The notes under the pieces were generated by a model. The model did no database searches. It had not been told where the DNA came from and saw only the letters and a list, made by a program, of their open reading frames with translations. Positions 1 through 64,000 of a stretch of DNA of 64,000 nucleotides are shown here, in pieces (positions within the stretch are counted from its first letter, which is position 1; every line of letters begins with the position of its first letter). The translations under genes were made by a program, and so were the position numbers. Source of the DNA: Variovorax paradoxus (GTDB lineage: Bacteria > Pseudomonadota > Gammaproteobacteria > Burkholderiales > Burkholderiaceae_C); assembly GCF_024734665.1 (NCBI RefSeq), contig NZ_CP102931.1, forward strand, positions 3,408,001-3,472,000, read 5' to 3'.

Positions 1-1931
<1,931 letters not shown>

Positions 1932-1932
1932 C

Positions 1933-2577
1933 TCAGCGTCCTTCCGCCACGGTTGCCGCGGCGTTCATGCCGAGGCGATCCATCCACACGGCAAGCGCCT
2001 GCTCGTCTGGCGTGCCTGCGCTGTAGACCGCGTGCATTGCCGCATGCGACTCGCGGCGGTGCTGGTTGAGCTTGATCTTGCATTGCAGCGCCGTCACGCG
2101 CAGCTCGAAGCCGACGATGCCGGCAAGCATCTTGAGCTGGAATTCCTCGCCCAGGTCGCGCCACTGCTGCGCGTAGGCAGGCTCGTGCTCGCCGATGAGC
2201 TTCTTGAGCAGTACGTCCTTCTCGGCAGGCTCCTCGATCAGCCGGGCTTCGACGGTGCAGTGCACGGCCAGGTAGTTCCATGTCGGCACGCGGGCCAGGT
2301 CGGGGTAGACCGAAGGCGACAGGTACGAGTGCGGACCGAGAAAGGTCACTGCCGCCTTGGACCGCGCCTGCAGATAACGCCAATGCGGATTGGGCTTGGC
2401 GCAATGGCCCCACAGCACAAGCTCATCGCCCTCTCGCTGCTCGGCCACCAGTGGCAGGTGCGTGACGTACGGCAGTCCGTCGTCGTCGTTCGAGATCAGG
2501 CTCGCGAACGGGTGCGAGCGCATCAGTTCCAGCGCGATGGCCGGGTCCTTGGCATTGAACTGCGGGGGCATGTACAT
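1933..2577 (-). CDS. PaiB-family FMN-binding split-barrel protein
   Basis: The 214-residue protein matches the PaiB family (negative regulator of protease synthesis in Bacillus; FMN-binding split barrel). It has the typical N-terminus MYMPPQF and then HPFASLISNDDDGLPYVTHLP, followed by GHCAKPNPHW and YLSPSVYP, family landmarks in the barrel. The C-terminal WMDRLGMN/AAT stretch replaces the often seen longer tail. The start at MYM is supported by a GAGGAAA ribosome-binding site seven bases upstream; the second Met at residue 3 is less well placed. The biological role outside Firmicutes is unknown; no DNA-binding motif is obvious, so a flavin-linked stress role is as likely as regulation. Confidence 0.85.
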   Translation of the reverse strand: MYMPPQFNAKDPAIALELMRSHPFASLISNDDDGLPYVTHLPLVAEQREGDELVLWGHCAKPNPHWRYLQARSKAAVTFLGPHSYLSPSVYPDLARVPTWNYLAVHCTVEARLIEEPAEKDVLLKKLIGEHEPAYAQQWRDLGEEFQLKMLAGIVGFELRVTALQCKIKLNQHRRESHAAMHAVYSAGTPDEQALAVWMDRLGMNAAATVAEGR

Positions 2578-2620
2578 GGGGCGGTTTCCTCGTGGAGAAA
2601 CGCCATTGTCCCCGAGCCGC

Positions 2621-3319
2621 CTATCTTGCGCGCGGAGCTTCCAGCAGTTTCACCATGGCGATGTAGCCACGCGCCTTCGCCAGCTGCAGCGGCGTGTTGC
2701 CCTGGCGGTCGGTCAGCTTGAGATTGGCGCCAGCCTCGACCAGCGCGGCCAGCGTGCGCTGGTGGCGTGGGCCGCCGTCGCCGAGCACGATGGATTCGAT
2801 CACTGCCGTCCAGTGCAGGTTGTTGACGTGGTCGAGCGGTGCGCCGGCGGCGATCAGCCTGCGGACCACTTCGTCATGCCCGAGGTGTGCCGCCGCGATG
2901 AGCGCGGTGCCGTCGTAGCGGCTCGTTGTCTGCCCGGGCTTGGCACCGAGCGAAAGCAGCAGCGAGAGCGTCGCGGCATCGTCGGCCACGGAGGCGATGG
3001 TGACCGCGTCGTAGCGGTCGTCTTCGAGCAGGTCGAGGTTGGCGCCGGCCTTGGCCAACAGCTTGATCGCCTCGCGCTGCCGCGCATGCGTGGCGACATG
3101 CAGTGGCGTGCGGCCGCGCGTGTCGCGCACATCGAGATTGGCGCCCGAGGCGATCAGCGCCTTCAGCTTTGGCAGGTCGCCATGCCACGCAGCCTGGTGC
3201 AGCCCCTCGTAGGCCAGCACCTCGGCCGCCAGCGGCGGCACCTGGGCGAACGCGCCTACCGTCACGCCCAACCCGAGCGCAGCCGCCAGCACCCCCGACC
3301 AGATACCGCGCGCCACCAT
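2621..3319 (-). CDS. exported ankyrin-repeat protein
   Basis: The 232-residue product starts with a clear signal peptide (MVARGIWSGVLAAALGLG, cleavage likely after AFAQ or AFA), then about five ankyrin repeats: GLHQAAWHGDLPKLKALI, GRTPLHVATHARQREAIKLL, a degenerate third, GTALIAAAHLGHDEVVRRLI and GNTPLQLAKARGYIAMVKLL. Ankyrin stacks bind protein partners; the periplasm is the expected site. The chosen start gives a one-base TGATG overlap with the stop of the upstream GlcG-like gene, so the two are co-translated. Proteins of this type often sit beside catalase or redox genes; here the partner is the GlcG-like protein. Function is otherwise unknown. Confidence 0.85.
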   Translation of the reverse strand: MVARGIWSGVLAAALGLGVTVGAFAQVPPLAAEVLAYEGLHQAAWHGDLPKLKALIASGANLDVRDTRGRTPLHVATHARQREAIKLLAKAGANLDLLEDDRYDAVTIASVADDAATLSLLLSLGAKPGQTTSRYDGTALIAAAHLGHDEVVRRLIAAGAPLDHVNNLHWTAVIESIVLGDGGPRHQRTLAALVEAGANLKLTDRQGNTPLQLAKARGYIAMVKLLEAPRAR

Positions 3320-3819
3320 CAGAGCAGGCCCTTGACCTTCTCGAGCGCCGCGTTGGCGCACTGCTCGTCGAGGTGGCCGCCGGGCGCGCCGCCCACGCCG
3401 ACCGCGCCGATCACTTCATTGCCCGACTTGATCGGCACGCCACCGCCCAGCACCAGGAAACCCGGCAGGTACACCAGGTTGGCGGCGGCCGGGTTCTTCT
3501 GTGCGCCTTCCATCATGGCCTGCGTCGGGCTCTTGGCCGACGCCGAAGTCCAGGCCTTGCGTTCGCTCGATGCCAGCGTGTGCGGGCCGGCGTTGTCAGC
3601 GCGCTGCACGGCACGCACGGTGCCCGCGCGATCGACCACGGTTGCCGCCACGTTGTAGCCGTTGGCAGCACAGGCCGCCACGGCTTCAGCCGCGATCTGG
3701 TTGGCCAGCACGAGCGACATGTTCTTTTCGGTGCGCACCGCAGGTGCGGGCGTCTGGGCCTGGGCGACGGAAGCTGCGAGCAGAACGGCGAGGCCGCCGA
3801 GGCGAAGGATGGATTGCAT
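3319..3819 (-). CDS. periplasmic GlcG/HbpS-type heme-binding family protein
   Basis: The 166-residue protein begins with a signal peptide ending in SVAQA|QTPAP and continues with the GlcG/HbpS fold: LANQIAAEAVAACAANGYNV, VVDRAGTVRAVQRADNAGPHT, and the glycine-rich LPGFLVLGGGVPI plus GAVGVGGAPGGHLDEQCA near the C-terminus. Family members bind heme or act as accessory proteins and are common next to quinoprotein dehydrogenase or glycolate genes. A longer in-frame start exists, but the ATG used here follows CTGGAGAAAACGAAC, a good ribosome-binding site, and directly precedes the signal peptide. A perfect palindrome 105 bases upstream suggests control by the adjacent FixJ-like regulator. Confidence 0.85.
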   Translation of the reverse strand: MQSILRLGGLAVLLAASVAQAQTPAPAVRTEKNMSLVLANQIAAEAVAACAANGYNVAATVVDRAGTVRAVQRADNAGPHTLASSERKAWTSASAKSPTQAMMEGAQKNPAAANLVYLPGFLVLGGGVPIKSGNEVIGAVGVGGAPGGHLDEQCANAALEKVKGLL

Positions 3820-3923
3820 TGTTCGTTTTCTCCAGTGAAACGGGTGGTTGCGCCAGCTGTTGCCGACGGCTGCGCCACTGTAGAAAACATGCGCCGCCGC
3901 AACCATTCGTACGGCTACGCCCG

Positions 3924-3947
3924 GCGCTCCGTAGAACTACGGAGCGC
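3924..3947. promoter_or_regulatory. 24-bp perfect palindrome, candidate response-regulator operator
   Basis: The arms GCGCTCCGTAG and CTACGGAGCGC are exact reverse complements separated by AA. The right arm includes the last codons and TAG stop of the FixJ-like regulator gene, and the site lies about 105 bases upstream of the GlcG-like gene start. LuxR/FixJ-type regulators bind symmetric sites, so this is a plausible target for the neighbouring regulator. A TACAGT -10-like hexamer at 3882-3877 on the minus strand would put the site near -65. As RNA it would form a hairpin with too small a loop and no U-tract, so a terminator is less likely. Confidence 0.55.
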
Positions 3948-4575
3948 TGTCCACCAGCACGGCATAGCGCCGGATCAGCTGCGCGAGCGAATCGCAGTCG
4001 AGCTTGGCGAACAGATTGGCGCGGTGCGTCTCGACCGTGCGCGGCGACAGCGCCAGCGTGCGCGCAATCTCCTTGTTGGTGAGCCCCTGCACGATGAAGG
4101 CCAGCACCTCGCGCTCGCGCTCCGACAGTTGCGCCACTCGCTCGCGCGCCGCGTTGTCGGCCTGCGAGCGTTGGCGTGAGCGCACGTGCTGCCGCACCGC
4201 CTGCTGCAGCGCCTCGAGCAGTTGCTCGTCGTCCACCGGTTTTTCGAGGAACTCGGCCGCGCCGGCCTTGAAGGCGCGACGGCACATCTCGACCGTGCCG
4301 TGGCCCGTCAGCATGATCACGGGCTGGTCGACGCCCTGCTCCATCAGCCGGTCGAGCACCGTGAGACCGCTGATGCCGGGCATGCGCACGTCGAGCACGA
4401 TGGCGCCGACGCTCGCGCGATCGAACCCGTCGATGAAGGCCTGCGGATCGGCCCAGCTCTGCACGCGCAGGCCGACTGTGCCGATCAGCAGCGACAGGCT
4501 GTCGCGCACCGCCTGGTCGTCGTCGATCAGGTGGATCAGCGGAGATTGCGGCGGATGGATGCTCGGCGTGTTCAT
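3937..4575 (-). CDS. FixJ/NarL-type two-component response regulator
   Basis: The 212-residue protein has an N-terminal receiver (IHLIDDDQAVRDSL acidic pocket; phosphoacceptor Asp at about residue 62 in LDVRMPGISG; MLTGHG and EKPVD late motifs) and a C-terminal LuxR-type helix-turn-helix (LSEREREVLAFIVQGLTNKE, then SPRTVETHRANLFAKL). This layout matches FixJ/TodT/StyR-like activators. Its start codon overlaps the kinase stop by four bases (ATGA). It probably controls the GlcG-like/ankyrin genes downstream through the palindrome at its 3' end; the signal is not deducible. Confidence 0.92.
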   Translation of the reverse strand: MNTPSIHPPQSPLIHLIDDDQAVRDSLSLLIGTVGLRVQSWADPQAFIDGFDRASVGAIVLDVRMPGISGLTVLDRLMEQGVDQPVIMLTGHGTVEMCRRAFKAGAAEFLEKPVDDEQLLEALQQAVRQHVRSRQRSQADNAARERVAQLSEREREVLAFIVQGLTNKEIARTLALSPRTVETHRANLFAKLDCDSLAQLIRRYAVLVDSAP

Positions 4576-6053
4576 GGAGACGGCGCGACGAGAGGGAGCA
4601 GCAAGGTGAAGCGCGCGCCGCGCGGCGAGGCGTTGGCCGCGCTCAGGCTGCCTCCCATGCCGCTGGCCAGCGTTTCGCTGAGGCTCAGGCCGAGGCCCAG
4701 CCCGCCTTCGCGTGTGCTGAAGAAAGGTTCGAAGAGGCGCGGAAGGGCTTCGGGGGCGATGCCGCGCCCGTTGTCGGTCACGGTCAGCACGCCCTCCTGC
4801 CCGTTGCGGCCGACGGACACGACGAGGCGCCGCTCGGCCGCCGGCACGAGGTCGAGCGCCTGCAGCGCGTTCATCAGCAGGTTGTGCACGATCTGCTCCA
4901 GCGCCACCGCCTCGGCCTGTACGCGCACCGGCGCCTGCGCGGTAGCGTCGAACTGCGCGTTGATCGCGTGTTTTGTGAACTCCGGCACCAGCAGGTGCAT
5001 GGCGCTGCGCACTACTTCCTGCAGCACCAGCGGCTTCGCTTCTTCGCCACTCGCCTCGGGCCGCTCGATGACCCGGCGCAAGCGCCCCACCACACCGGCC
5101 GCGCGGCGCGCCTGCTCCACGGCCTGCCCCATCGCATCGCGTGCCGTGACCAGGTCAGGAGGGTCGTCGTCGAGCAGGCGGCGCGCGGCCTGCGCGTTGG
5201 CCAGCACAGCTGTGAGCGGCTGGTTGAGTTCGTGCGCCAGACCGGCCGACAACTCACCCAGCGCATTGAGCCGCGCGACCTGCCCGAGCCGCAGCAGTTC
5301 TTCGGCCCGGCGCCGTGCAACGCGCTGGCGCTGCGCGGCCCACAGGCCAGCCAGCAGCGCGGCCATGGTTGCGGCCCAGCCGGCGATGCCACGCCACGGC
5401 AGTTCCCCCCAGCCCACCTGCCGCTCGGCAACGAGGTCGAACGGCTGGCTCGGCGACGCCAGCGGCTTTGTCAGGTCGAAGCGCCAGCCGTTCGCGGCCG
5501 GCACGCCCGGTTGCAGCACCAGTTGCTGACCGTCGCGCTGCAGGCTCAGCCGCACCGGGCTGCGCTGTGGGTTCATTGGCCAGTCGCGCCACGGCACGGA
5601 GCCAGCCAGGTCGATGTCGAGTGCATAGCTGAACGGCGTGGCGCCGATCACCAGCACGTAGCGGCCATGGGCCAGGTCGAGAATCGCCAACTCTGCGCGC
5701 TGCTGGCTGCGCGAGCGCGCCTCCGCCGCGGCCAGTGCGCTGGCCTGCGCGCTGTCTGCCCAGGGCTCATCACGGTCGCGCCGCTGCACGCGCAGGATCG
5801 ACGAGTACACCGAGGGCAAGCGCTGCTCGGGATGGTCCGCGCCAGTGCTGGGTTCCAGCAGCGCGAGCGTGGCCAGCACCGCGTCGTACTGCACCATCTG
5901 CTGGCTCATAAGGCGGTGCGCAATGCGCACGTCAGTCTCGAAGTCCTGGTGCATCTGCGCCAGCTCGGCGCGCGCAATCCACACCGCGCCCACGGCGGTG
6001 AGCGCCAGCCATGCCAGCCACCAACCACCCTGCGTACGCAACCACTGTTTCAT
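4572..6053 (-). CDS. membrane sensor histidine kinase
   Basis: The 493-residue kinase has two membrane segments (about residues 11-28 and 222-240) that frame a periplasmic sensor domain of about 190 residues. A dimerisation/phosphotransfer motif follows, LSAGLAHELNQPLTAVLANA with His at about 274, the AHELNQPL form typical of DctB/FixL/TodS-like kinases. The GHKL ATPase has VHNLLMNALQAL (N box), VTDNGRGIA (G1) and GGLGLGLSLS (G2). It overlaps the response regulator by ATGA, so the two are a cognate pair. The start is placed just before the first membrane segment; an upstream extension would run into the divergent DUF72 promoter region. Confidence 0.92.
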   Translation of the reverse strand: MKQWLRTQGGWWLAWLALTAVGAVWIARAELAQMHQDFETDVRIAHRLMSQQMVQYDAVLATLALLEPSTGADHPEQRLPSVYSSILRVQRRDRDEPWADSAQASALAAAEARSRSQQRAELAILDLAHGRYVLVIGATPFSYALDIDLAGSVPWRDWPMNPQRSPVRLSLQRDGQQLVLQPGVPAANGWRFDLTKPLASPSQPFDLVAERQVGWGELPWRGIAGWAATMAALLAGLWAAQRQRVARRRAEELLRLGQVARLNALGELSAGLAHELNQPLTAVLANAQAARRLLDDDPPDLVTARDAMGQAVEQARRAAGVVGRLRRVIERPEASGEEAKPLVLQEVVRSAMHLLVPEFTKHAINAQFDATAQAPVRVQAEAVALEQIVHNLLMNALQALDLVPAAERRLVVSVGRNGQEGVLTVTDNGRGIAPEALPRLFEPFFSTREGGLGLGLSLSETLASGMGGSLSAANASPRGARFTLLLPLVAPSP

Positions 6054-6115
6054 GGCGCGGATTGTGCCCGGCGCGGCAGGCGTGTTCGATGTTGGCTCAG
6101 AATGCGGGCCCAGAC

Positions 6116-7180
6116 ATGGCTGAAGTACAGGACTCCCTTTTCCCCGAACTGCCGCGCCCTCAAGAGGCTGCTGCGGCCCCCTCCCCCGAGCCACCCGCGA
6201 AAAAGAAATCGCGCACCGGCACGGTCCAGCCTGCGCCTACCGACCCGGAACTGGTCGAGCTCGCCGCGGCACTGCCGCCCAAGCTACGGCTCGGCACCTC
6301 GTCGTGGAGCTATCCGGGCTGGGCCAACCTGGTGTGGGACGGCGAATACGCAGAAACCGTGCTGTCGAAAAACGGCCTCTCCGCGTTGGCGAAGCACCCG
6401 TTGTTCCGCACAGTGAGCCTGGACCGCAACTTCTACCGCGCCCTCACTGCCAGCCAGTACGCACGCTACGCGGCCATGGTGCCCGACGACTTCCGCTTCG
6501 TGGTGAAAGCGCCGAGCCTCGTCACCGATGCCACCGTGCGCGACGAAAGCGGCCGCGGCATGCAGGCCAACCCCGTGTTCCTCAGCAGCGAGATCGCGCG
6601 GCAGGAATTCGTGCTGCCCGCGCTCGAAGGCCTGGGCCATCGCATCGGCGTGCTGGTGTTCCAGCTGAGCCCGATCCCGGGGCACATTCTGGCCGACCAG
6701 CCCGCGCTGCTGGCGCGCATTGCGGCAATGCTCGAATCGCTACCCGACATCACATCGGTCGCGCCCGACGCGGTGATCGCCGTCGAGGTGCGCGACCCGC
6801 AGTTGCTGAACCCCGCCTTCGCCGAAATGTTGCGCAGCGTGCGCGCCACCTTCTGCATGGGCCTGCACGCCAAGATGCCGCCCATCGAAGACCAGTTGCC
6901 CATGCTGCGCGCGCTGTGGCCCGGCCCGCTGGTGTGCCGCTGGAACCTGCACCGGCGCCACGGCCGCTTCGGCTACGAAGACGCGGAAAAACTCTACGGC
7001 CCCTTCGACAAGATCGTCGACCCCGATCCAGAGACGCGCGAGGCGCTGGCCAAGGTGATCGCGGGCACCACCCGCGCGGGCCAGAACGCCTTCGTCACGG
7101 TGAGCAACAACGCCGAAGGCTGCGCGCCGCTGACCATTGCCCAACTGGCGCGCGACCTCACCGGCCTGACGTCGCGTTAG
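6116..7180 (+). CDS. DUF72 domain protein (YecE-like TIM barrel)
   Basis: The 354-residue protein carries a DUF72 domain from about residue 60: LRLGTSSWSYPGW, a long TIM-barrel body with DRNFYRALTASQYARYAAM and FRFVVKAPSLVT, and FVTVSNNAEGCAPL near the end, where other members have a variant of NNH. The first 55 residues are low-complexity and Pro/Ala/Lys-rich, an extension many family members lack. The function of DUF72 is not established. It diverges from the histidine kinase over 62 bases, and its stop overlaps the convergent ridA stop. A Met nine residues further upstream (6089) is an alternative start. Confidence 0.85.
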   Translation: MAEVQDSLFPELPRPQEAAAAPSPEPPAKKKSRTGTVQPAPTDPELVELAAALPPKLRLGTSSWSYPGWANLVWDGEYAETVLSKNGLSALAKHPLFRTVSLDRNFYRALTASQYARYAAMVPDDFRFVVKAPSLVTDATVRDESGRGMQANPVFLSSEIARQEFVLPALEGLGHRIGVLVFQLSPIPGHILADQPALLARIAAMLESLPDITSVAPDAVIAVEVRDPQLLNPAFAEMLRSVRATFCMGLHAKMPPIEDQLPMLRALWPGPLVCRWNLHRRHGRFGYEDAEKLYGPFDKIVDPDPETREALAKVIAGTTRAGQNAFVTVSNNAEGCAPLTIAQLARDLTGLTSR

Positions 7181-7671
7181 CCGATGTTCTGCTTGGCAGC
7201 GACCGTCATCTCGACCTCGACGGTCGCGTTCTTCGGCAGCGCATAGACACCGACCGCCGTGCGCACATGCACGCCGACTTCGCCGAACACACGGTGCAGC
7301 AGATCGGATGCGGCATCGGCCACTTCGCTCTGCTGGGTGAAGTCGGCCGTGCACTGCACGAACACCCCGACGCGCAAAACCTTCTCTACCGCATCGAGCG
7401 AACCGAGCGCGCGCCGCAGCAGCGCGAGGCTGCGCAGTGTGCTGATCTGCGCGCCTTCACGGGCCTTGTCGAGCGACACCGCGTCGCCGACGCGGCCGGT
7501 AACCACAACCGTGGTGCCCACGCGCGGCACCTGGCCGCTGAGGTAGATCGTGCGGCCGTCGCGCACGAGCGGCGCGTAGTGGCCGCCGGCGATGATCTCG
7601 CCGTCGAAGCTGTGGCCGAGCTCGGCGGCAATCTGGTCTGCGATCTGGTCCCGGGTCTTTTCTGCTGTCAT
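7177..7671 (-). CDS. RidA family (YjgF/YER057c/UK114) protein
   Basis: At 164 residues this is a longer-type RidA. The family hydrolyses reactive enamine/imine intermediates to ketoacids and ammonia. Conserved features are GRTIYLSGQVPR and the C-terminal VRTAVGVYALPKNATVEVEM, where the Arg at the base of the active site is kept and is followed by LP and the alternating VEVE strand. The start at MTAEKTRD is preceded only by a weak ACGGAAC site, which lies beside an 11-bp inverted repeat. It is the first gene after the dioxygenase ferredoxin on the same strand, so it may handle imine products if the dioxygenase acts on an amino-aromatic such as anthranilate; that link is inference. Confidence 0.88.
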   Translation of the reverse strand: MTAEKTRDQIADQIAAELGHSFDGEIIAGGHYAPLVRDGRTIYLSGQVPRVGTTVVVTGRVGDAVSLDKAREGAQISTLRSLALLRRALGSLDAVEKVLRVGVFVQCTADFTQQSEVADAASDLLHRVFGEVGVHVRTAVGVYALPKNATVEVEMTVAAKQNIG

Positions 7672-7678
7672 GGCTGTT

Positions 7679-7717
7679 CCGTGAAAGGGAGGGTCATTGT
7701 CGCCAGCCCTTTCACGG
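7679..7717 (-). promoter_or_regulatory. perfect 11-bp inverted repeat in the ridA leader
   Basis: The arms CCGTGAAAGGG (7679-7689) and CCCTTTCACGG (7707-7717) are exact reverse complements around a 17-base spacer. The repeat starts eight bases upstream of the ridA ATG, and the only ribosome-binding-site-like sequence (GGAAC) touches one arm. There is no U-tract, so it is not a standard terminator. It could be an operator or an RNA hairpin that tunes ridA translation relative to the dioxygenase genes. Confidence 0.55.
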
Positions 7718-7757
7718 CAGAACAGATACAGAAGGCGCGGACAAGAGGCAGAACAGA

Positions 7758-8078
7758 TCAGCCCTCGAACGCGAGAAACACCCGCCCGCCTTCGATCTTC
7801 ACCGGGTAGCTGCGCAGGTCTTCCGTGAGCGGAGCGCACATCGCCTTGCCCGTGCGCACGTCGAAGCGCCCCTGGTGCAGCGGGCATTCGATCTCGTGGC
7901 CTTCGAGAAAACCGTCGCACAGTCGCGCGTGGCCGTGCGTGCAGATGTTGTCGGTGGCGTGGATGCCGTCTTCGGTGCCGTAGAGGGCAATGTCCCTGCC
8001 CTGCACATCGATGCCGACCACGTCGTCGGAGGGAACGTCTTCGACCGCCGCGGCGTCGACCCAGGTCATCGTGCTCAT
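7758..8078 (-). CDS. nagAb: Rieske-type ferredoxin of ring-hydroxylating dioxygenase (NagAb-like)
   Basis: This 106-residue Rieske ferredoxin passes electrons from the reductase to the terminal oxygenase. The [2Fe-2S] ligands are visible as [11 protein letters not shown] and CPLHQGRFD (C-x-H and C-x2-H). The protein is the usual length for NagAb/AndAb/NdoB-type ferredoxins. It follows the beta-subunit gene by eight bases, completing the order reductase-alpha-beta-ferredoxin seen in nagAaGHAb of Ralstonia sp. U2. The symbol is by homology and gene order. Confidence 0.9.
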
Positions 8079-8086
8079 GGTTGCTT

Positions 8087-8569
8087 TCAGATGGGGTAGA
8101 TGATGGAGTTCGGGATCATTTCGCTGTCGAACACGCACAGGCGCGTGGCGAACTTCAGTCCCTCGGGCGTGGGCACCACGGTGTCGAGGTAGCGCCCCAC
8201 GTTGAACACGGTCGAGGCCTGGTCGAGCTTGGTGCGGAACACCGCGTAGTTGGCCTCGCTGTGGATCGTGCCGTCGTCGTCGACCTTGTGCACCAGCGGC
8301 AGCCCGACGACGTGGCGCTGGTAGTACGGGTCGTGGAACAGCGTCTCCTTGATGCCGTAGACCCGGTCTTCCAGCATGCCGCGGCTCTCGAAGGAGAGCG
8401 TGGCCAGCGGCAGGTTGCGCTCGTGGTTTTCGCGCGGCTGCAGGCGGTAGCTGCATTGCTCGATGAAGAACGCGGGCCACAGGTCCCAGTTGCCGGAATC
8501 GACGGCGTGCGCGTAGGCCGCATAGAGCCGCGACAGATCGAGGTAGGTGTCGGCGTCGAGGTTCGTCAT
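8087..8569 (-). CDS. nagH: ring-hydroxylating dioxygenase beta subunit (NagH-like)
   Basis: The 160-residue protein is the small, cone-fold (NTF2-like) subunit of an aromatic-ring hydroxylase: [20 protein letters not shown] at the N-terminus, [35 protein letters not shown] and a central [11 protein letters not shown] strand. The beta subunit stabilises the alpha hexamer and has no redox centre. The start ATG overlaps the alpha-subunit stop (ATGA), showing coupled translation for equal stoichiometry. Similarity is to the salicylate 5-hydroxylase/anthranilate dioxygenase group. Confidence 0.9.
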
Positions 8570-9822
8570 GCTTCCATCACCTCGCGCCAGTAGCGGTACA
8601 TGCCGCGGATCAGCGTCTCCGTCACCATGTGGTCGGTGTTCTCGACCTCGCGCCCGCCGAGCTCGGCAAGCGTGCGGTGGAAGGGCTTCTGCTCGAAGCC
8701 TTCCTGCGAGAACTCGATCACCTCGCCGTCGTCGGCCGAGACGAAGCCGGCTGGCCCGAACAGATTGGCCTGGCGCAGACGTCGCTGCGTCATCTCCTCG
8801 GTGTCGTCCTCAAAGCCGAAATGCGTCCAGACGAAATCGAAGGCGTCGTGCCCCACCGGCTGGATATGCCGCGTCGAGACGCTGTTGACCTGCTGCTGCA
8901 GGATCAGGCTCGGAAACAGCGTCATCATCACCGCGGTCGGCCCGCCCCACCAGGGCTCGGGCACGATGTCCAGAAAGCGCGGGTCCTTCAGCTGCATGCT
9001 CTCCTTGAAGCTCGACACTTGCGTGACCTGCGCAGCCTTGCCGGCGTTGCCGCGCGTGGAAATCATGGCGGCGTGACGGCCGCGCGCGTCCATCTTCAGC
9101 TCCGACTTGTTGTCTGCGCGCCAGAGCCCGAAGGTCACGAACCAGGTGTGCAGCAGGCCCGGGTGGTACGGGTCCTTGATGTTCTCCTGCATGAGCTTCC
9201 AGTTGCCCGGAATGCGCTGGCGGTTGTAGCCCAGGATGGTGAGCTTGCGCCCATCAAACAGGCGGTCGAAGTAATGAAGGATGTCGGGGCCGAGGAAGTC
9301 TTCGAGCGATTCGATCTCATGGTCGAACGACGCGAACACCACGCCGCCGCGCGAGGCCACCTTGAGCTTGGTGAGACCGTTCTCCTCGGTCTTGAAGTCT
9401 GCCGGCATGCCGCCGTTGACCTTGCCGTCCTGCTTCACGCCGCGGCGAAACGGCACGCCCTGAAGGTCGCCCTTGAGCGTGTAGTTCCACTGGTGGTAGG
9501 GGCAGACGAACTCTTTGCGGTTGCCCTGGCGCTCGCGGCAGAACTGCATGCCGCGGTGGGCGCAGACGTTCTCGAAGACGTGGATCACGCCCTCCTCGTC
9601 GCGCGACATGACGACCGAGCGCTCCCCGATGGTGGTGCGCTTGAAGTCGCCCGGGTTCGGAATCTCGGCTTCCAGGCCGACGTAGCACCAGTGCTTTTCA
9701 TAGAAGAAGCGCTGCAGCTCCTTCTTGTGCAACGCCTCGTCGGTGTAGGCCATGAAGGGAATGCGGCTGCTCTTCTCGCTTTCCCATTTCAGCTCGACGG
9801 GGAACACGGCTTGCGTGGTCAT
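8566..9822 (-). CDS. nagG: salicylate 5-hydroxylase / anthranilate dioxygenase-type oxygenase alpha subunit (NagG-like)
   Basis: The 418-residue catalytic subunit contains a Rieske centre (CAHRGMQFC and CPYHQWNY) and a mononuclear iron site with the bridging Asp and two His in [15 protein letters not shown]. Stretches such as [36 protein letters not shown] and [11 protein letters not shown] match what I recall of NagG of Ralstonia sp. U2, which hydroxylates salicylate to gentisate; AndAc (anthranilate 1,2-dioxygenase) is also close, so the substrate is not settled. An AAAAGGAGA ribosome-binding site precedes the ATG. No gentisate- or catechol-cleaving gene occurs in this window. Confidence 0.9.
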
Positions 9823-9858
9823 CGTGGGTCTCCTTTTCTTTTCTCGTGGGTTTTCGCT

Positions 9859-10848
9859 TCAGGTGCCTTGCAGGTAGAAGGCATCGGCGTGGGTCTGCTC
9901 GGGGGCGAGGCCGCGGCCGCGCACCAACTGCGTCACGGCCTCGACCATCGGCGGCGAGCCGCAGAGGTAGGCACGCCAGCCGTCGAGGCTGCCGGGCCAG
10001 TCGGCGCGGATGGCGTCGGTGATGAGGCCGATTCGCTGGCCGTCGCGCGAAGGGCCGGTAACGACGACCACATGCACCTTCAGGCCGGGGTGCTGCGCCT
10101 GCAGCTCGCGCAGTTCCTGCAGGCCGTAGACGTCGGCGTCGGAGCGCACGCCCAGGTAGAGGTGAATGGCCTGCGTTAGCCCGGCCGCGATGGCGCCTCG
10201 CACGATCGACAGGATGGGCGCCAGCCCCGTGCCACCCGCCGCGCAGAGCATCGGACCCCGGTGTTTGGTGCGCAGGTAGGCCGTGCCCAGCGGCCCGCTC
10301 ACGCGCACCGAATCGCCGACGCGCAGTTGTTCGAAGATGTGCGCCGTCACGCGCCCGCCGGGCACCCTGCGCACGTGGAATTCAAGCTCCGCGTCGTGGC
10401 TCAGCCCCGCCATCGAATACGGCCGCGCCAGGTCGGGCGCGAACTGCAGCTGCGCATACTGCCCCGGAGAAAACTCCAGCGGCTTGTTCGGCTTGAGGCG
10501 CAAGCGCCGGATGTCGTGCGTGAGCGCGTCGATGCCCGTGACCGTGGCCTTGAGGATGCGCGCCGGGTGCACCACCACTTCGTCGGGCTCCGGGATCTCG
10601 ATGGCGCAGCTTTCGGTCAGTGTGCTCTGGCAGGCCAGCACGTAGCGCTCGCCCTGCCCGTCTGGCCGGATCGCGTCCTGGCCAGCGTCGAGCACCTGGC
10701 CCGACACCACCTTGCAGCGGCAGGTGCCGCAGCGCCCCGACATGCAACTGTACGACACCGGCACATGGTGTTCGCGCAGCACTTCGAGCAGGTTCGCGCC
10801 GGGGCGAACTTCGAGGGTGCGGGCAAGGGGGTGAATATGCAGGTCCAT
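9859..10848 (-). CDS. nagAa: ferredoxin reductase of ring-hydroxylating dioxygenase (NagAa-like)
   Basis: The 329-residue flavoprotein has an N-terminal plant-type [2Fe-2S] domain ([16 protein letters not shown], with the fourth Cys in VLACQS), an FAD domain (RPYSMAGL) and an NAD-binding domain ([18 protein letters not shown]; terminal HADAFY). It moves electrons from NADH to the Rieske ferredoxin. This is the naphthalene/salicylate-type reductase and heads the operon, as in nagAaGHAb. The start at MDLHIHPL matches the family; an in-frame Met nine codons upstream is less likely. Confidence 0.9.
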
Positions 10849-10919
10849 CGTGGGGTTCTCTTGCGCCGGCGTCATGGCCGGCTTGTCTCTGGGGCCGGAT
10901 GATGCGCGGCCCCTGCCGA

Positions 10920-10941
10920 TTGACCAATAGAATTTGGTGAA
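10920..10941. promoter_or_regulatory. dyad in the divergent nagAa/nagR-like intergenic region, candidate LysR box
   Basis: An imperfect dyad, TTgACCAA - six bases - TTGGTgAA, lies between the two divergent genes, about 72 bases upstream of the reductase start and 35 upstream of the regulator start. Size and position fit a LysR-type recognition site serving both promoters. A second dyad, GGGGCCG/CGGCCCC, spans 10891-10913 closer to the reductase gene, and CATC/GATG half-sites flank 10953-10957. Assignment is inference from symmetry and location. Confidence 0.45.
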
Positions 10942-10975
10942 TCCTCTGCATCACTGCGATGAATAAAGGTGCGCC

Positions 10976-11890
10976 ATGCAACTCAAGGACATCGACCTCA
11001 ACCTGCTGCTGGTGTTCGACCGCATGCTGGCCGAGAAGCGCGTATCGGCCGTGGCTGAATCGCTGGGGCTCTCGCAGCCAGCCATCAGCAATGCGCTGGC
11101 GCGGCTGCGCAAGCTGCTGGGCGACGAGCTGTTCCTGCGCACCGCGCGCGGCATGGAGCCCACGCCCTTCGCGCTGCAACTGGCCGAACCGGTGGCCTAC
11201 GCGATGGGTGCGCTGCACACGGCGCTCAACCAGCAGGTAGTGTTCGACCCCGCCACGAGTACGCGCGGCTTCACGCTCGCGATGACCGACATCGGCGAGA
11301 TCTACTTCACGCCGCGGCTGATGGAGGCGCTGTCAGTGGCAGCGCCCGACGTGACCATCAGCACAGTGCGCAACAACACCGCGGCCAGCCTGCGCGACGA
11401 GCTGGAAGCCGGCCACGTCGACATCGCCATCGGCCTGCTGCCGCAGCTGAAAGCCGGCGTGTTCCAGCGCCGGCTGTTCCTGCAGCGCTATGTGTGCATC
11501 TTTTCAAAGGAGCATCCGCTCGCACGCAAGCGCAGCGTGTCGCTCAAGGACTTCAGCGCGGCCGACCACGTACAGGTGCAGGCCGCCGGCACGGGCCACG
11601 GCAAGGCCGACGACGTGATGGCAGCGCAGGGTATTCACCGGCGTATCAAGCTCAAGGTGCCGCACTTCGTGGCCATCGGCCACATCCTGCGCTCCAGCGA
11701 CATGATCGCGACCGTGCCCGAGCGCCTCGCGCAGAGCATCGCAGAGCCTTTCGGGCTGGTGTGGCGCCCTCACCCGGTGGCGCTGCCGCAGATTGCGATC
11801 AACCTGTTCTGGCACGCGAAGGCGCACCGCGATCCGGGCAACCAGTGGCTGCGCGGGCTGCTGTTCGACAACTTCGCTGATGGCGATTGA
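10976..11890 (+). CDS. nagR: LysR-type transcriptional activator (NagR/DntR-like)
   Basis: The 304-residue regulator has an N-terminal winged HTH (LNLLLVFDRMLAEKRVSAVA, then LGLSQPAISNALARLRKLLG) and an effector domain whose FTLAMTDIGEIYFTPRLMEAL, VDIAIGLLPQLKAGVFQRR and INLFWHAKAHRDP segments match NagR/DntR, the salicylate-responsive activators of nag and dnt genes. It is transcribed away from the dioxygenase operon across 127 bases, the standard layout. The inducer is therefore likely salicylate or a related hydroxy/amino-benzoate. Confidence 0.9.
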   Translation: MQLKDIDLNLLLVFDRMLAEKRVSAVAESLGLSQPAISNALARLRKLLGDELFLRTARGMEPTPFALQLAEPVAYAMGALHTALNQQVVFDPATSTRGFTLAMTDIGEIYFTPRLMEALSVAAPDVTISTVRNNTAASLRDELEAGHVDIAIGLLPQLKAGVFQRRLFLQRYVCIFSKEHPLARKRSVSLKDFSAADHVQVQAAGTGHGKADDVMAAQGIHRRIKLKVPHFVAIGHILRSSDMIATVPERLAQSIAEPFGLVWRPHPVALPQIAINLFWHAKAHRDPGNQWLRGLLFDNFADGD

Positions 11891-11923
11891 TCGCGACTGG
11901 CAGGGCGACCCCGCACGCTCTCC

Positions 11924-12550
11924 TCAGGCGACCGCAGCGTTGTCAGGCCACCGGCCCAGCACTTCGTGCACGCCCTCGCCGACGTGGCTGTCGATCAGCA
12001 CAAGCGAACCTGCAGTCCAGCGGACTGGCGCTTCGAGCATGTGCTTCTCGAGCTTGCGCCGCGCGTAGGCGAGGGTCATGTGCGGCGTAAAGGAGCGCGA
12101 GGGTTTCAGGCCGGCATCGGCCAGTGCCTCGCCCAGGCGCTGCCTGAAAACTCGCAGGGCTGAGACGTTCTCCGCATCGTCAGCGCAAAGCACCAGCGTG
12201 CCTTTCGTGTAGCTCATGGACTTCTCGAAAACGACATCGAATGCCGGCATGGGCACCGAGGCGGCAGCGTTCGAAGCCTGCGCCACCTTGTCGGCCGGCA
12301 CCTGCGCGTAATCGCCGAGATCGAACAGCGTGACATGCAGGCGATGCGCCTCGACCAGCGTGCCCTTCAGTGCGTGTTGTGAATTCATACGCTCGCCGAG
12401 TGCGGCGATCGTCGCGGCATCTTGCGTGTCGGGAATCAGTGCGAGAAAGAGCGTGTGCGGCAGTGGTTCCTTGCGGAGCATCTTGCTTCGTGAGCGCGGC
12501 AGGGGCCGCGGCGGGGGATCGATTCCGGGAAGAAAAAGCTGTTCTGGCAT
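11924..12550 (-). CDS. 2'-5' RNA ligase / cyclic phosphodiesterase family protein (2H superfamily)
   Basis: The 208-residue protein carries the two HxT/S motifs of the 2H phosphoesterase fold: RLHVTLFDLGDY and FTPHMTLAYAR. Family members (ThpR/LigT) act on 2',3'-cyclic phosphates or 2'-5' linkages in RNA. The N-terminus has an Arg/Pro-rich stretch (PPPRPLPRSRSKMLRK) before the catalytic fold. Two starts are possible; the Met chosen begins MPEQLFLPG and the other lies four codons upstream. It stands alone, convergent with the NagR-like gene. Substrate unknown. Confidence 0.82.
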   Translation of the reverse strand: MPEQLFLPGIDPPPRPLPRSRSKMLRKEPLPHTLFLALIPDTQDAATIAALGERMNSQHALKGTLVEAHRLHVTLFDLGDYAQVPADKVAQASNAAASVPMPAFDVVFEKSMSYTKGTLVLCADDAENVSALRVFRQRLGEALADAGLKPSRSFTPHMTLAYARRKLEKHMLEAPVRWTAGSLVLIDSHVGEGVHEVLGRWPDNAAVA

Positions 12551-12712
12551 TGCTCCGATCATCGCGCATCGAGGGTGCGCTTCATGAGCCCTTCAGCAAG
12601 CGCAAAGCTCTTCTTCAGATTGGAATTTGAGAATCGTCGCACGTCGGTGGCTGAGCGAAACAGCCGGTCACGCGTCGCATTGATCTCAACAGCTCCAACC
12701 AGGAATTTCATC

Positions 12713-13321
12713 TTGAAGCATTCGCTTGCCTGCACCACCCTCGCCGCCTTGTTGCTCGGCACCACCGCCATCGGCACACACGCCGCCCCGAACGCCGACA
12801 CCGGACTCTATGTAGGCGGCGCCATCGGCCGCTCGAGCTACAGCCTGTCGTCGTCCAATCGCGTGCCCGTGCCATGGGGCGGCGAGAAGAGCAGCAAGGC
12901 CGGCACGGCATACAAGCTCTACGGCGGCTACAGGCTGACGGAAAACTTCGGCGTCGAAGCCGGCTACGCGCGCCTCGGCAGCGTGAGCCAGTGGTCGTCG
13001 GCCGGCGGCTATTCGAAGCTCCAGCGCGGCACCGGCCAGGCCTTCTACGCAGCCGCCACTGCGCGCCTGCCGTTGGGCGACGCTTTCGCTATCAACGCAC
13101 GCCTCGGCGTGTCGCGCGGCCGCGTTTCCGGCGAGAACAACAATTGGGTGCCGACCGCCCAGCGCATCTCGGGCAGTTCCACGGGCGTGATGGCTGGTTT
13201 TGGTGCCGAGTACCGCATGACACAGAACCTGGCGATCACCGCGGACTACGACTACTTCGGCAAGCTGTCGAAGCAGGCCAAGGGCGGGATGCTTACGGTG
13301 GGTCTGAAGGCGAGCTTCTGA
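12713..13321 (+). CDS. outer-membrane beta-barrel protein
   Basis: The product has a signal peptide (HSLACTTLAALLLGTTAIG, cleavage near THA|APN) and about 175 residues of alternating strands such as TGLYVGGAIGRSSYSL, YKLYGGYRLTENFGVEAGY and GVMAGFGAEYRMTQNLAI, ending in aromatic Phe (LTVGLKASF), the outer-membrane assembly signal. It is an eight-strand OmpA-like/OMP_b-brl barrel by size. I place the start at a TTG, because it lies eight bases after AGGAA and directly before the signal peptide; the in-frame ATG at 12575 would add 46 residues unlike an exported protein. Role unknown. Confidence 0.78.
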   Translation: MKHSLACTTLAALLLGTTAIGTHAAPNADTGLYVGGAIGRSSYSLSSSNRVPVPWGGEKSSKAGTAYKLYGGYRLTENFGVEAGYARLGSVSQWSSAGGYSKLQRGTGQAFYAAATARLPLGDAFAINARLGVSRGRVSGENNNWVPTAQRISGSSTGVMAGFGAEYRMTQNLAITADYDYFGKLSKQAKGGMLTVGLKASF

Positions 13322-13332
13322 GCAAGAAGAAA

Positions 13333-13355
13333 GGCGCGCGCCGCTTTGGCGCGCC
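13333..13355 (+). terminator. GC-rich hairpin between barrel gene and convergent SDR gene
   Basis: GGCGCGC and GCGCGCC form a seven-base stem with a nine-base loop 11 bases after the barrel-gene stop. There is no clear U-tract, so it may only pause polymerase or protect the transcript end. Confidence 0.35.
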
Positions 13356-13394
13356 GCCAACCCGAGAAGTCATCCAGCGGGAGGACTCGCTCCG

Positions 13395-14258
13395 TTACTC
13401 GGAGGGGAATTCGGGCAGCGCCCCCTCGGAGGCAATATCCGTCCATGCGCTTACGGTCTTCCAGCGCTCAGCAGCAGCATTTCTCGCCGCGTCAGCTCCA
13501 AGTGCTCCTTGGAATGCATCTGAGCCAAGGAGGATGTGGGGCGGCAGACGATCGGCTCCGGCAACACCGACTGCAACCTGCGCGACCTTTTCAGGATCGC
13601 TTGGTTCATTGCCCCAATATGCTGCGAGTTGCCGGACAGTTTCCCCAACCGAGGCTTCATAGTCCGGCAGCATGGCAGGCACGCTTCCAAACGCTCGCTT
13701 ACCCCAATTCGTGCGCATGCCGCCTGGTTCGAGTGCGGTCACTTTGACTCCAAACGATGCGGATTCAAGAGCGACTGTCTCGGCAAAGCCACCCACCGCC
13801 CACTTGGAAGCAACGTAAGCAGCATTGCCGGCCAAGGCGGACCGCCCACCGACGGATGAAATCTGGATGATGTGACCGCTCCTCTGTTGGCGCATCACAG
13901 GAAGGGCGGCCCGCGTGAGGTTCACGACACCAAAGAAATTGGTTTCCACAACGCGGCGAAAGTCGTCCGATGAAACTTCTTCAAATGGCCGCGTTTCACC
14001 AAACCCCGCATTGTTTACGAGAACATCAAGGCGTCCGAAAGCCGAGATGGCAGCGTCTACGGCAGCGACGCCCTCTCGCTCATCGGTAACGTCAAGACGG
14101 ACCGGCATTACGCGGGAACCATAAGACTTGACCAAGTCATCCAACTGGCTCACATCACGCGCAGTCGCTACGACACGGTGGCCCGCCTCCAGTGCTTTAG
14201 CTGTGATTGCCCGGCCCAAGCCGGAGCCACTACCTGTAACAAGCCATACCTTAGACAT
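13395..14258 (-). CDS. short-chain dehydrogenase/reductase
   Basis: The 287-residue SDR has the Rossmann nucleotide motif TGSGSGLG, the NNAG structural motif in LVNNAGFGETRPF, the catalytic Ser in QISSVGGRS and YVASKWAVG with the Tyr/Lys pair. It is a classical SDR of the type named oxidoreductase YusZ/YuxG, likely NADP(H)-dependent because Arg residues follow the first strand (VVATARDV). The substrate is not evident. It diverges from an AraC-type regulator that probably controls it. Base composition and codon use are visibly less GC-rich than the neighbours, suggesting acquisition with that regulator. Confidence 0.9.
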   Translation of the reverse strand: MSKVWLVTGSGSGLGRAITAKALEAGHRVVATARDVSQLDDLVKSYGSRVMPVRLDVTDEREGVAAVDAAISAFGRLDVLVNNAGFGETRPFEEVSSDDFRRVVETNFFGVVNLTRAALPVMRQQRSGHIIQISSVGGRSALAGNAAYVASKWAVGGFAETVALESASFGVKVTALEPGGMRTNWGKRAFGSVPAMLPDYEASVGETVRQLAAYWGNEPSDPEKVAQVAVGVAGADRLPPHILLGSDAFQGALGADAARNAAAERWKTVSAWTDIASEGALPEFPSE

Positions 14259-14272
14259 ATTCGATCTCGTAT

Positions 14273-14289
14273 CCATCAGTTTGTGATGG
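14273..14289. promoter_or_regulatory. dyad between SDR and AraC genes
   Basis: CCATCA and TGATGG form a perfect six-base dyad with a five-base spacer, 15 bases upstream of the SDR start. Its place in a divergent promoter region fits an operator for the AraC-type regulator or simply the SDR promoter region. Support is symmetry and position only. Confidence 0.35.
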
Positions 14290-14410
14290 GGTCTAACTCT
14301 ATGCATGGCTGCAGGTGGTCGTTAGCCTGATCCTTCCCGATCATTGCCCGATCGTCTTGCCGGGCGCGGATTCCTCGTCCGAGCAGCAGCCCGCTGGGCA
14401 CAATGACTCC

Positions 14411-15379
14411 ATGGTTCTGATGAATGACGCTCGGCTTCAGTCGGCTCGGCCCGATGAAGATTCGGAGGGAGCGTGGCTGCGCGCGCGGCTTCGCTCGCAT
14501 CTATTGGCGCACTTGCCTAAAGCTGGCGACCACGTATCCGCGTTGCCGGGCCTGACTCTGTATCGTCGCGATGGCCCGACCGAACCCGCCTCGATGCTTT
14601 ACGAGTCCAGCGTCGGCTTCGTCGTTCAGGGCCGCAAGCGTGTCGTCCTGGGCTCGGACGCACATGAGTACGACGCGGCCAAATTTGTTCTGACGGCGGT
14701 GGATCTACCCACGATCTCGCATGTGCTGGAGGCCAGCCCCAGCCGACCCTGCCTGTCCATGATGCTGAAGCTGGACTTTGCCATGGTGCAGGCCATCGGA
14801 GGGGAGATCGACCTGCAAGGCATCGCCGCGACGAGTGAAGCCGAATCTGGCATGACTTTCGGGCATATGACCACGGAGCTGCTTGACGCTTTCGTGCGAC
14901 TTTCCGCGCTTGCTGACAAGCCTCAGGACACCGCGATCATGGCGCCCCTGGTGCTGCGCGAAATTACCTATCGTCTGCTTATGGGGCCGTCGGGCGGCCA
15001 TCTTCGTCGCATTGCCAGACAAGACCCCCGGCGCGACAAGATCCTGACTGCGATCGCCTGGCTGCGTGAGCATTACGCTGAAGCGATCCGCATCGAGGAT
15101 CTGGCGGAAATAGCTGCAATGGGGGTTTCGACTCTGCACCATCACTTCAGCGCCATCACGCACATGAGTCCGCTGCAGTATCAGAAGCACATTCGGCTCC
15201 ATGAAGCGCGACGCTTGCTGTTGACCGAGGGGCTGGACGCGACCTCTGCCGCGTATCGTGTCGGCTATGAAAGCGTGACCCAGTTCAGTCGTGAGTACAG
15301 GCGACTGTTCGGTAATCCCCCCATTCGCGACATCTCACTGCTACGCGGCGACTTGGATGAACAGCTCGGCAATCTCTGA
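14411..15379 (+). CDS. AraC-family transcriptional regulator (AraC_N / YqhC-like)
   Basis: The 322-residue protein has an N-terminal AraC_N cupin-like domain (LYRRDGPTEPASMLYESSVG, VVQGRKRVVLG, FVLTAVDLPTIS, LSMMLKLD) and a C-terminal AraC double HTH (IRIEDLAEIAAMGVSTLHHH; YQKHIRLHEARRLL; SAAYRVGYESVTQFSREYRR). YqhC-type regulators control adjacent reductases, matching the divergent SDR. The start at MVLMNDARL is one of several in-frame Met codons (14411, 14420, or upstream at 14315); none has an obvious ribosome-binding site. Composition is less GC-rich than the surrounding genes. Confidence 0.88.
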   Translation: MVLMNDARLQSARPDEDSEGAWLRARLRSHLLAHLPKAGDHVSALPGLTLYRRDGPTEPASMLYESSVGFVVQGRKRVVLGSDAHEYDAAKFVLTAVDLPTISHVLEASPSRPCLSMMLKLDFAMVQAIGGEIDLQGIAATSEAESGMTFGHMTTELLDAFVRLSALADKPQDTAIMAPLVLREITYRLLMGPSGGHLRRIARQDPRRDKILTAIAWLREHYAEAIRIEDLAEIAAMGVSTLHHHFSAITHMSPLQYQKHIRLHEARRLLLTEGLDATSAAYRVGYESVTQFSREYRRLFGNPPIRDISLLRGDLDEQLGNL

Positions 15380-15490
15380 AATACACATCACGCCGAAGGA
15401 CACGGGCCCGCAGCAAGCACGCCTAGATGTCGGAGTCAGTGGCCGCGATTGCCGGTGTCCCGGAGAATCCGCTGCCACTGCTCGACCTCG

Positions 15491-17110
15491 TCACTCCCAC
15501 TCGATCGTCGCCGGCGGCTTGCTCGACACGTCGTAAGTCACGCGATTGATACCCCGCACTTCATTGATGATGCGGCCCGACACCTTCTTGAGCAGCGCAT
15601 AAGGCAGTTCAGCCCAGTCGGCCGTCATGAAGTCGCTGGTCTGCACGGCGCGCAGTGCCACCACGTAGTCGTAGGTGCGGCCGTCGCCCATCACGCCCAC
15701 GCTCTTCACGGGCAGAAACACGGTGAAGGCCTGGCTCGTGAGGTCGTACCAGGTCTTGCCGGTTTCAGCGTCGGTGAAGTTGCGCAGCTCTTCGATGAAG
15801 ATCGCGTCGGCGCGACGCAGCAGGTCGGCGTATTCCTTCTTCACTTCACCGAGGATGCGCACGCCCAGGCCCGGGCCGGGGAACGGATGGCGATACACCA
15901 TCTCGGGCGGCAGGCCGAGTGCCACGCCGAGTTCGCGCACTTCGTCCTTGAACAGGTCGCGCAGCGGTTCGAGCAGCTTGAGGCCCAACTGCTCGGGCAG
16001 GCCGCCCACGTTGTGGTGGCTCTTGATGGTGACGGCCTTCTTGCTCTTGGCACCGCCCGACTCGATGACGTCGGGGTAGATCGTGCCCTGCGCCAGGAAG
16101 GTCGCGCCCTTGTGGCCACCGTCGCCCGCCTTGAGCTTGGCGGCTTCCTGCTTGAACACGGTGACGAACTCACCGCCAATGATCTTGCGCTTGGCTTCCG
16201 GGTCGCTCACGCCGGCGAGCTTGCCGAGGAACAGGTCGCTGGCATCGACACGGATCACCTTCGCGTGCAGCTTGCCTTCGAACATCTCCATGACCATGTC
16301 GCCCTCGTTCAGGCGCAGCAGGCCATGGTCGACGAACACGCAGGTCAGCTGGTCGCCGATGGCGCGGTGGATGAGTGCGGCGGCCACGCTCGAATCCACA
16401 CCGCCTGAGAGGCCCAGGATGACTTCTTCGTCGCCCACCTGCTCGCGGATTTTTTCGACGGCTTCGGCGATGTGGTCGCGCATGACCCAGTCGGGCCTGG
16501 CTTCGCAGATGCCGAGCACGAAGCGCTCGATGATCGCCTTGCCCTGCACGGTGTGGGTCACTTCGGGGTGGAACTGCAACGCGTAGTAGCGGCGCGCCTC
16601 GTCGGCCATGCCGGCGATGGGGCAGCTGTCGGTGCTGGCCATGAGCTTGAAGCCCGGCGGCAGCTCGGTGACCTTGTCGCCGTGGCTCATCCACACGTTG
16701 AGCATGCCGTGGCCTTCAGGCGTGGTGAAGTCGGCAATGTCCTTCAACAGCGCGGTGTGGCCATGGGCGCGCACGGCCGCGAAGCCGAACTCGCGCTTGT
16801 GGCCGCCCTCGACCTTGCCGCCGAGCTGGTGCGCCATGGTCTGCATGCCATAGCAGATGCCGAGCACGGGCACGCCGAGGTCGAACACGGCCTGCGGAGC
16901 CTTGTCGGTGGTCTCTTCGTACACGCTGGCGTGGCTGCCGGAAAGGATCACGCCCTTGAGGTGGCCGTCGGCGGCGTATTCGCGCACCCATTCATCGGTA
17001 ACGTCGCAGGGGTGCACTTCACTCAGCACATGGGCTTCGCGCACGCGGCGCGCGATGAGCTGCGTGACTTGCGAGCCGAAGTCGAGGATGAGGATCTTGT
17101 CGTGTTGCAT
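15491..17110 (-). CDS. guaA: GMP synthase (glutamine-hydrolysing)
   Basis: The 539-residue enzyme makes GMP from XMP, ATP and glutamine in the last step of de novo guanine nucleotide synthesis. The class I glutaminase has its Cys at residue 86 in [15 protein letters not shown] and the His/Glu pair in [10 protein letters not shown]. The ATP-pyrophosphatase P-loop is [15 protein letters not shown], and the dimerisation domain ends [17 protein letters not shown]. Length and order are normal. It lies downstream of guaB on the same strand but is separated from it by a toxin-antitoxin pair. Confidence 0.98.
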
Positions 17111-17121
17111 GGCGAAAGGAC

Positions 17122-17556
17122 TCAGAGCGTTGAAATGTCGAACAGCTTGACGCCCGCTTGCGGCGCCGCCTGGATGAGTTGCTCGTCGAAGGTGGCGAGC
17201 GGGAGATTGAGCGACTTGGCGAGCCAGAGGTAGCCCGCGTCGTAGAGCGAGACGCCGGCATCGATGGCGACCGCGAGCACGGCCTTGTGCTGGGCCGGCG
17301 CGAGTTCATGCAGCTCGACGCGATGGCGGATGGCGTCGAGCACGCTCCACAGCCCTTCGACCGCGGACGCCGGAATGCGGCCGCTGCGCACGCCGTTGGC
17401 AAGGATGTTGGCGCACTCCCATTGCCAGGCGTTGGGTGCCTGCGGCTCGACCTCATCGCGGCGGATGGCGGCGTAGAGCTTGCGCGTGTGTTCGCTGGCC
17501 ATGTCTGGCAGCAGCCAGGCGGCAGTGACGGAGGCGTCCATGACGAAGGCTGTCAC
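17122..17556 (-). CDS. PIN-domain toxin (VapC-like ribonuclease)
   Basis: The 144-residue protein is a PIN-domain nuclease: [15 protein letters not shown] gives the first acidic residue (Asp7), [12 protein letters not shown] the second (Glu47), and [20 protein letters not shown] the C-terminal acidic cluster; [15 protein letters not shown] is the closing family motif. VapC toxins cleave tRNA or rRNA. The start is a GTG overlapping the antitoxin stop (GTGA), so the toxin is made only by coupled translation. It ends 11 bases before guaA, so guaA may be partly read from this operon. Confidence 0.9.
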
Positions 17557-17801
17557 GATTGGCGCCCTTCGTCGAGCAAGGCACGCAATGGCAGGCCGGG
17601 CTGGATGGTGGCGTGCAGCGCGTCGATCTGGCCGAGTTCGCGCTCGATCTGCTCGTCGGTAATGACCGGCTTGCGGCGCACCGGCAGCATGCGCACGACT
17701 TCCTTGCCGTGGCGGGTGATGCGAACCTCCTCGCCCTTTTCGACCAGGTCGATCAGGGCCGAGAAGTTGTTCTTGGCTTCAGCGATGCCGATGGATTGCA
17801 T
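17553..17801 (-). CDS. Phd/YefM-family antitoxin
   Basis: The 82-residue protein has the Phd/YefM fold: SIGIAEAKNNFSALIDLVEK, then GEEVRITRHGKEVVRMLPV, the standard DNA-binding half. The C-terminal 35 residues (TDEQIERELGQIDALHATIQ) would wrap the toxin. Phd antitoxins bind their own promoter, and the upstream DNA carries an array of TCTGGCC half-sites. The ATG has no visible ribosome-binding site; the preceding bases are one arm of an 11-bp inverted repeat. Annotated as a VapB-type partner of the PIN toxin. Confidence 0.9.
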   Translation of the reverse strand: MQSIGIAEAKNNFSALIDLVEKGEEVRITRHGKEVVRMLPVRRKPVITDEQIERELGQIDALHATIQPGLPLRALLDEGRQS

Positions 17802-17872
17802 TTGGGCCAGAAAATTTGAATCTGGCCCAAATTCTAAACCCAGTCTGGCCTGACTTTCAAGGTCTGGCCAGA
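17801..17872 (-). promoter_or_regulatory. toxin-antitoxin promoter with repeated TCTGGCC operator and leader hairpin
   Basis: A perfect inverted repeat (TTTGGGCCAGA at 17801-17811, TCTGGCCCAAA at 17821-17831, nine-base spacer) abuts the antitoxin ATG. Further copies of the TCTGGCC core are at 17844-17850 and in the palindrome TCTGGCCAGA at 17863-17872. On the minus strand a -35 TTGAAA (17860-17855) and -10 TAGAAT (17836-17831) with an 18-base spacer predict a start site inside the 11-bp repeat, so it may act both as DNA operator and as an mRNA hairpin reaching the start codon. Promoter and half-sites are seen; their function is inferred. Confidence 0.65.
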
Positions 17873-17889
17873 ATGGGCTTCAGGCCGGC

Positions 17890-17956
17890 GCCGGGCCGCC
17901 CCAAGGCGGCCTGCGGCCCCCTCGGGGGGCAGCGACCCACACGCAGTGGGGGAGCG
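17890..17956. repeat. Comamonadaceae-type intergenic palindromic repeat
   Basis: This 67-base gene-free stretch holds stacked hairpins: GGCCGCC/GGCGGCC (17894-17911), GCCCCC/GGGGGC (17914-17930) and CCCAC/GTGGG (17936-17950), ending in AGCGTGGGGG. From memory, very similar sequence is scattered through Variovorax and Acidovorax genomes as a REP-like element; that is recollection, not a search. It lies just after guaB and may end or stabilise its transcript. Confidence 0.6.
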
Positions 17957-17967
17957 TGGGGGCCAGA

Positions 17968-19437
17968 CTATTCAGCGCGGTAGTTCGGCGCTTCCTTCGT
18001 GATCTGCACGTCGTGGACGTGGCTCTCACGGATGCCGGCCGTGGTGATCTCGACGAACTCGGCCTTGTTCTGCATGTCCTCGATGGTCGCGCAGCCGCAG
18101 TAGCCCATGCTGGCACGCACGCCGCCGGCCATCTGGTAGACGATGGAGACGATCGAGCCCTTGTAGGGCACGCGGCCTTCGATGCCTTCGGGCACCAGCT
18201 TGTCGGTGTTGGGGTTGCCGGTGGTCGATTCCTGGAAGTACCGGTCGGCACTGCCCTGCTGCATCGCGCCGATGGAGCCCATGCCGCGGTAGCTCTTGTA
18301 GCTGCGGCCCTGGTACAGAACGATTTCGCCCGGTGCCTCTTCGGTGCCGGCGAACATGCTGCCCATCATGACCGTGCTCGCGCCGGCCGCGATGGCCTTG
18401 GCGATGTCGCCCGAATAGCGCACGCCGCCGTCGGAAATCAGCGGAATGCCTGTGCCCTGCAGCGCGGTAGCGACGCTGTCGACCGCCATGATCTGCGGCA
18501 CGCCCACGCCGGCCACGATGCGGGTGGTGCAGATGGAGCCTGGGCCGATGCCGACCTTGACCGCGTCGGCGCCGGCGTCGGCCAGCGCGCGCGCGGCGTC
18601 GCCGGTGGCGATGTTGCCGCCGATGACTTCGACCTGCGGGTAGTTTTTCTTGACCCAGCGCACGCGCTCGATCACGCCAAAGCTGTGGCCGTGGGCGGTG
18701 TCGACCACGATGGCGTCGACGCCGGCCTTCACCAGGGCTTCGACGCGTTCTTCGGTGCCGTCACCCACGCCGACCGCGGCGCCCACGCGCAGGCGGCCGT
18801 TGGCATCGCGTGCGGCATTGGGGAAGCTGGTCTGCTTCGTGATGTCCTTGACGGTGATAAGGCCCTTGAGCTCCCAGTCGCCGTTGATGACGAGCAGGCG
18901 CTCAAGCTTGTACTTGTTGAGCAATGCCTTGGCTTCGGCCAGCGTGGTGCCGTCGGGCACGGTGATGAGCTTCTCGCGCTGGGTCATGATTTCGCTGACC
19001 GGCACGTCATAGCGGTTCTCGAAGCGCAGGTCGCGCCCCGTCACGATGCCAACGACCTTGCCGCCGTCAACCACCGGGAAGCCCGAGATGCCGAGCTGGT
19101 CCGATAGCGCCATCACCTGGCGCACCGAGTGCGTCGGGGTGATCACCACCGGGTCGCGCAGAACACCCGACTCGTATCGCTTCACGCGGGCCACTTCGGC
19201 GGCCTGCTGTTGCGCGGTGAGGTTTTTGTGCACGATCCCGATACCGCCTTCTTGCGCGATGGCGATCGCGAGGCGGGCTTCGGTCACGGTGTCCATGGCC
19301 GCCGAGACGAGCGGCAGGTTCAGCGTGATGTTGCGGGAGAGTTTGGTGGCGAGGGAGGTGTCCTTGGGCAGGACCTGGGAGAACGCTGGCACCAACAACA
19401 CGTCGTCGAAGGTGAGCGCTTTGCCGAGAAGGCGCAT
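17968..19437 (-). CDS. guaB: IMP dehydrogenase
   Basis: The 489-residue enzyme oxidises IMP to XMP with NAD, the rate-limiting step to guanine nucleotides. The N-terminus [19 protein letters not shown] is canonical and fixes the start; a longer in-frame reading upstream lacks similarity. Two CBS domains occupy about residues 95-200. The active-site loop is [20 protein letters not shown], and the flap includes [17 protein letters not shown] -10-like hexamer is on the minus strand at 19464-19459. guaA follows after the toxin-antitoxin pair. Confidence 0.98.
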
Positions 19438-19565
19438 GGGTGAAGCTCCAAAAGACGGATTGTAACGAGGCGCCCGACCTGTTCGCCGGCCCGGGCTTTT
19501 CACGGGCGTTGCAAAACTACCTAAGCGGGATGTTGCAAAAAGTAAGGCCCGGCTAAACTTCGGGG

Positions 19566-20096
19566 ATGAAATTCGTGCACTGGCTGGTACTGGGATGTGT
19601 CGTTGCGCTGCCGCTTTCGGCAAGCGCGCAATGGCAATGGCTCGACAAGAATGGCAAGAAGGTCTTCAGCGATCAGGCGCCACCGCCCGATGTGCCCGAG
19701 AAGAACATCCTGCGCCGCGTGGGTCCGCCGCCGTCGGCGCGCTCCACCGCGAACCCCAACGTCGATGCACCGCCCGCTGAAGGCACGCCGGCCGAGGCAA
19801 CTGCACCAGCCAAGACGGCGGGCACGCCGAAGCCGACTGGTGTCGACAAGGAACTCGAGGAAAAGACCAAGAAGGCCGAGGCCGAAGCAAAGGCCAAGGA
19901 AGCCGCAGAAGCCGCCAAGGTCGCAAAGGCGAAGGCCGACAACTGCGCGCTCGCACGCCAAGGCAAGGCCACCGTCGACAGCGGCATGCGCATTGCCAAG
20001 GTCAATTCGCAGGGCGAGCGCGAGATCATGGACGACGCCGCGCGCGCCGCCGAGCAAAAGCGCCTTCAGACGGTCATCAACAGCGACTGCAAGTAG
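19566..20096 (+). CDS. exported DUF4124 protein with coiled-coil tail
   Basis: The 176-residue protein has a signal peptide ([20 protein letters not shown]), then the short DUF4124 motif [20 protein letters not shown], common in small periplasmic proteins of beta- and gammaproteobacteria. A Pro/Ala linker and a Lys/Glu/Ala-rich coiled-coil (about residues 98-135) follow, and two Cys occur at the C-terminal part (DNCALA, NSDCK), possibly a disulfide. Role unknown. It is divergent from guaB across 128 bases, which contain a GTTGCAAAA direct repeat. Confidence 0.85.
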
Positions 20097-20111
20097 CCCG
20101 GCAGCTCGAGC

Positions 20112-20450
20112 TCAGTAGCCGGCCTTGCCGCCCTTGCGGCGATTCGCGAACAGGCCGGTTCCCTTCGAGCCCTGGCGCTGGAAGCGCTCCCGGCGCGCCA
20201 CCTTGGGGTCCACCGCGAGGGGGCGGCACAGCTCGATGCGGTCGCCGTCCTTCAGGGCCTGGTCCCACTCGACCACCCTGCCCCAGATGCCCGGCGTCAT
20301 CGCATGACGCCAATCCAGATCCGGAAAACGCAGCGAAAGATCGCTGGCCCGCACCGCATCGGCCAGCGTCGTCTCGGGCGAAAGCTGCAGCACCTGCTCG
20401 AACACCTCGCGCGCCGCGGGCGAACAGCTCAGCGTGACTTCGATGGTCAT
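20112..20450 (-). CDS. ratB: RnfH/RatB family ubiquitin-like protein
   Basis: The 112-residue protein is a beta-grasp RnfH (UPF0125) member: [40 protein letters not shown], then [20 protein letters not shown], a typical end followed by a basic tail. Its role is unclear; it is nearly always next to ratA and smpB in proteobacteria. The start overlaps the ratA stop by one base (TGATG). Confidence 0.9.
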
Positions 20451-20896
20451 CAGGTTGCGCCGTAGACGTGCTCGGCGCGCTTGACGAAGGCCTCGACAAG
20501 GCTGGAGGCGATGGTGTCGAACACCGGGCCGACCAGCGCCTGCAGGGCGAAATTGCTGAAGCCGTAGCTCATGTGCAGCTCGACGCGGCAGGCGCGCTCG
20601 CCCTGCTCGCCTACGGGCACGAACTTCCATTTGCCGTCGAGGTTGGAGAACGGCCCGTCGACCAGCTTCAGCTGCACCTCGCGCCCCGGAACATGGGTGT
20701 TGCGGGTGGTAAAGCTCTGGTGCAGACCGGCAAAGGCCAGGCCGACTTCGGCCGTCATGCCGGCCTCGTCCTGCTCGATGATGCGGGCCTTGTCGCACCA
20801 GGGAAGAAACTGCGGATACCTCGCCACATCGGTGACGAGCGCATACATCTCTTCGGCGCTGTACCAGATGAGGACGGACTTGTTGACTGTTTTCAT
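20450..20896 (-). CDS. ratA: RatA / COQ10-like START-fold protein
   Basis: The 148-residue protein has the Pasteurella/COQ10 polyketide cyclase fold: [34 protein letters not shown] and a C-terminal [20 protein letters not shown] helix. In E. coli RatA was reported to block ribosomal subunit joining; homologues assist ubiquinone function. It is divergent from smpB over 63 bases and coupled to ratB, the standard arrangement. Confidence 0.93.
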
Positions 20897-20959
20897 AGAA
20901 TCGGCACAGCGTGCGCGACGGATTGTATTGAAGCCATGCAGCCCCCACATTCCCGAGTC

Positions 20960-21436
20960 ATGGCCACAAAGAAACAAGATACCTCCTCCCGCATCGCCGA
21001 CAACAAGAAGGCCGCGTACAACTATTTCTTCGAAGAACGCTTCGAGGCCGGCATGGTCCTCGAAGGCTGGGAAGTCAAATCGCTGCGCGAAGGCAAGGTG
21101 CAGCTCACCGACGGCTACGTGGTGATCCGCAATGGCGAACTGTTCGTCGTGGGTTGCCAGATCAACCCGCTCAAGAGCGCATCCACCCACGTCAACCCCG
21201 ATTCGGTCCGCACCAAGAAGCTGCTGCTGAAGAAGGACGAAATCCGCCGCCTGATCGGCAAGGTCGAGCAAAAGGGCTACACGCTGGTGCCGCTCAACCT
21301 GCACTGGAAGGCCGGCAAGGTGAAGTGCGAGATCGCGCTGGCAAAGGGCAAGGCCGAACACGACAAGCGCGACACCATCAAGGACCGCGAAGGCAAACGC
21401 GAAGTCGAGCGCGCAATGAAGAACCGCAGCCGCTGA
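20960..21436 (+). CDS. smpB: SsrA-binding protein SmpB
   Basis: The 158-residue protein binds tmRNA and delivers it to stalled ribosomes for trans-translation. Conserved stretches are [40 protein letters not shown] and [20 protein letters not shown], and the basic tail ends [20 protein letters not shown], whose helix enters the mRNA channel. The start MATKKQ fits family length; an in-frame Met eight codons upstream is less likely. The tmRNA gene itself is not in this window. Confidence 0.97.
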
Positions 21437-21535
21437 GTCTTTTTTGCGGGCAATGGAATAAAAGACGGGCTGCGGGCGTTTGTACGGTTGTCACCGGACT
21501 ACCGGTGTCGCCACACACAACCCAGGAGTCTTTCC

Positions 21536-21904
21536 ATGTCGCATTTCCGCGCATCTTCCGCCGTATTGCTGAGCGCCGTTCTCGCGCTCCCCGCCTTCGC
21601 CCAGCCCAAGCCCGCCGACGGCGCGCTGGTCGGTGCGAATGGCATGACGCTCTACACCTTCGACAAGGACACGGCCGGCAACGGCAAGTCGGTCTGCAAC
21701 GGCGGCTGCGCCACCAACTGGCCACCCTTCATGGCCGCCGACAGCGACAAGCCGAGCGGCGACTTCACCATCGTCACCCGCGACGACGGCAAGAAGCAGT
21801 GGGCCGCCAAGGGCTGGCCGCTGTACTACTGGGCCAAGGACACCAAGCCGGGCGACAAGACCGGCGACGGCGTCAACGGCACCTGGAAAACCGCCAAGCC
21901 CTGA
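21536..21904 (+). CDS. secreted COG4315-type repeat protein, copy 1 (Lipoprotein_15 family)
   Basis: The 122-residue protein has a cleavable signal peptide (LLSAVLALPAFA|QPKP) and two copies of the Lipoprotein_15 'secreted repeat' with the Yx(F/W)xxD motif: MTLYTFDKDTAGNGKSVCNG and WPLYYWAKDTKPGDKTGDG. Two Cys in the first repeat (VCNGGCATNWPP) probably form a disulfide. The function of this family is unknown. A CCAGGAG ribosome-binding site precedes the ATG. It is followed after 18 bases by an ECF sigma gene, and a close paralogue lies after the anti-sigma gene. Unlike that paralogue it lacks a lipobox. Confidence 0.88.
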   Translation: MSHFRASSAVLLSAVLALPAFAQPKPADGALVGANGMTLYTFDKDTAGNGKSVCNGGCATNWPPFMAADSDKPSGDFTIVTRDDGKKQWAAKGWPLYYWAKDTKPGDKTGDGVNGTWKTAKP

Positions 21905-21922
21905 CCAACCGATCCACGCCCC

Positions 21923-22438
21923 ATGGACGCCCGCCTGCTGGTCGAGCACATCCCGAGCCTGCGCCGCTATGCGCGGGCACTCACGGGCAATGCGTGGGCG
22001 GCCGACGACCTGGTGCAGGACACGCTGGAGCGCGCCTGCAGCAAGTGGCGTCTGTGGGTGGTAGGCAGCGACCTGCGCGCCTGGCTCTTCACCGTCATGC
22101 ACAACATCTTCGCGAGCCAGGTGCGCCGCACGCCACCACCCCACGCCGTGGTGCCGCTCGACGACCTGCCGCACGAGCTGCAGGGCGGCATCGACCCCGG
22201 CCGCGACCAGGGCACCAGCCTCGACCTGCAGCGCTGCCTGATGCAGTTGCCGGACGAACAGCGCGCCGTGCTGCTGCTGGTGACGCTCGAAGACCTGTCG
22301 TATGCCGAAGTGGCCAAGGTGCTCGGCATCCCGGCCGGCACGGTGATGTCGCGCCTGTCGCGTGCCCGCGTCCGGCTGCAGGAACTGATGGACGGCGCAT
22401 CGACGCCTGTTCGCCCCGGCCTGCGCCGCCTCAAATGA
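21923..22438 (+). CDS. ECF-type RNA polymerase sigma factor
   Basis: The 171-residue sigma factor has region 2 (HIPSLRRYARALTGNAWAAD, then DLVQDTLERA) and region 4 (MQLPDEQRAVLLLVTLEDLS, YAEVAKVLGIPAGTVMSRLS), with no region 3, as in the ECF class. Adjacent genes encode its anti-sigma factor (13 bases downstream) and secreted COG4315 proteins, so those are the probable regulon. A GGAATAAA-15-CGTTT arrangement upstream of copy 1 (around 21456-21482) resembles an ECF promoter. The inducing signal is unknown. Confidence 0.92.
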   Translation: MDARLLVEHIPSLRRYARALTGNAWAADDLVQDTLERACSKWRLWVVGSDLRAWLFTVMHNIFASQVRRTPPPHAVVPLDDLPHELQGGIDPGRDQGTSLDLQRCLMQLPDEQRAVLLLVTLEDLSYAEVAKVLGIPAGTVMSRLSRARVRLQELMDGASTPVRPGLRRLK

Positions 22439-22451
22439 AACCCGCCGCACC

Positions 22452-23270
22452 ATGAGCCGCCCCGCCCCGCCCCCTACCGACGACGAACTGCACGCCTGGG
22501 TCGATGGCCAGTTGGCCGCCGAGCGCCATGACTCGGTCGAGGAAGCCATCGCCAGCGATCCCGCCGTGGCCGCCAAGGTCGCGGCCTGGCACACGCAGCG
22601 CGATGCCCTGCGCCGGCTGCATGGTGAGCTGCTCGACGAACCCGTTCCCGCTGCCCTGATGGGCGCACTCGATCGGCATCTGCCACGAACGGCGCGGCAC
22701 GTCTCCTGGCTTCGCTGGGGTGGCATGGCGGCCGGCCTGCTGATCGCCTTCGCTGCCGGCTGGCTTGGGAATGCGCAATGGTCCATCACACGCGGCGGCG
22801 CGCAATTGGCCAAGGTGCCGGCCGTACGCGAATTCGTGCACGACGCCTCGGTCGCGCACGCCGTCTACGCGCCCGAGAAAAGACACCCCGTCGAAGTAGC
22901 CGCCTCCGAGCAGCAGCACCTGGTCCAGTGGCTCTCCAGGCGCCTCGACAGGCCGCTGAAGGTGCCCGACCTCTCCACCCAGGGCTACACCCTGGTCGGT
23001 GGCCGCCTGCTGCCAGGGGAAACCGGCGCGCGCGCCCAGTTCATGTTCGAGGACGCGGCCGGCGAGCGCGTGACGCTCTACATCGGCACGCTGGACGCCA
23101 ATGCCGCCGGGGCCACCGCCGCACGCGAAACCGCCTTCCGCTTCGCCTCCGAAGGCCCCGTACCCAGCTTCTACTGGGTCGACCAGGGCTTCGGCTATGC
23201 CCTCGCCGGCAAGCTGCCGCGAGAAGTTCTGCTCAAACTTGCGACGCTGGCCTACCGCGATTTGTCGTAA
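22452..23270 (+). CDS. single-pass anti-sigma factor
   Basis: The 272-residue protein has a cytoplasmic N-terminal segment (DDELHAWVDGQLAAERHDSV, the ASD-like helix pattern of RskA/ChrR-type anti-sigmas), one membrane span at about residues 94-111 (GGMAAGLLIAFAAGWLG) and a periplasmic domain of about 155 residues with TLVGGRLLPGETGARAQFMF and YWVDQGFGYALAG. This is the transmembrane anti-sigma layout found with ECF sigma factors. There is no HxxxCxxC zinc motif, so it is not a ZAS-type redox sensor. It should tether the sigma factor until a periplasmic cue. Confidence 0.88.
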   Translation: MSRPAPPPTDDELHAWVDGQLAAERHDSVEEAIASDPAVAAKVAAWHTQRDALRRLHGELLDEPVPAALMGALDRHLPRTARHVSWLRWGGMAAGLLIAFAAGWLGNAQWSITRGGAQLAKVPAVREFVHDASVAHAVYAPEKRHPVEVAASEQQHLVQWLSRRLDRPLKVPDLSTQGYTLVGGRLLPGETGARAQFMFEDAAGERVTLYIGTLDANAAGATAARETAFRFASEGPVPSFYWVDQGFGYALAGKLPREVLLKLATLAYRDLS

Positions 23271-23362
23271 CGACCGCATAAACTGCCGGTCGCGCAATCA
23301 CATTGCCCGGCTTTCCGTCACCTGGCTTGTTTTCGCGATTTTTCAACTGAAGGAGAAACTGC

Positions 23363-23758
23363 ATGAAATTGCTCAGCGCCTCGATCCTCGCGGCGGCCCT
23401 GCTCGCCGGCTGCGGCGGCATGTCCAACAAGACCGCCAGCGCCCCCGACACGCCCACCCGCACCGCCGACGGCGTGCTGGTCGGACCGAACGGGATGACG
23501 CTGTACACCTTCACCAAGGACACTGCCGGTTCCGGCACTTCCGCCTGCAACGCCCAGTGCGCCGCCAACTGGCCCGCGCTCAGCGTGGCCGACACCGCCA
23601 AGCCCATCGGCGGCTACACCATCATCATTCGCGAAGACGGCAAGCGCCAGTGGGCCTACAAGGGCTGGCCGCTGTACTACTGGGCGAAAGATGCCAAGCC
23701 CGGCGACAAGACCGGCGACGGCGTGGCCAACGGCGCCTGGAAAGTCGCCCGTCCCTGA
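23363..23758 (+). CDS. COG4315-type repeat lipoprotein, copy 2
   Basis: The 131-residue protein is a paralogue of the gene 1.5 kb upstream, with the same two repeats (MTLYTFTKDTAGSGTSACNA and WPLYYWAKDAKPGDKTGDGV). It differs in having a lipobox, ALLAGCGGM, so it is a lipoprotein with Cys at residue 15 and is probably membrane-anchored in the periplasm. A GAAGGAG ribosome-binding site is eight bases before the ATG. It lies 92 bases after the anti-sigma stop, with a CGACCG/CGGTCG hairpin between (23271-23292). Function unknown. Confidence 0.88.
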   Translation: MKLLSASILAAALLAGCGGMSNKTASAPDTPTRTADGVLVGPNGMTLYTFTKDTAGSGTSACNAQCAANWPALSVADTAKPIGGYTIIIREDGKRQWAYKGWPLYYWAKDAKPGDKTGDGVANGAWKVARP

Positions 23759-23879
23759 TCCCTCGCGGATCTGATGCAAGAACGCCGGCACCCGCCGGCG
23801 TTTCTTTTATCGGCCTTTCCCGGCTTCTCCCGGTGTTTCCCGGTGCAGAGGCCGGCACCACCCACGGCAGAATCCCCGC

Positions 23880-25301
23880 ATGAGTTCTGACGCCAATCCG
23901 GATGCCTTCCTCGCCCTGCTGACCCAGGGCCTGATCAGCGACGCACAGCACGACGCCGCGCGCGCCCACCCTGAAACCGCCGCCCTTCCCCCGCTCCCGA
24001 GCCCGGCCCATGCGCTGGCCTGGATGCGCGTACGCGGCCTGGTCACCGAGGCAGAGCAGAACGCGGCACTCGACAAGATCGGCGACGACGCCCCTCACGT
24101 CGACGACGCGGCCGACACCGCCATCGATGCCGACGATCTCATCGAGCTGGCCGAACAAGGCATCACGCACGAGGCAATCGAGGTGCTCTTCAGGGACAGC
24201 CTCATCGACGCCGAGACGCGCGACATGGCGCTGACGGAAACGCCAGTCGTGGGCACCGTGGCCGCTTCGCCCGTGGCCACGCTGGCGTGGCTGGCAACCG
24301 AAGGCCCGCTCGAAAAAGAACGCTTCGACGCCCTGCGCGCCCAGGTCGCCGTCGAGCCCGCCTTTGCCATGGCCGCCGAGCGCACGCGCATCGTGAGCGA
24401 GGCACAGGCCCTCATCGAAGCCGACGAGCAGGCCGTCAAGGCATGGCAGGCCCGCGCGCAGCGCAGCCGCCGCATCGGCGCGTGGAAGTTCATCCTGGCC
24501 GTGGCGGTGATCGGCGGCGGCCTCGGCTGGTACCTGTTCGCTCCGGCCAGCGTGCCCGCCTGCGACGCCGCCTCCACGCGCAAGACACTCGACAGCCTCA
24601 TGCGCCGCGTGACCATGGACGTACGCATGCGCCACCTAGACCCGAATGCCGGCACCGTGATCGAGACGCCCTCCGTCGGCAGCATGCGCGAAGTCGGTTA
24701 CCGCAAGCCGGAGCGCGTACGCGGTTGCGTGGCGGTCATGACGCGGGGCGACAGCAAGGAACCGATGGCCTACACCATCGGCCCCACGGAGCCGAAGAGC
24801 GATGAGATGGTGGTGCGCGGCGCGGACGTCGCCATCGTCGAGGCCCGCTTCGGGCACCTCGACGCCGACGGCAGGCCGCTCTACAACGCAGAACCCATCG
24901 GCCGCGAGGCGATGGAGAAAGCCTTCCGCGAAGGCGCGGCGCCGCTGAGCGAGGCACGCTCGGCTTCCGCCATGCGCATGCGTCCGCGCACCGACTCGGG
25001 CCTGGTGCGCAAGGACCCGAACCGCTCGCGCGAGATCGCCGAGATCGAGCCCACGGGCCCCTGCCGCAAGCTGGACGACGGCACGGGCCACGCCTGCCCA
25101 CTGGTCATCGAATACAACGACAGCCTGCTGGGCGCCCTCTCGGGCAGCGACACCTCATTGCCCGTGACCGGGGAATTCACCTTCGTGGAAGACAACGGCA
25201 GCTGGCGCGTCAGCGACGACTTTCCGAAGACCTTCGTGCGCAAGGTGCTTGAAGCGCGGCTGAGCAGCATGGGCGTCACCGACGCGGCCATGCCGCAGTA
25301 G
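23880..25301 (+). CDS. membrane protein with N-terminal helical repeats, function unknown
   Basis: The 473-residue protein has about 190 cytoplasmic residues with degenerate repeats of the type L-x3-GLI[ST]-x-A-[EQ]: LTQGLISDAQHDAA, MRVRGLVTEAEQNAA, LAEQGITHEAIEVL, FRDSLIDAETRDMA and LATEGPLEKERFDAL. A single membrane span follows (about residues 203-222, FILAVAVIGGGLGWYLF) and then a soluble periplasmic region of about 250 residues with several Cys (PACDAA, VRGCVAV, TGPCRKLDD, HACPLVI). The repeats recall the GLIT-type motifs of MshEN-like domains, but no ATPase is present. I know no characterised homologue. Confidence 0.8.
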   Translation: MSSDANPDAFLALLTQGLISDAQHDAARAHPETAALPPLPSPAHALAWMRVRGLVTEAEQNAALDKIGDDAPHVDDAADTAIDADDLIELAEQGITHEAIEVLFRDSLIDAETRDMALTETPVVGTVAASPVATLAWLATEGPLEKERFDALRAQVAVEPAFAMAAERTRIVSEAQALIEADEQAVKAWQARAQRSRRIGAWKFILAVAVIGGGLGWYLFAPASVPACDAASTRKTLDSLMRRVTMDVRMRHLDPNAGTVIETPSVGSMREVGYRKPERVRGCVAVMTRGDSKEPMAYTIGPTEPKSDEMVVRGADVAIVEARFGHLDADGRPLYNAEPIGREAMEKAFREGAAPLSEARSASAMRMRPRTDSGLVRKDPNRSREIAEIEPTGPCRKLDDGTGHACPLVIEYNDSLLGALSGSDTSLPVTGEFTFVEDNGSWRVSDDFPKTFVRKVLEARLSSMGVTDAAMPQ

Positions 25302-25318
25302 GCAGAAGCGCCAGTCGG

Positions 25319-26236
25319 TCAGTGCGCACCCGGCACCACGGTGTCGGCGACCGTGGTGCGCCGACCGCGCAGCGCCAACAGTTCGTTGAACACCAGCGCG
25401 CCAATGACCAGCGCCCCGCCGGTCAGCACGCTCGCTGCGGGCTGCTCGCCCGCACCGATCCAGGCCAGCGCAATGCCGAAGATCACCTCCAGCAAGGCCA
25501 GCAGCGCGACTTCGGGCGCCTTCAGCACCTGGGCGCACAGCACCGACAGAACGCAGGGAATGGCGAGCTGGAACACGCCCAGAAAGGCCAGCAGTCCAAG
25601 GTCATGCGCACTTGCACGGAAGGGCCACGCAAATGGCAGCGTGAAGAGCGCTGTAAGCACCGCGCCGATGAGCACCGCAGGCACCAGATCCACCTTGTGG
25701 CCCTTTGCCTGCGCGTGCTGAACGACGGTCCAGTTGGCCGCGCCGGCCAGCGGCACACACAGCGCGAGCAGCGTGCCGGCCAACGATCCGCCCCCGCCCT
25801 GCATCAACTGTGTACCGTACATCCAGCCGATGCCCGCACCCGCGACCACGATGGCCAGCCAGGTGCGCGCGGGCAGCTTGTGGCCGATGAAGAAGCGTGC
25901 CGCCAGCGCGGTGAGCAATGGCCCGAGCGACATGGTGACGAGCACGCTGGCCGTCGAAGCCAGCGTGAGCGCGACCATGAAGGCCGTGAACATCACGGCC
26001 CAGCACACGCCCGAAATCCAGAGTTCGCGCCCGCCGCGGCGCAGTTGCGAGAACACGGCGCGGCCGCGCCAAAGCGGCAAGATCACCAGCAGCGCCAGCG
26101 TCGTGAAGAGGCTGCGCCAGAAGGTGATCTCGAAACTGTGCGCCTGCGCCAGATGCCGTGTGACGACGCCCGCCGTGCCCCACATCAGGGTCACGACGAC
26201 CATCAGCCAGACGGCGCCGCCGTGCGTCAGGCGCAT
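25319..26236 (-). CDS. EamA-type drug/metabolite transporter (DMT superfamily)
   Basis: The 305-residue inner-membrane protein has ten hydrophobic segments in two five-helix EamA halves: VWLMVVVTLMWGTAGVVTRH begins the first and LALCVPLAGAANWTVVQHAQ the second; IFGIALAWIGAGEQPAA is the conserved loop before the last helices. Members export metabolites or amino acids. Substrate is not evident. The gene precedes nothing on its strand within 17 bases of the opposite gene end, so it is likely monocistronic or read with typA from upstream, which lies 19 bases away. Confidence 0.9.
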   Translation of the reverse strand: MRLTHGGAVWLMVVVTLMWGTAGVVTRHLAQAHSFEITFWRSLFTTLALLVILPLWRGRAVFSQLRRGGRELWISGVCWAVMFTAFMVALTLASTASVLVTMSLGPLLTALAARFFIGHKLPARTWLAIVVAGAGIGWMYGTQLMQGGGGSLAGTLLALCVPLAGAANWTVVQHAQAKGHKVDLVPAVLIGAVLTALFTLPFAWPFRASAHDLGLLAFLGVFQLAIPCVLSVLCAQVLKAPEVALLALLEVIFGIALAWIGAGEQPAASVLTGGALVIGALVFNELLALRGRRTTVADTVVPGAH

Positions 26237-26255
26237 GGCAAATCGACGGAGTCGA

Positions 26256-28094
26256 TCAGCCTTGCGACGTATCGCGGCCGGCGCGCTTGCGCTCGTGTTC
26301 CTTCAGGTAGCGCTTGCGCAGGCGCACGCTCTTGGGCGTGATTTCGACGAGCTCGTCGTCCTCGATGAATTCCACGCCGTATTCGAGCGTGAGTTCGATC
26401 GGGGGCGTGATCTTGATCGCGTCTTCCTTGCCCGAGACGCGGAAGTTCGTCAGCTGCTTCGTGCGCGTGGCGTTCACCACCAGGTCGTTGTCGCGGCTGT
26501 GGATGCCGACGATCATGCCTTCGTACACCGGATCGTTCGCCTTCACGAACATGCGGCCGCGGTCGTCCAGCTTGCCCAGGGCGTAGGTGAAGATTTCACC
26601 GTCGTCCATGGAAATCAGCACGCCGTTCTTGCGGCTGCCGATGTCGCCCTTGTGCGGCTCGTAGCTGTCGAAGATGTTGCTGATGAGGCCCGAGCCGCGC
26701 GTCAGGTTCAGGAATTCGTTCGTGAAGCCGATCAGGCCACGCGCCGGAATGCGGTATTCGAGGCGCACGCGGCCACGGCCGTCCGGTTCCATGTTGACGA
26801 GTTCGCCCTTGCGCTCGCCCAGGGCCTGCATCACGCCGCCCTGGTGCTGGTCTTCGATGTCTGCCGTCACCAGTTCGATCGGCTCGTGCTTCTCGCCGTT
26901 GACGGTGCGGAACACCACGCGCGGCTTCGACACGGCCATTTCATAGCCTTCGCGACGCATGTTTTCCAGCAGGATGGTCAGGTGCAGTTCGCCGCGACCC
27001 ATCACTTCGAAGATGCCTTCTTCGTCGGTTTCGTTCACGCGCAGCGCAACGTTGTGCTGCAGTTCTTTCTGCAGGCGGTCCCAGATCTGGCGGCTGGTGA
27101 CGAACTTGCCTTCGCGGCCGGCCAGCGGGCTGGTGTTGACGCAGAAGTTCATCGTCAGCGTCGGCTCGTCGACCTTGAGCATCGGCAGCGGCGCGGGGTT
27201 CGCGGGGTCGGTCACGGTGACGCCGATACCGATGTCAGTGATGCCGTTGATCAGCACGATCTCGCCCGGGCCGGCTTCGGTGGCCTGCACACGGTCCAGG
27301 CCCTGGAAGGTCAGCACCTGGTTGACGCGGCCCTTGATGGCCTTGCCGTCCGGACCTTCCATCACCACCACGTCCATCATCGGCTTCAGGGTGCCCTGGC
27401 TGATGCGGCCCACGCCGATGCGACCGACGAAGGTCGAGAAGTCGAGCGCGGAAATCTGCAGTTGCAGCGGCGCAGCGGGATCGCCCTTTTGCGCAGGCAC
27501 GTGCTTCAGGATGGTGTTGAACAGGGCCGACATGTCGGGGCCCCACTGCTCGCCCTGCGCGCCTTCTTCCAGCGACGACCAGCCGTTGATGCCCGAGGCA
27601 TACACCACGGGGAAGTCGAGCTGTTCGTCGGTCGCGCCGAGCTTGTCGAACAGGTCGAAGGCGGCGTTGACCACCTTGTCGGGGTTGGCGCCCGGCTTGT
27701 CGACCTTGTTCACCACGAGGATGGGCTTCAGGCCGAGGGCCAGCGCCTTCTTGGTCACGAAGCGCGTCTGCGGCATCGGGCCTTCCTGCGCGTCGATCAA
27801 CAGCACCACGCCGTCGACCATCGACAGCGCGCGTTCCACTTCACCGCCGAAGTCCGCGTGGCCCGGGGTGTCGACGATGTTGATGTGCGTGCCTTCCCAG
27901 GTCACGGCGCAGTTCTTGGCCAGGATCGTGATGCCACGTTCCTTTTCGATGGCGTTGTTGTCCATCACCGTGTCGACCACTTTCTCGTGCTCGGCGAAGG
28001 TGCCGGACTGGCGCAGCAATTGGTCGACCATCGTGGTCTTGCCATGGTCCACGTGGGCAATGATGGCGATATTGCGAATTTGCTTGGTACTCAT
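26256..28094 (-). CDS. typA: ribosome-associated GTPase TypA/BipA
   Basis: The 612-residue GTPase has G1 [16 protein letters not shown]3 [11 protein letters not shown] and G4 NKVDKPGA, then EF-G-like domain II, a domain III/V pair and the BipA-specific C-terminus. It binds 70S ribosomes and helps 50S assembly, notably under stress or cold. The start ATG overlaps the truB stop (ATGA), so it is the last gene of the rimP-nusA-infB-rbfA-truB-typA run. Confidence 0.97.
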
Positions 28095-29047
28095 GGTGTC
28101 GCTTCGGTCTGTTGTGCGTTCAAAAGAATTTGCTGGATTTCGATGGGGTTCAGCAAGCGCCCCGGGATCAATTCGCCGGCCGTTACATGGGCTGTGCCCA
28201 GGAACGCCTGCGGGTCGGAGCCGAACACGGCCACCTCATCGGCATCGGCCCAGCCGCCACGGCGGCGCAGGCCCGAAAGAAAACGTGCCGCATCTTCCGC
28301 GCCGAGCGTGACGCGGCTGTGGCCGTCCACCAGGGCTTCGGCAGGCAGGAGTTGTGCCAGGCGCTCTTCCTCGTCCATGGCTTCGAGCGCCTCGAGCGTG
28401 ATGCACTGGGCTTCGACGAAGCCGCCCGTGGCGGTCCGGCGCAGCGAGCTCAGGTGTGCACCGCAGCCAAGCGCTTCGCCGATGTCTTCGCCGAGGGTGC
28501 GGATGTAGGTGCCCTTGCTGACGGAGGCGAGGATGCGGATGACGTCGTCGCCGATCGCGCTGAGTTCGAGCTTGTGGATCACGACGTCGCGCGGTGCCCG
28601 CTCGACCTCGACGCCTTCACGCGCGTATTCGTACAGCGCCTTGCCGTCCTTCTTGAGCGCGCTGTGCATCGGGGGCACCTGGCGGATCGGGCCGGTGAAC
28701 CGTGCCTCTGCGCGCGCCAGGTCTTCAGGCGTGACGTGCACGGGCCGCTCGGCGATCACTTCGCCCTCGGCATCGCCAGTCGCGGTCTTGACGCCCAGGC
28801 GGGCCGTGGCCTCGTAGGTCTTGTCGGCATCGAGGTGCAACTGGCTGAACTTGGTGGCCGCGCCAAAGCAAAGCGGCAGAACACCCGTCGCGAGCGGATC
28901 GAGCGTGCCGGTGTGGCCCGCTTTTTCCGCGCGTAGCAACCACTTGGCCTTTTGCAAGGCCTGGTTGCTGGAGAGTCCCAGCGGCTTGTCGAGCAACAAC
29001 ACCCCATGCACAGGGCGCCGCTGCACCCTTGTGCGTGGCGCGTTCAT
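28091..29047 (-). CDS. truB: tRNA pseudouridine(55) synthase TruB
   Basis: The 318-residue enzyme makes pseudouridine 55 in the T-loop of tRNAs. The catalytic Asp is residue 50 in [36 protein letters not shown] and [20 protein letters not shown] are family signatures, and a C-terminal PUA-like region is present. The start is the ATG at MNAPRTRV, two bases after the rbfA stop. It overlaps typA by ATGA. Confidence 0.97.
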
Positions 29048-29049
29048 GG

Positions 29050-29421
29050 CTAGTCGTCTTTCGAGCGCGAAGCGACGGCTTGCGCGATGAGCGCGTTCAT
29101 GTCGGCCGCACGCTCGGTGGTGCGGTCGAACAGGAAGTGCAGCGTGGGCACGGTGTGGATGTGCAGGCGCTTGAACAGGCCGTTGCGCAGGAAGCCCGCG
29201 GCCTGGTTCAGCGCTTCGGTGGTCTCGGCCACGTCGCCCGTGAGCAGGCTGAAGAAAATCTTCGCGTGCGCATAGTCGGGCGTGACCTCGACGGCCTGGA
29301 TCGTGACCATGCCCACGCGCGGGTCCTTCAACTCGCGCGCGATCAGCTCCGTCAGATCGCGCTGGATCTGATCGGCAACCTTGAACGCGCGGTTGGGGGC
29401 GGCGGCTTTTCTCTTCGGCAT
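29050..29421 (-). CDS. rbfA: 30S ribosome-binding factor RbfA
   Basis: The 123-residue KH-fold protein matures the 5' end of 16S rRNA and is needed for cold adaptation. Motifs: [43 protein letters not shown] and [12 protein letters not shown]. The N-terminal [11 protein letters not shown] is a basic extension common in this clade. It lies between infB and truB in the usual order. Confidence 0.97.
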
Positions 29422-29442
29422 GGACTTTCTCGCATCGAACGC

Positions 29443-32430
<2,988 letters not shown>

Positions 32431-32454
32431 ATTGGTTTCGTGCCTCCATGACCG

Positions 32455-33948
32455 TCACTCTTGGCCGGCGAACCAGTGTTCGCGGGCTTTCAAGATGAGG
32501 GCTTTGGCGTCATCGGCGCTTTGGCCGGTGATCTCGGTGAGTTCATCGACCGCGAGGTCGGCAAGATCGTCACGGGTGTTCACACCCGCTTCGGTCAGCT
32601 TGGGAATCAGCTCGGGGTCCAGGCCTTCGAGGTCGTGCAGGTCTTGCGACACCGTCGACTGGGCCTCGACGCCCTCTTCCTTGGCGATTTCCATGGTCAG
32701 CAGCGCATCCTTGGCACGCGAGCGCAGCTCATTGATGGTGTCTTCGTCGAAGGCCTCGATTTCCAGCATTTCGGAGATCGGCACGTAGGCCACTTCCTCG
32801 AGGCTGTTGAAGCCTTCCGAAATGAGGATGTCGGCGATTTCCTCGTCGACGTCGAGCTTTTCCATGAAGAGCTTGCGGCTGGCATCGGTTTCGGTCGCCT
32901 GCTTCTGGGCCGACTCGTTGGCGTCCATGATGTTGATCTTCCAGCCGGTGAGGTCGGAAGCCAGGCGCACATTCTGGCCGCCGCGGCCGATGGCGATGGC
33001 GAGGTTTTCCTCGTCGACCACCACGTCCATGGCGTGCTTTTCTTCGTCCACCACGATCGACGACACGTTGGCCGGAGCCAGCGCACCGATCACGAACTGG
33101 GCCGGGTCTTCGCTCCATAGAACGATGTCCACGCGCTCGCCGGCGAGCTCGTTGGTCACGGCGTTGACGCGGGTGCCGCGCACGCCGACACAAGTGCCGA
33201 TGGGGTCGACGCGCTTGTCGTGCGATAGCACTGCGATCTTGGCGCGCGAACCCGGGTCACGGGCGCAGCTCTTGATTTCGAGCAGGCCCTGCTCGATTTC
33301 GGGAACTTCCTGGCGGAACAGCTCGATCATGAACTCGGGAGCCGAGCGCGACAGGATGATCGGCGCGCCGCGCAGCGTCAGGTCGACTTCCATGATCATG
33401 GCGCGCACGCGGTCGCCGTTGCGCAGGTTTTCCTTGGCGATCATCTCGCTGCGGCGCAGGCGCCCTTCGACACGGCCGGCCTCGACGATGATGTCGCCCT
33501 TGTCCAGGCGCTTGACGGTGCCCACGAAGATCTTGTCGCCGCGCGACATGAAGTCGTTGAGCAGCATCTCGCGCTCGGCGTCGCGGATCTTCTGCAGGAT
33601 GACCTGCTTGGCGGCCATGGCGCCGATGCGGCCGATCGGCACCGAGTCCACCGCTTCTTCGATGTACTCGCCGACTTCGATGTCCGACATTTCTTCCTTG
33701 GCTTCGAACAGGAGGATTTCCTGGTCGGGCAGCTGCAGGCCGGCCTCGTCGGGTACGACGTGCCAGCGGCGGAAGGTCTCGTAGTCGCCGCTGTCGCGAT
33801 CGACCGCGACGCGAATGTCCACGTCGCCCTGATGGAGCTTCTTGGTGGCTTGCGCCAGAGCGGACTCGACCGCACCGAAGACCACGTCACGCTCGACGTT
33901 CTTCTCGCGCGAGATCGCATCCACCAACATCAACATTTCGCGATTCAT
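32455..33948 (-). CDS. nusA: transcription termination/antitermination factor NusA
   Basis: The 497-residue factor binds RNA polymerase and nascent RNA and modulates pausing, termination and rRNA antitermination. N-terminal domain [21 protein letters not shown]1 domain ([20 protein letters not shown]), two KH domains ([20 protein letters not shown] and [18 protein letters not shown]), then two C-terminal acidic helix-hairpin repeats (about residues 370-490) as in the E. coli long form. It lies 16 bases after rimP. Confidence 0.98.
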
Positions 33949-33964
33949 GCCACCACTCCTCTAG

Positions 33965-34612
33965 TCAGTCCGGAACCTGCGTTCCGTCGTCAATATCCGA
34001 AAAACCCGGTTGGGTTTTGGCCTTGCGGCCCTTGAAATCCACAATAGGCGCGAGCCGCGCCTCGCGCAGCTCGTCAAGCACGAAGCCCAGCGCCTGCAGC
34101 GTTGCAGGCGCGCGCTTCTTGCTCACTTTTTGACCCGGCTTGGGCTCCGGCGCATCGCTCCAGACGATTTGCCAGCCCTGGGCGCCGACAGCGCCCTCAA
34201 CCTGTGCAACACGCTCCAGCGTGCCGCGAAACTTCTTGCGGCTGGCCGACACCTGGCCCGCCGCCGCAGCGCCCATGGGCGCCTTGAGCGTGATGTCGAT
34301 CACCTCGCCCACGAAACGCTCGAAATCCTGCTCATTGCGCAGCGGACGGTCAATACCGGGCGAGGACACCTCGAGCCGCTTGTAATCGACACCATCGACC
34401 TCGAGCGCGAATTGCAATTGGCGCGTTACCTTCTCGCAGTCTTCGACCGTCACGAAGGGCTCTGGCACGCCGGCAGCCGCATCTTCGGAGGTGGGGGCCG
34501 TCCAGGGCAAATCAATCGTCACGCGCAGCAATCCCCCGGCCGAGCGTTCGATCTCGACCAGGTCATAGCCGAGACCGGCCACGGTTTGTTCCACTATTTG
34601 CTGCAATGCCAC
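33965..34612 (-). CDS. rimP: ribosome maturation factor RimP
   Basis: The 215-residue protein supports 30S subunit maturation. It has VAGLGYDLVEIERSAGGLLR, the central LEVDGVDYKRLEVSSPGIDR PL region (YRLEVSSPGIDRPL type) and a C-terminal Sm-like domain. It is longer than E. coli RimP because of inserts around residues 40-55 and 118-155. The start is a GTG; the nearest purine-rich sequence (AAAAGG) is 14 bases upstream, so initiation may be weak. It leads the nusA-infB operon. Confidence 0.95.
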   Translation of the reverse strand: MALQQIVEQTVAGLGYDLVEIERSAGGLLRVTIDLPWTAPTSEDAAAGVPEPFVTVEDCEKVTRQLQFALEVDGVDYKRLEVSSPGIDRPLRNEQDFERFVGEVIDITLKAPMGAAAAGQVSASRKKFRGTLERVAQVEGAVGAQGWQIVWSDAPEPKPGQKVSKKRAPATLQALGFVLDELREARLAPIVDFKGRKAKTQPGFSDIDDGTQVPD

Positions 34613-34701
34613 GTGTTCGAAGGTGCCTTTTAAATACTGGGTTCATGCCATCCGCCCGCCACGGATGCCAGATCGCCATGAATGCTCAGAATGCATAGAC
34701 C

Positions 34702-34737
34702 AAAAAAAACGGGCGGTTGGTACCCGCCCGTTTGGTC
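34702..34737 (-). terminator. intrinsic terminator between MFS gene and rimP
   Basis: On the minus strand a ten-base stem (AAACGGGCGG on the plus strand at 34707-34716 pairs with CCGCCCGTTT at 34724-34733) is followed by eight T. It should end the MFS transcript before rimP. Because it lies just downstream of a TATAAT hexamer (34754-34749, minus strand), it could also act as an attenuator in a rimP leader if that promoter is used. Confidence 0.8.
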
Positions 34738-34739
34738 GT

Positions 34740-34791
34740 GAGCCTCGAATTATATGCTATTTGTGTAATAAATGAAGGGGCTTCGAGGCTC
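34740..34791. repeat. 10-bp inverted repeat around an AT-rich core after the MFS gene
   Basis: GAGCCTCGAA (34740-34749) and TTCGAGGCTC (34782-34791) are exact reverse complements enclosing 32 AT-rich bases; the right arm includes the MFS stop codon. The core holds a minus-strand TATAAT (34754-34749) with CTTCAT 17 bases before it, a possible promoter for the rimP-nusA-infB operon. The 178-base gap between rimP and the MFS gene otherwise holds only the terminator described separately. Confidence 0.5.
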
Positions 34792-35989
34792 AGCCACCTA
34801 TTGATTGGCGCGATTTGAACCAAACCAATGCGAATAGCACCGCGCCGAGCGCCAATGCCGCCGCCGCGACCAGCAACGGCAGCTGAAAAGACCCCGTCCG
34901 CTGGGCCAGTGGCGCCGCAAACAACGGTCCGACGATCTGCCCTACCCCATAGGAAGCCGTCGCGTAGCCGATCAGCCCGGCAGCCGCATTGCCGCGCAGC
35001 CGGCGCGCATCCCGCATGGCAAAAAGGGTGATGGCAGTGAACGGCATGCCCAGCAGCAGGCTTCCGAGCGCGAATCCGACAATGCTCGGCCATGCCACCG
35101 ACAGCACGACGCCCAGCGCCTGCAACGCGTAGGCGCAAGCCAGCAGCAGCCGGTTGTCCCAATGCGTCGGCGCGCGGGCCCCGATCAGCGCGCCTGGAAT
35201 GATGGCCAGCCCGAAAAGCGGCCAGAAGAAGTCCGGCCAGGACGATCCCGGCAGCGCCTGCCGGGCGATCACCGGCAGGAAGGTGGCGGTGATGATGTAG
35301 CCGAAGCCCGCCAGCCCGTAGAGCGCGACCAGCCATATCGCGTCGCTGCGGTCAGCCGGCCCGGCCACGCGAACCGCCGCAGCAGGCACCGGAGCGGCAC
35401 CGCCATCTGCCGATGCCCGTTCGCCGTCGTCAAACACCCGCCAGATCACCACGATCAGCACGACCGCCAGGATGCCCAGGCCGATCCACCCCGCCTCGGA
35501 GCCCCAGCGCCCCAGTGCACCACCGAGCAAGCCCGTCATCGCGATGCCGATTCCCGGCCCGGTGTAGATCACGCCGGCCAGCGTCGGCGCGTTTGTCTCA
35601 GCCAGCCGGCGCAGGCCCCAGCCCGAGGCGAAGACGAAGACCCAGGCGCTCATCACGCCTGCCGCTGTGCGCAGCACGCCCCAGCTCGTGAAGCTGTGCA
35701 ACAAGCCCATACCAATCAGCAGAGCGGCCGTGGCCACCAGCCCACCCCGCACCATGCTCGACGCCTTGATGCCGATGGCCGCGCAGCTCACCGCGCCGAG
35801 GAAGTACCCCAGGTAGTTGAGCGACGCCAGAACTCCGCCCGCCGCCAGCTCCAACTTTCCCTCGTGCAGCATGATGGGCAGCATGGGCGTGAAGGCAAAG
35901 CGCCCCAGGCCCATCGCCACTGCAAGGGTGACCATGCAGGCCAGCGCCGCGCGCCAGGCGCCGCGCCGGTCGCGTCCGATTTCCGACAT
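34790..35989 (-). CDS. MFS transporter, YbfB/YjiJ family
   Basis: The 399-residue inner-membrane protein has twelve hydrophobic segments and the YbfB/YjiJ signature near the N-terminus: LAVAMGLGRFAFTPMLPIML, then LASLNYLGYFLGA and WGLRRLAETNAPTLAGVIY, YTGPGIGIAMTGLLGG. Substrates of the family are unknown. It is followed by a strong terminator and sits at the end of the yej-type transporter run (16 bases after the ATPase gene stop), so it may be co-transcribed with that operon. Confidence 0.9.
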   Translation of the reverse strand: MSEIGRDRRGAWRAALACMVTLAVAMGLGRFAFTPMLPIMLHEGKLELAAGGVLASLNYLGYFLGAVSCAAIGIKASSMVRGGLVATAALLIGMGLLHSFTSWGVLRTAAGVMSAWVFVFASGWGLRRLAETNAPTLAGVIYTGPGIGIAMTGLLGGALGRWGSEAGWIGLGILAVVLIVVIWRVFDDGERASADGGAAPVPAAAVRVAGPADRSDAIWLVALYGLAGFGYIITATFLPVIARQALPGSSWPDFFWPLFGLAIIPGALIGARAPTHWDNRLLLACAYALQALGVVLSVAWPSIVGFALGSLLLGMPFTAITLFAMRDARRLRGNAAAGLIGYATASYGVGQIVGPLFAAPLAQRTGSFQLPLLVAAAALALGAVLFALVWFKSRQSIGG

Positions 35990-36005
35990 TTCTTGCAGTC
36001 TCCGT

Positions 36006-37643
36006 TTATTCCAGCAGCGCGGCGGCCACCAGCTTCTTTGTATAGGGGTGCTCAGGCGCGTCGAGCACGCGCTCGACCGACCCGGTTTCGAGAATGGCTC
36101 CGTCCTTCATCACGATGACGTGATGCGCCATCGCCCGGATCACCTCGACGTCGTGCGTGATCAGCAGATAGCTCAGCCCCCGTTCGCGCTGCAGGCGCTG
36201 CAGCAGGCTCAACACCTGCTTCTGGATCGTCACGTCGAGCGCACTGGTGGGCTCGTCGAGCACCAGCAGCTGCGGGTCGACGATCAGCGCGCGGGCAATC
36301 GCCAGGCGTTGCCGCTGACCGCCCGAAAACTCGTGCGGATAGCGGTCGAGCAGCGAGGGGAACTGGGCCTCGGTCAGCCCGACATCGGCCAGCGCGGTGA
36401 GTGCACGGGCACGGCGCGCCGCGGTGTCGAGTTCGGGCGCGTGCACGCGCAGCCCCTCGCCCACGATCTGCTCCACCGTCATGCGCGGCGACAGCGACGA
36501 GAACGGGTCCTGGAACACCACCTGCATCACGCGGCGCAGGCCGAGATCGGAGGCGCGGTCGACAGCCCAGCCCTTTCCCGCGACCGTCAGTGCGCCCTGG
36601 TGCTTCAGCAGCCCCAGCGCTGCCAGCGCCAGCGTCGACTTGCCCGAACCCGATTCACCGACCACGCCCAGCGTCTCGCCCGGCACGATGCGGAAATCCG
36701 CCCCCTGCACCGCCACGAACTCGCCCTTGCGGAACCAGCCGGCGAAGCCTGGCTTCGGCACGGGATAGATCACGCGCAGGGCCTTGGCCTCGATCACCGG
36801 CGCCGCGTCGGCACGCGCAGCGACAGCCGCCACATTGCGCTCGGGATGACTGTCGATCAGCTTGCGTGTGTAGGGATGCTGCGGCGCATCGAACACAGGC
36901 GCCACCGCGCCATGTTCGACGACATAGCCGTTCTCCATGACCACCACCCGATCGGCAAAGCGCCGCACCAGGTTCAGGTCATGCGTGATGAGCAGCACGG
37001 CCATGCCGTACTTGCGCTGCAGGTCGGCCAGCAATTCCAGGATCTGCGCCCGCACGGTCACGTCGAGCGCGGTGGTGGGCTCGTCGGCCAGCAGCAGGCG
37101 CGGCTTGCAGGCGAGCGCCATCGCGATCATCGCGCGCTGGCGCTGGCCGCCCGAGAGCTGGTGCGGAAACGCTCTCGCCCGCCGCGCCGGCTCCGGAATA
37201 CCGGTGTCGGCCAGCAGTTGGACTGCGGCCGCCTGCGCAGCGCGGGCTGATAGCCCTTCGTGCAGTTCGAGCACCTCGGCGATCTGGTCGCCGACACTGT
37301 AGAGCGCATTCAGCGCGGTCATCGGCTCCTGGAAGATCATCGCGATCTCCTTGCCGCGGATGCCGCGCAACTCCCGCTCGGGAATCGACAGCAAGTCGCG
37401 CGCGCCCTGCGAGCGCCCGCCGCTAAAAAGCTGGGCCGTGCCAGACAGGTCGGCGTTCTGCACCAGCCGCAGCAGCGACAGCGCAGTGACCGTCTTGCCC
37501 GAGCCCGACTCACCGACGAGTGCGAGCTTTTCGCCAGCGGCCATCTGGAAGTCGATGCCGTGCACAACCTCCTTGCCGCTGAACGCGACGCGCAGGCCCT
37601 TTACGTCGAGCAGGGGCTGGTTGGGTTGTTGTGAATCGCTCAT
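36006..37643 (-). CDS. yejF: ABC transporter ATPase with two nucleotide-binding domains (YejF-like)
   Basis: The 545-residue protein is a duplicated ABC ATPase that powers a peptide/microcin C importer. First domain: Walker A GESGSGKTVTALSLL, signature LSGGQRQRAMIAMAL, Walker B LLLADEPTTALDV. Second domain: GESGSGKSTLALAAL, FSGGQRQRLAIARAL, LLVLDEPTSALDV. Each is followed by an oligopeptide-type C-terminal extension (PQHPYTRKLIDSHP; PEHPYTKKLVAAAL). The start overlaps the yejE stop by one base. Length matches YejF (about 530). Confidence 0.95.
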   Translation of the reverse strand: MSDSQQPNQPLLDVKGLRVAFSGKEVVHGIDFQMAAGEKLALVGESGSGKTVTALSLLRLVQNADLSGTAQLFSGGRSQGARDLLSIPERELRGIRGKEIAMIFQEPMTALNALYSVGDQIAEVLELHEGLSARAAQAAAVQLLADTGIPEPARRARAFPHQLSGGQRQRAMIAMALACKPRLLLADEPTTALDVTVRAQILELLADLQRKYGMAVLLITHDLNLVRRFADRVVVMENGYVVEHGAVAPVFDAPQHPYTRKLIDSHPERNVAAVAARADAAPVIEAKALRVIYPVPKPGFAGWFRKGEFVAVQGADFRIVPGETLGVVGESGSGKSTLALAALGLLKHQGALTVAGKGWAVDRASDLGLRRVMQVVFQDPFSSLSPRMTVEQIVGEGLRVHAPELDTAARRARALTALADVGLTEAQFPSLLDRYPHEFSGGQRQRLAIARALIVDPQLLVLDEPTSALDVTIQKQVLSLLQRLQRERGLSYLLITHDVEVIRAMAHHVIVMKDGAILETGSVERVLDAPEHPYTKKLVAAALLE

Positions 37644-38686
37644 CACTTGTCGGCCTTGCGCGGATCGAGCGCATCGCGCAACGCGTCGCCCATGAAAGTC
37701 AGCAGCATCAGCGTGACGACCAGCACGACGAAGGTGGACAGCGAGATCCACCAGGCGTCGATGTTGCCCTTGCCCTGGCTCAGCAGTTCGCCGAGCGATG
37801 GCGTACCGGGCGGCACGCCGAGGCCGAGAAAGTCCAGCGAGGTCAGCGCCAGAATGGCCGCGCTCATGCGGAACGGCAGGAAGGTGACGACCGGCACCAT
37901 GCTGTTGGGCAGGATGTGGCGCCACATGATCTGCAGATTGCCCACGCCGAGCGCGCGCGCGGCGCGCACATAGTCCATCTGCCGGTTGCGCAGAAACTCG
38001 GCGCGCACGTAGTCCGACAACCCCATCCAGCCGAACAGGCTCAGCAGGATCAGCAGCAGCGCCACGCTAGGCGTGAAGATCGCGCTGAAGATGATCAGCA
38101 GGTACAGCTCGGGCATCGCCCCCCAGATCTCGATCAGCCGTTGGAAGGTCAGGTCGATCTTTCCGCCGAAGAAGCCCTGCACCGCGCCGGTCGCGATGCC
38201 CAGCACCACCCCTATTACCGTGAGCGCCAGCGCGAACAGCACGCTCACGCGAAAGCCGTAGATCAGTTGGGCCAGCAGATCGCGGCCCCGTTCATCCGTG
38301 CCGAGCAGGTTCTCGCTCGAAGGGGCCGCGGGGTTCGGCGGCTTCGAGAAATAGTTGAGCGTGGCCGGGCCATAGCGATTCGGGGCATAGATCGCCCAGT
38401 TGTCGCCCTGGGTGATGCGCTGCTCGATGAACGGATCGAGGTAGTCAGCCGGCGTCTCGAAGTCGCCGCCGAAGGTCCTCTCCGAATAGTCCCGCAGCAC
38501 CGGGAAATAGGTCTTGCCTTCGTAGCGCACCACCAACGGCCTGTCGGTCGACAACACATCGGCGAAAAGGCTCAGCACCACCAGCACCGAAAAGATCAAC
38601 AGGCTCCAGAACCCCAGCGGATTGCGGCGAAAACGGCGCCAGGCACGACGGCCGGGACTCACGGACACGACAGGCGCTTTAGTCAA
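37643..38686 (-). CDS. yejE: peptide/microcin C ABC transporter permease (YejE-like)
   Basis: The 347-residue permease begins with a basic segment (RRAWRRFRRNPLGFWSL) and has an N-terminal membrane helix, a periplasmic region of about 100 residues rich in Tyr/Pro, and a five-helix BPD_transp core with the EAA-like loop VRAARALGVGNLQIMWRHIL. This is the DppC/YejE type. The upstream boundary is a TTG overlapping the yejB end by eight bases; a GTG six codons in is an alternative. Confidence 0.93.
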   Translation of the reverse strand: MTKAPVVSVSPGRRAWRRFRRNPLGFWSLLIFSVLVVLSLFADVLSTDRPLVVRYEGKTYFPVLRDYSERTFGGDFETPADYLDPFIEQRITQGDNWAIYAPNRYGPATLNYFSKPPNPAAPSSENLLGTDERGRDLLAQLIYGFRVSVLFALALTVIGVVLGIATGAVQGFFGGKIDLTFQRLIEIWGAMPELYLLIIFSAIFTPSVALLLILLSLFGWMGLSDYVRAEFLRNRQMDYVRAARALGVGNLQIMWRHILPNSMVPVVTFLPFRMSAAILALTSLDFLGLGVPPGTPSLGELLSQGKGNIDAWWISLSTFVVLVVTLMLLTFMGDALRDALDPRKADK

Positions 38687-39692
38687 ACTTCACCCTCGGA
38701 TCGACCCAGACATAGCAAAGATCGGAAATGAGCTTGGTCACCAGACCGATCAGCGTGAACAGATAGAGCGTGCCCAGAAACACCGGGTAGTCGCGCCGCA
38801 GGACGCTTTCGTAGCTGAGCAGGCCCATCCCGTCGAGCGAGAACAGCGTCTCGATCAGCAGCGCGCCCGAGAAGAAGGCACCGATGAAGGCGGTCGGGAA
38901 GCCCGTGATGATCGGAATCAGCGCGTTGCGGAACACGTGCTTCCAGAGCACCTGGCGTTCGGCCAGCCCCTTGGCACGCGCCGTCAGCACGTACTGCTTG
39001 CGGATCTCTTCGAGGAAGGAGTTCTTGGTGAGCATCGCGGTGATCGCGAAACTGCCGAGCACCATCGCCGTCACCGGCAAGGTGATGTGCCACAAATAGT
39101 CGACGATGCGCGCGCCCCAGCTCAGCGACTCCCAATTCGGCGAAGTCAGCCCGCGCAGCGGAAACCATTGCAGCTGGCCGCCGAAGATCACCAGCAGCGC
39201 CACGCCCAGCACAAAACCCGGAATCGCGTAGCCAACGAGCACCAGCAGCGTCGTAAGAAAGTCGAAGCGCGAACCGGCGCGAACCGCTTTCGCAACACCG
39301 AGCGGCACCGCTATCAGGTAGCTGATGAAGAAGGTCCAGAGCCCCAGGCTGATCGAAACCGGCAGCTTCTCCTTGATGAGCTGCCACACGTCCTTGCTCT
39401 GGAAGAAGCTCTTGCCCAGGTCGAAGCGGGCAAATTGCTTGAGCATCTGCCAGAAGCGCTCGGGCGCCGGCTTGTCGAAGCCGTACAGAGCCTTGATTTC
39501 CGCCACCTGCTTGGCGTCGAGGGAGCGCCCCGTGGGGCCACCGGAGAGGCGGTTTTCCTTGTTGGTCAGCTGCGACAGCAACTGCTCGGCCGGGCCGCCC
39601 GGAACGAATTGAACGATGGCGAAATTGATCAGCAGCACCCCGAACAGCGTGGGAATGATCAGCAGAAGGCGTCGAAGCAGGTAGGCGGCCAT
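38679..39692 (-). CDS. yejB: peptide/microcin C ABC transporter permease (YejB-like)
   Basis: The 337-residue permease has the DppB/YejB start AYLLRRLLLIIPTLFGVLLI, INFAIVQFVPGGPAEQLLSQ, a long loop (residues 40-115) and the EAA-like loop YVLTARAKGLAERQVLWKHV before FRNALIPIITGFPTAF. It pairs with the YejE-like subunit to form the inner-membrane channel. The gene begins 22 bases after the solute-binding protein gene. Confidence 0.94.
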   Translation of the reverse strand: MAAYLLRRLLLIIPTLFGVLLINFAIVQFVPGGPAEQLLSQLTNKENRLSGGPTGRSLDAKQVAEIKALYGFDKPAPERFWQMLKQFARFDLGKSFFQSKDVWQLIKEKLPVSISLGLWTFFISYLIAVPLGVAKAVRAGSRFDFLTTLLVLVGYAIPGFVLGVALLVIFGGQLQWFPLRGLTSPNWESLSWGARIVDYLWHITLPVTAMVLGSFAITAMLTKNSFLEEIRKQYVLTARAKGLAERQVLWKHVFRNALIPIITGFPTAFIGAFFSGALLIETLFSLDGMGLLSYESVLRRDYPVFLGTLYLFTLIGLVTKLISDLCYVWVDPRVKFD

Positions 39693-39714
39693 GCGGTCTG
39701 TCTGTGTCTGTCGT

Positions 39715-41547
39715 CTACTTCGCTGCCGGGTCGATCCACCACGTCGTCAGCATCGCCGAGCCGGCGAGAAGACGTTGCGGCAACGGCGCTTCGGGGCGGC
39801 GCAGCTTGCGCTTGTGGGCAATGAAATATTGCTTGCCGTAGTACATCGGGATCACGTAGTGCTGGTGGAGCAAGTAACGGTCCAGCAGCCGCGCGCCTGC
39901 TGCGAGCGACTTGCGGTCCGGGCTGTTGACGATCACTTCGAGAATCTCGTCGATCACCGGATCGCTGATGCCGCTGAGGTTCTGGCTCCCCTTTTCATTG
40001 GCCGATTTCGAGCCGAAATCGTCGTACAGCTCGTTGCCCGGACTCGATGAGCCACCCGCGATGTTGATGACCATGTCGAAGTCGAGCTCGTCCTGCTTCT
40101 TCTTTATCAGGCTCGGGTCGCGCAAGCGATAGTCCAGCGCGATTCCCAGCTTGGCGAGGTTGCGCGCATAGGGCGCCAGCACCACACCCGAGCTGCGGTC
40201 CGGAATGTCGAAGTTGATGACGAAAGGCGTGCCATCCTTGTCGCGCAAGGCGCCATTCCTGTAGGTCCACCCCGCCTCTTTGAGCAGTTCCTGCGCGCGG
40301 ACCAGGTTGCGCCGCAGGCCTTCGGAGGTGTCTCCGCTGCTGGCGGGGCGCGGTAGTTCGCCCTTCGTGTTGTCGATGTATCGCTGCCTGTTCTTGAGGT
40401 GCTCGATCAGCACTTGCTCCTCGGGGCTGATCTCGGGCTGGGCCATGAGGTCATCGCTGTTCTGGAAGTAGCTCATCGTGCGGGCCCTGCGCCCGTAGAA
40501 GAGATGCTGGTTGAGCCAGTCGAAATCGAAGGCCAGCGCCAATGCCTGTCGCACGCGCATGTCCTGGAAGCGAGGCTGCCGCAGGTTGGGCGAGAGGCCC
40601 TGCATGCCGGTGAAGCGGCGGTGCGAAATCTCTTCCTTGACCAGTTCGCCGGAATCGAAGCGCCGCCCCTTGTAGCGGCGCACCCAGGCGATGATCGAGC
40701 GTTCTTCCATCGCATCGAGTGAGCCGGCCTTGAGCGACTCCTCTTCACCCAGCGAGTCCTTGAAGTACTGGTACGACACCTCGCCGAAATTGAACATCCC
40801 CTTGCGCACCGGGAGATCGGCGGCCCAGTAGTCCGGCCGCCGGCGGTACGAGATGTACTTGCCGAAGTCGACCTTGTCCACCACGTACGGCCCACTGGCT
40901 ATCGGCGGCTCACTCACGATCTGGTCGAAGGGCTTGCCCTTGCCCCAGGCACTCGAGAACACCGGCAACTGGCCAATGATCATGTGCAGCTCGGAGTTCT
41001 GGCGCTTGAAGTCGAAGCGGATCGTGCGCTCTCCCACCACCACGGCGTCCTTGATGTCGACCCAGTACGAGCGGAAGGTCGGCCCGGCCTGCTTGCTCAT
41101 CAAGGTGTCGAAGGAGTACTTCACGTCCTTCGCGAGCACCGGGGAGCCGTCGGAGAACTTGGCTTTCGGGTTCAGGCGGAAAGTGACGCTCAGGCGGTCT
41201 GCGGCAAGCTGCACGTCTTCGGCCAGCATGCCGTAGTTGGAGAAGGGCTCGTCTTCGCTCGGCGTCATCAGCGAATCGAAAATCAGGCCGTATTCGGAGA
41301 ACACGAAGCCGTTGGCGCTGTAGCCCATGCCCTGCGGCGGCACGCCCCGCAGCGTGAAGGGGTTGAGCTTGTCGAAGGTTCCGCTGGCCGAGAGGATCAG
41401 CTCGCCGCCCTTGGGGGCATCGGGATTCACGTAGTCGAAATTCTTGAACGACGCCGGGTACTTCGGCTCGTAACCCATGCCCAGACCATGCGCTGCCCAC
41501 GAGGGAAGCGCCAAGAGAGCCAATATCAGAAGCAGCCAACCTCGCAT
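39715..41547 (-). CDS. yejA: periplasmic oligopeptide/microcin C-binding protein (YejA-like)
   Basis: The 610-residue SBP_bac_5 protein has a signal peptide ([19 protein letters not shown]), then [20 protein letters not shown], the usual YejA start, and the long two-lobe binding body through [15 protein letters not shown]. In E. coli the YejABEF system imports microcin C and aids peptide uptake. The Met at 41547 directly precedes the signal peptide; one at 41586 (better ribosome-binding site, GGAAAGAAAG) would add 13 residues and overlap the fabI start on the other strand. Divergent from fabI. Confidence 0.92.
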
Positions 41548-41584
41548 GCGAGAATTCTGCCCAAGATTTTCACGAGGCAACTTC

Positions 41585-42367
41585 ATGGGCTTTCTTTCCG
41601 GCAAAAAACTGTTGATCACCGGTGTGTTGAGCAATCGCTCCATTGCTTATGGCATTGCCAAGGCCTGTCATGAACAGGGCGCGGAGCTCGCCTTCAGCTA
41701 TGTCGGCGAGCGATTCAAGGACCGTATCACCGAATATGCCGCAGACTTTGGCTCGAAGCTGATTTTCGATTGCGACGTGGGCGACGACGCGCAGATCGAC
41801 AAGCTCTTCGCCGACCTTGCACAGACTTGGCCGAAGTTCGACGGCTTCGTGCACAGCATCGGCTTCGCACCGCGCGAATCCATTGCGGGCGACTTCCTAG
41901 ACGGGCTCTCGCGCGAAGGCTTCAAGATCGCGCACGACATCAGCGCGTACAGCTTTCCGGCCATGGCCAAGTCGGCCCTGCCCTATCTCAACGACAAGTC
42001 GGCCCTGCTCACGCTGACCTACCTGGGCGCCGAGCGCGCGCTGCCCAACTACAACACCATGGGCCTGGCCAAGGCCTCGCTCGAAGCCTCGGTGCGCTAC
42101 ACCGCCGCCTCGCTCGGCCCGAAGGGCATGCGCGTCAACGGCATCAGCGCGGGTCCGATCAAGACGCTGGCAGCCAGTGGCATCAAGGGTTTCGGCAAGA
42201 TGCTGGCGGCCGTGGCCGACGCCTCGCCGATCCGCCGCAACGTGACCATCGAGGAAGTCGGCAACGTGGCTGCCTTCCTGCTGAGCGACCTGGCCAGCGG
42301 CGTGACCGCCGAGATCACCTACGTGGACGGCGGCTTCAGCAACGTCGTCGGCGGGATGGCCGAGTAA
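41585..42367 (+). CDS. fabI: enoyl-[acyl-carrier-protein] reductase (NADH) FabI
   Basis: The 260-residue enzyme reduces trans-2-enoyl-ACP in fatty acid elongation and is the target of triclosan. It has [20 protein letters not shown] with the FabI-specific glycine region, the catalytic Tyr/Lys in [18 protein letters not shown] (Tyr-x6-Lys) and the earlier conserved Tyr in SAYSFPAM, plus [15 protein letters not shown]. The ATG lies within two bases of the alternative yejA start on the opposite strand, so regulatory DNA must be very compact. Confidence 0.98.
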
Positions 42368-42385
42368 CCCTGCCATCGATCCCTC

Positions 42386-42408
42386 ACACGGCCACGAGAT
42401 GGCCGTGT
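42386..42408 (+). terminator. hairpin after fabI
   Basis: ACACGGCCA (42386-42394) and TGGCCGTGT (42400-42408) form a perfect nine-base stem with a five-base loop, 18 bases after the fabI stop, followed by a weak T-rich tract (CTATTTATTT). It probably ends or trims the fabI transcript. One possible ATG for the following ligase gene lies in its loop. Confidence 0.6.
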
Positions 42409-42431
42409 TGCGCTATTTATTTCATAGCATC

Positions 42432-43274
42432 GTGCTGAACCGACGCTCCCTCCTGCTTGCCGCTTTCGGCGCGATCGCCGCGCCTGCCGCGTTCGCGCGC
42501 GAGGCGGCGCCCTCGCTGATGCTGGCCGAGGTCTACCGCCCCGGCATGTCGCTGCACGACTACTGGGTCAGCGAGAAGTACGACGGTGTACGCGGCTACT
42601 GGGACGGCAAGCAGCTCTGGACACGCGGTGGCGAGCGGATCGTGGCGCCGGCATGGTTCACCGCCCCGCTGCCAAAGCAGCCGCTCGATGGCGAACTGTG
42701 GGCGGGACGCGGCCAGTTCGCGCGCGCCGTCTCCACGGTGCGCAGCCAGACGCCCAACGACATCGCCTGGCGCGAGATGCACTTCATGGTGTTCGACCTG
42801 CCCGCGCAGGGCGGCGACTTCACGACGCGCCTCGCCGTGCTGCGCAAGCTGCTGCCGATTACCGATGCGCCATGGGTCGTCGTGGTTCCGCAGGAACGCG
42901 CAACCACGCACGCCGCCTTGCTGGCGCTGCTCGACAAGACAGTAAAGATGGGCGGCGAAGGCCTGATGCTCCACCGCGGCAGCTCCCAGTACCGTGGGGA
43001 GCGCAACAGCAACCTGCTGAAGGTCAAGCCCTACGAAGACGCCGAAGCCCGCGTGGTCGAACACGTGCCCGGCAAGGGCAAGCACAGTGGCCGGCTAGGC
43101 GCGCTGGTGGTAGAGACGGCCGACGGCAAGCGCTTCAAGCTCGGCACCGGACTGACCGACGCCGAACGTGAGAACCCGCCCGCCATCGGCAGCTGGGTGA
43201 CCTACCGCTACAACGGCACCACCGCCAAGGGCCTGCCCCGCTTCGCGCGCTTCATGCGGGTGCGCGAAGGCTAG
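42432..43274 (+). CDS. secreted minimal ATP-dependent DNA ligase (LigE-like)
   Basis: The 280-residue protein has an N-terminal export signal (LNRRSLLLAAFGAIAAPAAFA) whose NRRSLLL core fits a Tat motif, then a minimal ligase with nucleotidyltransferase motif I SEKYDGVRGYWDG (nucleophile Lys), LDGELWAGRG (III), HFMVFDLP (IIIa), GGEGLMLHR (IV), NLLKVKPYEDAEA (V) and a C-terminal OB domain. LigE enzymes of Gram-negative bacteria are predicted periplasmic and linked to uptake or extracellular DNA. I prefer the GTG at 42432, because the alternative ATG (42399) lies in the fabI hairpin. Confidence 0.9.
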   Translation: MLNRRSLLLAAFGAIAAPAAFAREAAPSLMLAEVYRPGMSLHDYWVSEKYDGVRGYWDGKQLWTRGGERIVAPAWFTAPLPKQPLDGELWAGRGQFARAVSTVRSQTPNDIAWREMHFMVFDLPAQGGDFTTRLAVLRKLLPITDAPWVVVVPQERATTHAALLALLDKTVKMGGEGLMLHRGSSQYRGERNSNLLKVKPYEDAEARVVEHVPGKGKHSGRLGALVVETADGKRFKLGTGLTDAERENPPAIGSWVTYRYNGTTAKGLPRFARFMRVREG

Positions 43275-43298
43275 GCCGGCCCTTCGATCGGTCCGGCC
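43274..43298. terminator. GC-rich hairpin between convergent ligase and decarboxylase genes
   Basis: GGCCGG (43274-43279) and CCGGCC (43293-43298) pair across a 13-base loop, extended by two further pairs with one mismatch. It begins at the ligase stop codon and lies in the 37-base convergent gap. There is no U-tract on either strand, so the assignment is tentative. Confidence 0.35.
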
Positions 43299-43311
43299 GG
43301 CAGGCTTGGGC

Positions 43312-45609
43312 CTACTTCACTTCCCTGACGCAGTCCGCGTAGTAGCGCTTCTTGCCCGTCTCGTCGACGCGCGCAACCAGGCCGTGGATGTCTGTCTCGA
43401 AACCCGGGCACTGCGTGTTGAACTCGCGCGAGAACTTGAGGTAGTCGACGATCTTCTTGTTGAAAACCTCGCCCGGAATCAGCAGCGGAATGCCCGGCGG
43501 GTACGGCGTGATCAGGCTGGTGGTGATGCGGCCTTCGAGCTCGTCGATTTCCACGCGCTCGGTCTTGCGGTGCGCGATGTGGGCGAAGGCGTCGCTGGGC
43601 TTCATGGCCGGCGTGAGGTCGCTCAGGTACATCTCGGTCGTGAGGCGGGCCACGTCGTAGCGCGCGTACAGCTGGTGGATGTGCTGGCACAGGTCGCGCA
43701 GGCCGAGGCGTTCGTAGCCCGGATGCTGCTGGCAGAACTCGGGCAGGATGCGCCACATCGGCTGGTTGCGCGCGTAGTCGTCCTTGAACTGCTGCAGCGC
43801 CGTCAGCAGCGTGTTCCAGCGGCCCTTGGTGATGCCGATGGTGAACATGATGAAGAAGCTGTAGAGCCCGGTCTTCTCCACGATCACGCCGTGCTCGGCG
43901 AGGAACTTGGTCACCACGCTGGCCGGGATGCCGGTTTCGGCGAAGTTGCCTTCGAGGTCGAGGCCCGGCGTGACGATGGTCGACTTGATCGGGTCGAGCA
44001 TGTTGAAGCCATCAGCCAATTCGCCGAAGCCGTGCCAGTTGCGCGGCGACTTCTTGTTCTTGGGCTTGCCGTTCTTCTCGCCCTGCATGATCCAGTCGTC
44101 GGCGCGGCCAATGCCTTCTTCAACGAGCTTCTCGGGGCCCCAGACCTTGAACCACCACTCGTCCTTGCCGAACTCCGCCTCGACCTTGCGCATGGCGCGG
44201 CGGAAGTCGAGCGCTTCGAGAATGCTTTCTTCCACCAGCGCGGTGCCGCCGGGCGGCTCCATCATGGCGGCAGCCACGTCGCAACTCGCGATGATCGCGT
44301 ATTGCGGGCTGGTCGATGAGTGCATCAGGTAGGCCTCGTTGAAGAGGTCGCGGTCGAGCTGGCGGTTCTGCGAGTCCTGCACCAGCACGTGGCTGGCCTG
44401 GCTGATGCCGGCCAGCAGCTTGTGCGTCGACTGCGTGGCGAACACCAGCGATTCCTTGGGGCGAACGCGGCGCTTGCCCATCGCGTGATAGGCGCCGTAG
44501 AACGGGTGGAAAGCCGCGTGCGGCAGCCACGCCTCGTCGAAGTGCAGCGTGTCGACGTAACCGTCGAGCATGTTCTTGATGGTCTCGGTGTTGTAGATCA
44601 CGCCGTCGTAGGTCGATTGCGTGAGCGTCATCACGCGCGGCTTGACCTTGTCGGGGTCCACGTCGGCCAGCAGCGGGTTGGCCTTGATCTTGGCCTTGAT
44701 CGCGCTTTGCTCGAACTCGCTCTTCGGGATCGGGCCGATGATGCCGAAGTGGTTGCGCGTGGGCTTCATGAACACCGGAATCGCGCCGGTCATGATGATC
44801 GCGTGCAGGATCGACTTGTGGCAGTTGCGATCGACCACCACCACGTCGCCCGGCGCCACCGTGTGGTGCCACACCATCTTGTTGCTGGTGCTGGTGCCGT
44901 TGGTCACGAAGAAGCAGTGGTCGGCATTGAAGATGCGCGCCGCATTGCGCTCGCTGGCAGCCACCGGGCCAGTGTGGTCGAGCAGCTGACCCAACTCTTC
45001 GACCGCGTTGCAGACGTCTGCGCGCAGCATGTTCTCGCCGAAGAACTGGTGGAACATCTGGCCCACCGGGCTCTTCAGGAACGCCACGCCACCCGAGTGG
45101 CCCGGGCAGTGCCACGAATAGGAGCCGTCTTCCGCGTAGTCGATCAGCGCCTTGAAGAACGGCGGCTGCACGCCCTCGAGATAGCTCTTGGCCTCGCGGA
45201 TGATGTGGCGCGCCACGAATTCGGGGGTGTCCTCGAACATGTGGATGAAGCCGTGCAGCTCGCGCAGGATGTCGTTCGGGATGTGGCGCGAAGTCTTCGT
45301 TTCGCCGTAGATATAGATCGGCACATCGGCGTTCTTGCGCCGCACTTCGCCGATGAAGTTGCGCAGGTTCAGCACGGCCGGGTCGAGGTCGGGGCCGACC
45401 GTGAACTCCTCGTCGTCGATCGACAGGATGAACGCGCTGGCGCGGCTTTGCTGCTGGGCGAACTGGCTCAGGTCGCCATAACTCGTGACGCCCAGCACCT
45501 CGAAGCCCTCGCTTTCGAAGGCCTGCGCGAGCGCGCGAATGCCGAGGCCCGAGGTGTTTTCGGAGCGGAAGTCCTCGTCGATGATGACGATGGGAAAGCG
45601 GAATTTCAT
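43312..45609 (-). CDS. arginine/lysine/ornithine decarboxylase
   Basis: The 765-residue fold-type I PLP decarboxylase has the receiver-like wing domain (IVIIDEDFRSENTSGLGIRA), the core with HCFFVTNGTSTSNKMVWHHT and FDEAWLPHAAFHPFY, and the PLP Lys in ATQSTHKLLAGISQASH; the C-terminal domain begins after residue 600. It converts Arg (or Lys/Orn) to the diamine/CO2, used for acid resistance or polyamine supply. The sequence resembles the biodegradative Arg group most, but substrate cannot be fixed by eye. No antiporter gene is adjacent. Confidence 0.95.
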   Translation of the reverse strand: MKFRFPIVIIDEDFRSENTSGLGIRALAQAFESEGFEVLGVTSYGDLSQFAQQQSRASAFILSIDDEEFTVGPDLDPAVLNLRNFIGEVRRKNADVPIYIYGETKTSRHIPNDILRELHGFIHMFEDTPEFVARHIIREAKSYLEGVQPPFFKALIDYAEDGSYSWHCPGHSGGVAFLKSPVGQMFHQFFGENMLRADVCNAVEELGQLLDHTGPVAASERNAARIFNADHCFFVTNGTSTSNKMVWHHTVAPGDVVVVDRNCHKSILHAIIMTGAIPVFMKPTRNHFGIIGPIPKSEFEQSAIKAKIKANPLLADVDPDKVKPRVMTLTQSTYDGVIYNTETIKNMLDGYVDTLHFDEAWLPHAAFHPFYGAYHAMGKRRVRPKESLVFATQSTHKLLAGISQASHVLVQDSQNRQLDRDLFNEAYLMHSSTSPQYAIIASCDVAAAMMEPPGGTALVEESILEALDFRRAMRKVEAEFGKDEWWFKVWGPEKLVEEGIGRADDWIMQGEKNGKPKNKKSPRNWHGFGELADGFNMLDPIKSTIVTPGLDLEGNFAETGIPASVVTKFLAEHGVIVEKTGLYSFFIMFTIGITKGRWNTLLTALQQFKDDYARNQPMWRILPEFCQQHPGYERLGLRDLCQHIHQLYARYDVARLTTEMYLSDLTPAMKPSDAFAHIAHRKTERVEIDELEGRITTSLITPYPPGIPLLIPGEVFNKKIVDYLKFSREFNTQCPGFETDIHGLVARVDETGKKRYYADCVREVK

Positions 45610-45825
45610 GAGCGGGGCTCCGGACGGACTGACAGACAGGCAATAAGGCGAGGCGCGAAGTGTACGGAATTCGGATGACGAATCTGGTCAGGCTCGTGCA
45701 AGCCATTCGGGCCTGTGCGGCAAGCTCCCTTTCGCCGGCTTGGGCGCAGTACCCCTACGCAGGGCAAGCGCTTGTAGCAGATGCATCAGAATGGCGCGCA
45801 TCGAATAAGGAAAAGAGGAGTCGAC

Positions 45826-46251
45826 ATGGCGAATTCCACCGTCTGGTGGCTGATTGCGGGGGTAGCCATCGTGGTCGAGTTGCTCTCGGGCACCGTCTAT
45901 CTTCTGCTGCTGGCCGCCGGCTTCGCGGCCGCGGCAATCGCGGCTCACTTGGGCTTCGGCACCGTCACCCAGCTGATCGTGGCCTCGGTCATCGGCGTGG
46001 GCGCCGTGCTGACCTGGTACTCGATCCAGCGCAAGCGCCCGCCTGCCCCGCCCACCGGAACCAACCGCGACGTGAACCTCGACATCGGCGAGACCGTGCA
46101 CGTCGATGCCTGGAATGCCGACGGCACGGCGACCGTGCGCTACCGGGGTGCGCAGTGGACGGTGATCCAGCGCGCGGGCCGCACGCCCTCGACCGGCGAA
46201 CACCGCGTGGTCGAAGTCATCGGCAGCCGGCTGGTCGTCGACAAGGTTTAG
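45826..46251 (+). CDS. NfeD-family membrane protein
   Basis: The 141-residue protein has two or three membrane helices (WWLIAGVAIVVELLSGTVYL, AAGFAAAAIAAHLGF, LIVASVIGVGAVLTWYS) and a C-terminal OB-fold (GETVHVDAWNADGTATVRYR, then AQWTVIQRAG). NfeD proteins pair with SPFH/stomatin proteins in membrane quality control; the next gene is such a partner. The start at MANSTVWW follows AAAGAGGAG, an excellent ribosome-binding site. Confidence 0.92.
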   Translation: MANSTVWWLIAGVAIVVELLSGTVYLLLLAAGFAAAAIAAHLGFGTVTQLIVASVIGVGAVLTWYSIQRKRPPAPPTGTNRDVNLDIGETVHVDAWNADGTATVRYRGAQWTVIQRAGRTPSTGEHRVVEVIGSRLVVDKV

Positions 46252-46284
46252 TCAATACGTAGAACTCAGAAAAGGAAGCGCACC

Positions 46285-47214
46285 ATGGAATTTTCGGTCC
46301 CTCTCATCATCCTGGTCATCGCGATCATCTTCATCAGCCAGTCGGTGAAGTTCGTGCCGCAACAGAACGCCTGGGTGCGCGAGCGCCTCGGCAAGTACCA
46401 CGGCACCATGACGCCCGGCCCCAACTTCCTGATTCCGTTCATCGACCGGGTGGCCTACAAGCACAGCCTGAAGGAAATCCCGCTCGACGTGCCGAGCCAG
46501 ATCTGCATCACGCGCGACAACACGCAGCTGCAGGTCGACGGCATCCTGTACTTCCAGGTGACCGACCCGATGCGCGCGAGCTACGGCTCGTCGAACTACA
46601 TCGTGGCGGTGACGCAGCTCGCACAGACCTCGCTGCGCAGCGTGATCGGCAAGCTGGAGCTCGACAAGACCTTCGAGGAACGCGACGTCATCAATGCTCA
46701 GGTGGTCGCCGCCATCGACGAGGCCGCGCTCAACTGGGGCGTGAAGGTGCTGCGCTATGAAATCAAGGACCTGACGCCGCCGAAGGAAATCCTGCTGGCC
46801 ATGCAGGCACAGATCACCGCCGAGCGCGGCAAGCGCGCGCTGATCGCGGCTTCAGAAGGCCGCCGCCAGGAGCAGATCAACATCGCCACCGGCGAACGCG
46901 AGGCCTTCATCGCCCGCTCCGAAGGCGAGAAGCAGGCGCAGATCAACAACGCCCAGGGTGAAGCCGCCGCTATTACCGCGGTCGCCACCGCGACGGCCGA
47001 CGCCATCGAACGCGTGGCCGCGGCCATCCAGAAGCCCGGCGGCGAACAGGCCGTGCAGCTCAAGGTGGCCGAGCGCGCCGTCGACGCCTACGGCAAGGTC
47101 GCGGCCGACTCCAAGACCACGCTGATCGTGCCAAGCAACATGAGCGAGACCGCCGCGCTCATCGCGTCAGCCATGCGCATGGTTCAGGCAGGCAAGCCGT
47201 CGAATCCGACCTGA
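46285..47214 (+). CDS. SPFH/Band 7 stomatin-like protein (QmcA family)
   Basis: The 309-residue protein has one N-terminal membrane helix (PLIILVIAIIFISQSVK), then a SPFH domain: VPQQNAWVRERLGKYHGTMT, GPNFLIPFIDRVAYKHSLKE, and the coiled-coil SEGRRQEQINIATGEREAFI with Ala/Glu-rich repeats. QmcA-type stomatins form large membrane rings and interact with FtsH. It follows the NfeD-like gene by 33 bases with an AAAAGGAAG ribosome-binding site; the two form a conserved operon. Confidence 0.95.
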   Translation: MEFSVPLIILVIAIIFISQSVKFVPQQNAWVRERLGKYHGTMTPGPNFLIPFIDRVAYKHSLKEIPLDVPSQICITRDNTQLQVDGILYFQVTDPMRASYGSSNYIVAVTQLAQTSLRSVIGKLELDKTFEERDVINAQVVAAIDEAALNWGVKVLRYEIKDLTPPKEILLAMQAQITAERGKRALIAASEGRRQEQINIATGEREAFIARSEGEKQAQINNAQGEAAAITAVATATADAIERVAAAIQKPGGEQAVQLKVAERAVDAYGKVAADSKTTLIVPSNMSETAALIASAMRMVQAGKPSNPT

Positions 47215-47239
47215 ACTGACTGCTACAATCGTGGGCTCA

Positions 47240-47330
47240 GGAGCGGTGGATGAGCGGTTTAAGTCGCACGCCTGGAAAGCGTGTGAGGGTTAATAGCCCT
47301 CCGCGGGTTCGAATCCCGCCTGCTCCGCCA
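47240..47330 (+). tRNA. tRNA-Ser (anticodon GGA)
   Basis: The 91-base sequence folds as a class II tRNA: acceptor stem GGAGCGG pairing with CTGCTCC, anticodon stem CACGC/GCGTG with loop CTGGAAA (anticodon GGA at 47274-47276), a long variable arm (GAGGGTTAATAGCCCTC), T-arm GCGGGTTCGAATCCCGC, and an encoded CCA end. It reads UCC/UCU serine codons. An extended -10 (TGCTACAAT, 47221-47229) lies 10 bases upstream. Confidence 0.96.
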
Positions 47331-47377
47331 GAGATTGATTGTTCGTAACCGTTCACGAACATGAAGACAACGCAAGA

Positions 47378-47410
47378 AGTCCAAGTTGCCACAAGCACTT
47401 GGGCTTTTTT
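47378..47410 (+). terminator. intrinsic terminator after tRNA-Ser
   Basis: AGTCCAAGT (47378-47386) pairs with ACTTGGGCT (47397-47405) with one G-T wobble around a ten-base loop, followed by six T. It lies 48 bases after the tRNA and should end its transcript. The remaining bases up to the next gene (47411-47537) hold its promoter region; nothing else is recognisable apart from a GTTCGT/ACGAAC dyad at 47341-47360. Confidence 0.85.
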
Positions 47411-47537
47411 GTCGTCTGGCCCAACCAGACTTGAAAGGCAGTGCGTTGCTTTGCAACAACTTGACTCCTGAACTCGGACACTTTCTTCTGGCAGTACCAT
47501 CCAAAGGTTTTCATTTCAAGCCCACAAAGGAGCCTCG

Positions 47538-47894
47538 ATGGCCGGACAACCGAAAACCCAGCCGCGTGGCAAGACACCGCTGGACCGCACCCTCGAAAAG
47601 AGCGAGCAGGTGGCCGCCGACGTGCAACGGGCATCGGACAACCTCGCCGTGGTGAACACGGTGCTCGAACAGGACCTGCCCGAGGAAGTGCAGGTCGGCG
47701 AGGTGGCGCAGGCCATCGAGCACACGAGCCAACTTGAAGAAAAGCTGGCCAAGTCCGCTGAAAAGCTGGCCGAGGTCAATGCCGCGCTGAGCGAGGAAAT
47801 CGAGAAGCGTCTCGAGGTCACCGCGGAGCGCGACGAAAGCCAGGCTCTGGCCGAGAAGCTCAAGGCAAAGATCCGCGCCGAAAGCTCCGACTGA
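47538..47894 (+). CDS. small coiled-coil protein of unknown function
   Basis: The 118-residue cytoplasmic protein is almost entirely helical and charged: TLEKSEQVAADVQRASDNLA, then LEEKLAKSAEKLAEVNAALS and RLEVTAERDESQALAEKLKA, with clear heptad spacing from about residue 15 to 112. There is no signal peptide, Cys or membrane segment. An AAAGGAG ribosome-binding site is six bases before the ATG. It is followed 92 bases later by a lone receiver-domain protein, a possible partner. No family recognised. Confidence 0.8.
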   Translation: MAGQPKTQPRGKTPLDRTLEKSEQVAADVQRASDNLAVVNTVLEQDLPEEVQVGEVAQAIEHTSQLEEKLAKSAEKLAEVNAALSEEIEKRLEVTAERDESQALAEKLKAKIRAESSD

Positions 47895-47985
47895 ACGGCG
47901 CGCAATACGCCGTCCGTATCCTTTCTCCTACGCTGCATCAGCGTCAGGCACGCTACGCTATTGGTTCTCAAAGCGAAACCACGGC

Positions 47986-48375
47986 ATGGCCCTCATCACG
48001 TTCCTCGTCGAGGACAACAAGACCATCAGGGATAACCTGGTCCCGGCACTCGAGGATTTGGTCAATGGCCGCGTGGTCGGCTTCGCCGAAACCGAGACAG
48101 ACGCCCTCGCATGGCTCGCGGCGCATCCCGACGACTGGCAGCTCCTGATCGTCGACCTGTTTCTGAAGGAAGGCTCCGGCCTCGGCGTGCTGGGCGGCTG
48201 CAAGACCCGCAAGCCCAGCCAGCGGGTGGTGGTGCTCAGCAACTACGTGACGGCGGACATCCGGGCGCGCTGCACGGCACTCGGCGCCGACGCGGTGTTC
48301 GACAAGTCGCGAGACCTCGATGCCTTCATCGAGTACTGCAATGCCAACCGCCCCTCGGGTCTAGCACCGCTCTGA
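47986..48375 (+). CDS. single-domain response regulator (receiver only)
   Basis: The 129-residue protein is a stand-alone CheY-like receiver: ITFLVEDNKTIRDNLVPALE (acidic pair), LLIVDLFLKEGSGLGVLGGC (phosphoacceptor Asp at about residue 52), VVVLSNYVTADIR (Ser in the Thr/Ser position) and AVFDKSRDLDAFIEY (Lys). There is no output domain and no kinase nearby, so it probably works through a protein partner or a distant kinase. A bidirectional terminator follows. Confidence 0.88.
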   Translation: MALITFLVEDNKTIRDNLVPALEDLVNGRVVGFAETETDALAWLAAHPDDWQLLIVDLFLKEGSGLGVLGGCKTRKPSQRVVVLSNYVTADIRARCTALGADAVFDKSRDLDAFIEYCNANRPSGLAPL

Positions 48376-48407
48376 ACCCTGAATAAGCCGCCTTTGAAGC
48401 GGCCATG

Positions 48408-48432
48408 AAAAAAGGGCCCGAAGGCCCTTTTC
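48408..48432. terminator. bidirectional intrinsic terminator
   Basis: GGGCC (48414-48418) pairs with GGCCC (48423-48427) around a CGAA tetraloop, flanked by AAAAAA on one side and TTTTCTCTTTT on the other, giving U-tracts on both strands. It lies between the receiver gene (plus) and the LivJ-like gene (minus), and ends both. Confidence 0.85.
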
Positions 48433-48467
48433 TCTTTTGCGGACAACCGCAGGTTTGCCGAAGCGAA

Positions 48468-49682
48468 TCAGCGCACCACGGCGATCTGCGTGCGTGCACC
48501 ACCCTTGTAGGTGTACAGCGTCAGGGCACCGTTCTTGATGTCGCCCTTTTCGTCGAAGGCGATCGGGCCGGTCACGCCCTTGTATTGCACCTTGCCGACT
48601 TCAGGCAGGTACTTGGCGGGGTCGGACGAACCGGCCTTCACCATGGCTTCGGCCAGCACGTTGACCGCGTCGTACACGTACGGTGCATAGATCTGCACTT
48701 CCACGCCGTTCTTGGTCTTGAACTTGGCCTTGAAGTCTTCCAGCGGCTGCTTGAAGTCGCCGTCCACACCGCCGGCTTCGGCGCACACCACCATCTCTTC
48801 GCCGATGGCATCGCCAGCCAGCTTCGGCAGTTCGCTGGTGCACAGGCCGTCGCCGCCCATGAACTTGACGTTCAGGCCGAGTTGCTTGACCTGCTTGAGC
48901 ATGGGGCCGCCAACGGCGTCCATGCCGCCGAAGAACAGCACGTCGGGCTTGGAGGCCTTCAGCTTGGTCAGGATGGCGTTGAAGTCGGTCGACTTGTCGG
49001 TGGTGAACTCGTGGCCCACGATGGTGGCGCCAGCGGCCTTGGCCGATTTCTCGAACTCTTCGGCAACGCCTTGGCCGTAAGCGGTACGGTCGTCGATCAC
49101 GGCAATGTTCTTGCCCTTGAGCGTTTCGACAGCGTACTTGCCCAGCGTGCCGCCGAGTTGCGTGTCGTCAGCCACCACGCGGAACGTGGTCTTGAAGCCT
49201 TGACGCGTGTACTTCGGGTTGGTGGCCGAAGGCGAGATCTGCGGAATGCCGGCGTCGCTGTAGAGCTTCGAGGCGGGGATGGTGGTGCCCGAGTTCAGGT
49301 GACCGACCACGCCGTTGACCTTTTCGTCCACGAGCTTCTGGGCCACAGCCGTGCCCTGCTTCGGATCGCCTGCGTCGTCTTCGGCGATCAGTTCGAACTT
49401 GGCAACCTTGTCGCCGATCTTGAGGCCCTTTGCATTCAGGTCTTCGATGGCCATCTTGGCGCCGAACTCGTTGTCCTTGCCGAGGTGGGCGATGGCGCCG
49501 CTGGTAGGTCCAACGTGACCGATCTTGACGACCAGTGTTTCTCCGGCAGGTGCGGGTGCAGGTGCAGCCGGGGCCGCAGCCGTTGGCGCGGGCGCTGCAG
49601 CGGGAGCAGCAGCTTCTTCCTTCTTGCCGCAAGCCACGAGCGTGATTGCAGCCAGTGCGACCGCAGTCCATTTCAATTGCAT
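48468..49682 (-). CDS. LivJ-like branched-chain amino acid/amide-binding lipoprotein
   Basis: The 404-residue protein is a class I periplasmic-binding protein. A lipobox (ITLVAC, Cys at residue 18) is followed by a 35-residue Pro/Ala tether, then VKIGHVGPTSGAIAHLGKDN, GVVGHLNSGTTIPASKLYSD and AVIDDRTAYGQGVAEEFEKS, typical of LivJ/AmiC-type proteins. It carries ligands to an ABC importer, but no permease or ATPase gene is adjacent, so it uses components elsewhere. A GGAGG site precedes the ATG. The long tether suggests surface or inner-membrane anchoring. Confidence 0.92.
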   Translation of the reverse strand: MQLKWTAVALAAITLVACGKKEEAAAPAAAPAPTAAAPAAPAPAPAGETLVVKIGHVGPTSGAIAHLGKDNEFGAKMAIEDLNAKGLKIGDKVAKFELIAEDDAGDPKQGTAVAQKLVDEKVNGVVGHLNSGTTIPASKLYSDAGIPQISPSATNPKYTRQGFKTTFRVVADDTQLGGTLGKYAVETLKGKNIAVIDDRTAYGQGVAEEFEKSAKAAGATIVGHEFTTDKSTDFNAILTKLKASKPDVLFFGGMDAVGGPMLKQVKQLGLNVKFMGGDGLCTSELPKLAGDAIGEEMVVCAEAGGVDGDFKQPLEDFKAKFKTKNGVEVQIYAPYVYDAVNVLAEAMVKAGSSDPAKYLPEVGKVQYKGVTGPIAFDEKGDIKNGALTLYTYKGGARTQIAVVR

Positions 49683-49818
49683 GAGAACCTCCAGAACTTG
49701 GATGAAAAGAATAAAAAACCGGTCGTGTGATCCGGGCGCGCTGACCTCGCAAGTTTCGCGCCGCGGACCAGCGGCACCCTCACGCCCTTCCGACCTGCGG
49801 CGCAGTTTAGCCGAGGAT

Positions 49819-50214
49819 TCAGGCTCCGGAAGCTGGCGTAGACCCTGTGTTTTCGCTGAGTTCGGCGGCCATCGCTTCGATCACCAACGCGCGCAAAACG
49901 GCTTCGATTTCATTGCGCAATCGCGGCACCATCGCATCGAGTTGATGCTGAACGGCAGCTGACACGGTGTCGCTCAAACGCTCTTCCAGAGACAGGTCGA
50001 CGCGCTGCAGAACGCGGTGCAACAACTGCTCTTCGAGGCTGACGATTTCCGCCTGCGAAAGCTGCGCAGCTGGCGGCAATGCCATGGCGCTCGCCGGGTC
50101 AGGCTGGGATGCCGGTGCGGCCTGCGGCTCGGGGATCGCGGGCTCCTCCGGGATCTCGAGCACCGTGGTCAGCGTGGGAACGAACCGGGGCGGCGTGCGC
50201 AGTGTGCTGGCCAT
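49819..50214 (-). CDS. conserved small protein downstream of holC, function unknown
   Basis: The 131-residue protein has a Pro-rich linker (EIPEEPAIPEPQAAPASQPD) between an N-terminal basic segment (STLRTPPRFVPTLTTV) and an amphipathic helical domain (LEEQLLHRVLQRVDLSLEER, LRNEIEAVLRALVIEAMAAE). No signal peptide or membrane span. It starts two bases from the holC stop, so it is in the pepA-holC operon. I recall a similar gene downstream of holC in related genomes, but do not know its role. Confidence 0.75.
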   Translation of the reverse strand: MASTLRTPPRFVPTLTTVLEIPEEPAIPEPQAAPASQPDPASAMALPPAAQLSQAEIVSLEEQLLHRVLQRVDLSLEERLSDTVSAAVQHQLDAMVPRLRNEIEAVLRALVIEAMAAELSENTGSTPASGA

Positions 50215-50215
50215 G

Positions 50216-50656
50216 TCAGGGACTCTTTGCGAAGTCGTGCGGCTGGATGGTGTAGCCACGATCGGCATAGTGGCGCCAGCGCGAACGGCCGACCTGGCGG
50301 TCGTTGTCCTCGTTGCTCACGATGTCGATCATGCGTTCATAGCGCTCGAAGCCCGCAGGCACTTCGAGGCCCAGGTTCACCAGCATCTCGCGGTGCGGCA
50401 GCGAGGCCGCATCAGCGCCCTGCGCCGACAGCACGACGGGCGAACGCGCGACCACATGGGCCGGCGCATCGTCTCGGCAGTGCGCGACGAAGTCCACCGG
50501 CGACAGCTGCCAGAGCGCAGCGTCCACGGCGTCGAGCGCCTGCGCATCGCCCACGACCACCACGCGCAGGCCGCGCGTGTTCACGGCCTTGCGAACCAGC
50601 CGGCAGGCGTAGTTCAGCTTGTCCCGCGCGTTGTAGTGAAAGCCGATTTCCGTCAC
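50216..50656 (-). CDS. holC: DNA polymerase III subunit chi
   Basis: The 146-residue protein is HolC, which with psi links the clamp loader to SSB. Motifs: [20 protein letters not shown], then [21 protein letters not shown] and [20 protein letters not shown]. The start is a GTG overlapping the pepA stop (GTGA); the pepA-holC pair is conserved in proteobacteria. Confidence 0.94.
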
Positions 50657-52176
50657 TTCGCGGACCGGGCCTTTTTGGCCGGGGCTCCGGGGGTCTTGGT
50701 TTTCTTGGCCTTGCCGGTCTTGGCGTCAGCGTCGTCGCTGGCCGCGCGACTCGTCAGGTACGACACCAGCAAGCCCACTGGCCGGCCGGTCGAACCCTTG
50801 GCCGCCCCGCTCTTCCACGCAGTGCCCGCGATATCCAGATGCGCCCAGGCGAAGTCGCCCGCGAAGCGCTGCAGGAACTTGGCGGCAGTGATGGCGCCAC
50901 CTGCGCGGCCGGCGATGTTGGCCACGTCGGCGAAGTTGCTCTTGAGGCCTTCCGCATAGTCGTCGTCGAGCGGCAGGCGCCAGCAGCGGTCCTGCGAGGT
51001 CTCGCCAGCGGCTTCGAGCGCCGCGGCCAATGCTTCGTTGGTCGAGAACAGGCCGCTGCGCACGCCGCCCAGGGCCACCACACAGGCGCCCGTCAGCGTG
51101 GCGATGTCGATCACTGCCGCTGGCTCGAAGCGCTTGGCATAGGTCAGCGCGTCGCACAGGATCAGCCGGCCTTCAGCGTCGGTGTTGAGCACCTCGATGG
51201 TCTGGCCGCTCATGCTGGTCACCACGTCGCCCGGCTTCACCGCGCGGCCGTCGTTCATGTTTTCGCACGAAGGAATGAGGCCGACGACGTTGATGGCGGG
51301 CTGGATGTCGCCGAGCGCGCGGAAGGTGCCGAGCACGCTGGCCGCGCCGCACATGTCGAACTTCATCTCGTCCATTTCGGCAGCCGGCTTGAGCGAGACG
51401 CCGCCGGTGTCGAAGGTGATGCCCTTGCCGACCAGCACCACGGGCGCCTGGTCCTTGGGCGCCCCGTGGTAGCGCAGCACGATGAAGCGCAGCGGCTCCG
51501 CCGAGCCCTGCGCCACCGCGGCGAAGGAGCCCATGCCGAGCTTTTCGACCTCCTTCGGCCCCAGCACTTCGCACTTGATGTTCGGCAGCTTGGCCAGCCC
51601 CTTGGCGGCCTCGGCCAGCAGCGTGGGCGTGGCGTGGTTGGCGGGCCGGTTGCCCCACTCCTTGGCCAGTTCGATGCCCGCGACAGTGGCTCGGGCGGCG
51701 TCGAAGGCGCCGGTGACAGCGGCGGCATCGGCCACGCCGACGGTCAGGTGGCGGATGCTGCGGGGTTCGGCCTTCGACTTGGTGGCGGTGTAGACATAGC
51801 TGGCGTCAGCCGCCGCCGTGACGGCGCCGGCCACCGCCGCACCTTCGGCAGGCTGGGCAAACACCAGAGTCACGCGCTTGGGGGCCTGGGCCTTGGCCGA
51901 ATTGACCGCTGCGACCACGCCGCTGCGCACCGATGCGGGCTTGCCGTCGCCGATGGCGGCGAGCACCACGCGGGATGCCACGACGTCTTCCGGACGGTAA
52001 AGCCCCAGCAGCTTGCCGGCCTTGTCGGGCAGGTCGCCGGCCTTGCGGGCACTGGCGGCGAGCACCGACAACGGGTCTTTGGAGGTAAGAGGAGCGCTGC
52101 CGACGAGCACGATCAGGACATCGGATTTCTCGGCTGCGGCCTGGGCGACGGTGAGGGTCTTGAGTTGAAAGTCCAT
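50653..52176 (-). CDS. pepA: leucyl aminopeptidase (M17, cytosol aminopeptidase)
   Basis: The 507-residue M17 enzyme removes N-terminal residues from peptides. The two-metal catalytic domain shows [20 protein letters not shown], the [12 protein letters not shown] loop and [17 protein letters not shown] (the M17 signature), with an N-terminal macro-like domain. In E. coli PepA also binds DNA. It diverges from lptF with only 21 bases between the starts. A low-complexity Lys/Ala tail (residues 485-507) is unusual. Confidence 0.96.
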
Positions 52177-52197
52177 AATCCTTTTTTTCCTCGAACG

Positions 52198-53319
52198 ATG
52201 TTATTCCATTCTTCCCTACGCAAGGAGCTGTCCCGCAGCTTCGGAGCGACCCTCGTGGTACTGGTCACCATCGTGATGACCATGATGCTCATCCGTACCC
52301 TCGGGCTCGCGTCCAAGGGCAGTGTGAACCCGCAGGAGGTGTTCCTGGTGATGGCCTACACGGTGCTCGGCTACATGCCGACCATCCTGAGCCTGAGCCT
52401 GTTCATCGCCATCGTCGGCACCCTGTCGCGCATGTATCGCGACAGCGAAATGGTGATCTGGTTTTCCAGCGGGCGCGGCCTGACCGACTTCATCAAGCCG
52501 CTGTTCCGCTTCGCCTGGCCGGTGCTGATCCTGATCGCGGTGATGGCACTGGTGGGCTGGCCGTGGGCCAACTCGCAAACCATCGGCATGCGCAAGCAGT
52601 ACGAGCAGCGCAGCGACATCGAGCGGGTGGCGCCGGGTGAGTTCCGCGAATCCGCAGGCCGGGTGCGCGTGTTCTTCATCGACAAGGAGACGCCGGACAA
52701 CTCCAAGGCCACCAACGTCTTCATCTGGTCGATCGAGCGCAACATGCAGATCACGACCTCGGCACGCAGCGGCAGCATCGAGAACATCGGCGATTCGCGC
52801 TACCTGCTGCTCAACAACGGCCAGCGGCTCGAGCAGCCCATGGCCAACACAGGCCTGAAGATCAGCGAGTTCAAGACCTACGGCACCCGGGCAGGCGGCA
52901 ACAGCGGCCTGGTCAACGACGTGACACCGCCGCGCGCGCGCAGCACGCTGTCCCTGTTGCCCGACGCCAGCGCCCCCAGCCGCGGCGAACTGGCCTGGCG
53001 CATCGGCATGCTGCTGACGGCCATCAACTTCGTGCTCCTGGCGCTGAACGTGTCGAGCGCCAACCCGCGCGTCGGCCGAAGCGGCAACCTGCTGCTCGCG
53101 CTGTTCGCGTTCGTCGTCTACTACAACATGCTCAACCTGGGCCAGAGCTGGATCAGCTCCGGCAAGTACGGCATGGGCAACTTCATGCTGCTGTTGCATG
53201 GCGGCGTGCTGCTGATCAACCTGGCATGGCTTGGCGCCCGCCAGAACAACTGGGGCCGGCGCATGAAGCAAAGCCCGTCCGCAGCCGTGCCGCCCACACC
53301 CAAGATCGAACCCACGTGA
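52198..53319 (+). CDS. lptF: LPS export permease LptF
   Basis: The 373-residue permease with LptG forms the membrane part of the LptB2FG ABC exporter that extracts LPS from the inner membrane. Six helices are seen, three at each end ([53 protein letters not shown] type and [17 protein letters not shown]), enclosing a beta-jellyroll periplasmic domain (residues 130-270). The start is within 21 bases of the pepA start and has no clear ribosome-binding site. It overlaps lptG by GTGA. Confidence 0.95.
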
Positions 53320-54425
53320 AAACGATAAGACGCCTGATCTACGTGGAGGTGCTGAAGGCCGTTGCGTTCGTGACGCTCGGCTTCCTGAGCCTCTTTTTCT
53401 TCTTCGACTTCGTCGACGAGCTGCAATCCATCGGCAAGCCGGACAGCCTCAACTACGGGCCCGCGCAAGCGCTGGCCTACGTGACCTTGCTGATCCCCAG
53501 CCACCTCTACGAGCTGCTGCCGATCACGGTGCTGATCGGCTCCATCTTCGTCATGGCCCGGCTGGCGCAGAGCTCCGAATACACCATTCTGCGCACCAGC
53601 GGGCTGGGCCCCTGGCGCGCGTTGCGCACCCTGCTGCTGCTGGGCATCGGCTTCGTCGTGCTGACCTTCGCAGTCGGCGACTATGTCGCCCCGGCTTCCG
53701 AGCGCACGGGGCAACTGCTCAAGGCCAAGTACCAGGGCATCTATTCGCTGGCGGGCAACACGGGCGCCTGGCTCAAGGAAAAACGGGGCAATGTCTCGTA
53801 CGCGGTGAACGTGCTGTCCATCGACCGCAAGGGCGCGCTGAAGAGCCCGCGCATCTTCGAATTCGACGACAACGGCTACATCAGCACCCAGATCACCGCA
53901 GGCTCGGCCCGCATCGGCGACGGGCACTGGATGCTCACCGACGTGGAAGAGCAGAAGTACGACACGCGCGGCGCGGCCGACCAGGCCCGCATTGCCACGA
54001 CCAAGACCCCGCAGCTGAACTGGGCCACCTCGCTGACCAGCGAAATGGTCTCGGTCGCGCTCCTGCGCCCCGACCGCATGAGCACGATCGACCTGTTCGA
54101 CTACATACGCCACCTCGACGCCAATGGCCAGACCGCGCAGCGCTACGAGATCGAGTTCTGGCGCAAGGTGTTCTATCCGCTCTCGTGCCTGGTGATGGTG
54201 GTGCTCGCCCTGCCCTTCGCCTACCTTCACTTCCGCCAGGCCGGCATCACCACCTACGTGTTCGGCGGCGTGATGATCGGCATCAGCTTCTTCCTGCTGA
54301 ACAACGTGTTCGGCTACCTCGGCAACCTCAGCAACTGGTCGCCATGGCTCACGGCGGCGGCGCCGGGAATGATCTATTCGGTGATGTCGTTGACAGCCTT
54401 CAGCTGGCTGGTCTTGCGACGATGA
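53316..54425 (+). CDS. lptG: LPS export permease LptG
   Basis: The 369-residue partner of LptF starts at a GTG inside the lptF stop (GTGA). It begins with TIRRLIYVEVLKAVAFVTLG and has an early membrane helix, FVDELQSIG and LLPITVLIGSIFVMARLAQS, then a periplasmic jellyroll (residues 110-265) and three terminal helices. Together the pair is essential for outer-membrane LPS. Its own stop overlaps cbiX by ATGA, an uncommon tie to sulfur/siroheme genes. Confidence 0.96.
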   Translation: MKTIRRLIYVEVLKAVAFVTLGFLSLFFFFDFVDELQSIGKPDSLNYGPAQALAYVTLLIPSHLYELLPITVLIGSIFVMARLAQSSEYTILRTSGLGPWRALRTLLLLGIGFVVLTFAVGDYVAPASERTGQLLKAKYQGIYSLAGNTGAWLKEKRGNVSYAVNVLSIDRKGALKSPRIFEFDDNGYISTQITAGSARIGDGHWMLTDVEEQKYDTRGAADQARIATTKTPQLNWATSLTSEMVSVALLRPDRMSTIDLFDYIRHLDANGQTAQRYEIEFWRKVFYPLSCLVMVVLALPFAYLHFRQAGITTYVFGGVMIGISFFLLNNVFGYLGNLSNWSPWLTAAAPGMIYSVMSLTAFSWLVLRR

Positions 54426-54781
54426 CCCAGGGCATCGTTTTACTGGCGCATGGTTCGCGCGACGAGCGCTGGCGCCAGCCCATCGAGGCCGTGGCCGAGC
54501 GCGTATGCAAAAACGAGCCCGATGCCCGCGTGGCCTGCGCCTACATGGAGCTGGCAACGCCCGACTTGCCCACGGCGGTTGCGGCGCTGATTGCAGGCGG
54601 TGCCACCGCCATCCGCGTCGTTCCTCTCTTCCTCGGCATGGGCAAGCACGCCCGCGAAGACCTGCCGCACCAACTCGAGGCACTGCGCCAGCGCTGGCCC
54701 GACATTGGCTTCTCGCTCGCCCGCATCGTGGGCGAAGAGCCCGAACTGGTCGATCTCCTGGCCAGAATTGCGGTCAAATAG
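54422..54781 (+). CDS. cbiX: CbiX/SirB-like sirohydrochlorin chelatase (short form)
   Basis: The 119-residue protein is a single-domain CbiX: IVLLAHGSRDERWRQPIEAV and VVPLFLGMGKHAREDLPHQL carry the two His metal ligands. These enzymes insert Fe or Co into sirohydrochlorin for siroheme or cobalamin. With a CysB-like regulator 66 bases downstream, siroheme for sulfite reductase is the likely use. The start is tied to lptG by ATGA. Confidence 0.88.
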   Translation: MTQGIVLLAHGSRDERWRQPIEAVAERVCKNEPDARVACAYMELATPDLPTAVAALIAGGATAIRVVPLFLGMGKHAREDLPHQLEALRQRWPDIGFSLARIVGEEPELVDLLARIAVK

Positions 54782-54847
54782 TGAACATCCGGCAATTTCG
54801 ATAGATTCCGAAGGCATAATGAATTCCGCAATAAGACGGAATTTGAT

Positions 54848-55789
54848 ATGAATCTGCATCAGTTCAAGTTTGTTCAGGAAGCCGTGCGGCGCAACCTGAA
54901 CCTCACCGAGGCGGCCAAGGCGCTCCACACCTCGCAACCCGGTGTCTCCAAGGCCATCATCGAGCTCGAGGAAGAACTGGGCGTTGAAATCTTCGCGCGC
55001 CATGGCAAGCGGCTCAAACGCGTTACCGAGCCGGGCCAGCACGTCATTGCCAGCATCGAGCTCATCATGCGCGAGGTGGGCAATCTCAAGCGCATCGGCG
55101 AACAGTTCAGCGCGCAGGACAGCGGCACCCTCTCCATCGCCACCACGCACACCCAGGCGCGCTACGTGCTGCCCGTGCCCGTGGCCAACCTGCGCGAGGC
55201 CTATCCCAAGGTCAACGTGAGCCTGCACCAGGGCTCGCCCGACCAGGTGGCGCGCATGGTGATCGACGAAATCGCCGAAATCGGCATCGCCACCGAATCG
55301 CTCGACGGCTACGCCGAGCTGGTGACCCTGCCCTGCTACGAATGGCAGCACGTTCTGGTGCTGCCCAAGGACCATCCGCTGGCCGCCAAGGAGCGCATTT
55401 CGCTCGAAGACCTGGCGAGCGAGCCGATCATTACGTACCACCCCTCGTTCACCGGCCGCACGCGCATCGACCATGCGTTCGCGCAGAAAAAGCTCACGCC
55501 GCGCATCGCGCTCGAAGCCATCGACTCCGACGTGATCAAGACCTACGTGCGCCTCGGGCTGGGCGTGGGCATCGTGGCCGAAATGGCCGTGCGCGACGAG
55601 TCGAATGCCGACCTCGTGGTGCGCCCGATGGGCCATGTGTTCGGCCAGAATATTGCGCGTGTCGCGTTCAAGCGCAGCGCCTATCTGCGCAACTTTGTCT
55701 TCAAGTTCGCCGAGCTGCTGTCCGACCGCCTCGACCGCAACCTGATCGCCAAGGCCCTCAGTGGCCATCAACAAGACTACGAGCTATGA
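54848..55789 (+). CDS. cysB: CysB-type LysR regulator
   Basis: The 313-residue LysR protein matches CysB: MNLHQFKFVQEAVRRNLNLT, HTSQPGVSKAIIELEEELGV, ARHGKRLKRVTEPGQ and the effector domain with TTHTQARYVLPVPV and YHPSFTGRTRIDHAF, the sulfate/acetylserine-pocket landmarks. CysB activates cysteine biosynthesis genes when acetylserine accumulates. It overlaps the methionine aminotransferase gene by ATGA. Cbl is a close paralogue type, so the exact target set is inferred. Confidence 0.93.
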   Translation: MNLHQFKFVQEAVRRNLNLTEAAKALHTSQPGVSKAIIELEEELGVEIFARHGKRLKRVTEPGQHVIASIELIMREVGNLKRIGEQFSAQDSGTLSIATTHTQARYVLPVPVANLREAYPKVNVSLHQGSPDQVARMVIDEIAEIGIATESLDGYAELVTLPCYEWQHVLVLPKDHPLAAKERISLEDLASEPIITYHPSFTGRTRIDHAFAQKKLTPRIALEAIDSDVIKTYVRLGLGVGIVAEMAVRDESNADLVVRPMGHVFGQNIARVAFKRSAYLRNFVFKFAELLSDRLDRNLIAKALSGHQQDYEL

Positions 55790-56958
55790 GTACAGTTCAA
55801 TCCCCACGCACGCCCGACATCGTCACCAAGCTGCCGGCCGTCGGCACCACCATCTTCACCGTGATGTCGGCGCTGGCCGCCGAGAAGAACGCGGTCAACC
55901 TGGGCCAGGGCTTTCCGGATTTCCACTGCGATCCGAAGCTGCTCGAGGACGTCACGGCCGCCATGGCCGCGGGCCACAACCAGTACCCGCCGATGCCCGG
56001 CATCCCGGCGCTGCGCGACGCCATCGCCGCCAAGATCTCGGCGATGTACGGCTACAGCTACAGCGCGGCCACGGAAATCACCGTGACCGCCGGCGCCACG
56101 CAGGCCATCATCACCGCCATCCTCGCCATCGTGCGCCCGGGCGACGAAGTGATCGTGCTCGAACCCTGCTACGACAGCTACGTGCCCAACATCGAGCTGG
56201 CCGGCGGCAGCGTGGTGCGCGTGCCGATCACGCCGGGGACCTTCCGCCCCGACTTCGACAAGATCGCCGCAGCGCTCACGCCGCGCACGCGCGCCATCAT
56301 CATCAACACGCCGCACAACCCGAGCGCCACGGTCTGGACCGAAGCCGAAATGCGCCAGCTCGAAGAGCTGCTCGCCCCCACCAACGTGTTCGTGATCAGC
56401 GACGAGGTCTACGAACACATGGTGTTCGACAGCGCCCGCCACGAAAGCGTGGCCCGCTTTCCAGGCCTGGCAGCGCGCAGCTTCATCGTCAGCAGCTTCG
56501 GCAAGACGTACCACGTCACCGGCTGGAAGGTCGGCTATGTGGCCGCACCGGCCCCGCTGATGGCCGAGTTCCGCAAGGTGCACCAGTTCAACGTGTTCAC
56601 CGTGAACACGCCGATGCAGCACGCGCTTGCGCAGTACATGGGCGAGCCGAAGCCGTACCTCGAACTGCCGGCCTTCTATCAGCGCAAGCGCGACTTGTTC
56701 GCGGCGGGCCTGGCCGAAAAAACCCGCTTCAAGCTGCTGCGCAGCGAAGGCAGCTACTTCCAGTGCGTCGATATCTCGGCAGTCAGCGATCTGTCCGAAG
56801 CCGAGTTCTGCCTGTGGCTCACGCGCGAGATCGGCGTGGCGGCGATCCCGCTGTCAGCTTTCTATGGCGACGGCTTCGACCAGCGCGTGGTGCGCTTCTG
56901 CTTCGCCAAGAAGGACGAAACGCTGCTCGCCGCGCTGGAGCGCCTCGCGCGGCTCTGA
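55786..56958 (+). CDS. methionine aminotransferase (YbdL-like, PLP fold type I)
   Basis: The 390-residue aminotransferase has the class I features LGQGFPDFHCDP, TAGATQAIITAILAI, NTPHNPSATVW, VISDEVYEHMVFD and the PLP Lys in SSFGKTYHVTGWKVGY, and ends YGDGFDQRVVRFCFAKKDET. The YbdL group prefers methionine with aromatic keto acids and serves methionine salvage. Coupling to cysB suggests sulfur amino acid control; substrate is inferred. Confidence 0.9.
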   Translation: MSTVQSPRTPDIVTKLPAVGTTIFTVMSALAAEKNAVNLGQGFPDFHCDPKLLEDVTAAMAAGHNQYPPMPGIPALRDAIAAKISAMYGYSYSAATEITVTAGATQAIITAILAIVRPGDEVIVLEPCYDSYVPNIELAGGSVVRVPITPGTFRPDFDKIAAALTPRTRAIIINTPHNPSATVWTEAEMRQLEELLAPTNVFVISDEVYEHMVFDSARHESVARFPGLAARSFIVSSFGKTYHVTGWKVGYVAAPAPLMAEFRKVHQFNVFTVNTPMQHALAQYMGEPKPYLELPAFYQRKRDLFAAGLAEKTRFKLLRSEGSYFQCVDISAVSDLSEAEFCLWLTREIGVAAIPLSAFYGDGFDQRVVRFCFAKKDETLLAALERLARL

Positions 56959-56980
56959 CGCTTGCGGCAGCCGCACGTCG

Positions 56981-57436
56981 ATGACGAAACAGCCCACCAC
57001 CATCGTCAGGCTCGTTTTCAGCGTGGTCGGCGCGCTGCTGTGCGGCATCGCCCTGCTGCTGTACCAGCATACGTCGGCGTTCATCGCGTCGGCCAGCCGC
57101 ACGGAGGGCGAAGTCCTGCGGCTGCTGCATGTGGAAAGCTCGAAGAGCAACAGTTCGGGCACCTGGAAGCCACTGGTGCGCTTCAAGGCGCCGGGCGGCG
57201 AAATCATCGAGTTCACGCCGTCGAGCAGCAGCAACCCGCCGGCCTACGGCGTCGGCGAGAAAGTCGACGTCTTCTTCGATCCGCGCAACCCGCAGGACGC
57301 CATGCTGAACGGCTTCTTCTCGCTGTGGGGCGGCGCCGTCATCACCGGTGGCATTGGCCTCGTTTTCCTGCTCATTGCGGTGGCAATGCTGTTCCTGCCT
57401 GCGCAGGCGCCGGCAACGCGCCGACGGCCAGGGTAG
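56981..57436 (+). CDS. DUF3592 membrane protein
   Basis: The 151-residue protein has two membrane segments (LVFSVVGALLCGIALLLYQH and GGAVITGGIGLVFLLIAVAM) around a periplasmic beta-rich DUF3592 region with TEGEVLRLLHVESSKSNSSG, VRFKAPGGEIIEFTPSSSSN and GEKVDVFFDPRNPQDAMLNG. Function unknown. It follows the aminotransferase by 22 bases, so it is probably read with it. Confidence 0.85.
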   Translation: MTKQPTTIVRLVFSVVGALLCGIALLLYQHTSAFIASASRTEGEVLRLLHVESSKSNSSGTWKPLVRFKAPGGEIIEFTPSSSSNPPAYGVGEKVDVFFDPRNPQDAMLNGFFSLWGGAVITGGIGLVFLLIAVAMLFLPAQAPATRRRPG

Positions 57437-57534
57437 GACGTTCACCGACCACCGAAGGGGCGGCTCTCCGGCGATCTGCGCGACATGGCGGGGGGAGCAT
57501 GAAAGCTCGTCACAACAACCGCCCTGGAGAAAAC

Positions 57535-57693
57535 ATGTCGCTCTCGTTCATTCTGCTGATCGTCCTGATCCTGATATTGATCGGCGCGCTGCCGAGCTGG
57601 GGATACAGCCGGGCCTGGGGCTATGGTCCCAGCGGCGGTGTCGGCCTGGTCGTGCTGATCGTCGTGATCCTGGTTCTCATGGGACGCATATAG
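57535..57693 (+). CDS. DUF3309-family small membrane peptide
   Basis: This 52-residue peptide has two hydrophobic segments, FILLIVLILILIGALPSW and GVGLVVLIVVILVLMGRI, joined by GYSRAWGYGPSGG. The LPxWxxSxxWGYxPSGG pattern is the DUF3309 signature, a family seen in many Proteobacteria with unknown function. A CTGGAG site is eight bases before the ATG, and a strong terminator follows 20 bases after the stop. Confidence 0.88.
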   Translation: MSLSFILLIVLILILIGALPSWGYSRAWGYGPSGGVGLVVLIVVILVLMGRI

Positions 57694-57712
57694 GCCCAGG
57701 CACGCCGCAAAG

Positions 57713-57740
57713 AAAAAGCCCGCGCAAGCGGGCTTTTTTT
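57713..57740. terminator. bidirectional intrinsic terminator between DUF3309 and hrpA
   Basis: AAAAAGCCCGC (57713-57723) pairs with GCGGGCTTTTT (57728-57738) around a GCAA tetraloop, giving seven T on the plus strand and AAAAA on the other. It ends the DUF3309 transcript and, in reverse, hrpA. Confidence 0.9.
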
Positions 57741-57760
57741 CGTCCTCCGCGGCCTGCGGA

Positions 57761-60700
57761 TCAGGCCTGCAACTGGGCCCAGGCCTTGTCGAGCCGCTTC
57801 ACGCTCACCGGCTGCGGCGTGCGCAGCTCCTGTGCGAAGAAGCTCACGCGCAACTCTTCGAGCAGCCAGCGGAATTCGAGCATGCGGTCGTCCACCACGC
57901 CCTTGCGCTCGGCCACAAGGCGCCAGTAGCGCTGGTCCTGCGGCTTCAGCTCGGCGAGCTTGGCGGCGTCGCGCGCCGGGTCGGCACGCAGCTTGTCGAG
58001 CCGCAGCACGATCGCCTTGAGGTAGCGCGCGAAATGCTGCAGCTGCGTCCACGGCGCATCGGCGATGAAGCGCTTGCCGACGAGACGCTGCAGTTGCTGC
58101 GCGGCGTCCTGCACGGCGTCGGGCTGGATCTTCGTGTCCTTGATCTTGCGCGCGGCCGCTGCATATTCGACGAGGATGGTCGACGCGAGCCGGGCCACCT
58201 CATTCGCGATGAGCGTGAGGCGGCCGCGGCCCTCCTCCAGCCGGCGCTTGAAGGCGAACTCGTCGGTCGGCAGCGGCTCCTGCAGGAAGGCCCGGTCGAT
58301 CGCCACGTCGATGATCTGCGTGCGCAGCTCCTCGGAGGTGCCCAGCGGCATGTAGGCCACCGACATCTTCTGCAGGTCGGGAATGTTCTTCTCGAGGTAC
58401 TTGAGCGCGTCTTTCAGCTGCAGCGCGAACAGGCGCCGCAGGCCGGCGCGGTGCTTTGCGGCTGCCACGGCGGGCTCGTCGAACACCTCGATGGTCACCG
58501 CATCGCCTTCGTCGCGCAGCGCCGGGAAGCCGATCAGCGATTGCGAGCCGCGGCGCACTTCCATCAGCTCGGGCAGCTCGCCGAAAGTCCAGCCCGTGTA
58601 GCGCTGGCCTGCAGGCAATGCAGCGGGTGCGGTGGCCTGGCTCGCATCCTTTGCAGGCGCCCCTGACTTGCCTTCGGGCGCAGCCGCCGCATTCTTCTCC
58701 GGCGACGCCTTGACGTTGAGCCCCGCCAGCGCCTGGAAAGCACCCCGCGCCTGCGCACCAAGCTCAGCCTTCAGCGCACCGAGGTTGCGCCCCATGCCCA
58801 GCTGCCGGCCGTGCTCATCGATCACGCGCAGGTTCATGAACAGGTGCGGCGGCAGCATGTCGAGCTTGAAGTCCGCGCGCTTGACGTCGATGCTGGTCAT
58901 GTCGCGCACGCGCTTGAGCAGCACGTCAGTCAGCGAGCCTGTGCCGAACAGCTCGGGCACGGACAGTTCTTCCGCCAGCTTCGACGCCGACTCGGGCAGC
59001 GGCACCAGCCGCGATCGCGGGCGCTGCGGCAGGCTCTTGAGCAGCGCCTGGATCTTGTCCTTGAGCATGCCCGTGACCAGCCACTCGCAGCGCTCCTCGC
59101 TCACCTGGTTGAGCACGAACAGCGGCACGCTGACCGTGAGGCCGTCCTTCGCGTCGCCGGGCTCATGCAGGTAGGTCGCGGCGCAATCCACACCGCCGAG
59201 TCGAAGCGTCGGCGGGAACGATTGCGTCGTGATGCCGGCCGCCTGGTGGCGCATCAGTTCGTCACGTGTCAGGAACAGCAGGCGCGGTTGGTCCTTCGAG
59301 GCATGGCGGTACCAGTTCTCGAAGGTGATGCCGCTGGCCACGTCGGCGGGCAGCTGTGCGTCGTAGAAGGCGAAGATCAGCTCGTCGTCGACCAGCACGT
59401 CCTGCCGGCGCGACTTGTGCTCCAGCCCTTCGACCTCGCGCACCAGCTTGCGGTTGGCCTGGAGGAACGGGAACTTGCTCTCCCACTGCCCCGCGACCAG
59501 CGCCTCGCGGATGAAGATCTCGCGCGCCGCGACCGGATCGACCTTGGTGAAGTCGACACGCCGGCCGCTGTAGACAACGAGGCCGTACAGCGTTGCCCGC
59601 TCCAGCGCAGACACCTGCGCGCCCTTTTTCTCCCAGTGCGGATCGAGCAACTGCTTCTTCAGCAGATGCTCAGCCACCTGTTCGAGCCACTGCGGCTCGA
59701 TGTTGGCGATGCCGCGCCCGAAGAGCCGCGTGGTCTCGACCAGTTCGGCCGCGACGATCCAGCGGCCGGGCTTCTTCTTCAGGTGCGCGCCTGGGTGCTT
59801 GTAGAACTTGATGCCGCGCGCGCCGAGGTACGCCTCGTCGTCTTCGAGCTTCCAGCCGACATTGCCCAGCAGGCCTGCGAGCATCGACAGGTGCAGCGGC
59901 TCGTAGCCGGCCGGCTCCGCATTCAGGCGCCACTTGTGCTCGGTAACCACCGTGAGCAGCTGCGAATGGATGTCGCGCCATTCGCGCACGCGGCGGATGT
60001 TGATGAAGTTCTGCCGCAGCAGCTGTTCGTACTGCCGGTTGCTGAGCTTGTGAGTGTCGCCATGGCCGCCGCGCGCGTCGGCGATCCACTTCCACAGCCG
60101 CAGGTAGCCGCTGAACTCGCTCTTCTCGTCGTCGAACTTCGAATGCGCCTGGTCGGCCTGCTGCTGTGCTTCCATCGGGCGATCCCGCACGTCCTGCACG
60201 CTGAGAGCCGACGCGATGATGAGCACCTCTTCGAGCGCGCCACGCGAGCGGGCTTCCAGGATCATGCGGCCCACGCGCGGGTCCAGCGGCAGCCTCGACA
60301 GCTCGGCGCCGGTGTGCGTGAGCTCGTTGGCGTCGTCGACCGCGCCCAGCTCGTTGAGCAACTGGTAGCCGTCGGCAATCGCGCGCGGGGAAGGCGCTTC
60401 CAGGAACGGAAAGCGCGCCACGTCACCGAGGCGCAGTGATTTCATCCGCAGGATCACGCCGGCCAGCGACGAACGCAGGATTTCAGGATCGGTGAAACGC
60501 GGCCGGCCCTCGAAATCCTTCTCGTCGTAGAGCCGGATGCAGATGCCGTTCGCCACACGACCGCAACGGCCCGCGCGCTGGTTGGCCGCAGCCTGGCTGA
60601 TCGGCTCGACCAGCAGCTGTTCGACCTTGCTGCGGAAGCTGTAACGCTTGACGCGTGCCGTGCCGGTGTCGATCACGTAGCGGATGCCCGGCACCGTAAG

Positions 60701-61621
60701 CGAGGTTTCGGCCACGTTGGTGGCCAGCACGATGCGCCGGCCCGTGTGGCCGTCGAAGATGCGGTCCTGCTCGGGGCCCGAGAGCCGCGCGAACAGCGGT
60801 AGCACCTCGGCATTGCGCAGCAGCGGCTGGTGGCTCAGGTGGCGGCGCAGATGGTCGGCCGCCTCGCGGATCTCGCGCTCGCCGGGCAGGAACACGAGGA
60901 TGTCGCCCGCGTTGTGCGGATCGCGCCAGAGTTCGTCGACACCGTCGGCAATGGCGTCGTTCAGGTCATGCTCGCGCGACTCTTCGAAGGGGCGGTAGCG
61001 CTGCTCCACCGGGAAGGTGCGGCCCGACACCATGATGGTCGGCGCCGGTCCCTTGGCCGAGGCGAAATGCTGCGCGAAGCGATCGGCGTCGATGGTGGCC
61101 GAGGTGACGATCACCTTCAGGTCGGGCCGGCGCGGAAGGATCTCGCGCAGGTAGCCCAGCAGGAAATCGATGTTCAGCGAGCGCTCGTGAGCCTCGTCGA
61201 TGATGAGCGTGTCGTAGGCCTTCAGCAGCGGATCGGTCTGCGTTTCGGCCAGCAAGATGCCGTCGGTCATCAGCTTGACCGAGGCGTCCCGGCTCAAGCG
61301 GTCCTGAAAGCGCACCTTGAAGCCGACCACGTCGCCCAGCGGCGTCTTCAGCTCTTCGGCGATGCGCTTGGCCACCGAGCTCGCGGCGATGCGGCGCGGC
61401 TGCGTGTGGCCGATGAGCCGGCCCTTGCCGGGCTCGGCATTGAGCTTGCCGCGGCCCAGCGCGAGCGCGATCTTCGGTAGCTGCGTGGTCTTGCCCGAGC
61501 CCGTCTCGCCGCAAACGATCACAACCTGGTGCGCCGATATGGCGGCCATGATTTCGTCGCGCCTGCCCGAGACAGGGAGCGATTCGGGAAATTCGATGCG
61601 GAGAGGTGTCGTGGTCGTCAA
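57761..61621 (-). CDS. hrpA: ATP-dependent RNA helicase HrpA (DEAH box)
   Basis: The 1286-residue helicase has Walker A GETGSGKTTQLPKIALALGR, motif II LIIDEAHERSL, TSATIDADRF and the motif V/VI set (LATNVAETSLTVPGIRYVID; QRAGRCGRV), then HA2/OB and the DUF3418 C-terminal domain. HrpA resolves stalled ribosome complexes in E. coli. Length is typical (about 1300). The only start before the conserved RIEFPESLPVS is a TTG without a good ribosome-binding site. It diverges from the AAA+/M41 gene over 387 bases. Confidence 0.95.
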   Translation of the reverse strand: MTTTTPLRIEFPESLPVSGRRDEIMAAISAHQVVIVCGETGSGKTTQLPKIALALGRGKLNAEPGKGRLIGHTQPRRIAASSVAKRIAEELKTPLGDVVGFKVRFQDRLSRDASVKLMTDGILLAETQTDPLLKAYDTLIIDEAHERSLNIDFLLGYLREILPRRPDLKVIVTSATIDADRFAQHFASAKGPAPTIMVSGRTFPVEQRYRPFEESREHDLNDAIADGVDELWRDPHNAGDILVFLPGEREIREAADHLRRHLSHQPLLRNAEVLPLFARLSGPEQDRIFDGHTGRRIVLATNVAETSLTVPGIRYVIDTGTARVKRYSFRSKVEQLLVEPISQAAANQRAGRCGRVANGICIRLYDEKDFEGRPRFTDPEILRSSLAGVILRMKSLRLGDVARFPFLEAPSPRAIADGYQLLNELGAVDDANELTHTGAELSRLPLDPRVGRMILEARSRGALEEVLIIASALSVQDVRDRPMEAQQQADQAHSKFDDEKSEFSGYLRLWKWIADARGGHGDTHKLSNRQYEQLLRQNFINIRRVREWRDIHSQLLTVVTEHKWRLNAEPAGYEPLHLSMLAGLLGNVGWKLEDDEAYLGARGIKFYKHPGAHLKKKPGRWIVAAELVETTRLFGRGIANIEPQWLEQVAEHLLKKQLLDPHWEKKGAQVSALERATLYGLVVYSGRRVDFTKVDPVAAREIFIREALVAGQWESKFPFLQANRKLVREVEGLEHKSRRQDVLVDDELIFAFYDAQLPADVASGITFENWYRHASKDQPRLLFLTRDELMRHQAAGITTQSFPPTLRLGGVDCAATYLHEPGDAKDGLTVSVPLFVLNQVSEERCEWLVTGMLKDKIQALLKSLPQRPRSRLVPLPESASKLAEELSVPELFGTGSLTDVLLKRVRDMTSIDVKRADFKLDMLPPHLFMNLRVIDEHGRQLGMGRNLGALKAELGAQARGAFQALAGLNVKASPEKNAAAAPEGKSGAPAKDASQATAPAALPAGQRYTGWTFGELPELMEVRRGSQSLIGFPALRDEGDAVTIEVFDEPAVAAAKHRAGLRRLFALQLKDALKYLEKNIPDLQKMSVAYMPLGTSEELRTQIIDVAIDRAFLQEPLPTDEFAFKRRLEEGRGRLTLIANEVARLASTILVEYAAAARKIKDTKIQPDAVQDAAQQLQRLVGKRFIADAPWTQLQHFARYLKAIVLRLDKLRADPARDAAKLAELKPQDQRYWRLVAERKGVVDDRMLEFRWLLEELRVSFFAQELRTPQPVSVKRLDKAWAQLQA

Positions 61622-62008
61622 GGGAAGGCAGTCGTCGGGCTGGCGCGGCGGGCAAACCGTCGATTATCGGTGCGCACCGCGGCTGTTGCACGGCATCCAC
61701 AGCGCGCTGCTTCGCCGCAACACGATCCGTAAATAGTCTTTACTCAATTGCAAACCGCTACTACGATCGCGTCCATGTCCTGCCTTGCCCCCACCACTTT
61801 GCGCCGTCGCTGCGCAAGCCATGCGCCCGCCGCGCATGGGAGGGTCAAGTTGCCCCGCCCGGCCTGAAGCCCGCGTCCTCGCTCACGTCGGCGCGCTTCG
61901 AGCACAGAAGCGCCGCAACCGACACCCACAGCGTCTTGCCTGCCGATTCCTTCATGCCGAAGGAGCGGCCGCCTTTCCGTATCTGTTCGATTCAAAAAGA
62001 AAAACACC
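61622..62008. other. 387-base divergent intergenic region
   Basis: No gene is supported here. On the plus strand TTTACT (61739-61744) and TACGAT (61762-61767) with a 17-base spacer form a candidate sigma70 promoter for the AAA+/M41 gene, which would give a leader of about 230 bases. The sequence 61725-61770 is clearly more AT-rich than its surroundings. A CAAAAAGAAAAACACC purine-rich stretch before 62009 is the probable ribosome-binding region. Nothing else is recognisable. Confidence 0.4.
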
Positions 62009-63991
62009 ATGTCCAAAGACATCCATTCCCGTCTGCACGCCGAGCTCGCAGAGCGCACGCGCCACCTGCAGACCGTTGCCGAAGCCCTGAAGACCGAGCT
62101 CTTCGGCATCGACGACATCATCGACCGCGTGATCGATTCGCTGCGCGCCTGGTATGTGCTGCCGCAGATCATCAGCCGCCCCGTCATCGTCTGCCTCTGG
62201 GGCCTTACCGGCACCGGCAAGACGCAACTGGTGCGCAAGCTCGCGCAGCACCTGGGCTTCTACGACCGCTTCATCGAAGTGCAGATGGACGGCTTCAGCC
62301 ACGGCTCGGGCTATCACAGCCGCGGCTCCATCTCGGCCATGCTGGCCGAATCGGGTATCGCCGAAGGCACGCCAGGCATCCTGGTGCTCGACGAATTCCA
62401 GCGCTTCCGCACGGTCGACGGCAACGGCAATGACGCCAAAGTTGAGCGCTACCAGGACGTGTGGGCGCTGCTGTCAGACGGCCGCCTGCCGCCCGCGCTC
62501 TCGATGCTCGGCGAGATCGAGTCGTCGCTCGCGCATGCCGAGTTCGTGCAGGACCGCGACGGCGCCGACAAGAAGAAGTTCGACAAGAAGCGCAAGCTGC
62601 ACCTGTCGCCCTGGGAGGCGCGCGAAGTGAAGCGCTGCCTGAAGCTCTCCGAGACCCTGCTGCAGATCATGGCGTGGAAGCCCGCCGAGGTGCACGCACG
62701 CCTGCGTGCCTTCCGCGACACGCAGCAGAGCTGGGAGACCGACTACAGCAAGCTGCTGGTGTTCGTCTCGGGCAACCTCGACGAGATGTACGCCGAGACG
62801 GCCCAGCGCGTCGAAGACTGCGACACCGACGCCGACATCTTCCACGCGCTGACGAAGAAGCTCTCCGTCATCGACGTGAAGAAGGCGCTGGCCGAGCGCT
62901 TCCGCCCCGAGCAGATCGCCCGACTGGGCAACAACCACGTGATCTACCCCTCGTTCAACCGCGCGACCTACGTGCGCCTGATCCTGTCGATCTGCGACCG
63001 CTACGTGGCCGAGATCCAGGAAAGCTCCGGCGTGCGCTTCGTGCTCGACGCGAGCGTGTACGAGCAGATCTACGCCAACGCCGTGTTCCCGGCGCAGGGC
63101 ACGCGCCCGCTGTTCTCGTCGATCCACGCGATCCTGAGCGCGACGCTGGTCAATGCCGCGCTGTGGGCGCTGGAGCAACGCGCCGACGGCAGCGAGCCGG
63201 TGTGGCTCACGCTGGACGCGGGCGCCTCGTGCATCACGGCCAAGTACCGAAAGGCGCGCCGCCAGTTTCCGGTCGCGCTGGAGCTGAACCGCCTCAAGCA
63301 GCGCTCGAGCGAGGACTTCCGAGCCCTGCTCGCCGTGCACGAGGCGGGCCACGGCGTGGCCTATGGCCTGCTGTTCGCCCGCGCGCCGCAGGAAATCAAG
63401 ATCAACGTGGCCTCGTTCGAAGGCGGCTACAACAGCTACGAGCAGCGCAAGGCCTGGTCCAAGGAAAACCTGCGCGACCGCATCTGCGTGAGCCTCGCGG
63501 GCCGCGCCGCCGAGCAGCTGGTGTTCGGCGAGCAGGCCTGCACCTCGGGCGCCACGCAAGACTTCATGCAGGCGACCGCCTATGCCGCGCAGTACGTGCG
63601 CCACTTCGCCTTCGGCACGCGCCTGAGTCGCACCGACGTCGCGAACGACCCGGGCGACAACGTCAACACCGACATCGAGGCGACCAACCCCGAGATCGAG
63701 GCCCTGCTGGCGCAGGAACACGCACGCGCGCTGGCGCTGCTCGACGCGCACACGCCTGCGCTGATGGCGGTGGTCGACGCGCTGCTGCGCGAGGGCTCCA
63801 TCGCGCCGGCTGAACTGGCCGCGATGCTCGAGCTGCCGGACCCGGCAGCCGGTGCGGCCACGGACGCCTACGCAGCGCTGCTCGCGAGCTTCCGCGCCCG
63901 CAACGCCGGCCTGCCACCGGCGACGCCGCCCAGGGGCTCCGGAGCGGCCATTCCCGCGAGCGCAGCCCGTGTGCTGCGTGCGATCGCCTGA
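62009..63991 (+). CDS. soluble Clp-like AAA+ ATPase fused to FtsH-type (M41) zinc peptidase
   Basis: The 660-residue protein has an AAA+ domain (about residues 20-400): Walker A GLTGTGKT at 65-72, Walker B ILVLDEF at 124-130, and the late motifs LAERFRPEQIARL (residues 294-306) and GTRPLFSSIHAIL, which match the ClpA/B-D2/ClpX group, not classical FtsH. A basic DKKKFDKKRKL stretch and helix lie at 187-230. The peptidase domain (about 420-600) has VHEAGHGVAYG (His444, Glu445, His448) and the FtsH-like third-ligand motif SGATQDFMQAT (Asp518). There is no membrane helix. This suggests a cytosolic ATP-dependent protease; no substrate is known. Confidence 0.85.
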   Translation: MSKDIHSRLHAELAERTRHLQTVAEALKTELFGIDDIIDRVIDSLRAWYVLPQIISRPVIVCLWGLTGTGKTQLVRKLAQHLGFYDRFIEVQMDGFSHGSGYHSRGSISAMLAESGIAEGTPGILVLDEFQRFRTVDGNGNDAKVERYQDVWALLSDGRLPPALSMLGEIESSLAHAEFVQDRDGADKKKFDKKRKLHLSPWEAREVKRCLKLSETLLQIMAWKPAEVHARLRAFRDTQQSWETDYSKLLVFVSGNLDEMYAETAQRVEDCDTDADIFHALTKKLSVIDVKKALAERFRPEQIARLGNNHVIYPSFNRATYVRLILSICDRYVAEIQESSGVRFVLDASVYEQIYANAVFPAQGTRPLFSSIHAILSATLVNAALWALEQRADGSEPVWLTLDAGASCITAKYRKARRQFPVALELNRLKQRSSEDFRALLAVHEAGHGVAYGLLFARAPQEIKINVASFEGGYNSYEQRKAWSKENLRDRICVSLAGRAAEQLVFGEQACTSGATQDFMQATAYAAQYVRHFAFGTRLSRTDVANDPGDNVNTDIEATNPEIEALLAQEHARALALLDAHTPALMAVVDALLREGSIAPAELAAMLELPDPAAGAATDAYAALLASFRARNAGLPPATPPRGSGAAIPASAARVLRAIA

Positions 63992-64000
63992 GTCAGGCAA

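Follow-up and report, generated by a model that had tools for sequence, protein, structure and literature searches.

The window, a stretch of 64,000 nucleotides of Variovorax paradoxus DNA, contained a forward-strand coding sequence (62009..63991, ATG start) in the list of open reading frames, and Pfam assigned both an AAA domain (residues 61-146, E 1.7e-7) and a Peptidase_M41 domain (residues 434-603, E 3.5e-19), each above the curated cut-off, to its 660-residue product. The AAA+ module, which appears to be of the Clp/Hsp100 D2 type, spanned about residues 15-421 (62051..63271) and was followed by the M41 peptidase domain at residues 433-612 (63305..63844). Divergently oriented beside this gene was a reverse-strand open reading frame (57761..61621) that we take to be hrpA, and a gene recognized as argA begins just past the window. 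Named Variovorax relatives of the protein were near-identical (99%), and close relatives carried the labels "cell division protease FtsH", "AAA family ATPase", and "putative peptidase, M41 family".

The ATPase and zinc-peptidase elements named in the initial annotation (an intact Walker A/B pair, HEAGH, and a third-ligand aspartate) were present in the protein, as were the motifs RFRPEQIARL and TRPLFSSIHAIL. Walker A was GLTGTGKT (residues 65-72, 62201..62224) and Walker B LVLDE (125-129, 62381..62395); they were followed on the same strand by the sensor-1 residue Asn 256 (62774..62776), by Arg 305 in EQIARLGN (62921..62923), a candidate arginine finger by analogy with Clp D2, and by Arg 366 (63104..63106), which alignment places at sensor 2 in GTRPL, the counterpart of GARPL in ClpB D2. 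The zinc motif HEAGH lay at residues 444-448 (63338..63352), and Asp 518 (63560..63562) is the putative third zinc ligand by alignment to FtsH chains. Across 93 family members, selected for suitable length and the absence of stops, residues K71, T72, N256, R297, R305, R366, H444, E445, H448, and D518 were invariant, and D128 and E129 of Walker B were retained in at least 90% of rows. In a 60-row set all of the listed ATPase and zinc residues, D128 and E129 included, were present in 60/60; this set had been pre-filtered on HEAGH and ELFGxD, with 18 of 122 open reading frames skipped, so the count for HEAGH is 60/60 by construction. Among 34 viral rows, D128/E129, N256, R305, and R366 were conserved in every one and the HEAGH residues in 33, the remaining row being gapped at that site.

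Alignment with Clp D2 located a segment of about 80 residues (163-241, 62495..62731, forward strand), lying between Walker B and sensor 1, at the position of the presensor-1 hairpin. Its length was 77-95 residues in the 57 members, out of 60, in which it was measured, and the spacing from Walker B to sensor 1, 127 residues in the window protein, ranged from 124 to 216 in viral members. Basic inserts between the domains had been described earlier; the inserted sequence is mainly this one segment of about 80 residues inside the AAA module, and the basic stretch DKKKFDKKRK belongs to it. The predicted monomer structure, a moderate model (pLDDT 69, pTM 0.48, residues 257-315 below 50), showed the insert as mostly helical.

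The reported absence of a membrane helix held by Kyte-Doolittle hydropathy, the measure on which the transmembrane verdict is based. The highest 19-residue mean in the window protein was 1.56, with none of the N-terminal transmembrane helices of FtsH detected, whereas 28 of 30 M41/FtsH-type proteins that these searches also retrieved reached 2.30-2.99. In the 60 members the maxima had a median of 1.42 and a highest value of 1.88, and seven were at or above 1.6. The protein thus appears to be soluble, without an FtsH-like membrane helix. Two other M41 proteins came up in the searches. One (L108:19-2007) has a GPPGTGKT-type AAA and no hydrophobic helix (maximum 1.13), sits on a very long branch of the M41 tree, and looks like another soluble M41 protease. 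The other (L013:97-2073) comes from a Variovorax genome (G008, contig C2, 839 kb), where it is the second M41 protein; it is divergent and has a likely membrane helix (2.41).

To place the AAA module, profiles were built for the family and for the modules of ClpA/ClpB/ClpV D2, ClpX, HslU, Clp D1, Lon, FtsH, and RuvB. Profile-profile comparison (hhalign) of 73 bacterial and viral rows with ClpB D2 gave a probability of 98.4 over 285 columns in local mode and 99.3 over 292 columns in global mode, compared with 94.1 over 92 columns (local) and 82.0 (global) for the FtsH AAA. The combined AAA profile averaged 43.5 bits for ClpB D2 vs 10.3 for FtsH, and group models run on the 73 members averaged 37.2 (ClpB D2), 25.6 (ClpA D2), and 3.0 bits (FtsH). 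With bacterial members alone, global alignment again separated ClpB D2 (98.1 over 293 columns) from FtsH (32.0), whereas local alignment left them unseparated (FtsH 94.4 over 90 columns at the P-loop, ClpB D2 92.0 over 277 columns). The match to FtsH was therefore limited to the P-loop region, while that to Clp D2 ran over the whole module and took in the FRPE-R and GxRPL motifs. In the maximum-likelihood AAA tree the family grouped with Clp D2 and Lon (96/91), FtsH lying outside this clade, and Lon joined the family at 88/79. At the 0.05 level, AU tests rejected none of three groupings, with Clp D2 alone (p 0.23), with FtsH (p 0.074), or with ClpX/HslU (p 0.076); in the verdict on this module, profiles and motifs weigh more than topology. 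ClpB_D2-small (PF10431) was unmatched in the window protein at E <= 0.01 in the genome scan and at E <= 1 in Pfam, and a pattern-only scan for the ClpP-docking IGF/IGL loop returned a single LGF at residue 82, inside the large domain.

We considered that the protein could be an FtsH that has lost its membrane anchor, its AAA having diverged and its Clp-like motifs being convergent. The M41 half is clearly FtsH-type, by Pfam and by hhalign against the FtsH M41 domain (probability 99.9, E 1.4e-35); the best whole-chain Foldseek matches of the predicted model were FtsH; the AU test retains the FtsH grouping; and L108 offers a precedent for a soluble-looking M41 enzyme. The reach of the AAA match, full-length for Clp D2 and confined to the P-loop for FtsH, together with a score of 59 bits against the cut-off of 600 for the NCBIfam FtsH equivalog TIGR01241, makes such an origin improbable. 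An AAA phylogeny inside FtsH had been named at the outset as a result that would count against a Clp-type assignment; profiles and tree set the family apart, and topology taken alone is indecisive. The earlier proposal of an HCLR/ClpB-D2-like AAA is borne out by the full-length profile match and the motifs, and a Clp/Hsp100 D2-like module, not a classical AAA of the FtsH type, is supported on sequence grounds.

The resulting architecture differs from each known system with which it shares parts. FtsH and the m-AAA and i-AAA proteases (MEROPS M41) likewise join an AAA module to an M41 domain with HEAGH and a third-ligand aspartate in one chain, but the window protein has a Clp-D2-like AAA with the insert and no FtsH-like hydrophobic helix. 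With the D2 modules of ClpA, ClpB, and ClpV (Hsp100, HCLR clade) it shares the full-length AAA match and its two motifs; unlike them, it has a single AAA without D1, an insert at the presensor-1 hairpin, a fused zinc peptidase in place of ClpP, and no PF10431 match. Lon belongs to the same broad clade and likewise combines AAA+ module and protease in one chain, but its peptidase is of the serine type. Apart from the window gene, the host genome has a single M41 gene, which encodes an ordinary FtsH. PF10431 was matched at E <= 0.01 by seven other proteins (six above the cut-off), which we take to be ClpA, ClpB, three ClpV-like proteins, ClpX, and HslU. The three long open reading frames recognized as ClpV-like (G000:C1:4723264, 6128963, and 6629413) suggest up to three type VI secretion loci in this genome. 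A sequence search of the PDB returned no chain matching both the AAA and M41 halves, and a Clp-D2/M41 fusion protease was not found described in the open-access literature searched. Characterized homologues of this architecture, which would have spoken against novelty, were accordingly not encountered in these sources. The idea of a new AAA+/M41 fusion gained support, with the qualification that the fusion is common to the whole family and not recent in Variovorax.

Members of the family occur widely on large viral contigs, many of which reach jumbo-phage size. Two IMG/VR scans returned 43 and 95 relatives, 80 of the 95 being kept, and the matches listed fell on 84 distinct viral contigs, 54 of at least 100 kb and 30 of at least 200 kb. 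The viral set comprised 123 loci and 68 distinct proteins by exact sequence, with HExxH in 67; one member (L272) has HEASH instead of HEAGH and still fits HExxH. No record in INPHARED (50,697 records) covered at least 80% of any of four queries. The terminase family PF03237 was matched in 8 of 33 viral records, seven above the cut-off, so viral identity rests largely on the IMG/VR classing. In PHROG, phrog_4871 ("ATP-dependent protease", E 1.2e-11) matched part of the AAA end and phrog_30773 (E 3.8e-10) part of the M41 portion; neither covered the fusion from end to end in any of the four proteins scanned. Because many relatives lie on long viral contigs, the window protein seems to belong to a kind of ATP-dependent protease that is undescribed and that very large phages share.

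A dnaK gene lay downstream of the protease within 5 kb in 6 of the 68 distinct viral loci (L281, L293, L297, L301, L352, and L383), joined by dnaJ in five of these, an arrangement that forms a phage chaperone-protease cluster. Scanning 77 of the 234 viral neighbour proteins of at least 150 residues identified, among others, Hsp70 (4) and DnaJ (3), and phage-type matches such as NAMPT (2), homing endonucleases, a clamp loader, and a Dda-like helicase.

A quick tree of 73 rows placed the 11 bacterial ones in one tip clade (SH-aLRT 93) among 62 viral rows. The first to join this clade was L262 (100), followed by L264, L266, L267, L268, L317, L332, L333, and L339 (99); L266 is on a 379-kb contig with terminase matches. 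L262 and L263 come from short contigs that are rich in GC and match the small protein weakly (see below); they may be bacterial or prophage. On the 15.6-kb contig of L263, classed as viral, open reading frames that we recognized as tail-like precede the protease (L263:1-6950), and this may be a prophage edge. The Burkholderiales genes, chiefly from Comamonadaceae and relatives, thus form one shallow clade inside viral diversity. The simplest history is one transfer from phage, the direction being read from a midpoint-rooted quick tree, and the family was probably taken up once by the ancestor of the Burkholderiales genes.

In bacteria the gene is accessory. Full-length matches occurred in 2 of 398 genomes of the phylum sample (own genome counted), the other 243 genomes at E <= 1e-12 showing the M41 part only among the matches listed; the order sample returned the same two genomes (2/399 at E <= 1e-40), and the taxonomic-family sample 42/399 at E <= 1e-40 (own genome counted), three of them split or partial and several with a stop in the matched range. 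A scan of named genomes with two family peptide patterns found 115 relatives, of which 80 were kept, some named only as MAGs, from Variovorax (22), Acidovorax and other Comamonadaceae, related Burkholderiales including Pelomonas, Mitsuaria, and Roseateles, and one Cupriavidus. The protease gene lies between hrpA and argA in Variovorax, and among the 80 loci hrpA was nearby in 46 and argA in 45. In all 19 protease-less Variovorax examined, hrpA and argA were adjacent and the slot was empty, with gaps of 67-301 bp in 16 and 795-871 bp in three. Outside Variovorax, the protease occurs with a small gene as a pair in several different neighbourhoods. Such a pattern would also be expected of a chromosomal anti-phage defence gene carried as a mobile two-gene cassette, whose viral versions would then act in counter-defence. 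For the protease, however, PADLOC gave no strong component match, only weak ones to ATPase regions (the best, E 1.2e-5, covering 36 residues in a model of 1019 positions), and we regard a defence role as unlikely.

The gene had been said to stand alone beside hrpA, which is true of the window, but in other genera it is usually preceded by a small gene. An unannotated basic protein of about 80 residues was encoded upstream on the same strand in 52 of the 80 named loci (tblastn E <= 0.01; for example L041:7592-7834), these being 52 of 58 loci outside Variovorax and 0 of 22 within it. The protein has a pI of 11.3-12.0 (31 proteins) and belongs to an undescribed family with the pattern MSAK..SRAF...LRRMKQP...PRNPVA...GKHIR..GAQRRAD. 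No more than 227 nt separated the end of its match from the protease match, except in L035 (about 800 nt), and in L049 the small-protein match covered 50 residues only. Variovorax genomes carry a relative elsewhere, unlinked to the protease, in the host at G000:C1:6239971-6240195 on the reverse strand. Of 399 family-sample genomes, 37 had both genes, 5 the protease only, 7 the small protein only, and 350 neither (Fisher p 1.3e-39, kinship ignored), using a small-protein cut-off of E <= 1e-8 fixed after the list of 88 genomes at E <= 0.01 had been seen. The 40 Variovorax genomes divided into 13, 0, 7, and 20, with three small-protein matches in protease-less genomes (E 2.6e-5 to 7.5e-5) scored as absent; in an argA tree of 30 Variovorax this co-occurrence followed one 17-genome clade with three independent pairs, and it therefore proves little. 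The small protein also occurs in some genomes that lack the protease. In L207 (G1115) a short remnant, 51 residues from the start of the protease at 71% identity, overlaps the small protein, with an open reading frame recognized as transposase-like nearby, a probable loss of the protease. If the protease has an adaptor or regulator, the small basic protein is the leading candidate, but it may also be a substrate or unrelated.

The accessory distribution and the single small basic neighbour would also suit an ATP-driven unfoldase whose M41 half has a structural role or processes a single specific client, with no general degradation. Plant FtsHi motors include M41-derived proteins that are not known to be proteolytic, and the PDB entries 8xqw and 8xks, presumably tied to these motors, were among the PDB matches. 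The invariant zinc and catalytic positions in the 93 bacterial-type rows and the HExxH of 67 of the 68 viral proteins nevertheless argue for selection on peptidase activity, and we consider this alternative unlikely, if worth keeping in mind.

Our preferred reading, to which we assign a probability of about 0.72, is that the window protein is a soluble, hexameric, single-chain Clp-D2/M41 ATP-dependent zinc protease, probably derived from phage. By homology, the hexamer would stack a Clp-D2-type AAA+ ring on an M41 ring. Pore loops powered by ATP would feed unfolded protein through to the M41 chamber, where zinc-dependent hydrolysis would follow. The presensor-1 insert, which would lie on the axial side facing the peptidase, may act as a gate or in substrate selection. 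On large viral contigs the enzyme is sometimes encoded with DnaK and DnaJ, and in Burkholderiales the small basic protein usually encoded before it may serve it as a partner. More speculatively, and with the balance against it, the family could represent a class of AAA+ protease not yet described, in which a soluble motor of the Hsp100-D2 type carries M41 and a variable presensor-1 substrate gate. Huge phages would be its native setting, where together with phage DnaK/DnaJ it would make up a private system for protein quality or host takeover, and Burkholderiales would have domesticated it once, along with the small basic protein as its dedicated adaptor.

Such an enzyme, soluble and driven by a Clp-type motor, would show that M41 can do without the FtsH motor and without membranes, and the fusion would be a natural one-chain experiment on the matching of motor and peptidase rings. 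Database names such as "cell division protease FtsH" conceal this family, and large phages would own a protease, sometimes beside a DnaK/DnaJ of their own.
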